The translations under genes and the position numbers were made by a program. Of a stretch of DNA of 64,000 nt, positions 1 through 64,000 are shown in pieces (the stretch's first letter is position 1; each line of letters starts with the position of its first letter). Under the pieces are notes generated by a model. It worked only from the letters and a program-made list of their open reading frames with translations. It was not told where the DNA came from and did not search any database. This stretch comes from Gloeomargaritales cyanobacterium VI4D9 (lineage in GTDB: Bacteria; Cyanobacteriota; Cyanobacteriia; Gloeomargaritales; Gloeomargaritaceae), in contig OV696605.1 of the NCBI GenBank assembly GCA_927797885.1, positions 595,157-659,156 on the forward strand, written 5' to 3'.

Positions 1-230
1 AAATTGTTACGGCGAGATATTTATAAGACTTTCTTTATTAACTTAAATACTGTTCTTTTGAGTAAGATTCTTAATTATTTATCAGTAAAAATCAGCCATT
101 TCTATTGAATGGGGTTTTTGTTTAACATTCCTAAAAATTTCTTTGCATAATTCTGACGGCGACAAGTTTTCAAGGTTTGTTTACTACTTTGTAATACTTG
201 TAGAATAGAGATCACCTCGCCAAAACCGGG

Positions 231-236
231 TATAAT
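231..236 (+). promoter_or_regulatory. putative -10 box of trpB
   Basis: A perfect TATAAT hexamer lies about 30 bases before the trpB start, in AT-rich DNA. No convincing -35 hexamer sits at 16-18 bp spacing. A purine-rich ribosome site (GAGGA, near 253-257) precedes the GTG start. Transcription from here would give a leader of only about 20 bases. The rest of bases 1-230 shows nothing else I can name. Confidence 0.4.
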
Positions 237-264
237 TACCAATTATCTGAACGAGGAAACGGCG

Positions 265-1458
265 GTGACAGTGGCAACGGTACCGGATGCGTTGGGGCGG
301 TTTGGGCAGTTCGGGGGGAAGTACGTCCCGGAAACCCTGATGCCTGCCCTGGCGGAACTGGAACAAATGTATTACCAATGTAAAGATGACCCCTCGTTTC
401 AATCCGAACTACAATTTCTATACAAAACCTACGTGGGGCGACCTACTCCCCTGTATTTTGCCGAACGTTTGAGTGCCTATTACGGTCATGTTTTGATCTA
501 CTTGAAGCGGGAGGATTTGAACCACACGGGGGCGCACAAGATTAACAATGCCTTGGGGCAGGTGCTCTTAGCGCAACGGATGGGCAAACGGCGGATCATT
601 GCGGAAACGGGGGCGGGACAGCATGGGGTGGCGACGGCGACGGTGTGTGCCCGGTTTGGGCTGGAATGTGTGATTTATATGGGCGTGCAGGACATGGAGC
701 GCCAAGCGCTGAACGTGTTTCGGATGCGGTTACTGGGGGCGAAGGTGCAACCCGTGAGTGCGGGGACGGGCACGCTCAAGGATGCAACTTCTGAGGCGAT
801 TCGGGATTGGGTGACCAATGTGGAAACCACCCATTACATCCTGGGTTCGGTGGCGGGACCCCATCCCTACCCGATGCTGGTGCGGGATTTTCAGAGTGTG
901 ATTGGCAGGGAAACCCGGATGCAGTGTGCGGAATTGTGGCAAGGTCTGCCGGATGTGCTCCTGGCGTGTGTGGGGGGTGGGTCGAATGCGATGGGTTTAT
1001 TTTATGAATTTGTCCCGGAGCCGACGGTGCGCCTAATTGGGGTAGAGGCCGCTGGCGAGGGCATTCACACGGGCAAACACGCCGCTACCTTGACCCAAGG
1101 GCGGGTGGGAGTACTACACGGGGCAATGAGTTATCTGTTGCAGGACGACCAGGGGCAGGTGGTGGAACCCCATTCCATCAGTGCCGGGTTGGACTATCCG
1201 GGGGTGGGACCCGAACACAGTTATCTCATGGAAACCGGGCGGGCGACCTACGTCAGTGTTACGGATCAGGAAGCTTTGGCGGCTTTGCAACGGGTGAGCC
1301 AGATGGAAGGCATCATTCCCGCTTTGGAAACCGCCCATGCGTTTGCCTATTTGGAAACCCTTGCGCCCCAGTGCAGTCCCGGCACTCGCATCGTCATTAA
1401 TTGTTCCGGGCGGGGGGACAAAGACGTGCAAACAGTGATGAAACATTTACAGGTGTAA
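265..1458 (+). CDS. trpB: Tryptophan synthase beta chain
   Basis: TrpB condenses indole with serine to make tryptophan, using pyridoxal phosphate, in an alpha2beta2 complex in the cytoplasm. The 397-residue product has the usual family length. It carries the HTGAHKINN motif, whose Lys92 should form the Schiff base with PLP, and the phosphate-binding GGGSN loop at 237-241. The start is GTG with a GAGGA ribosome site seven to eight bases upstream; a second GTG two codons later is possible. No other trp gene is adjacent, so trpA is elsewhere, as is common in cyanobacteria. Confidence 0.97.
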
Positions 1459-2000
1459 TGGGTAGGGTCAGTGGTGTTGAATGGTCGTAATAAAAATCAA
1501 CATTGCAGGTTATATAGCAATCCTACTTGATTTACAAACAAGAATTTTCCAGAACCATACACCGCAGGTGCTTCTTTGACGGGGGCGGTGCCCCTGCGAC
1601 CCCTGTTCCATTCTCATTTAGGATTGCTATAGTTATGAGTACAGCCTATTCAGGGGTTACGGGATACGGTTGTGAACCCCCTTGCTTAAATCTCATTGAG
1701 GTCAAGCCTTAGCAACACAATTGAGAGTTTCAATTTACTAATGATGGCATGGGACATAACTTTAGCAAACCCATGGCTGTAACAGGATTTTGAGCGTTTA
1801 TTGCAGTATAGTGTCAGGCACTCCCACCGATTTTTTGTACTTACACGGCAGGCTTGGAAGCCCCATTCCTGGGTCAGCGACTATCAATAATGCGGGTGTC
1901 ATTCTCAATAGTCATGAACTAATGGAGGTGCCCATCATTATTTACTTGAGACTCTCGCACAATTTTTTTGTATCCTTTAATTTGTGAACAGATTGTATCA
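1459..2000. other. repeat-filled gap between trpB and the PBP1A gene
   Basis: This stretch holds one full family A repeat (1513-1631). It is followed by what looks like a broken family B repeat: a left-end-like segment near 1637-1705 (GGGATACGGTTG) and a right-end-like segment near 1965-1998 (TTTGTATCCTTTAATTTG). About 240 bases of unrecognised AT-rich sequence lie between them. I see no credible gene; the short open frames lie inside the repeats. Confidence 0.6.
1513..1631 (+). repeat. family A short inverted-repeat element, long form
   Basis: The terminal inverted repeats are TATAGCAATCCTA and TAGGATTGCTATA. The interior carries the palindromic core GGGGGCGGTGCCCC, which can form a hairpin with a 3-base loop. 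GTTA flanks both ends (1509-1512 and 1632-1635), possibly a target duplication but too short to be sure. Relatives occur at 12998, 25443, 30653, 45592 and 59058. Confidence 0.85.
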
Positions 2001-4190
2001 TTACATTCCACCCATGTATTGACCCCACAATTGGGCGGCTAGACCACTGCTCCCCCGGGTGGGTTGATTATTATCATTTCCCAGCCATACGCCCGTGACC
2101 CATTCCCCCGGCAGATACCCCACCAACCACATATCCCGTGCCTCGTTGGTGGTGCCAGTTTTGCCCGCTTCCCCCCGCCCCAAAAACGCCGCCCGCCCCG
2201 TCCCACTTGCCACTGCCGTTTGCAACATACTGGTTAGCGTAGCCGCTACTTCCGGTGCGATGACGGCTTCCCCGGCAGGAAGGCGATAAAGTTCTCGGCA
2301 GGTTTCCGGGCGGTTCATGTCGGTACAATCACTGCTATCCCGGATACGGGTAATCGCATGGGGTCGGTGTTTCACCCCCTGATTCGCCAAGGCGGTAAAG
2401 GCTCCGGTCAATTCCCAAGGGGTGACTTCACTTTGTCCTAACACCAAACCGGGGACAGGTTGTAAAGGCGACTCAATCCCCAGCCGTCTTGCCCACTGCA
2501 CCACCGCCGCCAACCCCACCTGCTGCGCCAGCCGCAACGCCACCACATTTTCCGAAAGGGCTAACCCCTGGGTCAAATCCAAGGGGGCACTGCCGGAACG
2601 ACACCCCGCAAAGGACACCCCCTGCCACACCAACGGCGTACATTCATAGGTGGTGTTTGGGGAAATCCCCTGCTCCATCGCCGCCCCATAGACAAAGACC
2701 TTGAACACGGAACCCGGTTGCCGGCGGGCTTGGGTAATGCGATTGAATTGGCTTTGTTGGTAATTTTTACCGCCAACTAATGCTTTCACTGCGCCGGTGC
2801 GGGCATCCAGGGTGACTAATGCGCCCTGGTCAAAGCCGTAGGTTGCCCCGTAGGTGGTGACAAAGCGCGCCAGGTGGTCTTCCGCCCATTTTTGCATACG
2901 GACATCCAAGGCGGTGTCAATAATAAAGTTACCTTCCGCCGCCAAGCGTTTGCCCAGGAGGGACTCCAGTTCCGCCAGCACCGTGTCGTAGAAGTAAGGG
3001 GCAATGGTGCTTTGTAAATTCCGGGTCGCCTGGGGGCTAATCTCAATCCGGGAACGCCGTGCCCGTTTCGCCTCCATCGCCGTAATCATCCCCTGGGCTT
3101 CCATCCGGTCAATCACCCGGTTGCGTAACCCCAAAGCCGTGTCGTAGTCCTTGACCGGGTTGAACCGATTGGGTGCCGGGAGCATCCCCACCAAGGTCGC
3201 CGCCTCCGCCAAGGTTACATCCCGAGCCGATTTCCCAAAATAAAATTGCGCCGCATCCTCAAACCCATAGCCCGCCACCCCCAAGTACACCTTATTTAAG
3301 TACACGGTCAGAATGGTTTTTTTATCGTAATGGGCTTCGAGTTTCAACGCCACCACCATTTCCCGCAGTTTCCGACCGGCGGAATCTTCTGTTCCCACGT
3401 ATTCCCGGAACAGACTGCGTGCCACCTGCTGGGTAATGGTACTCGCCCCTTCCCGCACCCCGCCGCTGAGCAGGTTGATGCCCAATGCCCGCACCACCCC
3501 CACCGGGTCCACCCCCGGATGCCAATAAAAGCGGCTATCTTCCGAAGCGATCACCGCCTTGGGCAGGTAGGGGGAAAAGTCCTCCAAGCGGGCTAATTCC
3601 TGGTGGTCATGATTCCAGGGGGAGCGCAGGGGGGTTTGCCCATCGCCGGATAAAATTACCAAGGGTGCCTGAGTACCCACCGGAAGGGGAGTGACATCGA
3701 ATTTTTGCCATTCCACCGCCACCCAACCCACCGCCAGCGCCAGCCCCATCCCCGCCCCCCACAGTCCATAGCCCATCGCCCGCACATACCAACGGGGGGG
3801 ATGCACATAGACCAACCGTACCACCTCCGCCAATTCCGGTGGTCCCAGCGTGAACCGATCCCCATGCCGCAGGGTGCGTTGTTGAATCGGGCGGCGACCC
3901 CGGTAAATCCCATTGGTAGATTTTTGATCCAGCAGTACATACCCACGTCCCCGTCGTTGCAAGAGGCCATGCACCTGGCTGACCAAATCGGAACACACGG
4001 GAATATCGCAGTTGCGGGTACTGCGCCCAATAAAATACCGCTCCCCCACCAAAGGCACCACTTCCGGGGTTTTACTACCGGGGTAGTAGATATGCAGTTG
4101 GGGCACCCGTGCCTGGGGTTTCAGGGCGGCTTTACCCGCATAGAAGGTTTGGATCAGTTGACTCAGCCCCAACCGTGAAGGATGTGCCAT
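2001..4190 (-). CDS. FHA-domain class A penicillin-binding protein (PBP1A type)
   Basis: A bifunctional murein synthase that polymerises lipid II and cross-links peptides outside the cytoplasmic membrane. Domains in order: a cytoplasmic forkhead-associated domain (about residues 45-125, with GRS and STNG signatures that read phosphothreonine), one membrane segment at about 141-161, a glycosyltransferase family 51 domain (catalytic Glu217 in ASEDSRF, then the GASTITQQ motif), and a transpeptidase with Ser494-x-x-Lys497, SEN at 546-548 and KTG at 677-679. All catalytic motifs are intact. FHA-PBP fusions are a known cyanobacterial arrangement and imply control by Ser/Thr kinases. It stands alone with no operon partner. 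Confidence 0.93.
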   Translation of the reverse strand: MAHPSRLGLSQLIQTFYAGKAALKPQARVPQLHIYYPGSKTPEVVPLVGERYFIGRSTRNCDIPVCSDLVSQVHGLLQRRGRGYVLLDQKSTNGIYRGRRPIQQRTLRHGDRFTLGPPELAEVVRLVYVHPPRWYVRAMGYGLWGAGMGLALAVGWVAVEWQKFDVTPLPVGTQAPLVILSGDGQTPLRSPWNHDHQELARLEDFSPYLPKAVIASEDSRFYWHPGVDPVGVVRALGINLLSGGVREGASTITQQVARSLFREYVGTEDSAGRKLREMVVALKLEAHYDKKTILTVYLNKVYLGVAGYGFEDAAQFYFGKSARDVTLAEAATLVGMLPAPNRFNPVKDYDTALGLRNRVIDRMEAQGMITAMEAKRARRSRIEISPQATRNLQSTIAPYFYDTVLAELESLLGKRLAAEGNFIIDTALDVRMQKWAEDHLARFVTTYGATYGFDQGALVTLDARTGAVKALVGGKNYQQSQFNRITQARRQPGSVFKVFVYGAAMEQGISPNTTYECTPLVWQGVSFAGCRSGSAPLDLTQGLALSENVVALRLAQQVGLAAVVQWARRLGIESPLQPVPGLVLGQSEVTPWELTGAFTALANQGVKHRPHAITRIRDSSDCTDMNRPETCRELYRLPAGEAVIAPEVAATLTSMLQTAVASGTGRAAFLGRGEAGKTGTTNEARDMWLVGYLPGEWVTGVWLGNDNNQPTRGSSGLAAQLWGQYMGGM

Positions 4191-4329
4191 AGGAAATTAA
4201 CCCATGATTAGAGCCTATTGTAGCGAGTTTGACCGATGGATATTTCTGTTTCCTTGTAGCACTAAAAAGTTCCCCGCCTGGGATGTCACGATGATGGAAA
4301 TAATAAATGTTGCAAAACCGGATCAAGAT

Positions 4330-4425
4330 GTGTGGCAATTCTACTTAATTAACAAACAGAAATTCCCCAGAACTAACCGCGGGGGTAGTGCCCCTGCAAC
4401 CGATTTTTAGAAGTGCCCTCGCTAA
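4330..4425. repeat. degenerate mosaic of family A and C repeats
   Basis: The segment contains AACAGAAATTCCCCAGAAC, seen in family A, followed by GTGCCCCTGCAACC and TTTTTAGAAGTGCCC, the end of family C. It overlaps the far 3' end of the frameshifted TpsB reading frame, so the last residues of that frame are repeat-derived and not conserved protein. Confidence 0.5.
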
Positions 4426-6489
4426 AGTTTGCCAACACAGGAAATTCTGGCCGCCATCAGAGTAAATTTCATAGCACCAATCAGCAATGCCAAATTGACT
4501 AAAATGCCCGGTACGTTGCACTGAAATAAAAGCCATAATCCTGCATATCCGTTCCTCGGTCAGCATTAAAACAATGGGTACACCAGCATCAAATCGTAGG
4601 TCTAGCCCCCGCACAGGTGTCCAAATAAATCCCATACCAGCACCAGCTAAAGTATTGGGAGCAACCACCGTATTGGGATTGGCTTTGTTATTCCACACCC
4701 GGCCAAATTCAATAAAAGGAATGAGATAGAAAAACGGTTGCCCCTTCGCATCCCGAATCGCCGGAATCCGAAATTCAGTAGAGATACGCATACCATTGTC
4801 CCCAGATCGGGAATTTTGCCGGTAGCCCCGCACCGATTGCGCCCCCCCAATCACAAACTGCTGTTGCGCCAACAATGGGTTTGCAGAGAGTTGAACATCC
4901 CCCCGCAGAATCAATAAAAAGTCATTACCTAAATTTTGCACCCGTTGTCCCTGACCTTGCCAGCTAAAAAATCGCCCATCGGGGAAGATTTTGCCGGGGA
5001 AAGGGCCGTCCGTATTTTGGGTCGCATTAAAAATAGGGAGTCCAATGTTAAATTGCGAAAGAGCTAACCACACCCCCGAATTATCCCGATAAGCATAATC
5101 AGTGCCGAACTTTAAGACACTCGTAATGCTAAAGCCATTGGCATCGGGCCCAAAACCGAAAGGGGTTGGCCCAGCGAATGTGAAGGTTTGGGAAATTTGA
5201 TGGGTAAATCCTACGGATAGGGCTAATTCTTGGCGAACACTGCGGATAATCGGTTGACGAAAACTGAATTCTGCCAAACCCGAAATACCATTGATATTGA
5301 GAATTTCAAAATTCTTGTCGGTAATTTGATTCGCCGTTGCCGTGAGACGAATTTGCACCGTACCATCCATTGGATTAATGGGTGCTCGATAGCGAAAGTC
5401 TAATTCATTCAGAGCCGGAACCCCATACCTGCTAGGAGTAAATCCAAAGGTATAAGACCCAAAAATTTCATCCCCAATTCCGCTCAAATTTTGATAACCA
5501 AGGTAGATATTTCCCCGTTGTTGTGAAATGCTGGGCGGCACATAATTATCTGCTCCAAAACCCATGACAAAGGGTTGTTTATCTTCGGTAACTTTCACAA
5601 CTAAAATACTATCTCCAGGCTTGGCATTAGGGTCTTCACTAGGGCGCAAACTTGCCTCGATATTCTCCAAATAAGGTGTTGCTTTCAATAACCGCAGTTG
5701 GTCTTCTAATTCATTCGCATTTAAGGGAACCTTTGCACCTAGCTTTAAGCGGTCACGGATATAGCTGGTGAATAAACGCCGATTACCGGTAATTTGAATA
5801 TCAACTAACCGACCCTCATTCACATCAATACGGATGTTTCCCGAAGGAATTGTTTCTTCAGCCACAACTGCCCGAGAACTCACATACCCCTGTTGTACAT
5901 AAATGCGGGTAATTTCATCAGCAATATCCTGTAATTGACGGCGAGTAATTTGGCGATATAAAACCGGCTCAATCAGTTTTTGGATTTTCTTTGGTGGAAT
6001 GATTGTGCTACCAACGACATCCAGTTTCTCTACGGTCAAAACTTGGTCGGGATTGGCTAAAGGGGTAACAGGTACCTGCCGAGGAGCCGTTGGCTGGGAT
6101 TCAGGCATAGGTTGCACCTGCTGGGGTTGGATCAAACGCTGGCGATTTGGGTCAGGGTCAATCTGGGCAAAGGGGGCAGGCGTTATTACGTCACGGGGTA
6201 ATACTGGGGGAGATGGTCTGGAATCGTAAGGGCTTCGGGTTTCAGCGGAGGTGTTCTTGCTTGGGAAAACGGGTCGCTTTTCTGTTTCCCCATTCTCAAT
6301 TTGAGGAGGGAAAAATCGTTCTGGTATGACCCCACCCTTAGAACGTTGAGAATCCTTGGGAAAAGCATTGGCAATATCGGGCAGTAAAGTAATCAGGGTT
6401 ACAACAAAAGAAATGCAAAATTTACTCCACACACCTTGCGGACGCATAGACTTTTGTTTAGAGTGAGAACACTTATCATTAAAAACCAT
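4345..6489 (-). CDS. TpsB/FhaC-type two-partner secretion transporter (frameshifted C-terminus)
   Basis: An Omp85-superfamily outer-membrane pore that exports its TpsA partner, presumably the divergent CHAT fusion. Visible parts: a signal peptide ending near ANAF, a proline-rich linker (about 50-145), one to two POTRA domains (about 150-310) and a 16-strand-type barrel. The start at 6489 is set by AGGGGGG six bases upstream. Near the end the frame drifts after VPIV: adding one base in the T run (4568-4571 on this strand's complement) gives FNADRGTDMQDYGFYFS followed by ATYRAF and a stop at 4499. That is the normal TpsB last strand with terminal Phe. As read, about 70 unrelated residues replace it. 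It could be decay, a sequencing slip or slippage. Confidence 0.88.
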   Translation of the reverse strand: MVFNDKCSHSKQKSMRPQGVWSKFCISFVVTLITLLPDIANAFPKDSQRSKGGVIPERFFPPQIENGETEKRPVFPSKNTSAETRSPYDSRPSPPVLPRDVITPAPFAQIDPDPNRQRLIQPQQVQPMPESQPTAPRQVPVTPLANPDQVLTVEKLDVVGSTIIPPKKIQKLIEPVLYRQITRRQLQDIADEITRIYVQQGYVSSRAVVAEETIPSGNIRIDVNEGRLVDIQITGNRRLFTSYIRDRLKLGAKVPLNANELEDQLRLLKATPYLENIEASLRPSEDPNAKPGDSILVVKVTEDKQPFVMGFGADNYVPPSISQQRGNIYLGYQNLSGIGDEIFGSYTFGFTPSRYGVPALNELDFRYRAPINPMDGTVQIRLTATANQITDKNFEILNINGISGLAEFSFRQPIIRSVRQELALSVGFTHQISQTFTFAGPTPFGFGPDANGFSITSVLKFGTDYAYRDNSGVWLALSQFNIGLPIFNATQNTDGPFPGKIFPDGRFFSWQGQGQRVQNLGNDFLLILRGDVQLSANPLLAQQQFVIGGAQSVRGYRQNSRSGDNGMRISTEFRIPAIRDAKGQPFFYLIPFIEFGRVWNNKANPNTVVAPNTLAGAGMGFIWTPVRGLDLRFDAGVPIVLMLTEERICRIMAFISVQRTGHFSQFGIADWCYEIYSDGGQNFLCWQTLARALLKIGCRGTTPAVSSGEFLFVN

Positions 6490-6780
6490 ACATTCCCCCC
6501 TGTCAAGTGCTAATTTTGATACAAAAACTTGGGGAACAAGACATGGATATAAGTTTTTTTATAGACCAACTTATTTGCTGAAGTTTTTCATAAATTATTG
6601 TTATTACTACCCTTTCCATACGCCTAAAAGATTATAAGTTTTTTTTATAGACCAACTTATTTGCTGAAGTTTTTCATAAATTATTGTTATTACTACCCTT
6701 TCCATACGCCTAAAAGATTATAGACGCAGAATTACTCCCTTGACTATCGGAGTCACCTCACATAAGCTGTATGGATAATA
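6490..6780. other. divergent regulatory region between tpsB and tpsA-CHAT
   Basis: This 291-base AT-rich gap must hold the promoters of both secretion genes. Most of it is a direct tandem duplication (separate entry). After the repeats, TTGACT (6739-6744) is followed by a TATGGATAAT stretch near 6769, but the spacing is too long for a standard pair, so I do not call a specific promoter. Confidence 0.5.
6551..6721. repeat. tandem duplication, two copies of an 85/86-bp unit
   Basis: Copy 1 begins at AAGTTTTTTT (6551) and copy 2 at 6636. They look identical except that the T run is 7 in the first and 8 in the second. Each unit contains ATAGACCAACTTATTTGCTG and CCATACGCCTAAAAGATTAT. It lies between the divergent tpsB and tpsA-CHAT starts, so it may duplicate a promoter or a binding site. 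Confidence 0.9.
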
Positions 6781-6810
6781 ATGTTCTCGAGTGTAGTGGG
6801 GCGATTTAGC

Positions 6811-9800
6811 ATGAAATCTTGGTGGCTTGGATTAGTGGTGGGAGGTTTTTTATGGTTTGATTTACCAGTTCAGGCGCAAATTACCCCCGGTGGCAGTGGT
6901 ACGGTGGTGAATCAGGCGGGTCAACAGTTTAATATCACTGGCGGTACGCAAGCGGGGCGCAATCTATTTCATTCATTTCATCAGTTTGGACTGAATCAGG
7001 GGCAAGTTGCTAATTTTTTTAGTAATCCGGCGATTGCGAATATCCTCGCCCGGGTGAATGGCGGTTCAGTGTCTTATATCAACGGGTTAATTCAGGTATT
7101 GGGTGGTAATAGCAATTTATTTTTGATGAACCCGGCAGGCATTGTATTTGGGCCAAATGCTTCCTTGAATGTACCTGCTTCGTTCACAGCAACCACTGCG
7201 GATAAAATCATGTTCGCTGGGGGTATGTTTAATGCCTATGGGGATAATCAATATAATCAATTGGTTGGGGAACCGATTGGGTTTGTTTTTAGTAGCAGTA
7301 AACCTGGAATTATTATCAATGAAGGGGATTTGCGGGTGCATCCAGGGCAGAGTTTGAATCTACTGGCTGGGCAGGTCATTAATACGGGTACGTTGACAGC
7401 ACCAGGGGGTTCGGTATCGGTCACGGCGGTACCTGGAGAACGGTGGGTACGTCTATCACAACCGGGGCACTTGCTGAGTTTTGAATTTGACCGTTTAGAA
7501 GCGGCAAATATGGTGGTGGATAATAGCATTCCCATCGTGCGTTTGCCGGAGTTGGTGGGGGCGAGAGGAGCGCAGGCGAATAGTGCATTAACAGTACAAA
7601 ATAACACGGTTAAACTAGGCAATACGACTATTCCGGATCAGTCAGGCACTGCGATTGTTTCCGGAAGAATTGATGTGTCTGCCACGAACACAACCGGTGG
7701 GCAAGTGAATATTTTAGGACGACAAGTTGCGTTATTAAATAGTGAGATTGATGCTTCTGGGGAAATGGGAGGTGGTAAGGTATTCATCGGCGGCAATTTG
7801 CAAGGTAAGGGGCCATTACCCAATGCTGAATATGTTTTTGTAGATAGAGATAGTGTGATCAAAGCCGATGCCCTACGGGTGGGTAATGGGGGAGAGGTGA
7901 TTGTTTGGTCGGATAAAACCACTCGCTTTTATGGAACTGTCAGTGCTAAAGGTGGCGTGGAAGGGGGAAATGGCGGATTTGTAGAAGTATCGGGGAAAGA
8001 AAATCTCGCTTTTGATGGGCGGGTGGATACTTCTGCACCCCAAGGCAAACCAGGGACATTATTACTTGACCCCAGAGATATTTTTATTGTGGCAGGAATT
8101 GGAGCAGATGATGCTCAGTTGACGGATTCTCAGATTTTGTTTGGGGATTCACCTGGGGCAACTTTCATCATTGGGACAGGTATATTAGCCTCACAACTCC
8201 TCTTGAACGATGTGATTTTAGAAGCATCTAATAATATCACCTTTACGACCAACTTTTTTGCCAGCAGTTCCGGCACCATGCTATCAGCTCAAGCCGGTAA
8301 CAATATCAATGTTAATGGTACTTTATTTCTAGGTGGGATTAAGTTAAAATTTACTGCGGATGGGGGTATTAGTACAGGTAATATTTTCGCCTCCGATGGG
8401 ATTACACTTGATGCCAATGGAAGCATCCGAACGGGTAATCTTGTTACTACGGGGGGAGATGTGGGAGTCGGAAGTGGGTTGCGGACGGTTAGTGGTAATC
8501 CCCCTAATACTTCTACAATTAGTTTAAATAATGTAGGTATAAATCTTTCCCAATCAGGTGTGCAAGTATCGGGAGGAGGAGATATTCAGGTTGGTAATGT
8601 AATTTCCCAAGGGGGAGATATTGGCATCGCCACTGTTAGGGGACGCGTTAGTACAGGCAATTTAGATTCCAGTAGTTCTGGTGATGCAGGTAACATCGGT
8701 GTTGCTGGTTCTAAAGATGTAACCGTTCGTTCCGCCCGGGCAGAATCCAGTTTTGGTCAGGCGGGTAGCGTTGTCTTGGGTAGCTTAGAAAATGTGCGTG
8801 TCACTGGAGTTGGTAGCTCTGGTTTTAGCATTAGCACAAGGGGTGGGAGTCGCAATGGAGGAATTGGTATTGTTCATAGTGGACAAAATGCCTTTAGTAT
8901 TGGGAATGCTAGTGTGAATGGAACAGCAGGAGCGATCACAACAGGGTTATTTACTCTCTCCCCCGGACGACAATTTTCTTCCCTCCAACTGATTAATCCG
9001 GCATACTTCTCTTCTAATAATTTGGATGACTTGGTTGCAGGTAGTATTGTTATATTCCCTCTATTTTCATTTTTTGATAATTTTAGTACGCAATTATTTG
9101 GTGTTGAATTTGGCAATTTACCAGACGATTTAGGGACAGCAGGAGAGGATGAAAAATTATTAGATACATCGGATTTTGCTCGCTTAGAAATTGCTGAGGC
9201 TTTAGGGGCGGGGGATTTCAATGCAATTGTCAGTTTGGATGGTTTATTTGGGAATAAATTTGCGGATTTTTTAGGGGTGGAGTCCGTTAACAACTTCAAG
9301 TCGGTGGGTGAAATCAGTGCGATGCTTGCGGCTCTCGCCAAAGAAACGGGGAAACGGACAGCCATTGTTTACATCATGGTGGATGAACGGCAGTTGACAA
9401 TTGCAGGCATTACCCCAGGAAGTGGTACCAAGGTGGCGCAACCAGGGATTTTGCAGGTTGATCCAGCGGTCGTTTCTTCAACCCAGCCTGCTCCCTATCG
9501 CGCACAAGTACCTCAGCAACCCCAACCCATTGTCCGCAGTTTGCCGGAGGCGCGTCGTTCGCAAATTATGCCAGTGGTGGAACGATTCACCAATGCGCTC
9601 AAAGACCCCCGTCAACGCACTAGCGATGCTTACCTAAAAGATGCTCAGCAGTTGTACCAATGGTTGGTGGCACCAATTGAACAAGAGTTACAGGCGCAAA
9701 GGATTGATACATTGATGCTTTCAATGGATAGCGGCCTGCGGTTGTTGCCCATTACCGCTTTACATGATGGGAAGCAGTTTTTGGTGGAAAAATACAGCAC

Positions 9801-10524
9801 GGCACTGATTCCCAGTGTGAATCTGGTAGATACCCGCTATCGCAATATCCGTAAGGATCAAGTATTAGCGATGGGAGCGGATACATTTGCCAATCAATCT
9901 CCCTTACCTGCGGTGCCTGTGGAGTTAAAATTGATTACCGAGGAATGGCCGGGGCAATCATTTTTGAATCAGGAATTTACGGTGCAACGTCTGATTCAGG
10001 AGCGATTAGAGGATGGCTTTCCCATTATTCACCTAGCAACCCATGCGGATTTTCAGCCCGGTCGTCTGAGTAATTCCTATATTGAATTTGGGAACAATCA
10101 ACGGTTACTTTTGCCCCAATTGCGGGATTTACCCCTGCGGAAACCGAATGTGGTGGAATTGTTTACCCTGAGCGCCTGTCGGACTTCGGTGGGGGATACC
10201 AGTGCGGAATTGGGCTTTGCTGGTTTGGCGGTGCAGTCCGGGGTGAAAAGTGCCTTGGCTTCCTTATGGTATGTGTCGGATGAGGGCACCTTGGCGTTGA
10301 TGGGTGAATTTTACCGCAATTTACGCCAAGCTCCGATTAAAGCTGAGGCATTGCGGCAGGCACAAATCGCCATGTTACAAGGCAAAGTCACCATCAAAGG
10401 AGGCGAACTACGGGGGGTGCGGGGTGGCATTCCGGTACCGCCAGCCATTGCCCAACGAGGCGACCAAAATCTGAGTCATCCCTACTATTGGGCGGCGTTC
10501 ACGATGATTGGCAGTCCTTGGTAA
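6811..10524 (+). CDS. TpsA exoprotein fused to a C-terminal CHAT caspase-like protease
   Basis: A predicted exported protein of about 1237 residues. Order: signal peptide (MKSWWLGLVVGG to VQAQ), a TPS/haemagglutinin secretion domain (about 25-160, with the NPAGIVFGPNA motif), a beta-helix-like region rich in Gly, Asn and Ser (about 200-750), a linker, then a CHAT domain with the HLATHADF motif (His1074, His1078) and LSACRT (Cys1123), the caspase-like dyad. The start at 6811 gives a clean signal peptide; an ATG at 6781 is in frame and cannot be excluded. The partner transporter is divergent at 6489. The last 330 residues resemble the CHAT protein at 14924-16243, and both end in NPW or SPW after a shared HPYYWAAFT block. 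The substrate is unknown. Confidence 0.9.
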   Translation: MKSWWLGLVVGGFLWFDLPVQAQITPGGSGTVVNQAGQQFNITGGTQAGRNLFHSFHQFGLNQGQVANFFSNPAIANILARVNGGSVSYINGLIQVLGGNSNLFLMNPAGIVFGPNASLNVPASFTATTADKIMFAGGMFNAYGDNQYNQLVGEPIGFVFSSSKPGIIINEGDLRVHPGQSLNLLAGQVINTGTLTAPGGSVSVTAVPGERWVRLSQPGHLLSFEFDRLEAANMVVDNSIPIVRLPELVGARGAQANSALTVQNNTVKLGNTTIPDQSGTAIVSGRIDVSATNTTGGQVNILGRQVALLNSEIDASGEMGGGKVFIGGNLQGKGPLPNAEYVFVDRDSVIKADALRVGNGGEVIVWSDKTTRFYGTVSAKGGVEGGNGGFVEVSGKENLAFDGRVDTSAPQGKPGTLLLDPRDIFIVAGIGADDAQLTDSQILFGDSPGATFIIGTGILASQLLLNDVILEASNNITFTTNFFASSSGTMLSAQAGNNINVNGTLFLGGIKLKFTADGGISTGNIFASDGITLDANGSIRTGNLVTTGGDVGVGSGLRTVSGNPPNTSTISLNNVGINLSQSGVQVSGGGDIQVGNVISQGGDIGIATVRGRVSTGNLDSSSSGDAGNIGVAGSKDVTVRSARAESSFGQAGSVVLGSLENVRVTGVGSSGFSISTRGGSRNGGIGIVHSGQNAFSIGNASVNGTAGAITTGLFTLSPGRQFSSLQLINPAYFSSNNLDDLVAGSIVIFPLFSFFDNFSTQLFGVEFGNLPDDLGTAGEDEKLLDTSDFARLEIAEALGAGDFNAIVSLDGLFGNKFADFLGVESVNNFKSVGEISAMLAALAKETGKRTAIVYIMVDERQLTIAGITPGSGTKVAQPGILQVDPAVVSSTQPAPYRAQVPQQPQPIVRSLPEARRSQIMPVVERFTNALKDPRQRTSDAYLKDAQQLYQWLVAPIEQELQAQRIDTLMLSMDSGLRLLPITALHDGKQFLVEKYSTALIPSVNLVDTRYRNIRKDQVLAMGADTFANQSPLPAVPVELKLITEEWPGQSFLNQEFTVQRLIQERLEDGFPIIHLATHADFQPGRLSNSYIEFGNNQRLLLPQLRDLPLRKPNVVELFTLSACRTSVGDTSAELGFAGLAVQSGVKSALASLWYVSDEGTLALMGEFYRNLRQAPIKAEALRQAQIAMLQGKVTIKGGELRGVRGGIPVPPAIAQRGDQNLSHPYYWAAFTMIGSPW

Positions 10525-10621
10525 CCAGGATGCTTGAGGCCTCACCTTAATTCTTAATAATCTTATTATTACAATATGATTATCATTTACATAAACTGTC
10601 CGAAATGAGTATGGACAACAG

Positions 10622-12535
10622 TTACTTCGCCAACCCATGCCCACAGGCGGGACAAAACCGGTAGTGGGGTTCCACTGGCGCGTGACAGGCGGGACAGGTG
10701 GCAGGGAGCGGGGCAACTTCCGGTAAACCCAACATCTGGTCATTACTGCGACCGGGTTTGATCATCGGGTAGCAATTTTCCGCCGGGTTGACGTGGACAT
10801 CCATCAGCACCGGCCCCCGATAGGCCAACAATTCCTCTAGGGCGGGGCGCAATTCCTCCCGGCGTTGCACCAACATTCCCTTCACCCCGTAGGCCGCCGC
10901 CAATTGCACAAAATCCGGCATCCCCGCCCGCATCGCCGAATGGGAATACCGTTCCTGGTAAAAGGCTTCCTGCCACTGGCGCACCATCCCCTGCCAGAAA
11001 TTATTGATAATCACCGTTTTCACCGGCAGGTCGTACTGAGCCAACGTCCCCAACTCCTGGATATTCATTTGTATGCTGGCATCCCCGGCAATGCAAATCA
11101 CCTGAGCGTCGGGCAGAGCCACCTGCACCCCCATCGCCGCCGGTAACCCAAAGCCCATCGTCCCCAAACCCGCACTGGAAATCCACTGGCGCGGGCCATT
11201 GGGCAAAAACTGCGCCGCCCACATCTGGTGTTGCCCCACATCCGTGGTGGTGTAGGCATCGGGTGCCAATTCCCCCAACAGATAAATCACCTCCTGGGGC
11301 GAGAGCAATTCCCCCTCCCGAGGAACCACCAGGGGATAATCCCGCCGCCACGCCTGGATTTGCGCCAGCCACGCCTGGGTCTGTCCCGGCGCCGGTAGGG
11401 AAACGGTTTGCAGATGCTCCAACCAATCCACCAACACCTGCCGCACATCCCCCACAATCGGCACCTCCGGCGGGCGATTCTTGCCCACTTCCGCCGGGTC
11501 CACATCCACATGGATCACCCGGGCGTGGGGCGCAAACTCCGCCAATTTCCCCGTCACCCGGTCATCAAACCGCGCCCCCAACGCCACCAACACATCACAC
11601 CGACTGATGGCAAAATTCGCATAGGCCGTCCCGTGCATCCCCAACATCCCCACGGACAGCGGATGCCGCTCATCAAACGCCCCCTTGCCCATCAGGGTCG
11701 TGGTCACCGGAATCTGCAACAACTCCGCCAACTGGCGAATTTCCCGGTGTGCCCCGGCGGCAATCGCCCCACCCCCCACATACAACAAAGGCCGTTGGGC
11801 AGACAACAACAACCGGGTCGCCTGGGCAATTTGGCGGGGATTTCCCTTCACCGTCGGGCGATACCCGGCCAGTTTCACATCCCCCGGTGCCACCGGCACA
11901 TAATCAAAACTTTCCTCCCCCACATCCTTGGGAATATCAATCAGCACCGGCCCCGGTCGCCCCGTACTGGCAATGTAAAACGCCTCCGCCACAATCCGAG
12001 CCATATCCTTGGGGTCACGCACCACGTAGGAGTGTTTTACAATCGGCAGGGTAATGCCAAAAATATCCGTTTCCTGAAACGCATCACTGCCAATGGCCGA
12101 CCGGCGCACCTGCCCCGTAATGATCACCATCGGGATCGAATCCATGTGGGCGGTAGCAATCGCCGTCACCAGGTTGGTTGCCCCCGGCCCGGAGGTCCCA
12201 AAACACACCCCCACCCGCCCCGTCGCCCGGGCGTACCCATCGGCGGCATGACCAGCCGCCTGTTCGTGGCGTACCAGGATATGCTGGATTTTACCCTGGG
12301 CTTCCCAGCGGTATAGCTCGTCGTAGATGGGCAAAATCGCCCCACCAGGATAGCCAAAAATATGTTTCACCCCATGCCGGTACAAGCTATCAATCAGGGC
12401 ATAGGCTCCCGTACAGCGCAGGGGACTCGCCTCGGGGAGGGAACTTGGGGTGTCGGTGGTGGGCAGGGTCGAAGTCAGCAAGGGAGTAACGGTAACGAAG
12501 GTTGCAAAACGCTTGTAATCACCTAGTTTAATCAC
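10622..12535 (-). CDS. ilvB: Acetolactate synthase large subunit with C-terminal zinc ribbon
   Basis: Catalytic subunit of the first enzyme of branched-chain amino acid synthesis, joining two pyruvates, or pyruvate and 2-oxobutyrate, using thiamine diphosphate. The three TPP-enzyme domains are present: Glu91 in [12 protein letters not shown], the central FAD-linked domain, and the GDAS...NN cofactor motif near 490-520. The 637-residue product is longer than usual because of a tail with two CPAC knuckles (CPACHAP and CPACGHG, last 30 residues), which looks like a zinc ribbon. The start is GTG and the ribosome site is weak. The small subunit gene is not nearby. Confidence 0.94.
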
Positions 12536-12770
12536 CCCCGCTGGCCTTGTCTAGGATCAGGACACGGGAATTTTCCCTTGTATTTTTTTTAAGAGTGTCT
12601 TAAGCTGAGCGTACTGCACAAGGGGGAGTGGACATTGCCTATGGTATGTGGTATATGTGTAAGCCTACCAAAATTATTTCAAGAAGCTCTATGACACAGC
12701 CTTCATCATTAGGGACTTTTCCTAAAATTACTGCTACTCGATTCGTATTATTCATCGTGTGCCTATTAAC

Positions 12771-12946
12771 CAGAAGTGTTGAATCTTAAGATTTTGAGGG
12801 TTTGTGCCAAAATGTGCATCTAAACCTGATGATACAAAACATTGTCATTTAGGAGTTAAATTCTCATTTATAACGAAAAATTTTCTCATTAAGTGTTTTG
12901 CCTGACTCGAATTTATGAACTTTTGTTGCAGGGTTCAACCCTACTG
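12771..12946 (+). mobile_element. 176-bp MITE related to the IS4 element, copy 1
   Basis: The ends are CAGAAGTGTTGAA and, at the right, a copy whose TTCAACCCTACTG carries a change from TTCAACACTACTG. It is flanked by perfect 9-bp direct repeats CCTATTAAC at 12762-12770 and 12947-12955, the target duplication. The sequence is nearly the same as the copies at 34938 and 35577. It has no coding capacity. Confidence 0.95.
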
Positions 12947-12997
12947 CCTATTAACGTCTCGGATATTACTTCGAGATGAAACCAAACTCCGCAGAAG

Positions 12998-13117
12998 TAT
13001 AGCAATCCTAAATGAAAATGGAACAGAGGGTCGCAGCGGCACCGCCCCCGTAAAAGAAGCACCTGCGGTGTATGGTTCTGAAAAATTTTTGTTTGAAAAT
13101 CAAGTAGGATTGCTATA
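12998..13117 (-). repeat. family A repeat, long form, reversed
   Basis: About 120 bases bounded by TATAGCAATCCTA and TAGGATTGCTATA, with the GCACCGCCCCCG core. It is the reverse orientation of the copy at 1513-1631 and matches it over most of its length, including ACCTGCGGTGTATGGTTCTG. Confidence 0.85.
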
Positions 13118-13274
13118 TCCCAAAGCTCTGCCCTAGTTTTGAGTGGCTTTCCTAACCGAGTATGGCGACACCAGGTTATCGCCATGAGAATAAGAGTCAC
13201 AGGGGTGTATGTCCACGGGCAATCCATTGACCCACTGCCCTGGTTGCAGGGGCGATTTCCTTGAAGCGGCGAAT

Positions 13275-14315
13275 TTAAGTTCCCAAGGCTAAAGATAACA
13301 GCCGATTCACCAAATCCCCGTAGCTGATGCCACTCAATTCCCACAGCTTGGGGTACATACTGATCTGGGTGAAACCGGGGATCGTGTTCATTTCATTCAC
13401 AATCCACTGACCATCCGGGGTGAAAAACCAGTCCACCCGCCCCAACCCCGCGCATTCCAACACCTGAAATACCTGAATCGAAAGGGCTTGCACCTGCGCC
13501 ACCTCCGCCGGGGTCAAATCCGCAGGCATTTTTAAGAGCGCCCCCTGGGCATCCAGATATTTCGCCTCGTAGGAATAAAAATCATGCTGGGGAATAATCT
13601 CGCCCGGCACGGACGCCTGGGGGGGGTCGCCGTCCAAAATCGCACATTCAATCTCTCGCCCAGGAATCGCCTGTTCCACCAGGGCTTTGGGGTCGTATTG
13701 CCAGGCTTTGGCGAGGGCAGGGAGCAACTCCTCGGCGGTACGCACCTGGGTCACCCCCACGGAAGACCCCATGTTGGCGGGTTTCACAAACAACGGTAAG
13801 CCCAATTCCGCCACCACCCTTGCGGCGTCCACCGCTTGCCCCCGCCGGTAACAGTGGTACGCCCCCACCGCCAAACCCGCTTGAGCCAGCAGGCGTTTCA
13901 TCACCTCCTTGTCCATCCCCACCGCCGAACCCAGCACCCCCGCCCCCACAAAGGGCAACCCCGCCAGGGTGAGCAGTCCCTGAACCGTGCCATCTTCCCC
14001 CCGGGGACCGTGCAGGACGGGAAACACCACCGCCAAGGGGAGGGGTTCCCACTGGTGCTTTTGGAATTGGATCAACCCCTGACCGGGCAAAACCCCCACC
14101 GGCGTGATCCCCCGCTCAAAGGGTGGCAATTTTTCGGGACTGGCTTGGGCTAACCACTGCGGCTCCGCCAACCACCATTGCCCCTGCCGGTTGATCCCAA
14201 TCGGTACTACATCGTACTGTTCCGGTGCTAAAGCCGCCAGGATATTGCGTGCCGACTGTACCGAAATTTCATGCTCCGCCGACTGACCGCCGAAGAGCAA
14301 CCCTACCCGGATCAT
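13275..14315 (-). CDS. ddl: D-alanine--D-alanine ligase
   Basis: Makes the D-Ala-D-Ala dipeptide for peptidoglycan from ATP and two D-alanines, in the cytoplasm. The 346-residue product begins with LLFGGQSAEHEISVQSA, the family N-terminal signature, and has an ATP-grasp fold with the metal-binding end motif VNEMNTIPGFT. The start overlaps the stop of the upstream NYN gene by 4 bases (ATGA), so the two are probably translationally coupled. Confidence 0.96.
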   Translation of the reverse strand: MIRVGLLFGGQSAEHEISVQSARNILAALAPEQYDVVPIGINRQGQWWLAEPQWLAQASPEKLPPFERGITPVGVLPGQGLIQFQKHQWEPLPLAVVFPVLHGPRGEDGTVQGLLTLAGLPFVGAGVLGSAVGMDKEVMKRLLAQAGLAVGAYHCYRRGQAVDAARVVAELGLPLFVKPANMGSSVGVTQVRTAEELLPALAKAWQYDPKALVEQAIPGREIECAILDGDPPQASVPGEIIPQHDFYSYEAKYLDAQGALLKMPADLTPAEVAQVQALSIQVFQVLECAGLGRVDWFFTPDGQWIVNEMNTIPGFTQISMYPKLWELSGISYGDLVNRLLSLALGT

Positions 14316-14881
14316 TCCGTCAGTACCGAGCTACGGGTGAGGGGAAATTCCGGGCGCAGGGGGTGGGCATCCACCTTCTCGATGTAGGGGCGCAATTCGT
14401 TCAGGTCAATGTACCGGTCGGCGGCATTGCGTAACTCCCGGGCGATCATCCCCTCCGTGGACACCACAATAATGTGGGTATTTTTGGAGCGGAGCAATTC
14501 CACCGCCCGGTCAAAATCCCCATCGCCGCTGAAGAGCACCACCCGGTTGTACTGCTCGACGGTGTTGAACATATCCACCACGATTTCAATATCCAAGTTG
14601 GCTTTTTGAAAATAGCGGTTGGAATGTTCGTCGTAAAACTCCTTGAGCAGTTTCACCCGCACCGTATAGCCCAAGTTGATCAGGGCATCCCGGAACCCCC
14701 GCTGGTCGCTGTAGTCTTTGATGCCCGTGTACCAAAAGGCATTGATCAACTGCACCTCTGGCTCGCGGGTAAAGTAATCCAATACCCGTTTGGGGTCAAA
14801 AAACCAACCATTCTTCTGCTGGGCATAAAACATATTATTCCCATCTACAAAGATGGAAAGACACACATGGCGATAAGTCAT
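14312..14881 (-). CDS. NYN-domain (LabA/DUF88) predicted ribonuclease
   Basis: A 189-residue PIN-like protein of the LabA/DUF88 class. Acidic residues expected in the metal-dependent active site are visible: FVDGNN near residue 13, DIEIVVDMF near 97, and SGDGDFD near 120. Relatives are predicted RNases; LabA in Synechococcus affects circadian gene expression, but that role cannot be transferred here from sequence alone. It is first in a two-gene unit with ddl (4-base overlap). Confidence 0.85.
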   Translation of the reverse strand: MTYRHVCLSIFVDGNNMFYAQQKNGWFFDPKRVLDYFTREPEVQLINAFWYTGIKDYSDQRGFRDALINLGYTVRVKLLKEFYDEHSNRYFQKANLDIEIVVDMFNTVEQYNRVVLFSGDGDFDRAVELLRSKNTHIIVVSTEGMIARELRNAADRYIDLNELRPYIEKVDAHPLRPEFPLTRSSVLTE

Positions 14882-14923
14882 ATCTGGGGTAAAAAATTAG
14901 GTTTGATCCATCTTAGCAGGGTT

Positions 14924-16243
14924 TTACCAGGGATTTCCCACCAAGGTAAACGCCGCCCAGTAGTAGGGATGGCTGAGGGTGCGTTCCCCGGCAAAACTCA
15001 GCACTGGCGGTAAGCTGATGCCCCCCCGTTGTCCCGCCCGCACCAGTTCCCCATCCCGGAAGCTCACCTGATTGCGCAGAAGTGCCACCTGGGCTTGTTG
15101 GAGGGCAGTGATTTTCATGGGGGCAGAGCGCAACTGCCGGTAAAACTCGGTCATCAGGGCTAACGTGCCTTCGTCGCTCACGTACCAGAGGCTGGCGAGG
15201 ACGGATTTCACCCCCGCTTTCGCCGCCACCCCCGCAAACCCCATTTCTGCGCCCTTGTCCCCAACGGCGGTACGGCAGGCACTCAGCACCAGCAGGTCTA
15301 AATTGTTCCAGGGGATTTGCCCCAGTTGGTTCAGGCGCAGGGGACGGTCCCAAAATTGAATGTAGGAATTATTAATTGCTCCCGGCTGAAAATCCGCATG
15401 GGTCGCCAGATGCACCACATTGTATTGATCCCGCAGTTTTTGATCGTACAGTTGCTCGATGGTAAAGGCTTCGTTCAAAAATTGATTCCCTTGCCAGAGT
15501 TGGGTGGTGATGGTGTTTAGTTCCACGGGCACGGCGGGGAGGGGGGCTTGGTTGCGAAATTCAGAGGCGCCCATCGCCAGGATGCGTAACTTGGCGAAAC
15601 GGGTGTGATCCTGGTTGGTGAGGCTGTAGGCGGGCATCCGACCGACGGCGTATTGTTCAATCAAAAACTGCTCGCCACTGTGCAAAGCGGCAAAGGGCAG
15701 GGTGCGGAGTCCCGGTCCAGCGCAGAAAATGACCGCATCGATCCGCTCCGCCTTGAGGGTGGGTTCCAGGGGGGCGATCATCCATTGGTAAAGTTTTTGC
15801 GCCGAGGGCAAATAGCTCTGGGTGCGGATTTTGCGGGGGTCACGGATTTCGCGCAAAAAGGTTTCCACCGTGGGTTCCAACACTCCAGGCACGGCTTCGG
15901 TCACCAATTTCACCACCGAGCCACCCCCCGGCAGTACCAGCAAAAGTTCCAAATCCGTCGGGCGGGGCACCAGATAAATGAGTCCCGTCCGTTGGTTTTT
16001 CAGGTTCACCACCGCCTGCAAATCCTCCCCCACCTGTTTTTGGTTGAGCATTGGGGCGGTGAATTCCATCTGGAGTTGGGGGGCGTACTGGTTTTTCCAA
16101 AGGTTTTCCATCTTGTCCACCGGGTCAAACCCCAGGGTGCGGGGGTCCAGGTCAATCACCGCTTGGGCAGATGTCCGGTGGGGCAGGGCGAGGGTGCCCG
16201 TCAGTCCCAGTCCAAATAAAGTCAGGGCGTGCCGCCGTCGCAT
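14924..16243 (-). CDS. secreted CHAT-domain caspase-like protein
   Basis: A 439-residue protein. The start at 16243 is set by GGAGG seven bases upstream, although the frame is open further. It begins MRRRHALTLFGLGLTG and ends its signal near TSAQA; the arginine-rich start resembles a Tat or basic Sec signal. The rest is a CHAT domain with HLATHADF (His278, His282) and LSACRT (Cys323), both catalytic residues kept. It is a clear paralogue of the CHAT end of the TpsA fusion, sharing LPAVPVEL, ASLWYVSDEGTLALM and HPYYWAAFT. It lacks any TPS domain, so export must be by another route. Targets are unknown. Confidence 0.88.
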   Translation of the reverse strand: MRRRHALTLFGLGLTGTLALPHRTSAQAVIDLDPRTLGFDPVDKMENLWKNQYAPQLQMEFTAPMLNQKQVGEDLQAVVNLKNQRTGLIYLVPRPTDLELLLVLPGGGSVVKLVTEAVPGVLEPTVETFLREIRDPRKIRTQSYLPSAQKLYQWMIAPLEPTLKAERIDAVIFCAGPGLRTLPFAALHSGEQFLIEQYAVGRMPAYSLTNQDHTRFAKLRILAMGASEFRNQAPLPAVPVELNTITTQLWQGNQFLNEAFTIEQLYDQKLRDQYNVVHLATHADFQPGAINNSYIQFWDRPLRLNQLGQIPWNNLDLLVLSACRTAVGDKGAEMGFAGVAAKAGVKSVLASLWYVSDEGTLALMTEFYRQLRSAPMKITALQQAQVALLRNQVSFRDGELVRAGQRGGISLPPVLSFAGERTLSHPYYWAAFTLVGNPW

Positions 16244-16299
16244 GGGGTACCTCCGATGGGGTGAGAACTCAATTACTAAAACAATTACGCAACCCCTGG

Positions 16300-16515
16300 G
16301 GGGTTGGATTGGGCGTTTAGCAATCCCATTGGATGAGCCAACAGAAATTTCCCAGAACCAACTACGGGGGCAGTGCCCCGGCGACCCTATAGTTCTAATA
16401 GCAATAGTGTTAGGGTTGCTGTGGCAGAAAATTATCTTGTTAGAATACAAAAATTACCAAAAACCAACTAGGGGTTTGGTGTCCCTGCGACCCATTTTTA
16501 GAGGTACCCTGAAGA
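16300..16515. repeat. degenerate family A/C repeat remnants
   Basis: Fragments AACAGAAATTTCCCAGAACC and GGGGGCAGTGCCCC belong to family A. TAGCAATAGTGTTAGGGTTGCT looks like two decayed family A ends. CCCTGCGACCCATTTTTAGAGGTACCC is a family C end. The 296-base gap upstream of rimI holds nothing else I recognise. Confidence 0.5.
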
Positions 16516-16539
16516 ACATTCCCTGGATGTTGGCTCCCC

Positions 16540-17025
16540 ATGTTGCGTCGTTTAACCAGTCTTGATTTGGAAGCTGTAATTAGATTGGCTCACTTGGCTT
16601 TGGGGAAGTGGTGGTCTCCGGCACAATATCAAGAAGAATTACAAAAATCCCACACCTTATTTGTGGGTTTCCCACAGGAGTCCGCATTGCTCAGTATGGC
16701 CGCCGCTTGGCTCATTTTGGATGAAGCCCATATTGTTCTTTTGGCCGTGCATCCCGCCCACCGAGGCAAAGGATTAGGGCGGTTAACCCTCAATTATTTA
16801 ATCCAACAATTCCCCCCTACGATTTCCCACATCACTTTGGAAGTGCGGTCGCAAAATAGCATTGCCCTCCATTTATATCAATCCCTGGGGTTTGTCATTC
16901 TTGGTCGTCGTCCCCGCTATTATCAAAACCCCGAAGATGATGCGTTGATTCTGTGGCGACGGCATGAATTTGGGGTCAGTGGGTTTAGAACCGGTGATTT
17001 TAGAAACACCCCTGAACTATCCTAA
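16540..17025 (+). CDS. rimI: Ribosomal-protein-alanine N-acetyltransferase (RimI-like GNAT)
   Basis: A GNAT acetyltransferase expected to acetylate the N-terminal alanine of ribosomal protein S18. The 161-residue product has the acetyl-CoA pyrophosphate-binding motif VHPAHRGKGLG (about 85-95), then NSIALHLYQSLGF and a C-terminal RPRYYQNPEDDALIL block, all typical of RimI. Other N-terminal acetyltransferases share these motifs, so the substrate is inferred. Confidence 0.85.
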   Translation: MLRRLTSLDLEAVIRLAHLALGKWWSPAQYQEELQKSHTLFVGFPQESALLSMAAAWLILDEAHIVLLAVHPAHRGKGLGRLTLNYLIQQFPPTISHITLEVRSQNSIALHLYQSLGFVILGRRPRYYQNPEDDALILWRRHEFGVSGFRTGDFRNTPELS

Positions 17026-17103
17026 TTTATTGGCCAGAAACCATTCCCACCCAACCTGCCCCTAAAATCCTATACTTATATCTAACAATAATGTTGATTC
17101 CCC

Positions 17104-18117
17104 ATGAAACTTACCAGCAAAAACCTCGACCAGCGTTTGGATACCCTCTACGATGCCGTGATTGCCGGGGGGGGAGCCGGGGGACTGTCGGCGGCAATTT
17201 ATCTAGCACGTTACGGTTTGAAATGTCTGGTGATTGAAAAGGGTAAAGGTCGCTCGCTGTGGATGCAGGAATTGCGGAATTATGTGGGACTTGACCCCCA
17301 CACGCCGGGACGGGATTTGCTCAAACATGGGACGGATACGGCTTTGAATTGGGGAGCGGACTACCTGCGGGCATTTGTGGATGGGGTGAACGACCAGGGA
17401 GACTATTTGGAAATCCAGGTGAAAGTGGGGAAAACCAATCCCATGTATGTGACCTTCAAGGCTAAATACCTCGTCGCCGCTACCGGAATTATTGACATTC
17501 TGCCCCAACTTGAAGATATGCAAAATGTCTATGATTATGCGGGCTACACCTTGCACGTTTGCATGATTTGTGATGGGTTTGATATGTGGGATCAAAAAGC
17601 GATTTTAATTGCCGGTAAAGAATCCCAAATCGAAGCCGCTTTTGTTCTGAATTGGTTTACCCCATACATCACCGTATTAACCAATGGTAAATTCCCGGTT
17701 AGTGAAGCGATGAAAACCCGTTTGCGGGAACATGGTTATCCCCTGATTGAAACTCCGATTGCCCGCTTTTTGGGGGAAAATCACCAACTCCAAGGGGTAG
17801 AATTTACCGATGGGAGCCGGATTGAAGTGACCACCGGCTTGATTAATATGGGTGCGATTTATCACAACCATTACCTAAAATCCATTCCCGAACTCACCTG
17901 GGATGGGGAAAATCTGGTCACGGATGAGTTTTGCCAGACCACGCACCCCCGCATTTTTGCGATTGGGGATTTGAAAAAAGGGCTGAATCAGGTGGCGGTG
18001 GCGGTAGCGGATGGCTGTTTGGCGGCGACCAAAATCTGGCGACTGATCCGCCGTACCCATCCCCCCCGCGTGTGGACAGAACGGGTGGTTGCCCCGGAAC
18101 CCCTGCCAGCAGGTTAA
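17104..18117 (+). CDS. NAD(P)/FAD-dependent thioredoxin-reductase-like oxidoreductase
   Basis: A 337-residue flavoprotein with the FAD-binding GGGAGGLSAA motif near the start and a TrxR-like CMIC redox pair in HVCMICDGFD, which corresponds to CATC in bacterial thioredoxin reductase. The second dinucleotide-binding site is degenerate (IAGKESQIEAA rather than GGGxSA), which weakens a simple NADPH-TrxR call. Cyanobacteria encode deep-branching disulfide oxidoreductases of this type (DTR/DDOR); it may be one of these. The larE start follows 29 bases after the stop, so they may be co-transcribed. Confidence 0.8.
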   Translation: MKLTSKNLDQRLDTLYDAVIAGGGAGGLSAAIYLARYGLKCLVIEKGKGRSLWMQELRNYVGLDPHTPGRDLLKHGTDTALNWGADYLRAFVDGVNDQGDYLEIQVKVGKTNPMYVTFKAKYLVAATGIIDILPQLEDMQNVYDYAGYTLHVCMICDGFDMWDQKAILIAGKESQIEAAFVLNWFTPYITVLTNGKFPVSEAMKTRLREHGYPLIETPIARFLGENHQLQGVEFTDGSRIEVTTGLINMGAIYHNHYLKSIPELTWDGENLVTDEFCQTTHPRIFAIGDLKKGLNQVAVAVADGCLAATKIWRLIRRTHPPRVWTERVVAPEPLPAG

Positions 18118-18146
18118 AAGTTAGTTTTGCTAATCCAGTCAATGTG

Positions 18147-18974
18147 ATGCAAATAACAATACAAAAGCAACTCGAAGTATTGCGGGACTGGTTCCAACCT
18201 TGGGAGCGGGTGGTGGTCGCCTACTCCGGTGGGGTGGACAGCAGTTTGGTTGCCAAAATTGCCTACGATGTCCTAGGGGAAAACGCCCTCGCCGTGACTG
18301 CGGTATCCCCTTCCCTTCTGCCGGAAGATTTGGCGGCGGCACAGGAACAAGCCCAGTATATTGGCATTACCCACGAATTGATTTTCACCAATGAATTAGC
18401 GAATCCCAACTATGCCGCCAACCCGGTCAACCGCTGTTATTTTTGCAAAAGTGAACTGCATGATCGGCTAAAAGTTTTAATACAAAATTACGCTTCAGCG
18501 CAGATTGTGGATGGGGTGAATGCGGATGATGAACGGGATTATCGCCCGGGGATTCAGGCGGCGAGGGAACGGGGGGTGCGCTCACCCTTGAGTGAGTTAA
18601 ATATCAGTAAATTGGCAGTACGGGAACTGTCCCGTTATCTGGGGCTACCCTGGTGGGACAAACCGGCGCAGCCCTGCCTGAGTTCCCGATTTCCGGCGGG
18701 GGAGGCGATTGATGCGGCGAAACTCTACCGGGTGGGACGGGCGGAACAATACCTGCGGCAGTTGGGCTGGCGGGTGGTGCGGGTGCGCTCGATTGGGGAA
18801 ACCGCCCGGATTGAAATTCCCGCTGAGCAGATTGCCCCCTTTGTGCAGACGATGGATCTGCCCGCCCTGGTCAGCTATTTCCAGGAATTGGGATTTCGCT
18901 GGGTAACCCTGGATTTGGAGGGCTTTCGCAGTGGCAAATTAAACCCGCCTAGTCTTGTCAATATAACCAATTGA
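18147..18974 (+). CDS. larE: LarE-type ATP-dependent sacrificial sulfur transferase
   Basis: LarE adenylates pyridinium dicarboxylic acid mononucleotide and donates sulfur during synthesis of the nickel-pincer cofactor. The 275-residue product has the PP-loop SGGVDSS (27-33), CYFCK (97-101) and PCLSSRF with Cys177, the position of the sacrificial cysteine in the Lactobacillus enzyme. The frame is open upstream into the preceding gene; ATG 18147 (or GTG 18144) fits the family N-terminus. larB and larC are not in the window, so its role here is by family. Confidence 0.88.
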   Translation: MQITIQKQLEVLRDWFQPWERVVVAYSGGVDSSLVAKIAYDVLGENALAVTAVSPSLLPEDLAAAQEQAQYIGITHELIFTNELANPNYAANPVNRCYFCKSELHDRLKVLIQNYASAQIVDGVNADDERDYRPGIQAARERGVRSPLSELNISKLAVRELSRYLGLPWWDKPAQPCLSSRFPAGEAIDAAKLYRVGRAEQYLRQLGWRVVRVRSIGETARIEIPAEQIAPFVQTMDLPALVSYFQELGFRWVTLDLEGFRSGKLNPPSLVNITN

Positions 18975-19151
18975 AAACTCGTATTACGTTTTATTAATTC
19001 TGTAAAAAATTAAATAAAGCAGTTGCCCACAAGCCCGATGAAGTGGGGATTTTGGGTGAAGAATGTAATCTAAGTCACCTGCAACCGTGTGGGGAATTTT
19101 TTAGTATGGGTTATGGGTTAAACGGTGGGTTTATCTACTCGAATGCCCCAG

Positions 19152-19157
19152 TATAAT
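19152..19157 (+). promoter_or_regulatory. putative -10 box upstream of the Nitro_C-domain gene
   Basis: A perfect TATAAT hexamer sits about 85 bases before the start of the next gene, followed by a pyrimidine-rich stretch. No clear -35 is visible. The remainder of the gap after larE (18975-19240) is AT-rich and otherwise featureless. Confidence 0.3.
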
Positions 19158-19240
19158 CCGCATTTTTTACCCGCATGGGTGGTTTCGGAAGTAATCATGG
19201 CTTGCTTCTCACCCCATGTTCTTTTAGTGTGAGGTTGTCC

Positions 19241-19519
19241 ATGCCTGTGCATTATTGGTTGAAGCTGTGGATGCCTGTGAAACGTTGGCTGAATGGGTTG
19301 GAAATTCATGACCCCCAACTGGCGCACCGTCTCTGCCGTTGGATTCCGGCTCAATGTCCCTTCGAGCGGGAAATCTGGTTCCGGGGACGGCGGATATTGC
19401 GGATTCCGGCACTGTGTCATTTGAATCCGGTGTATGAAGAATTGATGCAATTACGCTGGCGGGCGTTGTGTTTTTTGGCGGATCAGTGCGGGGAGGATGT
19501 GAGTTGTTATTGCCATTAA
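19241..19519 (+). CDS. Mo-dependent nitrogenase C-terminal domain protein
   Basis: A 92-residue cyanobacterial protein of the family named after a domain at the C-terminus of some nitrogenase-associated proteins. Recognisable blocks are LEIHDPQLAHRLC, IPAQCPFERE, IPALCHLNPVYEEL and ALCFLADQCGED, with five conserved cysteines. Despite the name it occurs in strains that do not fix nitrogen, and no nif gene is nearby, so it is not evidence for nitrogen fixation. The start at 19241 has GAGG six bases upstream, better than the longer open frame. Confidence 0.82.
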   Translation: MPVHYWLKLWMPVKRWLNGLEIHDPQLAHRLCRWIPAQCPFEREIWFRGRRILRIPALCHLNPVYEELMQLRWRALCFLADQCGEDVSCYCH

Positions 19520-20010
19520 TTATTGATTCCTGAGGACAGGCGATGGCAACCGGGGTGATTCCCTAGGGATTTACTTTTCCAAAAATATTTTTTGTATAAT
19601 GAGCATCCCTATAAATTCAAAGTTATAGCTAGGTAGGTTAAGGTTGTCGCCTTAAGATTCATGGCTACGCCACGCTTCGCTATGGGAAACCAATGTGGGG
19701 CTACGCCCAGCGACCCATATCATGTCAACCTTTGTATGCTTAGCTATAGCGGTCGCAGGGGGGCACCCCCCGCCCTTGGTTCTGGGGAATTTCTGTTTGC
19801 CAATTCAGGAGGATTGCTATAGATATAGATTTATTTCCACTAACTGCATGGGAGTATTGCAGATTGACTTAGCCTGACGGATTGTAAATATTTTGTGATT
19901 TCTCTAGGGCTATTCCCAGGATCAAAGTTGTAGCATAGTTCTACTAGGTATGATTATCGAATTGCCATGTCCCTGATGTCCTTATTTTGCTCCTGTTTTT
20001 GGTGATGTTC
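19520..20010. other. 491-base gap with repeat fragments
   Basis: Contains a short palindromic unit ATGGCTACGCCACGCTTCGC (19661-19680), a related GGGGCTACGCCC (about 19696), and a truncated family A repeat (19744-19821). The rest is AT-rich with no recognisable gene or RNA. Confidence 0.55.
19744..19821 (+). repeat. truncated family A repeat
   Basis: Starts directly at the GGTCGCAGGGGGGC core after TATAGC, lacking most of the left arm, and ends with a complete GGATTGCTATA. The central GGGGGGCACCCCCC forms a perfect palindrome. A near copy of this core is at 36665-36690. Confidence 0.7.
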
Positions 20011-20253
20011 ATGACAGAATATGATCAGACCCATGTGTTGCCCTCCGGGGCGGTGAACACTTCTCCCCAACCTATGCAACCGAAAGTGCCTTTTCCGCCG
20101 GAAGTGCGGGAATTAATTGCCAGTTTGAAATTCCATTTCCGCAAAAGTTTAACCGAGATGCCCCTAGAAGTGGCTTTACTGGCGATGCGGGAGGCTTGGA
20201 AGGGGTGTAATGGGGAACAGGATGCCCCCCCACCGCCGCCCATGCGTCGTTAA
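20011..20253 (+). CDS. conserved small hypothetical protein
   Basis: An 80-residue soluble protein I do not recognise. The middle (PFPPEVRELIASLKFHFRKSLTEMPLEVALLAMREAWKG) is predicted helical; the C-terminus is proline-rich (DAPPPPPMRR). The start at 20011 is chosen over an in-frame ATG at 19987 because the extra residues are hydrophobic and atypical. It ends 3 bases before the FAD oxidoreductase gene, suggesting one transcript. Confidence 0.65.
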   Translation: MTEYDQTHVLPSGAVNTSPQPMQPKVPFPPEVRELIASLKFHFRKSLTEMPLEVALLAMREAWKGCNGEQDAPPPPPMRR

Positions 20254-20256
20254 ATC

Positions 20257-21645
20257 ATGGCACTGACATTCACGGATATTGCCGCTCTACCAACCTTAGC
20301 CGAGGTGGATATTTTGGTGGTCGGGGGCGGGACGGCGGGGGCAGTGGCGGGGATTGCGGCGGGGCGCACGGGGTATAGGACGCTGGTGGTGGAACAGTTG
20401 GGGTATGTGGGGGGAACCCAAACCGGGGCGTTGGTGACACCGATGATGCCCAATCAAATTGAAGGGGTGCCGCTCAACGGGGGGATTGATGCGGAAATTA
20501 ACCGGCGGATGAATGATTTGTACGAATCAGGGGTCTGGCAGGATGGCAACCGGGGCTGGTTTAACCCGGAGTCCCTCAAGTGGGTGTTGGAGGAAATGCT
20601 GTTGGCGAGCGGGGCACAGCTTTTGTATTACAGTTTTTTTGAGGATGTGATTCTCGCCGAGGGGCAGGTGGTGGGGATTGTGGTTACCAATAAGGCGGGG
20701 CGGTCGGCAATTTTCGCACGGCGTACCATTGATGCCACCGGGGATGGGGATGTGGCGGTTCGGGCGGGGGTGCCGTTTGCCAGCGGTGACCCGGAGACGG
20801 GGGTGAATCAACCGTTTTCGGTGCGGTTTCACCTGGGGAATGTGGATTTACAGCGGTTGGCGGCGTTTTTGCGTTCCCTGGGGCGGTCGGAGATTCTCCT
20901 GGAGGCGGAGGGTTCCCAGGTGCCTTTGCTCCATACGGCGATGGTGTGGGGGCGGGGTTGGACTTTGGAGCCGTTGTTTCAGCAGGCGGTGGCAGAAGGG
21001 GTGCTCCTGCCGGAGGATGGGGAGTATTTCCAGGTGTTTACGATGGCGGGGCGACCGGGGGAGTTGGCGTTTAATTGCCCTCGCATCAGTGGGCAGGTGG
21101 ATGGGACGAATCCTTGGCATTTGACCCAGGCGCAAATTTTGGGGCGGCGGGCGATGCGGCGGTATTTGGCGTTTTGTCGGCGGTATTTGCCGGGGTGTGA
21201 ACATGCCTATCTGGTGCTGAGTGCGCCGTTGGTGGGGGTGCGGGAGTCCCGGCGGATGGTGGGGGAATACGTGTTGACGGAGGCGGATGTATTAGAGGGG
21301 CGGAAATTTCCCGATGGGATTGCCCGGAATAATTACCCAATTGATATTCACCGTCCGACTAAGGATCAGCGTCCGGGGTTGACCCGTTTGCCGCCGGGGG
21401 AGTACCACGAAATTCCCTACCGCTGTCTGGTGCCCTTGGGGGTGGAGCAGTTGTTGGTGGCGGGGCGGTGTCTGTCGGCGACGTTTGCGGCACAGGGGTC
21501 GGTGCGGGTGCAGTCCAACTGTCGGGCAATGGGGGAAGCGGCGGCGGTGGCGATGGGAATGTCTTTGGACGCTCAAATTCCGCCCCGGCAGGTGGATGGG
21601 GTGCAGTTGCGGCAGAAATTAATTTCCCAAGGAGCGTGTTTGTAA
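20257..21645 (+). CDS. FAD-dependent oxidoreductase
   Basis: A 462-residue flavoprotein of the FAD_oxidored (PF12831-like) type. The N-terminal dinucleotide fold is clear: ILVVGGGTAGAVAGIAAGR (about 19-37), followed by GYVGGTQTGALVTP. ATGDGDVAVRAGVPF and a C-terminal AAQGSVRVQSNCRAMGEAAA block bind the flavin. The substrate is unknown. It is followed immediately, with no gap, by a ferredoxin gene, which suggests that the ferredoxin could be its electron partner. Confidence 0.88.
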   Translation: MALTFTDIAALPTLAEVDILVVGGGTAGAVAGIAAGRTGYRTLVVEQLGYVGGTQTGALVTPMMPNQIEGVPLNGGIDAEINRRMNDLYESGVWQDGNRGWFNPESLKWVLEEMLLASGAQLLYYSFFEDVILAEGQVVGIVVTNKAGRSAIFARRTIDATGDGDVAVRAGVPFASGDPETGVNQPFSVRFHLGNVDLQRLAAFLRSLGRSEILLEAEGSQVPLLHTAMVWGRGWTLEPLFQQAVAEGVLLPEDGEYFQVFTMAGRPGELAFNCPRISGQVDGTNPWHLTQAQILGRRAMRRYLAFCRRYLPGCEHAYLVLSAPLVGVRESRRMVGEYVLTEADVLEGRKFPDGIARNNYPIDIHRPTKDQRPGLTRLPPGEYHEIPYRCLVPLGVEQLLVAGRCLSATFAAQGSVRVQSNCRAMGEAAAVAMGMSLDAQIPPRQVDGVQLRQKLISQGACL

Positions 21646-22014
21646 ATGCCACGTTATTACCAGGTAGTGATTCACGACCGGCAAAAGAATGCAGTCTATC
21701 GGGCGCAGGTGCCTGGGGATCAGTATTTGTTGACGAGTTTAGAAGCCCAGGGGATTGCCCTGCCCTTTGCCTGTCGCAATGGCTGTTGTACCACCTGTGG
21801 GGTGCGGGTACGGCGGGGGGAGGTGTACCAACCGGAGGCGCTGGGGATTTCGGCGGCACTGCGGGCGCAGGGGTATGCCCTGACCTGTGTGGGCTATGCC
21901 CGGTCGGATTTGGAGTTGGTGACCCAGGACGAGGATGAATTGTACGAATTGCAGTTTGGGCAGTATTTTGGCAAAGGGCGGGTGCGGGTGGGGTTGCCTT
22001 TGGAAGAAGATTAG
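21646..22014 (+). CDS. 2Fe-2S plant-type ferredoxin with C-terminal extension
   Basis: A 122-residue electron carrier. The cluster ligands are Cys43, Cys48, Cys51 (CRNGCCTTC) and Cys81 (ALTCVGYARSD). It has a tail of about 25 residues after the ferredoxin fold (ELYELQFGQYFGKGRVRVG), unlike the short photosynthetic PetF. Length and tail match the cyanobacterial Fed2 class, which is linked to the low-iron response; that assignment is from memory of the family. The start abuts the upstream oxidoreductase stop. The stop overlaps the convergent GTPase gene by 4 bases. Confidence 0.9.
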   Translation: MPRYYQVVIHDRQKNAVYRAQVPGDQYLLTSLEAQGIALPFACRNGCCTTCGVRVRRGEVYQPEALGISAALRAQGYALTCVGYARSDLELVTQDEDELYELQFGQYFGKGRVRVGLPLEED

Positions 22015-23126
22015 GGCGTGGGGGCAGCGTTTGGGGGTGGGAGCAAACTGGCGACCCAGGTGTGGAACCAAGTGCCGGGAGCAAGTTGCTGGTAAATCTG
22101 CCGCAGTAGTTGATCCGGTCCATCCGCTTGCCAGGTCAACCCCTGTTGCAGGTAGGTACGGGCGACCCGTTGCAGGCCGTAGCTGGTGAGACCGCCCCAC
22201 AATCCATGTCCCAACGCCATTATTCCCCCAAATTCGCCCACATCCCCCAGCCAACCAGCGGTGGCACTACTGAGTAGTAGGGCGGCCAGGAGTCGGTTGA
22301 TGCCGTGACGGGTGAAGGGCAGATGCAGGCGGCGGCTGAGGAGGATCAGCGTTACCAAATCCGTGCTCACGGAAAGCCCCAGGCTGAACCATCCCCCCGG
22401 ACTGAGGGTTAAAAGCAGGGATTTAACCAGCACAGGCGCCCAAGCCACTGGCATTTGTCCCTGTTTATGTGCCCATTGCCGCTCCTGAACCGCCATAGCC
22501 AACAACTGATTCACCGTGCGAATCGCCCGTTGGTGGGTCAAGAGGTCGGCGACTAGGGTTTTGAGGGGGGTCAGATCAGCGGCTAAAGTCACCGTGTCCC
22601 ACTCCACCCGTCCATCCGGCCATTCCCGGCGGAGGGGTTGACGGTGGGGAAATAGACGGACTGCGACCGTGGCAATCCTATTCCCATGAGGAGGATCGAG
22701 GGCTAGAGGCGCACCCCCTTGTAGATTAATAACCTTCACCACAGGCCGACCCCAGTCTTTCAGCATGACCGCTAACTCCGGTGGGGCGGTATCGGGTTGG
22801 TTCACGACCCACAAACATATATCCGCTTGCCCCAAGGCGGACTGAATGGCGGGGGCTTGGTCACTGATCCAACCGGGGGTATCGGTCCACAGCACCGGCG
22901 GTTCCGGGGTAAAAATACTCACCGGCCAGGGGGTTGCTCCCACTGCCAGGGGCAAAGGGTGGATTAACTGGCGCAGAAGGGTGGATTTCCCTACCCCCGG
23001 TGCCCCGACGATGGCGACCGTAAAGGGCGATGTGCCGTCGTTTCCCTTACCGAGCCAGGATTGGTAGCGTTGGGCGTGGGCTTGGCGGCGGGTTTCCATG
23101 GATTGCCAAAAGCTGGCATCACTCAT
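22011..23126 (-). CDS. Era-like GTPase with C-terminal membrane region
   Basis: A 371-residue protein with a P-loop GTPase domain: G1 GAPGVGKST (about 42-50), G3 DTPG (about 97-100), and a KVINLQG stretch where NKxD would be, which looks degenerate. The C-terminal half has hydrophobic segments (LVKSLLLTLSPGGWFSLGLSVSTDLVTLILL and onward) like the DUF697 family found behind such GTPases. It probably acts at a membrane; the biological role is unknown. The stop overlaps the convergent ferredoxin stop. Confidence 0.78.
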   Translation of the reverse strand: MSDASFWQSMETRRQAHAQRYQSWLGKGNDGTSPFTVAIVGAPGVGKSTLLRQLIHPLPLAVGATPWPVSIFTPEPPVLWTDTPGWISDQAPAIQSALGQADICLWVVNQPDTAPPELAVMLKDWGRPVVKVINLQGGAPLALDPPHGNRIATVAVRLFPHRQPLRREWPDGRVEWDTVTLAADLTPLKTLVADLLTHQRAIRTVNQLLAMAVQERQWAHKQGQMPVAWAPVLVKSLLLTLSPGGWFSLGLSVSTDLVTLILLSRRLHLPFTRHGINRLLAALLLSSATAGWLGDVGEFGGIMALGHGLWGGLTSYGLQRVARTYLQQGLTWQADGPDQLLRQIYQQLAPGTWFHTWVASLLPPPNAAPTP

Positions 23127-23249
23127 TGAATTAACTGAGGAATGAACTGAGTTCAGGAATTGCCGCCATTGTACCCTTGGTTCCGAAAGCCGCTATTCTG
23201 GAAAACGGGTTTTTACCCACTATCTTCACACACTCAGTAATATGCACGG

Positions 23250-24386
23250 ATGATCTGGCCAGTATTACTCATCCTTAGTGCCGGGCTGGTAGGTACCCCA
23301 GTGTTGGCGCAAACCCCTCCGATGCGGGTGCCCGCTGTTCAGCAAAACCTCAACCAACTCCTACGCCAAGGGCGGGAACTGGTACGCCGGGGGAACCTAA
23401 CAGCCGCTCTGGAATTGTACCAACAGGTGGCCGAATTGTCCCCGGACAATGGAGCCGTTTTTGCGGCCATTGGCTACATCCACACCCAGCAACGCAACTG
23501 GCCCGCCGCCCTGATTGCCTACCAACGAGCCGTCACCCTCAGTCCGAAAAATGCCGACTTTCTCAACGCCCTCGCTCTAGTGCAGGCGGAATTGGGGGAC
23601 TATCTGGAAGCCAGCGGCAGTTACAACCGGAGCCTGCGGTTAAATGCCCGCCAGGTGACCGCCTATCTGGGGCTGGCCGCCACCCAGGAGCGCATGGGCA
23701 ATCCCCAGGCCAGTCTGGCGACCCTAGGGCGGGGGCTGGTACTGAACCCCAAATCCGTCGCCCTGCACGAAGCCCTGGGACGGGTCTGGCTGAAAACCAA
23801 CCAACCGGAACGGGCATTAGACACCCTCACCCGTGCCGCCCAACTCGCCCCCCGCAACACGACGATTCAGCGGTTGATCGCCCTCAGTTGGGCCCTAAAA
23901 GGCGACACCCCCCGTGCCAAACAACTCCTGCTCAACGCCCTCGCCCTCAACCCCCAGGACGCAGAAATTTACTTCCAACTGGCGAAACTCCTGGAAACCA
24001 CTGGTGACCTGCCCGGAGCCATCCGCACCTATGAACTGGCCGCCCAACTCCAACCCGCCCGCGCCTACACCACCCTGGGGCAACTTTATATGCAGCAACA
24101 AAACTGGGAACAGGCCGTTCTCGCCTACCGCCGAGTGATCGAACTGGAGCCGGAATTGGCCATTGCCCACCACCAACTGGGGCTGGCCTTATACCGACAG
24201 AAAAAAAATCTGGAGGCCGAAAGCGTCCTGCTCACCGCCCGGAGTCTCTACCAACGGCAGGACAACGCCACCGGGTTCCAACAGGTGGAACAACTGCTCA
24301 ACCAGGTCAAGCCCCCGCCCAAATCGAAAATCAAACCAAGCAAAAGACCAGAATCCGCGGAACCCTTGCCCTATGATGGGTATTAA
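23250..24386 (+). CDS. exported tetratricopeptide repeat protein
   Basis: A 378-residue protein with an N-terminal signal peptide (MIWPVLLILSAGLVGTPVLAQ) followed by about eight TPR units (about 30-335), with motifs such as LYQQVAELSPDNGAVFAAIGY and AYRRVIELEPELAIAHHQLG. The tail is basic and proline-rich (PPPKSKIKPSKRPE). TPR proteins are scaffolds; no enzymatic domain is present. It is 20 bases upstream of the pedR-like gene in the same direction. Confidence 0.85.
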   Translation: MIWPVLLILSAGLVGTPVLAQTPPMRVPAVQQNLNQLLRQGRELVRRGNLTAALELYQQVAELSPDNGAVFAAIGYIHTQQRNWPAALIAYQRAVTLSPKNADFLNALALVQAELGDYLEASGSYNRSLRLNARQVTAYLGLAATQERMGNPQASLATLGRGLVLNPKSVALHEALGRVWLKTNQPERALDTLTRAAQLAPRNTTIQRLIALSWALKGDTPRAKQLLLNALALNPQDAEIYFQLAKLLETTGDLPGAIRTYELAAQLQPARAYTTLGQLYMQQQNWEQAVLAYRRVIELEPELAIAHHQLGLALYRQKKNLEAESVLLTARSLYQRQDNATGFQQVEQLLNQVKPPPKSKIKPSKRPESAEPLPYDGY

Positions 24387-24406
24387 TTCTCTACCCCCGC
24401 TGGCTT

Positions 24407-24676
24407 ATGGCAGATCAAGACACATTAAAACGTCAACCGCCCCCCCGTTCCGTCCTCTCCGAACGGGAGATCGAAATTGTGGAATTGGTGGCCGCTGGTT
24501 TGAAAAACCAGGACATTGCCCAACGCCTGGAAATCAGCAAACGTACCGTGGACAACCACATCAGTAACATTCTCACCAAAACCGCCACCGAAAACCGGGT
24601 CGCCCTGGTACGTTGGGCATTACAATCCGGTAAGGTCTGCGTGGATGGGGTCAACTGCTGTATCATCCCGGAATGA
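24407..24676 (+). CDS. pedR: PedR-like small LuxR-type transcription regulator
   Basis: An 89-residue protein that is almost only a LuxR-type helix-turn-helix (LSEREIEIVELVAAGLKNQ to SNILTKTATENR, about 17-63) with no receiver domain. The C-terminus has VCVDGVNCC (Cys78, Cys84, Cys85), matching PedR, the redox-responsive regulator of photosynthesis genes that is switched by thioredoxin through a C-terminal cysteine. That role is known from Synechocystis and inferred here. The stop overlaps the next start (ATGA). Confidence 0.78.
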   Translation: MADQDTLKRQPPPRSVLSEREIEIVELVAAGLKNQDIAQRLEISKRTVDNHISNILTKTATENRVALVRWALQSGKVCVDGVNCCIIPE

Positions 24677-24942
24677 CCCAGCGCACCCTTTACCAGCCGA
24701 AATTGCCCCTGGGGGTATATCGGGAATTAAGTGCCCACTGCGCCCTGTTCGGGATTACCACCACCTTTTTGCCTCCCCCGACCCCCTTTGCCTATCAGCA
24801 CAGCCAAATTGGGGGCATTACCTGTAGCTGGAACACCCCCGCCCAAGCGGAGCGGCTTCAAAAATTGCTGGACTACTACGCCCAGCGGTATCAATGCCCC
24901 TGGCAAGAGGCGGTGGTTGCTCCGACGGAGGAAACCTGCTGA
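24673..24942 (+). CDS. conserved hypothetical protein coupled to pedR
   Basis: An 89-residue protein of unknown function. Its start overlaps the pedR stop by 4 bases, so it is probably translationally coupled to it. It contains ITTTFLPPPTPFAYQHSQIGGI and a helical LQKLLDYYAQRYQ segment, and ends in Cys. No known domain recognised. The coupling suggests a role near the regulator, but that is inference. Confidence 0.7.
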   Translation: MTQRTLYQPKLPLGVYRELSAHCALFGITTTFLPPPTPFAYQHSQIGGITCSWNTPAQAERLQKLLDYYAQRYQCPWQEAVVAPTEETC

Positions 24943-24985
24943 AGGACAGCCCTATTATCAACCCTTCTAAATTCTGCATCAAGTC

Positions 24986-25333
24986 ATGTCCTATCTTGTC
25001 ATCACCAACCTGCGGCGCACTCCCAGTGCTTGGGTGTACAGCGATTATGAATTAGGTGTTTTGGATGAACCTTTTGTGATGGGAACGAGTGAATTGATTG
25101 ACGCCATTATGGCCGATCAGGGCTGGCATACCTTGAAGCGCATCCTCATTGATACCGAAGACTACCCGCCGGGGGAAGTGACTGTTACGGCGAATTTAAT
25201 CGTGTCCAATGGCGGCTGGTCAACATACGTCTGCCCTGAATACGAAGACCATCAATTTAGTCTCTGCCCCCACCTGTTTGACTACTTCGAGGAAGCCCCC
25301 AAAAAACTCTACGTTGCCTTGGAAGGACAATGA
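24986..25333 (+). CDS. conserved hypothetical protein
   Basis: A 115-residue, acidic, apparently soluble protein. I do not recognise a domain. Visible features are two prolines and paired acids in DTEDYPPGEVTVTANLI and a cysteine pair (YVCPEYEDHQFSLCPHLF). It has no signal peptide or membrane segment. The gap of 43 bases after the previous gene in the same direction suggests but does not prove one transcript. Confidence 0.65.
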   Translation: MSYLVITNLRRTPSAWVYSDYELGVLDEPFVMGTSELIDAIMADQGWHTLKRILIDTEDYPPGEVTVTANLIVSNGGWSTYVCPEYEDHQFSLCPHLFDYFEEAPKKLYVALEGQ

Positions 25334-25442
25334 AACTCATCGGGGTATCTCAAGGGTTAAAGTAACTTATTTTTGTGTAACAAGCTACGGGGAATCAGAC
25401 CCATAAGAAATGAAATACGCCGGGTTTCCCTCCTCCCTAAGC

Positions 25443-25542
25443 ATAGTAATCCTAAATAAGAATACAGTAGGGGTCGCAGGAACACCGCCCACATCCTTAG
25501 TTCTGGGAAATTTCTGTTGATTAATCAAATAGGATTGCTATA
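25443..25542 (-). repeat. family A repeat, short form
   Basis: 100 bases bounded by ATAGTAATCCTA and TAGGATTGCTATA, with GGTCGCAGGAACACCGCCC in the centre. It lacks the ACCTGCGGTG arm of the long forms and has TTCTGGGAAATTTCTGTTGA instead, as at 30653 and 59058. Confidence 0.85.
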
Positions 25543-25627
25543 TTTATTACTCTTGTCAGAGGTCTAATCAATTTCACACCACTAATCAGCAGTATGGAGA
25601 GGGCTAGGCCTGTTATTCTAAGTTCAA

Positions 25628-25746
25628 TTACAGTCTTTTGAGTAGTTATGGGATACAGTTGAACCCCACCTGCCGTAGGTCAATTATACTAAGCCTCTAG
25701 GATAATTGCGGCTTTTTGTATCCTTTAATTGATAAATAGACCGTAA
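25628..25746 (+). repeat. family B inverted-end repeat
   Basis: 119 bases. The left end TTACAGTCTTTTGAGTAG and the right end (reverse complement TTACGGTCTATTTATCA) form imperfect inverted termini. The interior is GGGATACAGTTGAACCCC, then GGTCAATTATACTAAGCCTC and TTTGTATCCTTTAATTGAT. Copies are at 30753 and, reversed, 38851. Confidence 0.85.
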
Positions 25747-25975
25747 GATTGCCATACATCAATTAAAGATGTCCTATCCTGGGGCGACATTACAGAATAT
25801 CTATAAAATTTACTCTTTTCGCTTGATCCCCATTGGTTTTACTCCTTCAGGTCGCCAGGATTCTTTAGATTTTTCATAGAATCTCGAAAAAATCATTAAG
25901 AGATTAAAAATATGGGGATCAAGGCAATACCATCTAAAACAGGTCAGAAATTCGCTTACAAAGGGTTGTACGGTC

Positions 25976-26251
25976 ATGCCTTTGCCCAGCACGGATTACT
26001 TCGGTTCTGCCTGTCGGTGTTGTCGTCATTACCGTCCTGAGGGGCGGCGGGGGGGACAATGTGGTCTCCTGGGGGTGGAGGTGCAAGCGGATTGGTCGGT
26101 CTGCCAGTTTGCGGTGCCACCCTTTGCGCCTTCCTGGGAACGGATGGAGGGATTGGGAGTGGCTTTGGCGCCGGCGGGTGCCCTGGGGACGGTCGCCGCT
26201 AGACCCCATTGGCAGACGGGTTTGGAACAACCGCAGGGGATGCGGGGTTAG
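25976..26251 (+). CDS. cysteine-rich conserved small protein
   Basis: A 91-residue protein with a cluster of cysteines in its first half: CRCCRHY, then GGQCGLLGV and WSVCQFAVPPF. I recognise the pattern FGSACRCCRHYRPEGR as recurring in cyanobacterial hypothetical proteins, but no function is known to me. The spacing of the cysteines could bind zinc or an iron-sulfur cluster. It converges on the coiled-coil gene with a 4-base overlap of stops. Confidence 0.7.
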   Translation: MPLPSTDYFGSACRCCRHYRPEGRRGGQCGLLGVEVQADWSVCQFAVPPFAPSWERMEGLGVALAPAGALGTVAARPHWQTGLEQPQGMRG

Positions 26252-26823
26252 ATTTTGGGCAGAATGGGGGATTTTTTCCGCTGGCTCGGGGGCGTGCGTT
26301 CAGCCATCAGGGTTGTGGGTTCCGGGTCGGTCGGGGTTGGTGCCGGTTCGGCGGCGGGGGCGGGGCTGACGTGCCAGGGGGGAATGGGTTGTTGATAGAG
26401 ACGTGCTTGTTCTTCCCAAGCAATGCCGGGGGCATAGGTATAGAGTAATTGCCGTAGCTGGAGATTTTCCTGTTGTTGCCGGTAGCACCGGGCTTCCAAT
26501 TCCTGCCGTTGTTGTTGTTCGAGGAGCAGTGCCGCTTCTTGCTCCTGGAGCCGTTTTTGCTGAAAGGACTGGGTTTGCTCCCAGTGTTGCACCTGTTGTT
26601 GGGATTGCTGTAACTGGTTTGCCAGGGTTTCGATTAACCGTTGCTGTTCGTTAGCCGTTTGTTGACAGAGTTGGAGTTCCTGGAGGAGGCACTCCGCCTG
26701 AGCCCGCAGGGTCGCCAATTCCTGGTGCAGATCACCCTCTGGGGGGGGGGCAGGTTGCAGGGTGGGTTCGGTGAGACTAAATCCAGGTATTGGGGTAAAT
26801 GTGTGCTCCTGTTGAACTGACAT
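26248..26823 (-). CDS. glutamine-rich coiled-coil protein
   Basis: A 191-residue protein. A long coiled coil spans about residues 30-125 (LHQELATLRAQAECLLQ to RQQQENLQLRQLL) and is very rich in Gln, Glu and Leu. The C-terminus is proline-rich (PAAEPAPTPTDPEP). No signal peptide or membrane segment; the function is unknown. Gln-rich coils of this kind occur in scaffolding proteins, but nothing ties this one to a structure. Confidence 0.72.
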   Translation of the reverse strand: MSVQQEHTFTPIPGFSLTEPTLQPAPPPEGDLHQELATLRAQAECLLQELQLCQQTANEQQRLIETLANQLQQSQQQVQHWEQTQSFQQKRLQEQEAALLLEQQQRQELEARCYRQQQENLQLRQLLYTYAPGIAWEEQARLYQQPIPPWHVSPAPAAEPAPTPTDPEPTTLMAERTPPSQRKKSPILPKI

Positions 26824-26957
26824 AGTACCTCTATTGTGAATCCCTTATTTCAGCTTATCCTGGGGATGGGTTCTTGACTACTACCTAGAGGCTAAATTTC
26901 CCAAAAATGATAAATTTTATCCCTCATGGGAGGAGACAGGGGATGAGGGGTTGCTGG

Positions 26958-28661
26958 TTAGGAAACCTGAGGAACATCCAGGCAGGGAATGGCTTGGATT
27001 AAATTCTGAGTGTAGGGGTGCTGGGGATGGTGGTAAATTTGGTCGGCTGACCCGATTTCGACGATTTGACCCTGGTTCATCACCATGATCCGGTCACTCA
27101 TAAAGTGAACCACACTCAGGTCGTGGGAAATAAACAAGTAGGTCAGATGGAATTCAGTTTGTAGTTGTTTGAGTAGGTTCAGCACCTGGGCTTGAATGGA
27201 AATATCTAGGGCAGAGACGGATTCATCACAGATAAGAAAATCGGGGCTGGTGACCAGGGCACGGGCAATGGCAAGCCGCTGTCTTTGCCCCCCAGAAAAT
27301 TGATGGGGATAACGGGGCAGGGCATCGGCATCCAATCCCACTCGTTCTAACAATGTAACGACTTGTGCCAGCGCTAAGCGAGGGGACTGGCGGGGGAAGT
27401 GAATGCGGAGGGGTTCCAGGAGGGCTTCCCGCACGGTCATACGGGGGCTGAGGGAACCAAGGGGGTCTTGGAAGATGAGTTGCATCCGCCGCCGGAGGGG
27501 ACGCAGTTGCGCCTGTGAGTATCGGGTGATCTCCTGACCGTCAAAGATAATTCTGCCGGTTTGGGGTCGCAGTAAACCTAGAACTGCCCGTGCCAAGGTG
27601 CTTTTACCGCACCCGGATTCTCCCACTAGCCCTAGGGTTTCGCCCCGGTGGATGGTGAAGGAAACCCCTTTGACCGCCCATTGCTCTGGGGGTTGGCGGG
27701 GATAGCCCACCTGGAGGTTCTCCACCTGGAACAGAACTGGCTGTTGCTGAAGTTGGCTGAGACGTTGGGCGTGGGCGGCGGGGGAGATGACAGCAGGCGC
27801 AGGGCGGTTTTCCAAAAAATCCGTCAGGGTGGGGAGCAGGGCGAGGCGGTGACGGGCAGAGGGGCGGCAAGCCAGGAGTCCCCGGGTGTAGGGATGTTGG
27901 GGGTGCTGAAAAATGTCCGCCTTGGAGCCGGATTCCACCACGGTGCCCTGGTACATGACCAACACCTGATCCGCCAAATCCGCCACCACGGCCAGGTCAT
28001 GGCTGATCAAAAGGGTGGCCATCTGCCGTTGCTGGCACAGGCGTTTCATTAAACTGAGAATTTCTGCCTGAATCGTCACGTCTAGGGCGGTGGTGGGTTC
28101 GTCCGCCAACAGCAGCCAGGGGTCACTGGCCAAAGCCATTGCCAACATCCAGCGTTGCAATTGCCCCCCGGAAAATTGATGGGGGTACCGGTGGAGGAGG
28201 CTGGACACCATTACTGGCGGCGCATCCGGGGGCAGGAGTTGCACTTCCTGGAGCAGTTGTACCTGCCGTTGCCGCAGTTGGGCAGGGGTTAGGGAGCGGT
28301 GCGCCCGACAGGCTTCAGCTAATTGCCAGCCACAGGAATACACGGGATTCAGGGAACTGGCGGGTTCCTGAAAGACCATCCCCATCGCCCGCCCCCGATA
28401 CTGCGGCCAGGCTCGGGGGGTGAGGGTGCGTAAATCCACCGGCGGGTGTTCGGGGGGGGACCACTCTAAGCGTTCCGCCTGGACGGTGCCGGGGGCTGGC
28501 ACCAACCCGATCAAGGCCAAGGCCGTCAGGGATTTGCCCGACCCGGACTCCCCCACAATGCCCAACACCTGCCCCGGCGCCAGGGTAAAGGACACGCCCC
28601 GTACCGGCGTATGCCCGGGGAAATGGACTGCCAAATCTTCCACGATGAGCAGGGGCGGCAT
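26958..28661 (-). CDS. ABC transporter ATP-binding protein, two fused ATPase domains (DppDF/YejF type)
   Basis: A 567-residue energising subunit for peptide or nickel uptake, with two complete ABC domains in tandem. The first has Walker A GESGSGKS and signature FSGGQLQRW; the second has Walker A GESGCGKS and [15 protein letters not shown], and ends with the oligopeptide-family tail [11 protein letters not shown]. Both halves look active. It corresponds to DppD and DppF joined. No permease or binding-protein gene is adjacent. ATG 28661 is preferred over an in-frame TTG at 28670. It diverges from the CobO-like gene. Confidence 0.9.
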
Positions 28662-28738
28662 GGGGTGCAACGAAGGGGTGGGGGTTAACGCCTCAATTAA
28701 CGCATAATTAAAGTATGCTCCGCCTGGAATCTGTCGGC

Positions 28739-29275
28739 ATGAACTCCAATTCTACCCTCGCTTTGGCGCCCCTGACCCCACCGGAGGGTCTGCCCCGGCT
28801 CGGTCGCTTGCAGGTGTACACCGCCCCCCAGCGCACCTTTTTTGCGGAGGTGATGGCTTTGGCGATCCGCAGTGCTGGCAATGGCCAAAGGGTGCTGATC
28901 GTGCAATTTCTCAAGGGAGGCATTGGGCAAGGTCTGCAACACCCTATGAAGTTGGTGCAACACCTGGACTGGATTCGCTGTCCCATTCCCCGCTGTGTGG
29001 ATACGCCCGATGTGCAGGAGGAGGAAGCCCAAGCCATCCATCAGCTTTGGCAGGCGACCCAAAACCTGGTGTTGAGCGGGCAGTACCAGTTGGTGGTTTT
29101 GGATGAACTGATCCTGGCGGTGCATTTGGGGTTGTTGGGGTTGATTGAGGTGGTGAGTTTTTTGCACCAACGCCCGCCCATGATTGATCTGATCATCACC
29201 GGCACCACCCTCCCGCCGGAAATTTTAGCCCTGGCGGATCAGGTGACGGAATTGCGCCGTCCCTGGGTGGGGTGA
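28739..29275 (+). CDS. CobO/BtuR-like protein lacking the Walker A motif
   Basis: A 178-residue protein whose fold-defining segments match ATP:corrinoid adenosyltransferase: the strand VLIVQFLKGG, the CVDTPDVQEEEAQAI region and LVVLDELILAVHLGLL. Where active enzymes have GNGKGKTTAA, this has VYTAPQRTFFAEV, so the nucleotide-phosphate loop is missing. Similar proteins with an APQR or SPQR segment occur widely in cyanobacteria in my recollection. Cobalamin adenosylation is therefore doubtful. ATG 28715 is an alternative start. Confidence 0.75.
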   Translation: MNSNSTLALAPLTPPEGLPRLGRLQVYTAPQRTFFAEVMALAIRSAGNGQRVLIVQFLKGGIGQGLQHPMKLVQHLDWIRCPIPRCVDTPDVQEEEAQAIHQLWQATQNLVLSGQYQLVVLDELILAVHLGLLGLIEVVSFLHQRPPMIDLIITGTTLPPEILALADQVTELRRPWVG

Positions 29276-29284
29276 GGGAAAACT

Positions 29285-29306
29285 ATGGCTACGCCACGCT
29301 TCGCTA
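29285..29306 (+). repeat. short palindromic repeat at the ccsA stop
   Basis: ATGGCTACGCCACGCTTCGCTA begins right after the ccsA stop codon (on the other strand). The same unit, complete or partial, occurs at 19661, 30331, 36583 (reversed) and 62776. Confidence 0.75.
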
Positions 29307-30260
29307 TCAGAGAAACCAACCGTAGCTGTGTAACCCTTTCCCCAAGAAATTTACGCCTAAATAACACACCCAAACCACCCCAAACCCGACAGTGGCGAGG
29401 ATTGCCGGTCGCCGCCCCTGCCAATCCCGGGTAATGCGGGCGTGCAGATAGGCGGCAAACACCAGCCAGGTGATCAACGCCCAGGTTTCCTTTGGGTCCC
29501 AACTCCAGTAGGAACCCCAGGCTTCGTTCGCCCACACCCCCCCGGAAATGATCCCCACCGTCAACAGGGGGAATCCCAAGCCAATCATCCGGTAACTGAG
29601 ATTGTCCAAGGTCTCCGCCAGGGTCAACCGCTCCGGGGTTAGGGCAACCTCATTCCGAGTCAGCACCGCCGTGTTACCGTCCCCCACCGCAAGCGGTTCT
29701 CGGGGTTCGACCCGTTGCACCCGATAGGCGCCCGTGCCCACCGAACTGCCCCGCAGATGCACCGCCTGCCCCCGGGTCACCACCAAAAAAGCCATCGCCA
29801 GCAGGGAACCCACCAACAGGGCGGCATAGCTGAGCATCATCACCGAAACGTGCATCATCAACCAATTGGACTTAAGCGCCGGAACCAGGGGAGCCGACTG
29901 TTGCATTTCCGGGGGCAAAGAAAGGGCGGCAAACGCCGTCACCCCGAGGGCAACGGGTGCCGTCACCCCCCCCACCCAGGCACTCCCACTCAGTCGTTCC
30001 GCCACCAAATGCACGGCGGTCAAGCCCCAAGCCAAAAAGAACAAAGATTCATACAAATTACTCAACGGGAAATACCCCCCTTCCGCCCAGCGGGCAATCA
30101 ACAGGGCGGCAATGGTGCCATTGGTCAATCCCATCCCCAGCGTGCCCCAGGCGGCAAACCGACCGGCAAACGCCAAGTTTACCCAGTACACCAAGGTGGT
30201 CACCAACAGTAGGGCAAAGGCGGTATTATCCAAGCAATTTTCTAAAATCAACAAATTCAT
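29307..30260 (-). CDS. ccsA: Cytochrome c biogenesis protein CcsA (system II, WWD domain)
   Basis: Membrane protein that delivers haem to apocytochromes c at the lumenal or periplasmic side, working with the ResB-like partner. The 317-residue product has about eight membrane segments and the haem-handling motif [19 protein letters not shown] near 250-268, with conserved histidines in MMHVSVMM and AAYLHARI. Bacterial databases often name this protein CcsB; the chloroplast name is CcsA. The partner gene is not in the window. Confidence 0.93.
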
Positions 30261-30465
30261 GGGGGCATCAACATAGGTTTAGCAACATCTTCTATTATGA
30301 CAGCTACACATAGCACTTTTTCAACTGAGTATGGCTACGCCACGCTATCAGTATGAGAACGGCGGTTGTGGGCACACCACCCCAGTTCTTGATTCTGGAG
30401 AATTTATGTTCGTTGAGCGAGTAGAATGGTTATAGGTAAATAGTGAAAGATGTTTTTATCATTGT

Positions 30466-30561
30466 GGGCACTTCTAAAAATAGGTCGCAGGGGCGTAGCC
30501 ATTAATATAGGCATGCCAACGAGCTAACCTTCAATTGGTTCAAATAAATAGCGGTGCCCTT
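30466..30561 (+). repeat. family C repeat
   Basis: Begins GGGCACTTCTAAAAATAGG and ends TTCAAATAAATAGCGGTGCCC, giving imperfect inverted ends (GGGCACxxCTA and TAGxGGTGCCC). It carries a GGTCGCAGGGG core like family A. Relatives are at 36518, 36639 and 62717. Confidence 0.7.
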
Positions 30562-30652
30562 AAATTAAACCCAATTAAAGAGCAAAACTTGTTCAAGAAT
30601 GCACCATTCAGAGCCGCAGTCCAGGGAATGTGCTCAAGGTTATTTCTAAATA

Positions 30653-30753
30653 TATAGCAATCCTAAATGAAAATAGAATAGGGGTCGCAGGGGCACCGCC
30701 CCCGTATTTGGTTCTCAGTAATTCCCATTCGTTAATTAAATAGGATTGCTATA
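30653..30753 (-). repeat. family A repeat, short form
   Basis: Bounded by TATAGCAATCCTAAATGAAAA and TAGGATTGCTATA with the core GGGGTCGCAGGGGCACCGCC. Its last base is shared with the first base of the family B repeat that follows. Confidence 0.88.
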
Positions 30754-30869
30754 CAGTCTTTTGAGTGGTTGCGGGATACAGTTGAACCCCACTCGCCGTA
30801 GGTCAATCATGATTAAGCCTTGAGGATAATCGAGGCCTTTGGTATCCTTTAATTGATAAATAGACTGCA
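30753..30869 (+). repeat. family B repeat
   Basis: Begins ACAGTCTTTTGAGTGGTTGC and ends GATAAATAGACTG. It is close in sequence to the copy at 25628-25746, including GGGATACAGTTGAACCCCAC and GTATCCTTTAATTGATAAATAGAC. Confidence 0.85.
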
Positions 30870-31051
30870 ATCTCTATCTCTACAATAAAAATGGGTTGTA
30901 GCCGTACCGCCCCCGTCCCTAGTTTTTCTAAATACCCGTTCGCCAAGCGAGTCGGATGGCTATAGACTGCTATAGTTTGAGTAAATTGTTCAAGCGGTCT
31001 CGTTAAAGATGTCCTTAATAAATTATTCAGACGATACTCCCCAGATGTGCC

Positions 31052-32041
31052 ATGATGTTCCCCAAACCCGAATTTCCCTGGCTCAACCAGACCTTAGAGG
31101 ATTTACAAAAGCTGGCTGAGCAGACCCAAACGCAGATTGCGGCAACCATTAATGCCGTACAGGAGCGGGCGACCCAGGCGCAACACAACCTAGAACAACA
31201 GGTACACCAGACCCTGGAGCAGGTCGTCCCCCCCGAGGTGCAAGCCGCCGTTGCCACCCATCACGCCCTGGCGAATCAATGGGTGCAACAGACTCAGGCG
31301 ACGGTTGAAGGGCAAATGGAACCCCTGCAACAGTTCCTCAACCGCTTAGAGCAGAACCGGGTAGAGGTCAGCCAAAAGGTCACAGTACACCTGCAAGCGG
31401 TGATCCCCGAACCCCAGAGACTCCAGAGCATTGGGGGGGGCATGGTGGGGCTGATGGGCGGTCATGTGGTCGGCTCTGCCCTGGGGGGTGTGGCGGGGGC
31501 AGTGACCTTTGGCCCTGTGGGGGCGGTGATTGGCACCCAGATGGGCGGCTTTACCGGGCGGGTGGTGGGGGCGCATTTGGGCGAAACCCTGGCGGGAGGG
31601 CAACCCCTGGAAACGATAGATGAACGTCTGCAGCGGTTGGCCTCGGATTACCTGGGGAGCAGTGTGGGGGCGGTAGTGGGAACCGTGGTCGGACAGGTCA
31701 CTTTGGGGCCGGTGGGGGCCTTCGTGGGAAATTTTGTGGGGGATGCGGTGGGGGGACAGTTGGGGATGAATGTTTACCAACAGATCAAACAGGGGCAAGC
31801 CCAGGAGGATCAACTTTGGGTGATTGACCACTCCGGCGAAACCACCAGCGAATTGCTCGGGGCTACCTTAGGAAGGTTGGTGGGGGGGGCGCAGGGGCAA
31901 ATGTACGGTGCCCGTTTGGGAAACTATTTCGGGCGCAAAATCCCCTGGCACCAGGCCGTCGCCGTCCCGGATACCCCCCAGCCTGACTTGCCGCCCGACC
32001 CTGAACTTTGCTATCCCAAGAAAGGAGACTCCCAAAACTAA
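31052..32041 (+). CDS. glycine-zipper domain protein with N-terminal coiled coil
   Basis: A 329-residue protein. The first 110 residues are a Gln- and Glu-rich amphipathic helix or coiled coil (LEDLQKLAEQTQTQIAATI and on). From about 125 there are long glycine-zipper segments with GxxxG spacing (GGGMVGLMGGHVVGSALGG, VGAVIGTQMGGFTGRVVG, SSVGAVVGTVVGQVTLG), probable membrane-associated helices. Function unknown. It is in the same direction as topA and ends 50 bases before it. Confidence 0.72.
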   Translation: MMFPKPEFPWLNQTLEDLQKLAEQTQTQIAATINAVQERATQAQHNLEQQVHQTLEQVVPPEVQAAVATHHALANQWVQQTQATVEGQMEPLQQFLNRLEQNRVEVSQKVTVHLQAVIPEPQRLQSIGGGMVGLMGGHVVGSALGGVAGAVTFGPVGAVIGTQMGGFTGRVVGAHLGETLAGGQPLETIDERLQRLASDYLGSSVGAVVGTVVGQVTLGPVGAFVGNFVGDAVGGQLGMNVYQQIKQGQAQEDQLWVIDHSGETTSELLGATLGRLVGGAQGQMYGARLGNYFGRKIPWHQAVAVPDTPQPDLPPDPELCYPKKGDSQN

Positions 32042-32091
32042 CTCATAATAGGTAGGAAATTCACCTGCGATTCACGCCCATCCGCTAACCT

Positions 32092-34716
32092 ATGCCCCGT
32101 TCCCGTACCACCGCTGACCCATCCCCCAACGGCCAACCGACCCTGGTGATTGTGGAATCCCCCACCAAGGCCCGCACCATCCGCCAATACCTACCGGAAA
32201 ACTATCGGGTGGAAGCCTCCATGGGTCATGTGCGGGATTTGCCCCAGTCCGCCAGCGACATTCCGCCCGAACTGAAAAACCAGGACTGGGCAACCCTCGG
32301 AGTGAATGTGCATCAGGATTTTGAACCTCTGTACATCGTGCCGGGGGACAAAAAGAAAGTGGTCAGCACCCTCAAGGCCGCCCTCAAGGAAGCCAAAGAA
32401 CTGATCCTGGCGACCGACGAGGACCGGGAGGGGGAAAGCATTAGCTGGCATTTGACCCAGGTGTTGCAACCCCGGGTGCCGGTGAAACGGATGGTCTTCC
32501 ACGAAATTACCCGGGAGGCGATCCAAGCCGCCCTCCAACAGTGCCGCCAGGTGGACGAGGGGCTGGTGCGGGCGCAGGAAACCCGCCGGATTCTGGATCG
32601 GTTGGTGGGGTACACCCTGTCCCCCCTGCTCTGGCAAAAGGTCGGGCCGGGGTTATCCGCTGGGCGGGTGCAGTCCGTGGCGGTGCGGTTACTGGTACAA
32701 CGGGAACGGCAGCGGCGCGCCTTTCGCAGTGCCACCTATTGGGGCTTAAAAGCGCAACTGACCGCCCACCAGACCCCCTTTGAGTCCCGCCTGGTGGCCT
32801 TAGGGGGGGTGAAACTCGCCACTGGGCAAGACTTTGACCCCCAAACCGGGGCATTGCTCCCCCGCCGCCGGGTGCGTTTGCTGGATCAAGCCCAGGCGGA
32901 AACCCTCTGCCAACAACTCCAGGGGGAAACCTGGCGGGTAGAGGACGTGGAATCCCGGCAGGTTCAGCGCAAACCCGCCCCCCCCTTTACCACCTCCACC
33001 CTGCAACAGGAAGCCAACCGGAAACTGCGGCTCTCCACTCGGGAGACCATGCGGATTGCCCAAAACCTTTACGAACAGGGCTACATTACCTATATGCGGA
33101 CGGATTCGGTGCATTTGTCCCAACAGGCGATCACCGCCGCTCGGGAATGTGTCCAGCAAATGTACGGGCAAAATTACCTCAGCCCCAAGCCCCGGCAATA
33201 CGCCACCCAGAGCAAGGGTGCCCAGGAAGCCCACGAAGCCATCCGCCCCGCCGGGAGTCATTTTCGCACCCCCCAGGAGACGGGCTTAACTGGACGGGAA
33301 TTGGCTCTTTACGATTTAATTTGGAAGCGCACGGTGGCCACCCAGATGGCGGAAGCCCGGTTGACCCATCTGACCGTGACCATTCAGGCGGGGGAGGCGG
33401 AATTTCGCACCACCGGCAAACGCATTGATTTTCCCGGCTTTTTCCGAGCCTATGTGGAAGGCTCCGACGACCCCCAGGCCGCCCTGGAGGACCAGGAAAT
33501 TAGCCTGCCGCCCCTAGCCGTGGGGGACACGCCCCAATGTACCCACCTGGAAGCCCTGCGCCACGAAACCCAGCCCCCCGACCGCTACACGGAAGCGTCC
33601 CTGGTGAAAACCCTGGAAAGCGAGGGGGTAGGCCGTCCCAGCACCTACGCCAGCATCATTGGCACCATCCAGGACCGGGGGTATGCCCAGGTAGAGGGAA
33701 ACGCCCTGGTTCCTACCTTTACCGCCTTTGCCGTCACCGCCCTGCTGGAGCAAAATTTCCCCCATTTGGTGGACACCGGGTTCACCGCCAAAATGGAACA
33801 AACCCTGGATCATATCGCTGAAGGGGAAACCGCCTGGTTGCCCTATCTGCGGGAATTTTATCTAGGGGAACAGGGGTTAGCCAACCAGGTGAAAACCCAA
33901 GCCCAGGCGATTAACCCCGCCACCGCCCGTACCCTGGAACTCGAAGGGTTGGGGGATGCCAAAGTCCACATCAGCACCCGCTACGGCCCCTACGTGGAAA
34001 TTCCCCAAAATGGCGAAGTGGTCACGGTTTCCCTCCCCAAGAACCTCACCCCGGCGCAGTTGACCCCCCAGGTGATCGAGGAGTTGCTCCGGCAAAAAAC
34101 CGAAGGGCCCACCAAACTGGGGATGCACCCGGAGACCGGCGAACCGATTTACCTCCTCACCGGCACCTACGGGCCCTACGTGCAGTTGGGGGAAGCGACG
34201 GAAACCAACCCAAAACCCAAACGGGCATCCCTCCCCAAGGGGGTGACCCCGGAGCAGGTGACCTTAGAGATGGCGGTGGGGTTGTTGTCCTTGCCCCGTA
34301 CCCTGGGGGAGCATCCCAACGGCGGCAAAGTCAAAGCCGGGCTGGGGCGGTTTGGCCCCTATGTGGTACACGACCAGGGCAAGGAAGGCCAGGACTTTCG
34401 TTCCCTCAAAGCGGAAGATGATGTCCTCACCATTACCCTGGAGCGAGCCTTAGAACTCCTGGCGCAACCCAAGGCTGGCCGGGGTCGGAACAGTAGCACC
34501 CCCTTACGGGAACTGGGTGCCCATCCCCAGGATCAACAGCCAGTCAGCGTTTACCAAGGCCCCTATGGGTATTACGTCAAACACGGCAAGGTGAATGCGG
34601 GTTTACCGGAAGGCACCACCCCGGAAACGGTGACTTTGGAACAGGCGGTAGAACTATTAGCCACCCGGAGCCAAAACCCCCGCAAAAAGACCACCAGCCG
34701 CCGCAAAAAAAGCTAA
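32092..34716 (+). CDS. topA: DNA topoisomerase I
   Basis: Type IA topoisomerase that relaxes negative supercoils by single-strand passage. The 874-residue product has the Toprim domain ([13 protein letters not shown] at about 17, [12 protein letters not shown] near 111), the catalytic Tyr334 in YMRTDS, and several C-terminal topoisomerase repeats (RYGPYVE, TYGPYVQ, RFGPYVV, PYGYYVK between about 630 and 840). It has no cysteine zinc fingers and ends in a basic Arg/Lys tail. This is the usual cyanobacterial form. Confidence 0.97.
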
Positions 34717-34937
34717 CGGATCAAGCCCCATGTATGTCCCGCATGACCTTGAAAAGGCCATTCTGGTAGCCATTTAAGTCAATCCAGCCACATTTCGGGG
34801 ACACGCTAACAATCCTATCGAAAATTGAAACAATAATCACATGGGAAGCCCGCTGGAAATTGATTTTTGTGAGTATAGTCATTTCAAACAAGTTTGCAAC
34901 ATTCGCCTTCACCTATAAACCCTCTCCTGGAAAGGAG
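34717..34937. other. short gap after topA
   Basis: About 220 bases of moderately AT-rich sequence between topA and the first MITE of the nest. I see no gene, RNA or clear terminator in it. Confidence 0.4.
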
Positions 34938-35112
34938 CAGAAGTGTTGAATCTTAAGATTTTGAGGGTTTGTGCCAAAATGTGCATCTAACCTGATGATA
35001 CAAAACATTGTCATTTAGGAGTTAAATTCTCATTTATAACAAAAAATCTTCTGATTAAGTGTTTTGCCTGACTCGAATTTATGAACTTTTGTTGCAGGGT
35101 TCAACACTACTG
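34938..35112 (+). mobile_element. 175-bp IS4-related MITE, copy 2
   Basis: Ends CAGAAGTGTTGAA and TTCAACACTACTG. The flanks GGAAAGGAG (34929-34937) and GGAATAGAG (35113-35121) are a 9-bp target duplication with two differences, so this copy is probably older than the other two. It lies 66 bases upstream of the IS4 element left end. Confidence 0.9.
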
Positions 35113-35206
35113 GGAATAGAGCGATTGCAAATACCTAAAAAGTATCGCATTCTAAAACGGAATGACTATGTTTATTATCACAAGTGTTGAATCCTGCAAT
35201 AAAACT

Positions 35207-36383
35207 TTACATATTTAGGCGTGGGACGACCCGATTGAGCCAATGGACAAAATTCCACTCCTGCCGTATTAAGATTTGTATATATCGGAACTTATCTGCC
35301 AATTTACTTCCGTACATCCGTGGAACTTTTAACAGTTGCAATATCAAGTAAACTATTAAAATTACATAAATTTGAATGGTAATTCCATTCAAATTTTTAC
35401 TCATCATTTTATCGAGCTTTAAGTTCATCTTTAGAAATTTCCATAGTACCTCTATCGCCCAGCGTTGTCTATAGGCTTCCCCTATCTCTTCATTACTCAT
35501 TACATCCTCAGGAATATTGGTAGCTAAATAATAGTCTACTTTCTGTTGAACATTGCCAAAACAAACTACTCTCGCCCAGAAGTGTTGAATCTTAAGATTT
35601 TGAGGGTTTGTGCCAAAATGTGCATCTAACCTGATGATACAAAACATTGTCATTTAGGGGCTAGATTCTCATTTATAACAAAAAATTTTCTCATTAAGTG
35701 TTTTGCCTGGCTCGAATTTATGAACTTTTGTTGCAGGGTTCAACACTACTGACTCTCGCCTTACCTCGTTCTGTGGTGATATGATAGTTTTCATCCCATT
35801 TCCAATTCGACTTAATACGGATAATAAAAAGGGCATCATTTTCGATAAATTGTTCAAATACTTTGTGACTGCAAAACCCTCTATCCCCGACTGCGACTCC
35901 ATTTTCCGGTAGCATTTTCACAATATCTTCACCAAAATTAATCTCATGTGCCTGTCCAGGACTAACAATTAAATGACCAGTAGATTTCGTATCTTGATTC
36001 AAAGTGGTTATTAACTTTACTTGGCGATAGCCTTGGAGCCAAAATAACTTACTCATCAGCGGTATTACGGTAGCATCAAAAGGACATAAAACCAACCTCT
36101 TTTCAGGATGAGCTTCCTCAATATAATGCAATAATTTATGATAAAGATGCATAAAAATTTGTGGGTCTCTTGTCTTGTTCGCCTTAGAAAACGTGGATAA
36201 GTCAACCTTAATGCCCGCATGATTTAATTGGTAAAATAAGTCCCGTAAACTGTTGATTCCTTTGTCTAAAATGCCAGCAAACCAGATTGAACAAAATAAG
36301 CGAGAATTTAGAACTGGATAATCATTAGTTGGCAGGTCTTTGAGTAAAAATTTGACAATCCCGGGAAAAGAATTGAATTTCAT
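35207..36383 (-). pseudogene. IS4-family DDE transposase interrupted by a MITE
   Basis: Two halves: 36383 down to 35752 (N-terminal) and 35567 down to 35207 (C-terminal). Removing the MITE and one copy of its 9-bp duplication rejoins them exactly in frame, giving a 330-residue transposase. Catalytic residues are visible: Asp in CPFDATVIPL, Asp in VGDRGF, and Glu within YRQRWAIEVLWKFLK, which is the IS4 signature Y-(2)-R-(3)-E-(6)-K. The insertion adds 184 bases, not a multiple of three, so the gene is inactive as it stands. Confidence 0.95.
35577..35751 (+). mobile_element. 175-bp MITE inserted in the transposase gene, copy 3
   Basis: Ends CAGAAGTGTTGAA and TTCAACACTACTG. It is flanked by perfect 9-bp direct repeats ACTCTCGCC at 35568-35576 and 35752-35760. 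Its ends match those of the host IS element, so it was probably moved by the same or a related transposase. Confidence 0.97.
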
Positions 36384-36517
36384 AGTTGTTTCATGTTTTG
36401 GTTTATATGAATTAGAATACCATATTTTGACCCCTCTTTTTCTGCCTTTACCTACCTTTCAACACTTCTGGTTTATTATATCATTATTTAGGGTTGCCAT
36501 AGCCTTTTTATTTATCA

Positions 36518-36650
36518 AGGGCACCCTCTAAAAATAGGTTGCAGGGGGGTAGCTCCCGTCTTTGATTCTCGATAGCCTGCGTGGCGTAGCTATTAGTATG
36601 GGCATTTCAGTAAAGTAACCTGCCAGGGGTGTCAATCAAGGGCACCTCTA
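36518..36650 (+). repeat. family C repeat, partly merged with the next copy
   Basis: Starts AAGGGCACCCTCTAAAAATAG and runs through GGTTGCAGGGG and a reversed palindromic unit (CCTGCGTGGCGTAGC, 36585-36599) to AAGGGCACCTC, where a second family C element begins. The intervening sequence is poorly conserved. Confidence 0.6.
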
Positions 36651-36761
36651 CAAATTGTGAATTGGCGGTCGCAGGGGGGCGCCCCCCGCCCTTGGTTCTA
36701 GGTAATGTGGGCATTCCAAGGATGAGATTTTTCATCGGTTCAAATAAATAGAGATGCCCTT
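36639..36761 (+). repeat. family C repeat
   Basis: Starts AGGGCACCTCTACAAATTG and ends GGTTCAAATAAATAGAGATGCCC, an inverted-end pair. The centre is GGTCGCAGGGGGGCGCCCCCC, nearly identical to the family A fragment at 19744. Confidence 0.7.
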
Positions 36762-36774
36762 AATAGAAGTGTTT

Positions 36775-38394
36775 TTAATAACTCGTAGTCACAGCTACGG
36801 GTTGTCGCACTTTTTGTGAGTAGAAGGAGGCTGATTCTTGACCTTGACCACACTCCCGAGCAAATTTAATCAAATGATGGCTGACCAAAGCCGTGCTGAT
36901 AATATATTCAATCTGACCTTTTTGAAAAGCGGGTTTAGCAAACCGCCAAAATGTCTCCCGATAGTCACTTAATAACCCCACTTTGAGCAGGATATTAAAC
37001 ATTAACCCCAGCCCTTTCATAATATTTGCCCAGGAGGTGCGGGCGGGACTGTTGGGCACCTGAATCCGATTGGGATAGGTATGCTCCAGATTGTAGGCAA
37101 ACCGCTCATAAATAAATTCCGGTGTGTAGGCTTGGGTAATACATTTACGCCACATGGCAACCACCTGTTCATGGGGCAATAGGAAATTCACATTCGATTC
37201 CCGGTTCTCATCAAAAACCAATCGTCCCTCCTTTTCTAACCGCTCCCACAAAGGCGTTTTAGGTAGGGCATAAAGCAGGTTAATCGTCAGCATGGGAATC
37301 TGGGATAAACGGATAAATTCCAAAATCCGATCCCCTGTCATCGGCGTATCCGTATCTAAGCCTAAAATGATTCCTGAGACCACTTCCAAGCCATAACTGT
37401 TGAGAATTTTGATACTTTGAAGAATGGGTAAACTGAGATTGTGATCTTTAGAAATCGAGTGCAATGCTTCCGGTTCTGGGGTTTCAATCCCACAAAATAC
37501 CGTGCAGAAATAAGCCTCCCGCATCATGGCTAAAATTTTTGGGCTTTGTGCCAAATTTAAGGTGGCTTCACAGGCAAATTGCACCGGATAGCCCCGCTCT
37601 TTTTGCCAGTTGATCAAATGGGGTAAAAGTTCCATCACCGCCTTGCGATTGCCGACAAAATTATCATCCACAAAATAGATGGCTCCGGGATTACCCGCCG
37701 CCAAAATTGTATCCAGTTCCTTGAGAATTTGTTGAGGGGTTTTCAACCGGGGATTATTGCCATATAGGGCGGGAATATCGCAAAATTCACAGTGATAGGG
37801 ACACCCACTCGAAAATTGCACACTGCCGATAAAATACTGGTTCAAGGGGAGTTTTTCGTAGGCAGGAATGGGAAATTCACTCAAGGGCACCCGTTCTTTG
37901 GTTTGAAAAATAATTTGCTGTGGCGGTCGCTCCGTGTGGGTATCCAGATAGGCAATCATGGCATCGGTGGCATCCCCCAATTCCCCCAAATGCAGTAAAT
38001 CCACCTCTGGGTAATATTCCGGGCATCCCGACACCGAGGGTCCCCCCAGGGCGGTAATTTTCCCATGCCGATGGGCTTTGCGATTGATTTCTAAAATCTG
38101 TGGCTTTTGAATGTGCATGCCACTGATGATCACCGCATCCGCCCAACGATAATCCCACCACCGAGCCGGTCGGAGATTCTCATCAATCAGGCGCACCTCC
38201 CAGGATTCCGGCATATAGGCGGACACCACCAGCAAGCCCTGGGGCGGCATAAACCCCTTCACCCCCGGCATTAACTCGTAGGCATGGTGAAACGTACCAA
38301 AGGAAGGGCTGTAGCGGGGAAACACGCACAGGATGCGCCGCCGGTTTTGGGGCTGGTAGGGCGTACGACGGGAAATCGTGGGTGCTTCGGTCAT
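36775..38394 (-). CDS. B12-binding-domain radical SAM protein
   Basis: A 539-residue enzyme with an N-terminal cobalamin-binding-like domain (about 20-150, including GGPSVSGCPEYYPEVD) and a radical SAM core with Cys198, Cys202 and Cys205 (CPYHCEFCD) that bind the 4Fe-4S cluster. The C-terminus (about 430-539) matches the DUF4070 region of this family. The product is unknown. The start at 38394 has AGGGA six bases upstream; the frame is open further but without support. Confidence 0.88.
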   Translation of the reverse strand: MTEAPTISRRTPYQPQNRRRILCVFPRYSPSFGTFHHAYELMPGVKGFMPPQGLLVVSAYMPESWEVRLIDENLRPARWWDYRWADAVIISGMHIQKPQILEINRKAHRHGKITALGGPSVSGCPEYYPEVDLLHLGELGDATDAMIAYLDTHTERPPQQIIFQTKERVPLSEFPIPAYEKLPLNQYFIGSVQFSSGCPYHCEFCDIPALYGNNPRLKTPQQILKELDTILAAGNPGAIYFVDDNFVGNRKAVMELLPHLINWQKERGYPVQFACEATLNLAQSPKILAMMREAYFCTVFCGIETPEPEALHSISKDHNLSLPILQSIKILNSYGLEVVSGIILGLDTDTPMTGDRILEFIRLSQIPMLTINLLYALPKTPLWERLEKEGRLVFDENRESNVNFLLPHEQVVAMWRKCITQAYTPEFIYERFAYNLEHTYPNRIQVPNSPARTSWANIMKGLGLMFNILLKVGLLSDYRETFWRFAKPAFQKGQIEYIISTALVSHHLIKFARECGQGQESASFYSQKVRQPVAVTTSY

Positions 38395-38543
38395 GGCAAA
38401 TCCCTGCGTTACGTGCCCCCCTAGTGTAATGGGGTTTTTGGGTCGCTGACAAGTCGCTCGCCCCATTCTTAAGGGATTTTTAGTCTCAGGGCTTGGCTGG
38501 ATTTGTTTATACAATGTAAAATTACCAGAAAACTTGGGTCTAA

Positions 38544-38594
38544 AGCCCCGCCCTTAGTGCCTACGGCACGGCTACGCCTAGAGGGCGGCTTTGT
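38544..38594 (+). other. large imperfect hairpin, possible mobile-element end
   Basis: AAAGCCCCGCCCT pairs with AGGGCGGCTTT (11 pairs with a bulge), enclosing a GTGCCTACGGCAC hairpin and a GGCTACGCC hairpin. There is no T run. It sits directly upstream of the RNA candidate. It may be a subterminal hairpin of an IS200/IS605-like element; that is inference. Confidence 0.45.
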
Positions 38595-38603
38595 GCTATA
38601 CTT

Positions 38604-38850
38604 AGCGTAGAGGTAAGGGTAGTCAACCTCTTTAAAAACCCAGTAGCCTAACGGCTAAGCAACAACCTAAGATTTCCTTATGGTTAGTTCAAAGGTACCT
38701 TAGGGCATAAGGGAACCGCTTGCCCCCCTTCGACTGAGGGGGAGGGAACGACTGGGGAGACAAGCGCCTCTGCGGTTGAGGGGCAACCTGATACCATAAG
38801 TGCGGTTGCGGAACCAGTAACAAGAATCTTCTGCCTTTAGGCAGGAGAGT
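38604..38850 (+). ncRNA. orphan HEARO/omega-RNA-like structured RNA candidate
   Basis: About 245 bases with many consistent helices: GAGGT with ACCTC at the 5' end, TAGCC with GGCTA, CCTAAG with CTTAGG, CGCTTG with CAAGCG enclosing a C5/G5 hairpin, GCAACC with GGTTGC, and a 3' hairpin CTGCCTTTAGGCAG. The segment AACCGC (after GGGCATAAGGG) can pair with GCGGTT in the loop of CCTC...GAGG, a pseudoknot. From memory, the GGGCATAAGGGAACCGC block and this pseudoknot resemble HEARO RNAs, the guide RNAs of IscB/IsrB nucleases. A TGTGCTATACT -10-like element lies at 38590-38600. No IscB or HNH gene is adjacent. Confidence 0.5.
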
Positions 38851-38980
38851 ACAGTCTATTTGTCAATTAAAGGATACAAAAAGCCTTGATTATTCTAACC
38901 TTGATTATTCTAAAACCTCAGCATGATTGACCTACGGCAAACGGGGTTCAACTGTATCCCATAACTACTTAAAAGACTGT
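38851..38980 (-). repeat. family B repeat, reversed
   Basis: Bounded by ACAGTCTATTTGTCAATTAAAG and TTAAAAGACTGT. It is the reverse complement of the copies at 25628 and 30753 and carries an internal direct duplication of CCTTGATTATTCTAA. It abuts the 3' end of the RNA candidate. Confidence 0.85.
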
Positions 38981-39179
38981 ATGTCAAATGAAAGGGCATA
39001 TCTCTATGGCAAGCCCGGGCGATTCGCAAACAGAAATTCCATAGAACCAGACCGGGGCGGTGCCCTGCGACCCTCAATTTTTTGAGTATAAACATTTTAG
39101 TTACAATTTTATGTACAATTTAAGTGCGATTGCTGTGGCGGTACCCACAAATCACCCAGTGTCTGGGATTGCTGTTTCT

Positions 39180-40940
39180 CTAATCGCTGACGCTGGGAGC
39201 AGACTCCTGTGGCAATTGGCTCAATCCCACCCGGTGACAAAAGTCCCCAAACCGCTCACCCATGTACCGCTCTTGTTTGTAAAATGTAAAGACTGGTTTT
39301 AGGGCTTCGGCTAAACCTGCCAAGGGCATTTTTTCCCATAGCACCTGGGCGAGGCGGCTCCCATTGGCACTGGCTCCCACCCACACCTGGTAATAACCGG
39401 GTAAGGTGCCCACCAAACCTAATTCCGCCAAGTAGGGACGGGCGCAACCGTTGGGACAGCCGGTCATACGGATGATCAAGGGCGTATCTGCCAAACCTAC
39501 CTCGCCCCAGAGGGTTTCCACCTGCCGTACCAAATCCGGGAGTACCCGCTCGGATTCGGTGATTGCCAAACCACAGGTGGGCAGGGCGGGGCACGCCATC
39601 GCCAGACGGGTGAAGGGGGATAGGTCATCCGGCAAGGGCACGCAATGCTGACGGAGTATGGTGGTGATTTTTTCCCGCCATTGGGGGTCAATGTCCCGGA
39701 GGATCACGTCCTGGGTGGGGCTGAGTTGCAGGGGCAGGGCAAATTGCTCATTGATCAAACGCAGGGCGGTTTTGAGTTGGCTGTCCTCGGTGTCCCGAAT
39801 CCGCCCGTTGGGAATGGATAAACCCAAAAATAACTTGCCGTCCCCCTGGGGTTGCCAGCCGAGGTAATTCAAGCCTGCGGGAAACGGGGGAATTTTGTGC
39901 CAGGGTTTGAGTTTTTGCCCAGCGTATGCCTGCACCACCTGGCGGAATTTGCGGATGCCCCAATTGTGGACAAGATACTTCATGCGGGCTTGCTTGCGGT
40001 CCTGTCGGTTGCCGTGATCCCGCTGGACAGCCAGGATTGCCTGGATCACCGTTTCAATCTGCGCCGCCGGGACAAATCCCAAGGGTTGCCCCAACAAGGG
40101 GAACGTTTCTTCTTTGTTGTGGGTGCGCCCCATGCCCCCCCCGACCAGGATATTAAAGCCCCGCAATTCCCCCTTGGCATCGGTGATCACGATCAAGCCA
40201 ATGTCCTGGGAATAAATATCCACCGAATTGTCATCCGGGACGGTAATGGCGCATTTGAATTTGCGGGGTAGGTATTGATTGCCATAGAGGGGTTCCACCG
40301 GGTCGTCCAAATGGATTTTGGGCAAGGGGGAAAGCTCTGGCAAAATCGGCAGTTCTAGCTCCTGGTCGTCAATCCACAACTCGTAATAACTGCGAGTGCG
40401 GGGCAACAGCAAATCCGATAACCGCCGGGCGTAGTCCTGGGCGTGGCGATAGCTGGGGCGGTTCAAAAAGGGAGCCGGGGGTGCCATCACATTCCGGTTA
40501 ATATCCCCACAGGTGGCAAGGGTCGTGCCCATGTTCCGCACAATCGCTTCAATTACCGTTTGCACATTCGCCTTGAGCACCCCGTGCATTTGAAAGGTTT
40601 GCCGGGTCGTCACCCGCAGGGTACCATTCCCATACTGATCCGCCAGGGCATCTAGGGTGCGGTAGAGGGGTGCCGGGACGTAGCCCCCCGGTTGACGGGT
40701 GCGGAGCATCAAGGAGAAATCCCGTTCTAACCCCTGTTGGCGCAATTCCTGACGCTTATCCCGGTCATCCTGCTGGTAGGAGCCGTGAAATTTCAAAATC
40801 TGCACCGCCGCTTCGCTGAAATGGCTGGTGGGTTGGCGGGCTTCCGTAGCGAGGGGTTCCCGGAGATAATCGCTGGCAACCTTGACCGCCTCACTCCGGG
40901 GCAAACGCACCTGCGCTTCGGTGGGGGGAATGGAAGTCAT
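39180..40940 (-). CDS. sir: Ferredoxin-dependent sulfite reductase
   Basis: Reduces sulfite to sulfide with six electrons from ferredoxin, in the cytoplasm; the last step of assimilatory sulfate reduction. The 586-residue product has two nitrite/sulfite reductase ferredoxin-like half domains and the sirohaem/4Fe-4S ligands in CPALPTC and TGCPNGC (about 450 and 493). RTRQPGG near the N-terminus and the Arg/Lys-rich substrate pocket (RKFKCAITVPDDN) fit. It is divergent from cysH across an 81-base gap. Nitrite reductase NirA is a close relative; the length and context with cysH favour Sir. Confidence 0.93.
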   Translation of the reverse strand: MTSIPPTEAQVRLPRSEAVKVASDYLREPLATEARQPTSHFSEAAVQILKFHGSYQQDDRDKRQELRQQGLERDFSLMLRTRQPGGYVPAPLYRTLDALADQYGNGTLRVTTRQTFQMHGVLKANVQTVIEAIVRNMGTTLATCGDINRNVMAPPAPFLNRPSYRHAQDYARRLSDLLLPRTRSYYELWIDDQELELPILPELSPLPKIHLDDPVEPLYGNQYLPRKFKCAITVPDDNSVDIYSQDIGLIVITDAKGELRGFNILVGGGMGRTHNKEETFPLLGQPLGFVPAAQIETVIQAILAVQRDHGNRQDRKQARMKYLVHNWGIRKFRQVVQAYAGQKLKPWHKIPPFPAGLNYLGWQPQGDGKLFLGLSIPNGRIRDTEDSQLKTALRLINEQFALPLQLSPTQDVILRDIDPQWREKITTILRQHCVPLPDDLSPFTRLAMACPALPTCGLAITESERVLPDLVRQVETLWGEVGLADTPLIIRMTGCPNGCARPYLAELGLVGTLPGYYQVWVGASANGSRLAQVLWEKMPLAGLAEALKPVFTFYKQERYMGERFGDFCHRVGLSQLPQESAPSVSD

Positions 40941-41021
40941 TATGTCGCTAATTCCGGTCGGGTTTTGTTGGTTTTTCTAATGTATCATTTTTCCTGTGGT
41001 CACACTCTTAAGGGAAGCTAA

Positions 41022-41813
41022 ATGAATCCGGCTCAGGAAATCCAGAACCCGTATGGTGGTAAAGCAATTGCCCCTACGGAGCAGACGATGTTCGCTGAAG
41101 TGATGCAAAAAGTACAGGCTTTAGATTTGGCGGTGCTCAACCAGGAATTAGAGGCGGCGCAACCCCGGGAAATTTTAGCCTGGGCGACCGAGACCATACC
41201 GGAGGGCTTGGTGCAAGCCAGTGCCTTTAATGTGGATGACATGGTGATTACCGACCTGCTTTACCGAGAATTCCGCCCCCGGCATCCGGTACCCGTTTTA
41301 TTCCTCGACACCCTGCACCATTTCCCGGAAACGCTGGAGTTGGTCGCCCGCAGTACCCAGCACTACGATTTGAACCTAAAAATTTACCGGATCATGACGG
41401 TGGATTCCCGGAGCGCCTTTGCCCAACGCTACGGGGACAAACTCTGGGAAACGGATATTGAGCAGTTCCATTACCTGACTAAAATTGAACCCCTGCAACG
41501 GGGGCTGGCGGAGTTGGGGACGGTGGCGTGGATCACCGGGCGCAGGCGGGATCAGGCGCACACCCGCTCGGATATGCCCATTTTGGAGTGGGATAAACAC
41601 CAACGCTTGAAAATCAATCCCCTGGCTAACTGGACCCGTGCCCAAAGCTGGCAGTATGTGATGGAGCATCAGGTGCCCTACAACCCCCTGCACGACCAGG
41701 GCTACGCCAGCATCGGCGATGAACCCCTCACCACCCCGGTCGCCGAAGGGGAGGATGAACGGGCAGGGCGCTGGCGGGGCACCGGCAAAACCGAGTGCGG
41801 CATCCACATTTAA
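41022..41813 (+). CDS. cysH: Phosphoadenylyl-sulfate (PAPS) reductase
   Basis: Reduces PAPS to sulfite using thioredoxin or glutaredoxin. The 263-residue product ends with KTECGIHI, whose Cys259 is the catalytic cysteine. It has the PAPS-binding LDTLHHFPETLEL segment and AWITGRRRDQAHTR. It lacks the CC...CxxC iron-sulfur ligands of APS reductases, which favours PAPS as substrate. The start has AAGGGA six to seven bases upstream. Divergent from sir, giving a coherent sulfur-assimilation pair. Confidence 0.94.
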   Translation: MNPAQEIQNPYGGKAIAPTEQTMFAEVMQKVQALDLAVLNQELEAAQPREILAWATETIPEGLVQASAFNVDDMVITDLLYREFRPRHPVPVLFLDTLHHFPETLELVARSTQHYDLNLKIYRIMTVDSRSAFAQRYGDKLWETDIEQFHYLTKIEPLQRGLAELGTVAWITGRRRDQAHTRSDMPILEWDKHQRLKINPLANWTRAQSWQYVMEHQVPYNPLHDQGYASIGDEPLTTPVAEGEDERAGRWRGTGKTECGIHI

Positions 41814-41873
41814 GGAACCCATTGGCGGCTCCCTTATAATAAGATTAACCAGTTCTTAACCTTGGGGGGAGCG

Positions 41874-42797
41874 ATGACACCAACGACCCTGGGAGAGTGG
41901 TTGCATCCCCATCTCCGCCGGGCGTACCAGCGGTGGGGCAAGCAGGAGGCGGGGGTGCGTCGGGGGGATGACCCGGAGGCAATTCACCAGATGCGGGTGG
42001 CGCTACGGCGGCTACGGGCGGCGATGAGCGGGTTTGAGTCCGTTTTAGACCTGCCCCGGGTGACCCGCAAGGTGGGGATGATCAGCCGGGTATTGGGGCA
42101 GGCACGGGATGGGGATGTGATGTTAGCCCGTTTGGAGCAGGATTATCTGCCCGGATTGCCCCCGGCAGAACAGGCACCGCTCCGGGATTTTATCCGGGGT
42201 TTGCGGCGGCAACGGCAGGATGTGCAACGGGAGGTGGTGGCTTTACTCAATTCTGCTACTTATCAGCGGGTCAAGGAAGCCTGGGGGAAATGGCTGGATC
42301 GCCCCCGCTGGCAGTCCTTGGGGGATGCGTCGGTGGCGGGAACCGTACCGCACCTTTTGGCAATTGCCTGGGGGGAACTGGCACTGCATCCGGGCTGGCG
42401 GGTGACCACCCCGGCAGATGATCCAGAATTGCTTCACGACCTACGGAAAACCATCAAACGCACCCGTTACCTGTGGGAATTTGCCGACAACTCCCTGGAT
42501 ATTGGGTTGAAGGAACCCTTAGATTTATTGCGGGAGGCGCAGGAGGTGCTGGGGCATCTGCAAGATGGGTTTGTACTGGCTTCCCAGATGGGCAATGCCT
42601 GTCCCACCCTGGGCGAACGTTTAACCCAACAGCAGGAGGAACATTGGCAGACCTGGCAAACCCTGCGGCATCAACTCCAGAGCCGGGCAGTCCAACAGCA
42701 GGTCTATCACACCCTGGGTGATTTGGGACTCAATGGGGCGGATCAAGCTCCCCCAAAGGACGGAATCGCTCATCCTGCTGTAGTTCCTCTTGGATAA
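41874..42797 (+). CDS. CHAD-domain protein
   Basis: A 307-residue all-helical protein with the conserved histidine/arginine pattern of CHAD domains (AIHQMRVALRRLRAAM at about 37-52, LLHDLRKTIKRTRYLWEF near 185-202). CHAD proteins bind polyphosphate through these basic residues. ATG 41874, preceded closely by GGGGGAG, is preferred over an in-frame TTG at 41862. The 3' end overlaps the convergent TerB-like gene by 68 bases. Confidence 0.88.
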   Translation: MTPTTLGEWLHPHLRRAYQRWGKQEAGVRRGDDPEAIHQMRVALRRLRAAMSGFESVLDLPRVTRKVGMISRVLGQARDGDVMLARLEQDYLPGLPPAEQAPLRDFIRGLRRQRQDVQREVVALLNSATYQRVKEAWGKWLDRPRWQSLGDASVAGTVPHLLAIAWGELALHPGWRVTTPADDPELLHDLRKTIKRTRYLWEFADNSLDIGLKEPLDLLREAQEVLGHLQDGFVLASQMGNACPTLGERLTQQQEEHWQTWQTLRHQLQSRAVQQQVYHTLGDLGLNGADQAPPKDGIAHPAVVPLG

Positions 42798-43197
42798 TCT
42801 GCTCCAGGCGGGACTCGCTCACCCCCAGGACATGGATGAGGTCAATCAACAGGGTATTTTCTTCGATTAGCACAAACCCATCCGCCAGGGCAATCCGTAC
42901 CGCCAACCGCATGGCTACTTCCGCCTGTTTGGTATCCGCTAATGCCCGACAGGCGGCTCCCCCCAAAGGTGCCATTCCCTCTTGCGCCAAAACCTGCAAC
43001 GCCTTCTGGATAGCCGCTTGCGCCGTCGCCACCGGCACCCCCTGCTGGACAAGAAATTCCACCAGTTGGTCTTCCTCTTCCGGGGCAACATCCTCATCCG
43101 CCGTCATCATCAGCACACCCACGGCGGCAATCCCTTCCCACAGGTTCAGGGTCGCTGAGGAGGGAGTGGTGGGGTCAAATAGGGGTTTTCCCGTCAC
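42730..43197 (-). CDS. TerB-like helical protein
   Basis: A 155-residue protein of the tellurite-resistance TerB type, with the metal-binding-like helix motif MMTADEDVAPEEEDQLVEFL (about 30-49) and RIALADGFVLIEENTLLIDLI (about 100-120). TerB domains occur in many contexts; a role in tellurite resistance should not be assumed. The last 68 bases lie opposite the end of the CHAD gene. Confidence 0.78.
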   Translation of the reverse strand: MTGKPLFDPTTPSSATLNLWEGIAAVGVLMMTADEDVAPEEEDQLVEFLVQQGVPVATAQAAIQKALQVLAQEGMAPLGGAACRALADTKQAEVAMRLAVRIALADGFVLIEENTLLIDLIHVLGVSESRLEQIIQEELQQDERFRPLGELDPPH

Positions 43198-43252
43198 AGC
43201 CTTGATGGGGTAGGTGTTCCCCTCTAGTAAATCAGAAAATTCGTCCCAAAAG

Positions 43253-44074
43253 TTACGCCGGGGGCATCACCCACCGTTGGATGCCATAGGTCAGGGCAAA
43301 TAGGGCTAAAGAAGCCGCCAGCAGTACCAGGGAAATGACCGTCGCCGCCGGATAATTAAACTCCTCCAACTGTTGATACACATAAACCGTCGCCGCCAAA
43401 GTTTTGTAGGGGATATTGCCGGAAATGATCACAATCACCCCAAATTCCCCAATCCCCCGTGCCAAAGCCAGGGTAAACCCGGTCACTAAAGCGGGCACCA
43501 CCGGCGGCAGAATCACCCGCCAAAAACACAGCCAATCCCCCGCCCCCAGGGTATGAGCCGCCTCCTCCACCTCCGGTTCCAACTCCCATAGCACCGGCTG
43601 TACCGTCCGCACTACAAACGGCAGGGTGACAAACAACTGCGCCAACACCACCGCCCCCACCGAAGCCGTGAAATTCAGGGGCAGGAGGTTCCCCAAAGCA
43701 GTGCCCTCATCCCAAAATTGCCCCAACACCCCCCCGGAGCCGTACAAAGTCGCCAGGGTAATCGCCGCCACCACCGAGGGCATGGCAAAGGGCAAATCCA
43801 CCAGACTGTCCAACAGCCGCCGCCCCGGAAACCGATAGCGCACCAGCACCCACGCCAGGATAAACCCGAATATCGTATTCAAGACCGCCGCCGTCAACGC
43901 CGTCCCAAAGGTCAACTGGTACGCCGCCAGAGCCATCGGAGCCGTAATCAACGACCAGACCTCCGACCAGGGATATTGCAGTCCGGTGCCCACCAACGCC
44001 CCCAAGGGCAGGAGAAGCAAAAACCCCAGGTAGCTGAACATCACAGCAACCAACCAGGGAGAACGCCGCATCAC
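43253..44074 (-). CDS. cysT: Sulfate ABC transporter permease CysT
   Basis: Integral membrane subunit of the sulfate/thiosulfate importer. The 273-residue product has about six membrane segments and the permease coupling motif EAAHTLGAGDWLCFWRVILPPVVPALVTG (EAA loop, about 190). The start overlaps the sbpA stop by 4 bases (ATGA). The usual partners cysW and cysA do not follow; the next gene downstream is TerB-like. Confidence 0.93.
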   Translation of the reverse strand: MMRRSPWLVAVMFSYLGFLLLLPLGALVGTGLQYPWSEVWSLITAPMALAAYQLTFGTALTAAVLNTIFGFILAWVLVRYRFPGRRLLDSLVDLPFAMPSVVAAITLATLYGSGGVLGQFWDEGTALGNLLPLNFTASVGAVVLAQLFVTLPFVVRTVQPVLWELEPEVEEAAHTLGAGDWLCFWRVILPPVVPALVTGFTLALARGIGEFGVIVIISGNIPYKTLAATVYVYQQLEEFNYPAATVISLVLLAASLALFALTYGIQRWVMPPA

Positions 44075-45099
44075 CGCCCCTGCGCCGCCAACCGCTGTGC
44101 CTGGTCAAACAACGCCCCATCCGCAAACAACAGGGCATTTACCTTACCCCAGCCCCCAAAATCGCCAATTTTATAGATGCGATTCACCTTTTGAAAGTTT
44201 TTGGCAAACCGCTGGCGCACCTGCGGGTCAAAGGGGCGATACCCCGCCTCGGCGTAAAGCTCCTGCCCCCTGGGACTAAACAAAAACTGGGTAAATGCCT
44301 CCGCCACCTGACGGGTACCCCGTTTGTCCACCGTCCGGTCAATCACCGTCACCGGAAAATCCACCTGCACATTGGGAGAAGGAGCCACGTAGGGAAAATC
44401 CCTGGGGATCGATTCATTCAAAAACAGTACCTCATTTTCAAAATTGATCATCACATCCCCAATCCGATTTTTCACAAACTTATCCGTCGCATCCCGCCCG
44501 GAGTTTGCCAACACCTTCGTATTCGCCACCAACCGTTGCAGATAGTCCTGCGCCTTCGCCTCCCCAAACCCCCTTTGCATGGCGCCAAACCCCGCCATAA
44601 TTCCCCAGCGGGCATTCCCTGCCGTTTTCGGGTTAATCAACAACACCTCCACATCGGGACGGGTCAAATCGCTCCAGGTGCGGATATTTTTGGGATTGCC
44701 AGGGCGAGTCACCAACACCATCACACTGGTCGCCGGAATCCCCTGGTTGGGTAACCGTTTATTCCAGTCCGCCCGCACAAAGCCCTTTTCCACCAGCGGG
44801 TCAATATTGCTCTGGATATTCTGCGCCAAAATGTCCGCCTCCAACCCCCCCAAAATCGCCCGGGTTTGCGCCCCCGATGCCCCATAGGACTCCTTAAACG
44901 TCACCCGTTGCCCCGTACGGGCTTGCCACTGCTTCTGAAATTCCGGGATCAACTTCGCAAACACCGGCTTCGCCACCGCATAACCCACCAACGTCAATTC
45001 CGTCGCCCGTTGCGCCTGCGCCAACCAACCCGGCAAAACCGCCATTGCCGCCCCCGCAACCATTGCCACGAATCCGTAACCCCATTGTTGCGCACCCAT
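44071..45099 (-). CDS. sbpA: Sulfate-binding periplasmic protein
   Basis: Captures sulfate in the periplasm and passes it to the CysT/CysW channel. The 342-residue product begins with a signal peptide (about 1-30, ending AQAQR), followed by the family blocks KESYGASGAQTRAILGGLEAD and INPKTAGNARWGIMAG. The KESYGASGAQ segment fits Sbp rather than molybdate-binding ModA. It is upstream of and translationally coupled to cysT. Confidence 0.93.
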   Translation of the reverse strand: MGAQQWGYGFVAMVAGAAMAVLPGWLAQAQRATELTLVGYAVAKPVFAKLIPEFQKQWQARTGQRVTFKESYGASGAQTRAILGGLEADILAQNIQSNIDPLVEKGFVRADWNKRLPNQGIPATSVMVLVTRPGNPKNIRTWSDLTRPDVEVLLINPKTAGNARWGIMAGFGAMQRGFGEAKAQDYLQRLVANTKVLANSGRDATDKFVKNRIGDVMINFENEVLFLNESIPRDFPYVAPSPNVQVDFPVTVIDRTVDKRGTRQVAEAFTQFLFSPRGQELYAEAGYRPFDPQVRQRFAKNFQKVNRIYKIGDFGGWGKVNALLFADGALFDQAQRLAAQGR

Positions 45100-45160
45100 T
45101 GTTAAACCTCAAAATCCGATAGGAATAGGGGTGATTGTAGCATGGGTGAGAGAGGGTTGC

Positions 45161-45505
45161 ATGATAAAGGGCATGATTTGGCTAGTCATTGGGATAAATT
45201 TAGGCATCAGTTGGGGGTGTTGGCAGTTGGTCGGCATTCTCATCAGTTTGCGAAAGACGATGGTGGGGGTTACCCGTGCCATTGAGGGGGCGGATCGAGC
45301 CACCCATAACCTGTTGGCGGGGGCACCGGCTGCGATTCTGCTCGGTCAAACCGGCACCAGGGCATTACGGCAACAAATCCCCGGTTTAGCCCAATATCTC
45401 AGCAAAGTCCGGCAGGTGCTTAGCGTGGCACTATGGTTAAAACGGCGGTTACAGCGATTTCAAGGTGTCCATAGGACAGTAGATAAAACCGCTAATTCAG
45501 AATAA
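45161..45505 (+). CDS. small membrane protein, unknown
   Basis: A 114-residue protein. An N-terminal hydrophobic segment (IWLVIGINLGISWGCWQLVGILISL) is followed by a polar, basic region (RQVLSVALWLKRRLQRFQG). The start at 45161 has GAGAGGG six bases upstream; an in-frame GTG at 45131 is weaker. I do not recognise the family. It diverges from sbpA. Confidence 0.65.
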   Translation: MIKGMIWLVIGINLGISWGCWQLVGILISLRKTMVGVTRAIEGADRATHNLLAGAPAAILLGQTGTRALRQQIPGLAQYLSKVRQVLSVALWLKRRLQRFQGVHRTVDKTANSE

Positions 45506-45591
45506 AAATTCCAGGAGATTTCCACCTTAACGGCATTAGGGTAGCACTATAGAAACCCTATTATAGATTAGAACAATAATCACTTTGTCTC

Positions 45592-45730
45592 TATGGTAAT
45601 CCTGCTTGATTTACATTAGCTTGTGTGCCGGGGGCATACAAAAATTTTCCAGAACTATACACCGCAGGTACTTCTTTGACGGGGGCGGTGCCCCAGCGAC
45701 CCCTGTTCCATTCTCATTTAGGATTGCTAG
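45592..45730 (+). repeat. family A repeat, long form with internal extra bases
   Basis: Bounded by a decayed TATGGTAATCCTGCTTGATTT and TTTAGGATTGCTAGA, and matching the 1513 copy over CACCGCAGGTNCTTCTTTGAC and GGGGGCGGTGCCCC. About 20 bases (TAGCTTGTGTGCCGGGGGCA) are inserted after the left arm. It ends two bases before the cutA stop codon. Confidence 0.8.
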
Positions 45731-45732
45731 AG

Positions 45733-46050
45733 TTACGAACTGGTTTGTTGGACGACCCAATTCAAGTAGCGTTCCGAGGCGGCCACCACCGGCAGGGCAA
45801 GGATTTCCGGGACTTCGTAGCTATGGAGTTCTAAAATTTTGGCTTCCACCTGGGGATAACGGCTTTTTACAGTTTTAATCAGCAGTTGAAATTCCACCTG
45901 GTTTTCCCATTCCCCTTCCCACAGATACATGGATTCAATCGGCACAATCCCCACGCAGGCGGCCAGCTTTTCTCCCACCAGGGTTTGGGCGATGTTGTCC
46001 GCTTCGCTCCGCTCCCCCACGGTGACCAGGACAATCAGTGCTTCCGCCAT
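45733..46050 (-). CDS. cutA: CutA-type divalent-cation-tolerance protein
   Basis: A 105-residue protein of the CutA1 family, which forms stable PII-like trimers. Recognisable are NIAQTLVGEKLAACVGIVP (about 19-37), SMYLWEGEWENQVEFQLLIKT and LHSYEVPEILALPV. The link to copper tolerance comes from Escherichia coli mutants and is uncertain elsewhere. It is four bases downstream of the small protein gene at 46055, so the two are probably co-transcribed. Confidence 0.92.
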   Translation of the reverse strand: MAEALIVLVTVGERSEADNIAQTLVGEKLAACVGIVPIESMYLWEGEWENQVEFQLLIKTVKSRYPQVEAKILELHSYEVPEILALPVVAASERYLNWVVQQTSS

Positions 46051-46054
46051 TGGG

Positions 46055-46195
46055 TCAACCTAGGCTCCGCCGGATATGCTCAAACACTTTTTGCTTCCGG
46101 GCATCTCGGTCGCTGGCGGTGCGCTGAAAATTGATGTCCGTGGTGCGGCGCAGGTGTTCCTGAATTTGCCTCTGCCGGGATTCTGAGTCGGCCAT
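46055..46195 (-). CDS. small basic conserved protein
   Basis: A 46-residue protein, all polar and mostly helical (MADSESRQRQIQEHLRRTTD and QKVFEHIRRSLG). The start at 46195 has AGGGG seven bases upstream; the frame is open further but that part overlaps ycf45. Two copies of an xHxRR motif (EHLRR, EHIRR) are visible. Function unknown. Confidence 0.65.
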   Translation of the reverse strand: MADSESRQRQIQEHLRRTTDINFQRTASDRDARKQKVFEHIRRSLG

Positions 46196-46235
46196 GAAAT
46201 TCCCCTCTGGTCTCCAGCCCCTATCATAGCCGAAT

Positions 46236-47930
46236 TTAGGCCGGGAAAATACGGAGGCGACGGTTGGGTTCTTCCCCAAAACTATCGGAACGCAGACGGT
46301 AATGCTCCACCAATTCGTGTTGCATTTTGCGGATGGCGGGGGGGCGGGGCAACAGCTCCACCGGCTGACCCGTAGGAATGACGATCTGCTCTACGGCCAA
46401 ACGGGCTTCCTCCAGGGCTTCCACCTCGTCCTCCTCCCGCCCCTGGGTGAGGAGCGGCCAATCGTCCCCCGGTTCCCCCTCATCCAGACGTAGGAGCCGC
46501 CGCAGGGCGCGGGTGATGTGGGGCAGGGTATTGCCTTTGACCGTGTAAACCGGAATTTGCCGGGATTTGGCCATTTGGCGCACCTTGGGGTTTTGCCGTG
46601 CCTGCACCCGGGGGGTGAGCATCACATCCGCCTGGTGAATATCCCGCACCAAAATCACCGGCAAATCCAAGGCCATGATCACTTGGTTGAGCAATTCTAA
46701 ACTCACCCCGTAGGGATACAGATGCACCGGGTCGTCCCCCTCCCGCTGTAAGTACGCCTCAAAGGGCAGGGGGTCTTCGTTCATGGCATGGTCGAGCAGT
46801 TGGGCAAATTCCTCCCCCGCTTCCGAGGTTTCCGGGAGAGCCACCATCCGTCCCGCCCGTCGCCACCGCCGCAGTTGGGTGGGGGGTTGGGGTTCCGGGG
46901 TGGGCAGTTCGTGGGTGGTGATTACCTGGCCGTTTTCCCCCAGGGTACGCAGTTGGGTCGCCCCTTTGCGCCCCCGCAAGAGGTTGTCCACCGTGTCCGC
47001 CACCTGTTCGTGGATTACCCAGCGGTACCGCTCCTGCATTTCCACGGCGATGGTAAAGGTGGGGGGGGCTTTGCGCTCCAAAACGGTTTTTTGGGTGCCC
47101 CGGCGGCGGGCTTCGTCATCTCCCAAGGTGACCGCCTGAATGCCGCCGATCAAATCCGCCAGGGTGGGGTTTTTCATCAGGTTTTCAATTTGATTGCCAT
47201 GCGCCGTGCCGATCAACTGCACCCCCCGTTCGGCAATCGTTCGGGCCGCCAGGGCTTCCAATTCCGTGCCAATCTCGTCAATGATGATCGCCTCGGGCAT
47301 GTGGTTTTCCACCGCCTCGATCATCACCTGATGTTGCAGTTCCGGGCGCGCCACCTGCATCCGCCGGGCCCGGCCAATGGCCGGATGGGGAATGTCGCCA
47401 TCCCCAGCGATTTCATTCGAGGTGTCAATGATCACCACCCGTTTGCCCAGGTCATCCGCCAACACCCGGGCGATTTCCCGCAGAGCCGTGGTTTTCCCCA
47501 CCCCCGGTCGTCCCAACAGGAGAATGGACTGGCCCGTTTCCACCAAATCCCGGATCATGCTCACCGTGCCAAATACCGCCCGCCCGACCCGACAGGTGAG
47601 GCCGATGATTTTCCCTTGCCGGTTGCGGATGCCGCTGATCCGGTGCAGGGTGCGCTCGATCCCCGCCCGATTGTCGCCGCTAAATTCCCCCACCTGGGCG
47701 ATGGCGTATTCCAAATCCTGGTGGGTCACGGGTTCAGGCCGCAGGTATTCCGTGCCGTTGGGAAACCGGGCCTCCGGCGGTCGCCCCAAATCCAGGACAA
47801 TTTCAATAATTTCTTGACGCTGGGGGTGAACTTCCAGGGGTTGGCGAATCGGGGGCGGAATAATGGCCAGTAGCTGATCCAGGTCGTCGGTAACGGTGAG
47901 ATGTTCGGGATGGGCGGGGGAATGAACCAT
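46236..47930 (-). CDS. ycf45: Ycf45-type AAA ATPase with R3H-like C-terminus
   Basis: A 564-residue protein conserved in cyanobacteria and red-algal plastids. The ATPase domain has Walker A GRPGVGKTTALREIAR (near 143) and Walker B AIIIDEIGTELEALAA (near 220), related to SpoIIIAA and RNA/secretion ATPases. The C-terminal 150 residues include a KGNTLPHITRALRRLL segment and an end with the R-x3-H-type pattern EHYRLRSDSFGEEPNRRLRI, seen in R3H nucleic-acid-binding domains. ATG 47930 fits relatives better than an ATG 51 bases upstream. Confidence 0.85.
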   Translation of the reverse strand: MVHSPAHPEHLTVTDDLDQLLAIIPPPIRQPLEVHPQRQEIIEIVLDLGRPPEARFPNGTEYLRPEPVTHQDLEYAIAQVGEFSGDNRAGIERTLHRISGIRNRQGKIIGLTCRVGRAVFGTVSMIRDLVETGQSILLLGRPGVGKTTALREIARVLADDLGKRVVIIDTSNEIAGDGDIPHPAIGRARRMQVARPELQHQVMIEAVENHMPEAIIIDEIGTELEALAARTIAERGVQLIGTAHGNQIENLMKNPTLADLIGGIQAVTLGDDEARRRGTQKTVLERKAPPTFTIAVEMQERYRWVIHEQVADTVDNLLRGRKGATQLRTLGENGQVITTHELPTPEPQPPTQLRRWRRAGRMVALPETSEAGEEFAQLLDHAMNEDPLPFEAYLQREGDDPVHLYPYGVSLELLNQVIMALDLPVILVRDIHQADVMLTPRVQARQNPKVRQMAKSRQIPVYTVKGNTLPHITRALRRLLRLDEGEPGDDWPLLTQGREEDEVEALEEARLAVEQIVIPTGQPVELLPRPPAIRKMQHELVEHYRLRSDSFGEEPNRRLRIFPA

Positions 47931-48133
47931 GCCTTCGCACCCACGGGTGAGCCGTTCAGTATCACTTATCATATTTAGCATTGTTGCAGGAAGTTTTGCC
48001 AGAGCCGGGGGGAAATTTTTTGATCCTGGTTTCGCCCCTCCCCCAGCGGTCGCCCAAATGGAGGGGGAATCCCCTGATCCCTGGGGGCATTGGGCAAAAA
48101 AAACTTTAGATTTGCTCTAGCTTTCATTACACT

Positions 48134-48140
48134 GGAGGGG
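48134..48140 (+). promoter_or_regulatory. strong ribosome binding site before a TTG start (rpe)
   Basis: GGAGGGG lies six bases before TTG 48147. The ATG at 48162 has only GAGG three bases upstream, which is too close. The stronger site favours the TTG start. Confidence 0.6.
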
Positions 48141-48146
48141 TAACCA

Positions 48147-48851
48147 TTGGGGCAGAGGATTATGGCAGGAAAATCCGTGGTCATTGCGCCGTCGATCCTA
48201 TCGGCGGATTTTAGCCGTCTGGGGGCGGAGGTGCAGGCGGTGGATGCGGCAGGGGCGGACTGGATTCATGTGGATGTGATGGATGGCCGGTTTGTCCCCA
48301 ATATCACCATCGGACCCTTGATTGTGGAAGCCCTGCGCCCGGTGACGGCCAAACCCCTGGATGTGCATTTGATGATTGTGGAGCCGGAGCGGTATGTGGC
48401 GGATTTTGCCAAAGCCGGTGCCGATATTATTTCCGTTCACGCCGAAAGTAGTGCCACGATTCACCTGCATCGCACCCTGAGTCAGATTAAAGAATTGGGC
48501 AAGCAGGCGGGGGTGGTGCTGAACCCGGCCAGTCCCCTGGATTTGATTGAATATGTCTTGGATGTGGTGGATTTGGTGCTGATTATGAGCGTGAATCCGG
48601 GGTTTGGGGGTCAGGGGTTTATTCCCCAGGTGGTGCCCAAAATCCGGCGACTGCGGCAGATGTGCAATGAACGGGGGCTGGACCCCTGGATCGAGGTGGA
48701 TGGGGGTCTCAAAGCCAACAATACCTGGCAAGTCCTGGAAGCGGGTGCCAATGCGATTGTGGCGGGTTCGGCGGTGTTCAAAGCCCCGGATTACCGCACG
48801 GCGATTGAGGGGATTCGTCATTCCCGTCGCCCGGAGTTGGTACCCGCCTAA
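48147..48851 (+). CDS. rpe: Ribulose-phosphate 3-epimerase
   Basis: Interconverts ribulose 5-phosphate and xylulose 5-phosphate in the Calvin and pentose-phosphate cycles. The product is a (beta/alpha)8 barrel with the family motifs [52 protein letters not shown] and [10 protein letters not shown], which carry the metal-binding His and Asp residues. From TTG 48147 it is 234 residues, from ATG 48162 it is 229. The strong ribosome site before TTG and the length of relatives favour the TTG start. Confidence 0.96.
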
Positions 48852-49038
48852 GTTACCCCATTGAATTGGGGGCTGATCCTGGGGTATAGTTGGAGGCGAG
48901 GTTCCCGCCCGGTGATCAACAAGTGGTCAACCTGAGGGTTAATGCCCGTTAATCAGCCGCTGGGCTGTGGTTTCGCTCCTGACTGGCATTCATTAACACG
49001 ATTTAGGGGTGTCCTGGTACATCCAGGTTAATCTTTTC

Positions 49039-49587
49039 ATGCGGTGGTGGCGTGGAGTGATGAGCCTGCTGGTCATAGCAGGAGCGTCCGGCTGGCCTGG
49101 GTCGAGCCAGCCGCAGAGTGTGGCGACGGGGGGTTGGCATCAGGCTTCCTTTCCGGTGGAGCAGTTTGTCAGTTACACATCACCCTTTGGCCCCCGGGGG
49201 GAGGAATTTCACTACGGACTGGATATTGCCGCACCCGAGGGGAGCTACATCCGCAACTGGTGGGCGGGGCAGGTGGTGGAAGTAAGCCAGGATGGGCTGT
49301 GTGGCACGACATTGATTATTGCTTCAGGGCGATGGCGGCACATTTACTGCCATTTGCGGGGACGGGCGGTGGCGATCAAAGGGGTGAATTATTTGGATGA
49401 CCCGGGTAGTGGCCTGTTAATCCGGGAGGGGCAATGGGTGGCTACGGGCGCGCGAGTGGGACGGGTGGGAATGACTGGGCGTACCACAGGACCCCATCTG
49501 CACTGGGGCTTGAAATACGACGGGGGATGGATTGACCCGGCCAACATTCTCCGAGCGATGTACAGCCAACGGCGGGCGCAGAATTAA
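49039..49587 (+). CDS. M23-family peptidoglycan peptidase (LytM-like)
   Basis: A predicted secreted zinc endopeptidase of about 182 residues. A signal-like segment (about 8-25) is followed by the M23 domain with the zinc ligands in HYGLDIAAPEG (HxxxD) and HLHWGLKYDGGWIDP (HxH). The metal-site histidines are all present, so it should be active. ATG 49039 is chosen; a GTG at 49009 and an ATG at 49060 are alternatives. No partner gene is adjacent. Confidence 0.88.
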   Translation: MRWWRGVMSLLVIAGASGWPGSSQPQSVATGGWHQASFPVEQFVSYTSPFGPRGEEFHYGLDIAAPEGSYIRNWWAGQVVEVSQDGLCGTTLIIASGRWRHIYCHLRGRAVAIKGVNYLDDPGSGLLIREGQWVATGARVGRVGMTGRTTGPHLHWGLKYDGGWIDPANILRAMYSQRRAQN

Positions 49588-49680
49588 ACCCAGAACCTCA
49601 CCAGAAAGTGGAACAAAAAAGTGACTTGTCTAGGGGCAGGCGACAGCATCTTTTGAATCAATAGAAATATCCATAAAAAA

Positions 49681-50142
49681 TCAAGAATTTTTACTGAATT
49701 GGGAACGCAGGTAATGCCCAAACAAGCAGACCAACCCCAAATTAATCCAGACATCGGCCAGATTAAAAATGGGAAAGTTGATCCAACGCACATCCAAAAA
49801 ATCAATCACTGCCCCCAACCGGAAGCGGTCAATGCCATTCCCCATTGCCCCCGCCAGAATCAGCCCATAGCCCCACTGTTCCGCTATTGCCAACCGTGGC
49901 CCCAGCACCGCCAAGGCCAACAACCCCGCACTCACCGCCACCGATAGCCAGCGCAACCAGGCCGTTCCCTGGGCAAAGAGACTGAACGCCGCCCCCGTGT
50001 TCAACACATAGGTCAGGTGAAACACCCCCGCCCACAGCGGCCAGGATTCCCCCAGACCGAAGTGATGCACCACCAAAGACTTACTAAGTTGATCCAACAG
50101 TAATCCCGCTCCACTGGCAACCCAAAACCACCCCTGTCTCAC
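49681..50142 (-). CDS. lspA: Lipoprotein signal peptidase (signal peptidase II)
   Basis: A 153-residue inner-membrane aspartyl protease that removes the signal peptide of prolipoproteins. It has four membrane segments, the LDQLSK motif near the N-terminus and GNGIDRFRLGAVIDF plus FNLAD, with catalytic Asp114 and Asp130. The start is GTG 50142, overlapping the bioY stop by 4 bases (GTGA). The reading frame stays open far upstream into bioY, but that part is not LspA. Confidence 0.93.
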   Translation of the reverse strand: MRQGWFWVASGAGLLLDQLSKSLVVHHFGLGESWPLWAGVFHLTYVLNTGAAFSLFAQGTAWLRWLSVAVSAGLLALAVLGPRLAIAEQWGYGLILAGAMGNGIDRFRLGAVIDFLDVRWINFPIFNLADVWINLGLVCLFGHYLRSQFSKNS

Positions 50143-50714
50143 CACCGCGCCGCCACCCCCAGCCGCCGGGCAACGTAGGCCAGCACCACCACCCCGCACA
50201 GCGCCAGCAGTTGTCCCACCAAGGGCGTGAGGGTGTAATGCGCCGCCCAACTCAGCCATTCCGGCCACCGGGGATAATGGACCGCCAACCCCAGCAAGCC
50301 CACCAGATGCACCCCCAGCAGTCCCAGCCCCGCCGCCAGGGTCAAATGTTCTAGGGTCAAGGGCAGACGAAACGCCAACTCCCCGCACACCCAAGCCCCC
50401 AACCCCAACCCCAGCAGATAGCCCAGCCCCGGCTCCCGCAGATACTGCCAGCCCCCCGCCCAGGTAAACACCGGCCAACCCATCAACCCCAGGGTGAGGT
50501 AGGCAATCACCGCCACCGTCGCCGCCCCCCGCCCCCCCAAACAGGCGGTCAACAGCATCGCCCCCACCTGCCAACTGCTCACCACCGGCCACAGCCACAC
50601 CCCCAAGGACGGCCATTGCCAAGGGGGACTCACCACATACACCCCCACAAACGTCCCCAGCACCAACAGCACCAAGCCACTCATCGCCCACAACCCTTCC
50701 CGTACCCAGATCAT
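50139..50714 (-). CDS. bioY: Biotin transporter BioY
   Basis: The substrate-binding membrane subunit of an ECF-type biotin importer, 191 residues with about six membrane segments. The family features are the GGRGAATVAVIAYLTLGLMGWPVF region and GWQYLREPGLGYLLGLGLGA near the middle, with an Arg-rich C-terminal tail. No ECF energising genes are adjacent; cyanobacterial BioY can act alone or with a shared module. Start ATG 50714 overlaps the upstream gene stop by 4 bases, and its stop overlaps lspA. Confidence 0.88.
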   Translation of the reverse strand: MIWVREGLWAMSGLVLLVLGTFVGVYVVSPPWQWPSLGVWLWPVVSSWQVGAMLLTACLGGRGAATVAVIAYLTLGLMGWPVFTWAGGWQYLREPGLGYLLGLGLGAWVCGELAFRLPLTLEHLTLAAGLGLLGVHLVGLLGLAVHYPRWPEWLSWAAHYTLTPLVGQLLALCGVVVLAYVARRLGVAARW

Positions 50715-51202
50715 CGGGTTTCCAGCACATTCAGGGATTGGGGTTGAAAGCGCAAAACAATTCCCTTCGCCCGGTTCACCAAGCCCGTCCCCTGCACCAC
50801 CAACACATATTTTCCTTGCTTCACCGCCTGGACATAATTGGGCAACCCCCACTGCGCCAACTGCCCCAATCCGCCCCCCACCAACAGACTGCCCATGCCC
50901 CCCGCCACTGCCCCCAACAGCCCACCCAACAGGTGATTGCCCCACACCCCCGCCCAAGCGGTAAACGTTTCTAACCCAGTCAAGATGCTAAACCCCACCC
51001 CACTCACAAACCCAAAGGGCACCAGCCAATAGGTAAAAAAATTGGGTCGCCAACCCCCTTGGGGCAAGGGATAATCCCCCACATCCCGATAACCCCGCCC
51101 CACCAACGCCACCGCCTCCAAAGGCAAACCCGCCGCCTCCAGGGCGGAATAAACCGCCTCAGCTTGCAAACGGTCGGGGAGTAGGGCAACCAAATACTGC
51201 AT
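50711..51202 (-). CDS. conserved membrane protein upstream of bioY
   Basis: A 163-residue protein. The first 50 residues look like an ACT-like or GSP17M-like alpha/beta fold (YLVALLPDRLQAEAVYSALEAAGL), followed by two glycine-rich hydrophobic segments (FVSGVGFSILTG; GLLGAVAGGMGSLLVGGG) and a final strand segment (KYVLVVQGTG). The combination resembles cyanobacterial general-stress-type membrane proteins, but I cannot assign a function. It heads the coupled set with bioY and lspA. Confidence 0.7.
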   Translation of the reverse strand: MQYLVALLPDRLQAEAVYSALEAAGLPLEAVALVGRGYRDVGDYPLPQGGWRPNFFTYWLVPFGFVSGVGFSILTGLETFTAWAGVWGNHLLGGLLGAVAGGMGSLLVGGGLGQLAQWGLPNYVQAVKQGKYVLVVQGTGLVNRAKGIVLRFQPQSLNVLETR

Positions 51203-51383
51203 ATATGTTTAGTTATGACAACCAAACCCTCTTGACTATTCTACCGCCCGGCTGGGAATCCCTATGCCAGGAATGAAGGGGTTGGTTCTCAGCAACTCAT
51301 CAATTCCAACCAATCCAAGACCCGTGCCCTCGGGTTAAAATATTAAGATATTTATTAAAGTGTTAAAAATTTCAGAAATTCCC

Positions 51384-52118
51384 ATGCCTACGGCTCCGAT
51401 TGTTGCCCCATCCCCCCCGCTGGTTGCTCCTTCAGAACCGGTGGTAACTATCCAGCATTTAGAACATTCCTTTGGGGACGGCAACCTCTGTAAACAAATT
51501 CTATTCGACATCAATCTCACCATTCGGGCGGGGGAAATTGTAATTTTAACCGGTCCCTCTGGGTCAGGCAAAACCACTTTGTTAACCCTGATTGGCTGTT
51601 TGCGGTCGGTGCAAAAAGGCAGTTTACGGGTGTTGGGACAGGAATTAAATGGTGCCACCAAAGCCACCCAAATTCAACTGCGCCGTCACATTGGTTATAT
51701 TTTTCAGGCGCATAATTTATTGGAATTTCTCACCGCCCGCCAAAATGTGCAAATGGCTCTGGAACTCCATCCCCACATTCCGCCCAAACAAGCGAAACTT
51801 ATGGCAGAGTCCATGTTAAGTGCGGTGGGGTTGGGGGAAAAATTCAACAGCTACCCCCACGACCTCTCCGGGGGACAGAAACAACGGGTGGCGATTGCCC
51901 GTGCCCTAGCAAGCCATCCCCGCCTCATTTTGGCGGATGAACCGACGGCAGCTTTGGATAGCAAAACCGGACGGGAAGTGGTGGATTTGATGCAAAGACT
52001 CGCCAAGGAGCAGGGCTGTGCCATTCTCCTAGTCACTCATGATCACCGGATTCTGGATATTGCCGACCGGGTGGTGCACCTGGAGGATGGGCATCTGGTA
52101 CAGGATCAGGTGTTGTGA
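51384..52118 (+). CDS. DevA-like ABC transporter ATP-binding protein
   Basis: A 244-residue ATPase of the MacB/LolD/DevA type, which powers export across the envelope with a DevB/DevC pair. Walker A is TGPSGSGKTTLL (about 57-68), the signature LSGGQKQRVAIARAL and Walker B LILADEPTAALD. The YIFQAHNLLEFLTA segment is typical of the DevA branch. No devB or devC is adjacent, so the partner is elsewhere. The start may be GTG 51360. The last 86 bases lie opposite the rnpM gene. Confidence 0.85.
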   Translation: MPTAPIVAPSPPLVAPSEPVVTIQHLEHSFGDGNLCKQILFDINLTIRAGEIVILTGPSGSGKTTLLTLIGCLRSVQKGSLRVLGQELNGATKATQIQLRRHIGYIFQAHNLLEFLTARQNVQMALELHPHIPPKQAKLMAESMLSAVGLGEKFNSYPHDLSGGQKQRVAIARALASHPRLILADEPTAALDSKTGREVVDLMQRLAKEQGCAILLVTHDHRILDIADRVVHLEDGHLVQDQVL

Positions 52119-52356
52119 GCCGTGCCCAGAGGGTGGCGTAAATTTCCGGGGGAATCGGGGCTTTGAGGACTTTGCCCAGGCGGTTTTTGTGTTGCGCCTG
52201 TTGCAGACAGGACTGTTGAGGACACAGGTACGCAGAACGACCCATGCCCTCATCCAAAACCACCTGATGGGTGGGGAACAGCCGCACGACTCGCCAGAAG
52301 CGTTCCCGGGGGGCAAGGGTGCGGCAACTCAGACAACGGCGGGTGCCGGGGGGCAT
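52033..52356 (-). CDS. rnpM: YlxR/RnpM-family RNA-binding protein
   Basis: A 107-residue member of DUF448. It has the RRCLSCRTLAPRERFWRVV motif and the GRSAYLCPQQSCL strand, seen in the YlxR fold, which binds RNase P RNA in Bacillus (RnpM). The core ends near residue 82; the last 25 residues (PDPVPDAHPPGAPPGRQYP and on) are encoded entirely opposite the end of the DevA-like gene and look non-conserved. It follows nusA as in many bacteria, but infB is not next. Confidence 0.85.
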   Translation of the reverse strand: MPPGTRRCLSCRTLAPRERFWRVVRLFPTHQVVLDEGMGRSAYLCPQQSCLQQAQHKNRLGKVLKAPIPPEIYATLWARLTTPDPVPDAHPPGAPPGRQYPESGDHE

Positions 52357-52365
52357 TGACCGCTC

Positions 52366-53589
52366 CTAGTTGTCCCCGGGGGCGGGGGGATTGTCCCGCT
52401 GTTGCTGTTCCCGCTCAGCAATCAATGCCTGTATCCGGGCATCTTCGGCGGCGGCATCGTATTTATTGATGTCCTTGATGTCAATTTTCCAGCCGGTGAG
52501 CCGGGCGGCGAGACGCACATTCTGCCCCTCCTTGCCGATGGCGAGGCTCAACTGGTTCTCATTGACCAGCACATGGGCTTGGCGACCATCCGGGTCCATC
52601 AGGCGTACCGCTTCAATCTGGGCGGGGCTGAGGGCGTTGGCAATGTAGGTGGCGGGGTCGGGGGACCAACGGATCACATCAATTTTTTCCCCCCGCAATT
52701 CGTTGACCACCGCTTGAATCCGGGAACCCCTTGCCCCAATACAGGCGCCCACCGGGTCCACATCCCGATCCAGGGTATCTACGGCAATTTTGGTGCGGGG
52801 ACCGACCTTAGGGGTGGGGGGATTCGCTTCCCTTGCCACCGCCACGATCCGCACAATTTCATCCTCCATTTCTGGCACTTCGTTGGCAAATAGGTACACC
52901 ACCAGCCCCGCATCCGCCCGGGACACCACCAGCTGGGGACCTTTGTGGGGACCGTCATGCACCTGTTTGAGAAAGACTTTATAAGTACTGTTGGGGCGGT
53001 AATTGTCGTTGGGCAGTTGTTCTTTTTTGGGCAATTCCGCTTCCACCTCAGTTTGGTTATAGCCGCTGGTCACCCCCACGATCCAGGAGCCCCGTTCAAA
53101 GCGCAGTATCCGCCCCTGCAAAACCGTGCCCTCCAGGTCTTGAAATTCCTCCTGGATCAGCCGTCGTTTCAGTTCCCGCAGGAGTTGATTAAACACCTGT
53201 TTAGTCTGCATCGCCGCCATCCGCCCCAATTCCTTCCGGTCTTCCGGGGACACATCCAGCACTACCGTCCCCCCCAACTGGGCTTCCGGGATAAAGGGTT
53301 GCACCGCCTGGAGTGCCACCTCGTGATCCGGGTCTTTGACCTCATTGACAATGGTTTTTTCCGCCAGCACCCGGAACCCCCCCTCCTCCAGGTCGAGTTC
53401 CACATCAAAATTTTGGAAGTACTCCTCCGTCAGGTTGGGGTTATTAAAATCCCGTGCCCGCCGGTGTTTTTCGTACCCTTTGAGCAGGGCTTCCCGGAGG
53501 GCTTCGTGCAGGTCTGCCTTTGGTAAATTGTGGGTACGGCTGATCTCGTCAATCAATTCTTTGAGATTAGGCAAATTGATGATGGACAT
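52366..53589 (-). CDS. nusA: Transcription elongation/termination factor NusA
   Basis: A 407-residue RNA polymerase-binding factor that modulates pausing, termination and antitermination. It has the N-terminal RNAP-binding domain (about 1-130), the S1 domain (about 135-200, [18 protein letters not shown]) and two KH domains ([24 protein letters not shown] and [21 protein letters not shown]). It lacks the acidic C-terminal repeats of enteric NusA, as usual in cyanobacteria. Second gene of rimP-nusA-rnpM. Confidence 0.96.
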
Positions 53590-53628
53590 AGGAATTCCGT
53601 AGGTATTCAGTTGGTTGGGTTGATTGGG

Positions 53629-54099
53629 TTAATCATCCTGGTCATCGGTGGTCAACACCACCCGCATCACCCAGGCTCGTAGGAGCCGCACCGTGCGCCC
53701 CCGCCGGTTCAGCACCACCGCCTCCCCGTCCCGGCGCAACAACCGCCCTTGCCATTCCCGCCGCCCCCGATAGGGCTGGTGCAATTCCACCCGCACGGGA
53801 AAACCCTGAAAGGTGGTAAAGTCCCGCTCGGTGACCAATTCCTCCCCCAGACCGGGGCTGGAAATTTCCAAAATGTAGGCACCGGGAATCCAATCCACCG
53901 CATCCAGAGCCGGAGCAAGGGCTTGGGTCATGCGTTCACAGTCCACTAAACCCGTATCCTGTTCGGGGTGACGAATATCAATCCGCAGGACGGGGGGTGC
54001 CTGATCCGTGAGAAAGGCGGCGTTCACCACCTCTAACCCCAGGGATGCCCCAATGGGTCGGGCTAACTCCAGCACCTGTGGGATAACGGGATGGGTCAT
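53629..54099 (-). CDS. rimP: Ribosome maturation factor RimP
   Basis: A 156-residue protein needed for 30S subunit maturation. It has the N-terminal domain with LEVVNAAFLTDQAPPVLRIDI and CERMTQALAPALDAVD, followed by YILEISSPGLGEEL and an SH3-like C-terminal domain. First gene of the rimP-nusA-rnpM set, 39 bases upstream of nusA. Confidence 0.93.
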   Translation of the reverse strand: MTHPVIPQVLELARPIGASLGLEVVNAAFLTDQAPPVLRIDIRHPEQDTGLVDCERMTQALAPALDAVDWIPGAYILEISSPGLGEELVTERDFTTFQGFPVRVELHQPYRGRREWQGRLLRRDGEAVVLNRRGRTVRLLRAWVMRVVLTTDDQDD

Positions 54100-54108
54100 A
54101 AGCCAGGT

Positions 54109-54645
54109 CTATATATCATAACTTTTATCCGTCGCTTCCGGGCTATGCGCCCCGGTAATTTCCCCGTCATGGGTGGTGCGGTCGTTGTGGGTATGGTTGC
54201 CCAAAAAATAGGTTAAAGCCACAATTACTAGCGCACTGGCACCCCCGGAAAGGAGTAAATCCAGGCTTTTAATTCCCTTCACGGTTTCCCCCAAAAACGA
54301 CACCCCCAAAACCACCACCACCACCCCCGCCAAGCGACTTTTGAGTTCATCCACACTGCGAATTTCTAACCAGGGGGGAATCCGCAGGCGACTATCCACA
54401 AATAATTCATACAAGCCCAACGCCACCATATAAAAAACCGTGCCGACCAAAAACAAATCCGTCACCTCCACCAGGGGCACCATCACTTTTTTGCCGCTCA
54501 ATTTGCCCCAATCACTCGACAGGGTATAAAGCACCTCCAGGGTTTCCACCGTACCCGTTAACAACACCAGCATAGACGCAATCAGGGAGCAAACCACGGC
54601 AATAATCACCAGGCGGCGACTGAAGGTAAATAAGCGTTGAATCAT
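54109..54645 (-). CDS. YqhA-family (UPF0114) membrane protein
   Basis: A 178-residue protein with four membrane segments and the family blocks VTDLFLVGTVFYMVALGLYELFVD and IRSVDELKSRLAGVVVVVLGV. The start at 54645 has AAGGG five bases upstream; the open frame extends by seven codons without a good site. Function unknown for the family. The C-terminal 25 residues are polar (HNDRTTHDGEITG). Confidence 0.85.
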   Translation of the reverse strand: MIQRLFTFSRRLVIIAVVCSLIASMLVLLTGTVETLEVLYTLSSDWGKLSGKKVMVPLVEVTDLFLVGTVFYMVALGLYELFVDSRLRIPPWLEIRSVDELKSRLAGVVVVVLGVSFLGETVKGIKSLDLLLSGGASALVIVALTYFLGNHTHNDRTTHDGEITGAHSPEATDKSYDI

Positions 54646-54719
54646 AAATCCCTTGGGGAAAATCATGGCTTCAGTGTAAATCCTGGGGTTTCCCCAACCG
54701 GAAAATTACTAAATAATTA

Positions 54720-55514
54720 CTAAATCTTTTCCGTCCACAGGGGCATGGTTGCCAACCCCGGCGCAAACACATCCGCCCCATACCCCACCCCCAACAGGGT
54801 CAAGCCCCGTGCCGGAGCCGCATAGGTCACCTCCTGCCTGCGTTCCTCCCGCCAAAGGGTGGTAAATTCCGCCACCGACCAATTGCCCCGCCCCACCTCC
54901 ACCAGCAGACCCACCAGCAGACGCATCATGCCATACAAAAACGCATTCGCCTGCACCTCGATATACACCCAAGCCTCCTGTCGCCAACAGCGCACCGCCT
55001 GCACCTCCACCCAGGAGTGATCCCGCCCGGAATTACTGCGGTGAAATGCCCCCAAATGGTGCCGCCCCAACAGGGGTTCCAGAGCCGCCTGCATCACCTG
55101 CACATCCAGGGGAGCGTAGTAATAATGCCAGCAAAAGGGAGCCGTAAATAGGTTATTGATCCGGTCAGTGTACAGACAATAGCGATACCTACGCCAGCGG
55201 GCAGAAAAGCGAGCGTGCCAATTTTCCGGTACCGAAACACTTTGCCGTACCAACACATCCGGGGGCAATCGTCCATTCAAAATCACCGCCCAGCGGTCTG
55301 GGGGTATGAACGCAGGCGCATCAAAATGGGCAACCTGACCAGCGGCGTGTACCCCCGTATCCGTCCGCCCCGCCCCCGTCACCGACACCGGCTGTCCCAC
55401 CACCGTCCCAATCGCCTCCTCCAGCACCCCCTGCACCGTGCGCTGACCCGGTTGGGACTGCCAGCCATGAAACCCCGTCCCTACATACTGCACCAGCAGG
55501 GCGATCCGGGGCAA
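54720..55514 (-). CDS. truA: tRNA pseudouridine synthase A
   Basis: Makes pseudouridine at positions 38-40 of the tRNA anticodon arm. The 264-residue product has the catalytic Asp52 in GAGRTDTGVHA, the YRYCLYTD block and the C-terminal GMMRLLVGLLVEVGRG segment. It follows rplQ with a 3-base gap and is last in the ribosomal operon here. Confidence 0.95.
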   Translation of the reverse strand: MPRIALLVQYVGTGFHGWQSQPGQRTVQGVLEEAIGTVVGQPVSVTGAGRTDTGVHAAGQVAHFDAPAFIPPDRWAVILNGRLPPDVLVRQSVSVPENWHARFSARWRRYRYCLYTDRINNLFTAPFCWHYYYAPLDVQVMQAALEPLLGRHHLGAFHRSNSGRDHSWVEVQAVRCWRQEAWVYIEVQANAFLYGMMRLLVGLLVEVGRGNWSVAEFTTLWREERRQEVTYAAPARGLTLLGVGYGADVFAPGLATMPLWTEKI

Positions 55515-55517
55515 ACC

Positions 55518-55868
55518 CTAAACCAACTCAATAATCGCCATCTCCGCCGCATCCCCCCGGCGGGGCACCGTGCGGATAATCCGTGTATAGCCCCCCGGTC
55601 GAGACCCATACCGTTCCGGGGCTTCCGCAAACAGGGCGTGTACCAGCTTTTTATCGTAAATATACCCCAGGGCTTGCCGCCGTGCCGCCAAGGAACCCTC
55701 CTTCGCCAGGGTAATCATGTGATCCACCTCCGCCCGAATCGCCTTCGCCCGTGCCCTGGTGGTGGTAATCCGCCCATACCGCAGTAACGCCGTGGTCAAG
55801 GTTCGCAGTAATGCTTTCCGTTGGTCAGCCGGTTTGCTCAACCGGGGAATCCGTCGCCCGTGCCGCAT
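55518..55868 (-). CDS. rplQ: 50S ribosomal protein L17
   Basis: A 116-residue large-subunit protein near the peptide exit. Family blocks [45 protein letters not shown] and [22 protein letters not shown] are intact. The start at 55868 has a near-perfect AAAGGAGG eight bases upstream; the frame is open further, overlapping rpoA, without use. Between rpoA and truA, the normal order. Confidence 0.97.
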
Positions 55869-55908
55869 GGTTAGTCCTCCTTTCGCCTGTTCCCTATTAT
55901 TTACTTCC

Positions 55909-56841
55909 CTACGCTTTTTCCTTGGGCAAAACAATCCCCAACCGCACCTGGAGCGCCTCGATCACCTCCTCCGCCGACTTCTGACCGAAGTTTTTGATCT
56001 CCAGCAGTTCTTCCTGGCTGTAGTTGAGCAAATCCGCCACACTGTGAATCTGCGCCCGTTTGAGACAGTTGTATGCCCGCACCGACAACTGCAATTCCTC
56101 AATCGGCACCTGGCTCACCTTATCATCCTCGGAAGCCATACCATTGTCCGCCGGTTCCAAGCCGACAATGCTCCGCAGGGGAGAAAACAACTCCACCAGG
56201 GTGTGCGCCGCCTGACTCACCGCCTCCTTGGGACTGAGACTCCCATCCGTCGTCACCTCCAAAATCAACCGATCCTGAAGCATCCCCTCTTCGCTCCGCA
56301 CCTCCTCCACCTGCCAACTCACCTGGCGCACCGGCATAAACACCGCATCAATCTGGAGAAAATCAATTGCGGTGCCATCCTCCTGACTCCGATCCAGCAA
56401 CCGATAGCCCCGCCCCCGCTCCACATAAAACTCAAACTCCAGGGTATGCCCCTCGCTGAGGGTGGCGATGTACTGGGTCGGATGCACCACCTCCACATCC
56501 GCTGGTAATTTCAAATGCCCCGCCGTGATAATCATCGGACCTTGCACCCGCTCCAACCGTCCCAATTGCCGTTCCGCCGTATGGCTACGCAGGACAATTT
56601 CCTTAAGATTTAGTAACAATTCCAGCACATCCTCCCGCACCCCCGGCACGGTGGCAAACTCATGGTTGACCCCCTCGATGTGCACCGCCGTGATCGCCGC
56701 CCCTTCCAAGTCCCCCAGCAAAACCCGCCGCAGGGCATTCCCCACCGTGATCCCCTGACCTTGGTGCAACGGCTCCAGGACAAATCGCCCGTACTGTTGT
56801 TGCCCCGAGGTTTCCACGACCTCTACCTTAAACTGCGCCAT
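55909..56841 (-). CDS. rpoA: RNA polymerase alpha subunit
   Basis: The 310-residue alpha subunit that seeds polymerase assembly and contacts activators and promoter UP elements. The N-terminal dimerisation domain has [24 protein letters not shown]; the C-terminal domain (about 235-310) has the helix-hairpin-helix [20 protein letters not shown]. The start at 56841 has GGGAGG five to six bases upstream. Confidence 0.97.
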
Positions 56842-56866
56842 AGTACCTCCCATTGGCTCACCAAAC

Positions 56867-57256
56867 CTACACCCGCCGCCGCTTCGGAGGACGACAGCCA
56901 TTGTGGGGAATCGGGGTCACATCCCGGATCAGGGTGATCTCCAACCCCGCCGCCTGCAATGCCCGAATCGCCGTTTCCCGCCCGGAACCTGGTCCAGAGA
57001 CCAACACCTCTACCTGGCGCATCCCCTGCTCCATCGCCTGCCTCGCCGCATTCTCACTCGCCATCTGGGCGGCAAAGGGCGTGCCCTTCTTGGCTCCCTT
57101 AAACCCACTCGCCCCCGCTGAGGACCAGGAAATCACCTCCCCCTTGGGGTCGCTAATGGTGACGATGGTGTTATTAAACGTGGACTGGATGTGCGCCACC
57201 CCGTTGGGAATGTTTTTCTTCTGCTTGCGGGGACCTCCCTTCTTCTGCGGTGCCAT
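56867..57256 (-). CDS. rpsK: 30S ribosomal protein S11
   Basis: A 129-residue small-subunit protein on the platform near the mRNA exit. Blocks [37 protein letters not shown] and the C-terminal [16 protein letters not shown] are intact. It is in the normal position between rpsM and rpoA. Confidence 0.97.
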
Positions 57257-57309
57257 AGCCTACACTCCCAAAAACAGTACAAACATGGATGCTGACCCCC
57301 AAATGAAAC

Positions 57310-57690
57310 CTATTTCCCAGGTGCCTTTTTCTTCCCCGCCACCGTCTTGCGGGCACCCTTGCGGGTACGGGCGTTGGTGCGTGTCCTTTGCCCCCGCACC
57401 GGCAAACCCACCCGATGGCGACGACCCCGATAACAGCCGATGTCCATCAGCCGTTTGATATTCATCCCCTCCACCCGGCGTAGGTCCCCCTCCACCTGGT
57501 AATTCTGTTCGATGTACTCCCGTAGGGCGGCGATCTGCTGGTCATTCAAATCCCGCACCCGGGTGTCCGGGTCAATCCCCGTAGCCGCCAAAATTTCCTG
57601 GGAACGGGTCAACCCAATCCCATAAATGTAGGTCAGCGAAACTTCCACCCGTTTCTCACGGGGCAAATCCACCCCTGAAATCCGTGCCAA
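57310..57690 (-). CDS. rpsM: 30S ribosomal protein S13
   Basis: A 126-residue protein of the 30S head, which contacts the P-site tRNA and L5. Recognised by [25 protein letters not shown] and the C-terminal [22 protein letters not shown]. It sits between rpmJ and rpsK. Confidence 0.97.
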
Positions 57691-57716
57691 GGCACACCTC
57701 GCAATAGATAAACCGG

Positions 57717-57830
57717 TTAACCCTGCCGTTGCTTATGTTTCGGGTTCATGCAGATCACCATCACCCGCCCCTTGCGGCGAATAATGCGGCATTTCTCGCA
57801 CATCCGGCGAACCGAAGCCCGTACCTTCAT
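57717..57830 (-). CDS. rpmJ: 50S ribosomal protein L36
   Basis: A 37-residue zinc-ribbon protein ([20 protein letters not shown], then [17 protein letters not shown]). The CEKC pair, the later Cys and the His supply four zinc ligands, so this is the C-plus, zinc-binding form. It lies between infA and rpsM in the usual order. Confidence 0.97.
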
Positions 57831-57895
57831 GACCCCTTACCTAAAAGTCACAGCAAAAATATAATACTACCGGCAACCCGGGTGCGTGTCAAGGG

Positions 57896-58120
57896 CTATT
57901 TTTTCTTCAACCGGAAGGTGATCCGCCCTTTGGTCAGGTCGTAGGGGGTGAGTTCCACCTTGACCCGGTCGCCCGGCAAAATTTTGATGTAATTGCGGCG
58001 AATCTTGCCGGAAATGTGCGCTAAGACGTTGAAGCCGTTGTCCAAATCCACCCGGAACATGGCGTTGGGCAGGGAATCGGTGACGGTGCCTTCCATCTCA
58101 ATCAGGTCTTGCTTAGACAA
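57896..58120 (-). CDS. infA: Translation initiation factor IF-1
   Basis: A 74-residue OB-fold protein that occupies the A site during initiation. Blocks [22 protein letters not shown] and [23 protein letters not shown] are intact. It lies between adk and rpmJ as usual. Confidence 0.97.
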
Positions 58121-58171
58121 GCGGTGCCTCCTAGAATGCCAATTGTAGTAATCGTACCTACTCCTAGCTTA

Positions 58172-58735
58172 TCAGGTCGCCGCCAAATGGGCTTGAATTT
58201 GCTGGGTCACCTGGGGAATGGGTTGGGTGCCATCAATGCGAATCACCCGCTCGCCGTAAAAATCCAGCAGGGGTTGGGTTTTGCTGTAGTATTCCTGGAG
58301 CCGGTTTTGGATCACCTCCGGGGTATCATCGGCACGGTTTTGCTCCTGCGCCCGTTGTAACAGGCGTGCCACCAGCATTTCCTCCGGCACATCCAGATTG
58401 AGAATGGCATCGCAGGGTTGGTGCAAATTCGCCAGCAATTCATCCAGAGCAGTCGCCTGGGGCACGGTGCGGGGAAACCCATCCAATATCCAGCCCGCCT
58501 GGGCATCCGGTGCCGTCAACCGTTCTTCCATCACCCGGATCACCACCGCATCGGGAACCAATTTGCCCGCATCGCTGTAGCTTTTCACCTCCAACCCCAG
58601 GGGTGTCCCCCGGCGGATGTGATCCCGAAATATATCCCCCGGTGCCAAGCGGGGCACCGACCAGGTTTGCGCCAGCACTTCCCCCTGGGTACCTTTACCG
58701 GAACCGGGGGCACCCATCAAAATCACCCGTGGCAT
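58172..58735 (-). CDS. adk: Adenylate kinase
   Basis: Interconverts ATP and AMP with two ADP. The 187-residue short form has the P-loop GAPGSGKGTQ near residue 8, the GDIFRDHIRRGTPLG lid region start and GWILDGFPRTVPQA. There is no zinc-finger lid. The start at 58735 has GAGGA about eight bases upstream. It is normally directly downstream of secY, but here 1.4 kb of unrelated DNA separates them. Confidence 0.96.
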   Translation of the reverse strand: MPRVILMGAPGSGKGTQGEVLAQTWSVPRLAPGDIFRDHIRRGTPLGLEVKSYSDAGKLVPDAVVIRVMEERLTAPDAQAGWILDGFPRTVPQATALDELLANLHQPCDAILNLDVPEEMLVARLLQRAQEQNRADDTPEVIQNRLQEYYSKTQPLLDFYGERVIRIDGTQPIPQVTQQIQAHLAAT

Positions 58736-58812
58736 GAACAAAATCCTCAAATGTGAGCTAAAGTTCCACTGTACTATTGAGTGGTTATGGTTGCGTCACT
58801 CCTGCCCAACGG

Positions 58813-59029
58813 TTAATTGAGTTTACGTGACGCATGGGCAAGCGTTGCTTTCAAATCATCCATTTCTAGATCAGGCAGTTCCTCTAAAATCTGTTCGGAG
58901 CTAAGACCTGCTACCAACAAATCTAAAACATCAGATACTCTAAGTCTCACTAATTCTCATCCCACGAATATACGGGCGACCAGCACACTGTTTGGGGTTT
59001 ATTGTGATTCGTTCAATCAGCTTTGACAT
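58813..59029 (-). pseudogene. DUF433 antitoxin broken by a 10-bp tandem duplication
   Basis: Reading from 59029: SKLIERITINPKQCAGRPYI, RGMRI, then a frameshift and RVSDVLDLLVAGLSSEQILE, ELPDLEMDDLKATLAHASRK. The break is at TGAGAATTAG directly followed by TGAGACTTAG, a 10-bp repeat with one change (58940-58959). Removing one copy gives MRIRVSDVLDLL, the expected DUF433 sequence. DUF433 antitoxins usually pair with a PIN-like DUF5615 toxin; there is none adjacent. A pseudogene unless translation restarts at GTG. Confidence 0.85.
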
Positions 59030-59057
59030 AGGAGGCAACCTCCATAAAATTAACGTC

Positions 59058-59160
59058 TATAGCAATCCTATCAATGAGAATGAAACAGGGGTCACAGGGA
59101 CACCGCCCCCGTCTTGGGTTCTAGGAAATTTCTGTTCGTTAATCAAATCGGATTGCTATA
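59058..59160 (-). repeat. family A repeat, short form
   Basis: 103 bases bounded by TATAGCAATCCTATC and CGGATTGCTATA, with the core GGGGTCACAGGGACACCGCCCCCG. It lies between the DUF433 pseudogene and the AbrB-like gene and supplies that gene's last five codons and stop. Confidence 0.88.
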
Positions 59161-59361
59161 GATTTCTTCGCGAGCCAAGGGGCGGAAACCTTGAACACGC
59201 AGGGGATGAGCGAGGAGCTGGTCAATGAAATGCCCAGTGGTTTTGGGCATCTGTTCGCCCAGCAAGATGACACGTACACGGTTAGGGAGATTCCTGAGAT
59301 ATTGGCGAGGAATCTCGATGCCACCGTTCTTGATTATGGTTGGGAACTCTATAGCTTGCAT
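59143..59361 (-). CDS. AbrB/VapB-like antitoxin with repeat-derived end
   Basis: A 72-residue protein. MQAIEFPTIIKNGGIEIPRQ and YLRNLPNRVRVILLG form the swapped-hairpin start of this antitoxin class, and the C-terminus FRPLAREEI is also typical. The last codons (YSNPI) and the TGA lie inside the family A repeat at 59058-59160, which inserted at the 3' end. No toxin follows; the next gene downstream is the DUF433 pseudogene. It may be an orphan or may act on a partner elsewhere. Confidence 0.75.
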   Translation of the reverse strand: MQAIEFPTIIKNGGIEIPRQYLRNLPNRVRVILLGEQMPKTTGHFIDQLLAHPLRVQGFRPLAREEIYSNPI

Positions 59362-59483
59362 AATTTACCTCTGCTTTCTGAACAAGACTCTGAACCAATC
59401 GCCGCCCAACGGTTGAACTCACCCGCCTTCAGTGACTTTGGATGATGTGAGCAGTTTAGCATCAGGTCGGGTGCAGTGATTTG

Positions 59484-59681
59484 TTATGTGTTCCTTATTT
59501 GGGAAATTATCTCATCTAATGAAATATCTCTAAATAACTCTTCTCTTTCTTCCGTATAGTTGCCGTAACCTGTAGAAAACTGACTAATAAACCTTAAGGT
59601 ATCAGCAACTCCAACTTCTTTGACAAGAATATGGATTGCTTGTTGGGTTAATTGATACAAGGAAGTTGTCTGAATTGTCAT
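59484..59681 (-). CDS. putative antitoxin partner of the PIN toxin
   Basis: A 65-residue acidic protein, unknown family, with a helical C-terminus (LFRDISLDEIISQIRNT). Its start overlaps the stop of the PIN gene by 4 bases, which suggests a two-gene module with the toxin first. I infer an antitoxin role from this arrangement only. Confidence 0.6.
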   Translation of the reverse strand: MTIQTTSLYQLTQQAIHILVKEVGVADTLRFISQFSTGYGNYTEEREELFRDISLDEIISQIRNT

Positions 59682-60124
59682 AGATTTAACTCCAAAGCAA
59701 GCTCTAAGGGACTCAATACTTTTGTTGGTTCTGTATCAAGAAGTTTTGCCTTTTTTAGAAACCTATCATCACACGTGCAAAAATAGTCTGCTTTCGCTTC
59801 TATTGCAGATGCTAAATGTAGCGAATCCATCGGCTTGACTCCCATATCAACAAATTTCCTTGAGCGATTTTCTACTTGATCACTCAAGTCAATAAATTGA
59901 TCCACCTTTTGCAGTATTTCTAGAATGTAAGACCTTCTCACGGGATTTGTATTCTGGTTTGCTTCAAATAACAGAGACTGAGAGGCAATGAGCTCTAGTT
60001 GCCCTAGTTCCCATAACTTTATTATACCCAAAACTGCTTCTGCTTCCATAGCTATCCTGATCTGGGTTTTAGTATCAAGTGGTCTTTGAAGGCTACAGAG
60101 GTCTAAATAAACTTTCTGCACCAT
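59678..60124 (-). CDS. PIN-domain protein, probable toxin RNase
   Basis: A 148-residue protein with acidic residues spaced as in PIN nucleases: YLDLCSLQRPLD (Asp8), a middle Glu (SLLFEANQN), MDSLHLASAIEA (Asp near 105) and CTCDDRFLKKA (Asp near 120). PIN toxins cleave RNA in a metal-dependent way. It is coupled to the small downstream gene and lies in the islet between secY and adk. Confidence 0.8.
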   Translation of the reverse strand: MVQKVYLDLCSLQRPLDTKTQIRIAMEAEAVLGIIKLWELGQLELIASQSLLFEANQNTNPVRRSYILEILQKVDQFIDLSDQVENRSRKFVDMGVKPMDSLHLASAIEAKADYFCTCDDRFLKKAKLLDTEPTKVLSPLELALELNL

Positions 60125-60173
60125 TTTAGATATGTACTTGTGTTGAGCTACTTAGATTTATTTTTACACATAA

Positions 60174-61478
60174 CTACTGTTTCACCATGCCCTCGTAGCG
60201 TTGGGAAATCACAAAGGTTTGCACCTGCTTGGCGGTATCAATCGCCACCCCCACGATAATCAGCAGGGACGTCGCCCCAAACCCCTGAAACGTCGTCACC
60301 CGGGTGGCACTCTCCACGGCAGTGGGTAAAATGGCTACCAAGCCCAGGAAAATTGCCCCCAAAAAGGTCAACCGATTTAACACCTTTTCCAGATACTCAC
60401 TGGTGGCTTTACCAGGGCGAATGCCGGGAATACTCGAACCCATTTTTTTCAGGTTTTGCGCCACATCCACCGGGTTCATCACCAGACTGGTGTAGAAGTA
60501 GCTAAACATCAAAATTAAACTCAAATAAAACAGCACATACAGCACCGGCGTGGGTCCGGTCGGGGATAAATAAGTTGCCACCTGAATCAACACCGGATTG
60601 GCAGTAAATTGTGCCAAAGAAGCGGGCACCACCAACATCGCCGAAGCAAAAATAATCGGCATCACATTCCCCTGATTCAACCGCAGGGGCAAATAGCTCT
60701 GTTGCTCCCGGTAAAATTTGCGCCCCACCTGGCGACGGGCGGACACAATCGGAATGCGGCGGATGCCCTCTTGCACAAACACAATCCCCACAATCATCGC
60801 CAAAAAGGACAGCAGTAAAATCACCACACTGCCCACATTGCCGCCACTTTTGACCCACTCCACCGTGCGGTTGACCGACACGGGCAGACCCGATACAATC
60901 CCCACAAAAATCAACAGAGAAGCTCCATTGCCAATCCCCCGCTCGGTAATTAATTCGGACAACCATAGGACAAACATGGAACCGGCGGTCAATACCAAAG
61001 CGGTTTTGATCACAAAGAAAGGTCCAAAATTGTAGGCATAGGGGCGCACCCAAGTACTAGCTAAAAGGGTGCTTTGGAGAATTGCCCAACCCAACGCCAC
61101 ATAGCGGGTAATTTGGGAAATTTTCCGGCGACCGGCTTCCCCTTCTTCTTTTTGTAAACGTTCTAAAGCGGGGACGGCGGCGGCTAAAATTTGCAGAATA
61201 ATGGACGCATTAATAAAGGGTAAAATCCCCAGGGCAAAAATCCCCAAGGTGGACAACCCCCCCCCGGCGAAAATGTCCAAAAAACCAATCACCGGATTGC
61301 GGGCGATACTTTCGGCAAAGGCAGCGCGGTCAATCCCCGGCACCGGGATAAAAATCCCCAAGCGAGCTAGGGCGAGAATCCCCAACGTCACCAGAACCCG
61401 TCCCCGTAACCCGGCGGCCTGTGCCATTTGGGCAAAGGTTTCCTGTGCCGTCGGTGTCCGACCCCGTGTCACATCCAT
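60174..61478 (-). CDS. secY: Preprotein translocase subunit SecY
   Basis: The channel subunit for Sec-dependent export and membrane insertion, in plasma and thylakoid membranes. The 434-residue product has ten membrane segments, the signature GLRGRVLVTLGILALARLGIFIP at the start, and the plug-region GALSTLGIFALGI-like segment. It ends KYEGMVKQ-like in the last helix. No ribosomal gene is upstream; the next gene, nadC, is divergent, so secY starts its own transcript here. Confidence 0.97.
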   Translation of the reverse strand: MDVTRGRTPTAQETFAQMAQAAGLRGRVLVTLGILALARLGIFIPVPGIDRAAFAESIARNPVIGFLDIFAGGGLSTLGIFALGILPFINASIILQILAAAVPALERLQKEEGEAGRRKISQITRYVALGWAILQSTLLASTWVRPYAYNFGPFFVIKTALVLTAGSMFVLWLSELITERGIGNGASLLIFVGIVSGLPVSVNRTVEWVKSGGNVGSVVILLLSFLAMIVGIVFVQEGIRRIPIVSARRQVGRKFYREQQSYLPLRLNQGNVMPIIFASAMLVVPASLAQFTANPVLIQVATYLSPTGPTPVLYVLFYLSLILMFSYFYTSLVMNPVDVAQNLKKMGSSIPGIRPGKATSEYLEKVLNRLTFLGAIFLGLVAILPTAVESATRVTTFQGFGATSLLIIVGVAIDTAKQVQTFVISQRYEGMVKQ

Positions 61479-61550
61479 AGTTTTTTTTAATTCCCATGAT
61501 GGCTACTAGGTTAAAATTTTATATGAAAACGGTCAAAGTCGTGGTGGACT

Positions 61551-62420
61551 ATGGTTGCATCTCCTGCGGACTCCCTGGCCGGTCTGCCCTGGTTGTTGCT
61601 GGATGATACCCTCAAGTCCTGGCTGTTGGAGGATTGGGGGCGGGGCGATCAAACCACCCTGGGGTTGGGGGGTCAGCGGTGGGGGCGGGGGACATGGCAG
61701 GCGAAAGCGGCGGGAGTGATTGCCGGTTTGCCCATTGCCACCCGGTTGTTTCACTGGGTGGATGGCGGGGTCAATTTTGCCCCCCAAGTGGCGGAAGGGA
61801 GTCTGGTTCAGCCCGGTCAAATGGTTGCCGAATTGCAGGGGGAAACGGCTTCCCTGTTGATGGGAGAACGGGTGGCGTTGAACATTGTCATGCGGTTGAG
61901 CGGCATTGCCAGTCTGACCCGGCAGTACGTGGACCGGCTCAAGGGCACGGGCGTGCAGGTGGTGGATACCCGCAAGACCACGCCAGGACTCCGGCTTTTG
62001 GAAAAATACGCCATGCGGGTGGGGGGGGGCATCAACCATCGGTTGGGTTTGGACGATGCGGTGCTGGTCAAGGAAAATCACATTGCCGCCGCCGGGGGCA
62101 TTACCCAAGCGGTGCAAGCCATTCGCCAACGGGTTCCCCATCCTTTGGGGTTGGAAATTGAGGTGGAAACCCTGTCCCAAATTCCCGAAGCCCTCGCCTG
62201 CGAACCCCAACGGATTTTGCTGGATAATATGTCCCCGGAATTGTTGACCCAGGCGGTGCAACTCATTCGCGCCACCCATCCCCATATCAAAATTGAAGCC
62301 TCGGGGAATATCACCTTAGAGAATTTGTTAACTGTAGCCGCCACCGGGGTGGATTACATTGCCACCAGTGCCCCGATTACCCAGTCCCGTTGGTTGGATT
62401 TAAGTATGCGGATTGCCTAG
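61551..62420 (+). CDS. nadC: Nicotinate-nucleotide pyrophosphorylase (carboxylating)
   Basis: Quinolinate phosphoribosyltransferase of NAD synthesis. The 289-residue product has the N-terminal domain (EDWGRGDQTT) and the barrel motifs DTRKTTPGLRLLEKYAMRVGGG, NHRLGLDDAVLVKENHI and LEASGNITLEN-like EASGNITLENL, which bind quinolinate and PRPP. Complete. Divergent from secY. Confidence 0.96.
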   Translation: MVASPADSLAGLPWLLLDDTLKSWLLEDWGRGDQTTLGLGGQRWGRGTWQAKAAGVIAGLPIATRLFHWVDGGVNFAPQVAEGSLVQPGQMVAELQGETASLLMGERVALNIVMRLSGIASLTRQYVDRLKGTGVQVVDTRKTTPGLRLLEKYAMRVGGGINHRLGLDDAVLVKENHIAAAGGITQAVQAIRQRVPHPLGLEIEVETLSQIPEALACEPQRILLDNMSPELLTQAVQLIRATHPHIKIEASGNITLENLLTVAATGVDYIATSAPITQSRWLDLSMRIA

Positions 62421-62430
62421 TGGTTTGATC

Positions 62431-62718
62431 ATGGCTATTTTGGCAGAACGATTACTGTTTTTGGGGGTGGGCGGCTTGTTGATCTTCTGGCTCTGGCAAC
62501 GCTACCTCTGGCAACGACAACAGGAGCAATTAGAAACCACTTTTTATGACCTCCTGGAACACCAAAAGGGAAAAATTACCCTGATCCAATTGGTCGCCAA
62601 AAGTCGGATTGATCCGGAAGTTGCCCGGTCATTTCTCAGGGAAAAAGCCCAACTGTTTGGCGCAGTGATTGAGAGCGATCCCCAGGGGCATGATTATTAT
62701 CAATTTCCCCCCATTTGA
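62431..62718 (+). CDS. small membrane-anchored protein with helix-turn-helix-like domain
   Basis: A 95-residue protein. One N-terminal membrane helix (LLFLGVGGLLIFWLWQRYLW) is followed by a Gln/Glu-rich linker and a winged-helix-like segment (ITLIQLVAKSRIDPEVARSFL to FGAVIESDPQG). Such anchored small proteins occur in cyanobacteria without known function. ATG 62431 is preferred over a TTG at 62413. Ten bases after nadC. The stop abuts a family C repeat. Confidence 0.7.
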   Translation: MAILAERLLFLGVGGLLIFWLWQRYLWQRQQEQLETTFYDLLEHQKGKITLIQLVAKSRIDPEVARSFLREKAQLFGAVIESDPQGHDYYQFPPI

Positions 62719-62859
62719 GGGCACCTCTATTGATTTGCACCCATTGAAGGTTATCCCGCTGACATACCTGTACTCATGGCTACGCCACGCAGGCTATCGA
62801 GAACTAAAGCCGGGGGCGATGCCCTTGCGACCTATTTTTAGAATTTTTAGAAGTGCCCG
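62717..62859 (-). repeat. family C repeat, reversed, with a palindromic unit
   Basis: Starts GAGGGCACCTCTATTGATTTG and ends TTTTTAGAAGTGCCC, opposite in direction to the copies at 30466 and 36639. It carries ATGGCTACGCCACGCAGGC (62776-62794) and a GATGCCCTTGCGACC core. It begins in the stop codon of the preceding gene. About 125 bases of unassigned sequence follow before the next gene. Confidence 0.65.
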
Positions 62860-62984
62860 GTCTCCGGGTGCAACCCCCGGGCTGGATTTTTCTGAACCTT
62901 TGCCCGCCAACTCGGTGAGATTGCTATATTGTCAATAGGTTTTGCGTACCTAAAACCAAGTCAAACCCTGGAAACGTTCAGACT

Positions 62985-63800
62985 GTGGGTGAAAAACGGC
63001 GATTACTAGGTTTACGGGCAGAGCAATTCCGCCACCCTTGGGATCGGGATGCGACGCAGGCGTTACAACAAGTTCCCGGTCTAGATGGGTTAATACGGTT
63101 GACCCTGGGGACAGCGGCACAGGAATGGTTTTACCTGGAAAATATGGCGACTGGGGTGCAGGTGGGGTGGAATCAACTGCCCTGGCTGTACGAATTATTA
63201 CAGGAAGCCTGCCAAATTTTAGATATGGATGTGCCCTATTTGTACTTACGGCAAAATCCCCAGCCCAACGCCTACACCCTCGCCATTCGGGGGGATAAAC
63301 CCTTTATCGTCTTGCATACCAGCCTGATGGAATTGCTCACGCCTGCCGAAATCCAAGCGGTGATTGCCCATGAATTAGGGCATTTGAAGTGCGAACACGG
63401 GGTGTATTTGACCCTCGCTAACCTGTTGGTTTTAGGGGTCGCCCAGATTCCCACCTGGGGGCTGTGGTTGGCGCAAGGTTTACAGACATCGTTATTACAA
63501 TGGTTACGCTGTGCCGAATTGAGTTGTGACCGAGCCGCCTTATTGGTCGCCCAGGAACCCCAGGTGGTGGTGCAGGTATTGATGAAACTGGCTGGGGGTT
63601 CTCCCTCATTGGCGCGACAATTAGATGGGCAGGCATTTCTCGCTCAAGCCCGTGCCTACGACCAGCGGGGTTGGGGTTGGCTGAAAACCCCCCGCACCTT
63701 GCCCCTGACCCATCCCCTGCCGGTATTGCGGGCGCAGGAGATTGACCGTTGGAGCCAAAGCCCCGCCTATCAACGGTTGGTGGCAGGGCAGGAAAATTAA
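62985..63800 (+). CDS. M48-family zinc peptidase
   Basis: A 271-residue protein with the metallopeptidase HExxH motif in IAHELGHLKCEHGV (His129, Glu130, His133) and the third zinc ligand Glu178 in CAELSCDRAALL. LTLANLLVLGVAQIPTW may be a membrane-associated helix. It resembles the cyanobacterial soluble M48 group, related to HtpX but lacking its multi-spanning membrane portions. Start GTG 62985. Next in the same direction is hemH. Confidence 0.85.
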   Translation: MGEKRRLLGLRAEQFRHPWDRDATQALQQVPGLDGLIRLTLGTAAQEWFYLENMATGVQVGWNQLPWLYELLQEACQILDMDVPYLYLRQNPQPNAYTLAIRGDKPFIVLHTSLMELLTPAEIQAVIAHELGHLKCEHGVYLTLANLLVLGVAQIPTWGLWLAQGLQTSLLQWLRCAELSCDRAALLVAQEPQVVVQVLMKLAGGSPSLARQLDGQAFLAQARAYDQRGWGWLKTPRTLPLTHPLPVLRAQEIDRWSQSPAYQRLVAGQEN

Positions 63801-63847
63801 GCTAAACTTAAATAAATGTAAAAATTGTCAGGACAGGGGAAGGGGTC

Positions 63848-64000
63848 GTGAGCCAACGCCTAGGGGTGCTGTTACTGAATTTGGGGGGACCCGAGCGGTT
63901 GGAGGATGTGCGACCGTTCCTTTACAATTTGTTTGCCGACCCGGAGATTATCCGCTTGCCCCTGCCCTGGTTGCAAAAACCCTTGGCTTGGTTGATTGCC
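63848..64000 (+). CDS. hemH: Ferrochelatase, partial (5' part)
   Basis: The first 51 codons of ferrochelatase, which inserts iron into protoporphyrin IX; the gene runs off the window. [20 protein letters not shown] and [15 protein letters not shown] are characteristic. The start is GTG 63848 with GGAAGGGG just upstream. Cyanobacterial forms carry a C-terminal chlorophyll-binding helix, which cannot be seen here. Confidence 0.92.

Follow-up and report, generated by a model that had tools for sequence, protein, structure and literature searches.

The window, a 64,000-nucleotide stretch at positions 595157-659156 of the single 3.16-Mb contig of a Gloeomargaritales cyanobacterium (genome G000), contains what is very probably a mobile element of the IS200/IS605 type that encodes no protein and carries a TnpB guide RNA, with a promoter and a leader replacing tnpB. 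The borders of the element, the homology of its RNA to TnpB omegaRNAs (reRNAs), the covariation within that RNA, the conservation of promoter and leader and the absence of tnpB are all established by sequence comparison. The coordinates of the features are given in Table 1.

A blastn search with the segment found related copies elsewhere in the same genome, identifying it as a repeat. The L019 copy sits behind a reading frame ending in KNAAINILKKGLEMLG..., which is the C-terminus of TnpB, and TnpB genes that are intact, or almost so, extend in relatives into the same RNA as the window scaffold. The TnpB proteins that precede the scaffold in these relatives contain an OrfB_IS605 domain (PF01385) and the TNB domain PF07282, and their best natural relatives with a solved structure are TnpB 8h1j and 8bf8 (the 8bf8 sequence is the same as that of 8ex9/8exa). 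The same overlap exists in the window scaffold, where a TnpB tail spanning 48 codons can be translated in frame up to its stop, and an intact TnpB from G037 matches the window with residues 382-421 at 56% identity and without stops (E 0.001). The stretch GGGCATAAGGGAACCGC, which had been likened to HEARO RNAs, provides codons GHKGTA of this tail and is also the first hairpin of the omegaRNA scaffold.

Table 1. Features of the element and its immediate surroundings, in window coordinates.
Feature	Start	End	Strand	Basis
Target TTAC, flanking the element on its left	38522	38525	+	TTAC precedes 18 left ends among the 22 related ones (count made by eye)
Whole non-autonomous IS200/IS605-type element, including the nested MITE	38526	38987	+	Flank homology, empty site
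Left end, imperfect palindrome	38529	38592	+	23-29 bp common to left ends of tnpB elements
Extended -10 promoter TGCTATACT	38594	38602	+	TGnTAnnnT at the same place in related copies
Leader RNA core	38609	38656	+	Pairing in leader alignment A3; matches of leader model R2
Remainder of short-form leader	38657	38693	+	Aligned over copies of own genome, G003, G035 and G139
TnpB omegaRNA (reRNA) scaffold	38694	38849	+	Covariation; match of model R1, 117 bits, E 5.5e-32 (E-value rough; score partly by construction)
In-frame tnpB 3'-end remnant (GTLGHKGTACPPSTEGEGTTGETSASAVEGQPDTISAVAEPVTRIFCL*)	38694	38840	+	Translation; TnpB match from G037
Nested MITE with TA duplication (TA-CAGTC...GACTG-TA)	38850	38981		Splits the omegaRNA tail from the scaffold
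TGTCAA, the right end and displaced tail of the omegaRNA	38982	38987	+	Tail as in other A2 sequences

The covariance model R1 was built from 33 RNAs (alignment A2), nearly all of them located directly 3' of tnpB. The score of the window is partly by construction because the window is among these training sequences, and the E-values of R1 and of the leader model R2, both home-made, are rough. R1 matches ten places in the window genome and 27 of 59 genomes, and it also finds the 3' ends of TnpB genes just 29-36% identical to the query family. Independently of R1, the TnpB protein of L033 matches the window locus, and the L002 copy used as a blastn query retrieves tnpB loci. The scaffold ends at the right end, directly before the guide, in the 32 other A2 sequences; this last arrangement is broken in the window. 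By its overlap with the tnpB 3' end and by a covarying structure that is also found beside intact tnpB, the window segment is a TnpB-type omegaRNA scaffold, and the IscB type (HEARO) is excluded.

The initial annotation had taken the segment for an orphan HEARO-like RNA, a guide of IscB/IsrB nucleases standing without its nuclease. The orphan guide RNA has held up, the RNA being of the omega type and its nuclease absent; the family has not, since it is that of TnpB. Searches of the window for the TnpB domain (PF07282) and the IscB domain (RRXRR) found no match. HEARO RNAs are also guide RNAs borne by transposons, they share the general principle of placing a guide scaffold at the end of a transposon, and they are present in related cyanobacteria; one of them, at G005:C166:9617-9815 in the genus of the window genome, is a genuine HEARO RNA with 95.5 bits. 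They form a separate family, however, and their covariance model, RF02033, found no match in the window or its genome, although it works in other cyanobacteria, with matches of up to 168 bits in 25 of 194 genomes, including the same genus. In addition, the window RNA overlaps the 3' end of tnpB and sits at the right end of the element. The genome search for RRXRR was negative too, but 14 control genomes were equally silent. Taken together, a HEARO RNA minus its nuclease has next to no chance of being the right description.

A search of Rfam at curated cut-offs gave no match in the window, and at E<=10 positions 38400-39000 gave chance matches only. RAGATH-18 (RF03064), a scaffold of IS607 TnpB that has been described as a TnpB reRNA (PMC11061315), does not match the window even at E<=10; in long units related to it, the match to the omegaRNA portion is weak and below the cut-off (26.2 bits and E 0.0086 against L195, cut-off 44.9). 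Its transposon family differs from that of the window element.

The proposal that the segment encodes a structured RNA is confirmed by the alignment. We collected 46 loci via the protein, and A2 comprises 33 RNAs, that of the window included. Its consensus has 8 helices and 35 pairs, with 97.6% of cells paired (79% in shuffles). Covariation in relatives, which the same annotation had named as a check, is found as double (compensatory) changes in 27 of the 35 pairs compared with 18 in shuffles, a level reached by 0 of 500 shuffles, although common descent accounts for part of the conservation inside a mobile family and the shuffle nulls, for scaffold and leader alike, ignore kinship. The signal vanishes when the helix partners are slid. 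As a single sequence, the segment has an insignificant fold energy (z -1.6), and neither strand folds remarkably. The pseudoknot originally suggested, between AACCGC and GCGGTT, has to be abandoned: it is paired in 44% of cells, which is below shuffles, and shows no compensatory change. In ISDra2, the loop of stem 1 pairs with the last bases ahead of the guide (PMC10097598). By analogy we infer a pseudoknot in which UGUC of the tail pairs with the GGCA loop at 38704-38707; these two sequences hardly vary across A2. At L170 and L173, two other TnpB-type loci, the equivalent stem-1 loop is GACA.

The flanks define the element as a unit that was inserted. Homology of the left flank to the relatives G003 and G004 reaches TTAC and then ends. 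Once joined at 38525 and 38988, the flanks give an unbroken alignment to G003, which lacks the element; taken by itself, the right flank has a score of 120, compared with at most 60 in shuffles. The empty site in the diverged G003 reads AATAT. TTAC is found at the left of the element and none at the right, as for IS200/IS605 elements, which insert 3' of a short target (here TTAC) without target duplication, and TTAC is also the target of IS608 (PMC8612924). The right end is TGTCAA, as it is for 39 of the 40 related ones; the remaining one is TGTCAT. The tails of the 32 other A2 sequences are identical except for one TGTCAT, and unrelated sequence directly follows each of them. At the opposite border, 23-29 bp of the left end recur in the left ends of the tnpB elements L053, L057, L064, L078 and L132, where they lie some 70-95 bp upstream of tnpB. 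A strong double hairpin noted earlier at 38540-38592 is real and corresponds to this left end. With the shared left end, the TTAC target and the empty site in G003, the element is, judged by its ends and flanks, of the IS200/IS605 type and devoid of tnpB. It is non-autonomous, because it contains no Y1 transposase TnpA and the Y1 copies in the genome are all frameshifted.

The loop of the left end contains a palindromic repeat, TGCCTACGGCACGGCTACGCCTA (38553-38582), variants of which occur in L003, L005, L010 and L019. In several copies of the element, repeats of this type have entered hairpin loops, both those of the element and those of the omegaRNA; they resemble the small dispersed repeats of cyanobacteria.

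The sequence described earlier as a TATACT box (38597-38602) turned out to belong to a conserved extended -10, TGnTAnnnT standing at a fixed place in 30 of 39 related copies, compared with 1.4% in shuffles. No -35 match was found at the promoter position. The leader core begins seven bases after the extended -10, and transcription would start at about position 38609. The core is composed of a first hairpin (38609-38613/38627-38631), an H-type pseudoknot (38617-38620/38638-38641) and a second hairpin (38645-38648/38653-38656). In alignment A3 the leader is 96% paired and 6 pairs show double changes, which 0 of 500 shuffles, again blind to kinship, could equal. The leader has no match above cut-off in Rfam and belongs to no family there. 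A SAM-II match at E 3.3 was dismissed as chance, and a comparison by eye with motifs of the pistol ribozyme and of group I introns gave no support.

Positions 38594-38693 are common to other tnpB-less copies, in other cyanobacterial families too, and were not found in the tnpB elements compared. R2 has matches in 28 of the 242 cyanobacterial genomes searched, and a single genome holds as many as 20 copies. At 22 of 30 leader loci a TnpB-type omegaRNA follows within ~280 nt downstream, and at none of the 30 does tnpB lie between leader and omegaRNA. A set of 55 loci with a query-family TnpB or an R1-type omegaRNA produced one marginal R2 match, located away from the omegaRNA, and 28 TnpB loci picked by domain produced none. 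Many of the units outside the window genus are longer, about 310-400 nt, and have additional covarying helices; some leader copies are without a recognizable left end or without an omegaRNA. All 12 leader-bearing genomes tested have TnpB-domain matches, from 7 to 58 each. In G035, leader-borne scaffolds and the omegaRNAs at the tnpB loci of that genome share 81-92% identity, in a comparison whose tnpB genes may be damaged themselves.

The window copy is a disrupted omegaRNA member, because a MITE lies between its scaffold and TGTCAA. Uninterrupted copies read GAGTATGTCAA and then the guide. The window copy reads GAG-TA-CAGTC...GACTG-TA-TGTCAA, the MITE of ~130 bp parting the scaffold from tail and guide, and the displaced guide position would begin at 38988. 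The MITE has the termini CAGTCTATTTG.../...AAAAGACTG and is present in dozens of copies in its own genome, G003 and G004. A TGTCAA also occurs within the left end of the MITE itself (38861-38866) and might fortuitously mimic the lost omegaRNA tail. The cognate tnpB is represented in the window genome by fragments only (1541634-1544057, split by a transposase gene; 2346455; 201023), and the sole full-length TnpB ORF found there is 34% identical and lies at a locus without R1 match. Because the tail is split off and neither an intact cognate tnpB nor an intact Y1 tnpA was found in the window genome, the window copy is probably dead. Positions 35207-36383 hold a frame-broken transposase copy, and an open 355-aa copy of the same transposase (L019, L026) lies inside the shredded cognate tnpB. 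A third interspersed repeat adjoins the element at 39005-39108; in G003 and G004 it occurs as dozens of partial copies.

These data bear on the possibility of a plain relic, in which an internal deletion of a tnpB transposon spared both ends and the omegaRNA, the promoter and leader being inert filler that hitch-hiked. The interrupted tail, the shredded tnpB remains and the frameshifted Y1 copies of the window genome fit such an origin. Against it stand the leader pairs, which are kept by compensatory change in many families, the maintained position of the extended -10 and the recurrence of the leader in so many genomes and copies, since random deletions would not yield an identical insert. 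We consider a plain relic of this kind unlikely. Of the relic and the trans-acting guide, both of which had been offered at the outset, the relic leads for the window copy and the trans-acting guide for the family. Also offered was a domesticated regulatory RNA; such a unit would regulate host genes, for example via a TnpB-like repressor. The leader units L196, L199 and L203, which have no recognizable transposon left end, would agree with domestication. On the other hand, the sequence that follows differs in nearly all of the 32 distinct leader units with a complete tail, the window copy is missing at the orthologous site of G003 and at the end of the left flank shared with G004, and no link of the guides to host genes was found, which makes a host role quite improbable.

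For the protein-less element with a guide RNA of its own, which we prefer, the following scheme can be proposed. The promoter and the folded leader, in the former place of tnpB, run directly into the omegaRNA scaffold, and the transcript of a working relative would finish with TGTCAA and, serving as guide, ~16 nt from the flank. TnpB from another locus would load this stand-alone guide RNA in trans. TnpA would excise the element, the guided TnpB would cut the resulting empty site, and repair after the cut would restore the element at the excised site; such an element would live in trans on the TnpA and TnpB that other elements provide. The steps proposed in this scheme are transcription from the extended -10, loading in trans and retention. 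TnpB omegaRNAs are normally processed out of the tnpB messenger. TnpB is able to produce the omegaRNA from its own messenger (PMC10278001), and our guess is that the leader may replace this messenger-derived route. A broader reading, which we hold and doubt in equal measure, is that guide-RNA genes which are mobile and stand alone make up a widespread cyanobacterial family, drawing in trans on the TnpA and TnpB of other elements; the leader of this family would then represent a functional RNA domain of a new kind, serving, for example, stability, processing or TnpB loading.

Among known systems, the window RNA is most readily compared with the TnpB reRNAs of the ISDra2/IS608 type, whose scaffold also overlaps the tnpB 3' end and which end at the transposon right end and take their guide from the flank; the pairing of first-stem loop and tail seen in ISDra2 may be possible in the window RNA as well (PMC10097598, PMC8612924). 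In contrast to ISDra2 and IS608, the window element has no tnpB, has its own promoter and a structured leader replacing the coding sequence, and has had its tail split off by a MITE. IS200/IS605-derived MITEs and palindrome-associated transposable elements, the latter compared by literature description only, are protein-less like the window element, have IS605-type ends and are moved in trans; to these properties the window-type elements add a complete omegaRNA, a conserved leader and a promoter. We found no report of guide-RNA-carrying MITEs or orphan omegaRNAs in the open literature, outside which most subscription papers lie, and novelty is unproven. If the preferred reading is true, guide RNAs would prove able to propagate on their own, parasitizing an RNA-guided nuclease, and the use of omegaRNAs in trans would be a possible step from transposon retention to the CRISPR-like separation of guide and effector. 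Such use would be open to direct test in those cyanobacteria whose genomes carry as many as 20 units. Well suited to this are the genomes of L195 and L194 (G177 and G135), G128 and G139, each with 7 to 20 leader units and 38 to 58 TnpB-domain matches, and one leader unit lies unannotated on a Dolichospermum plasmid.
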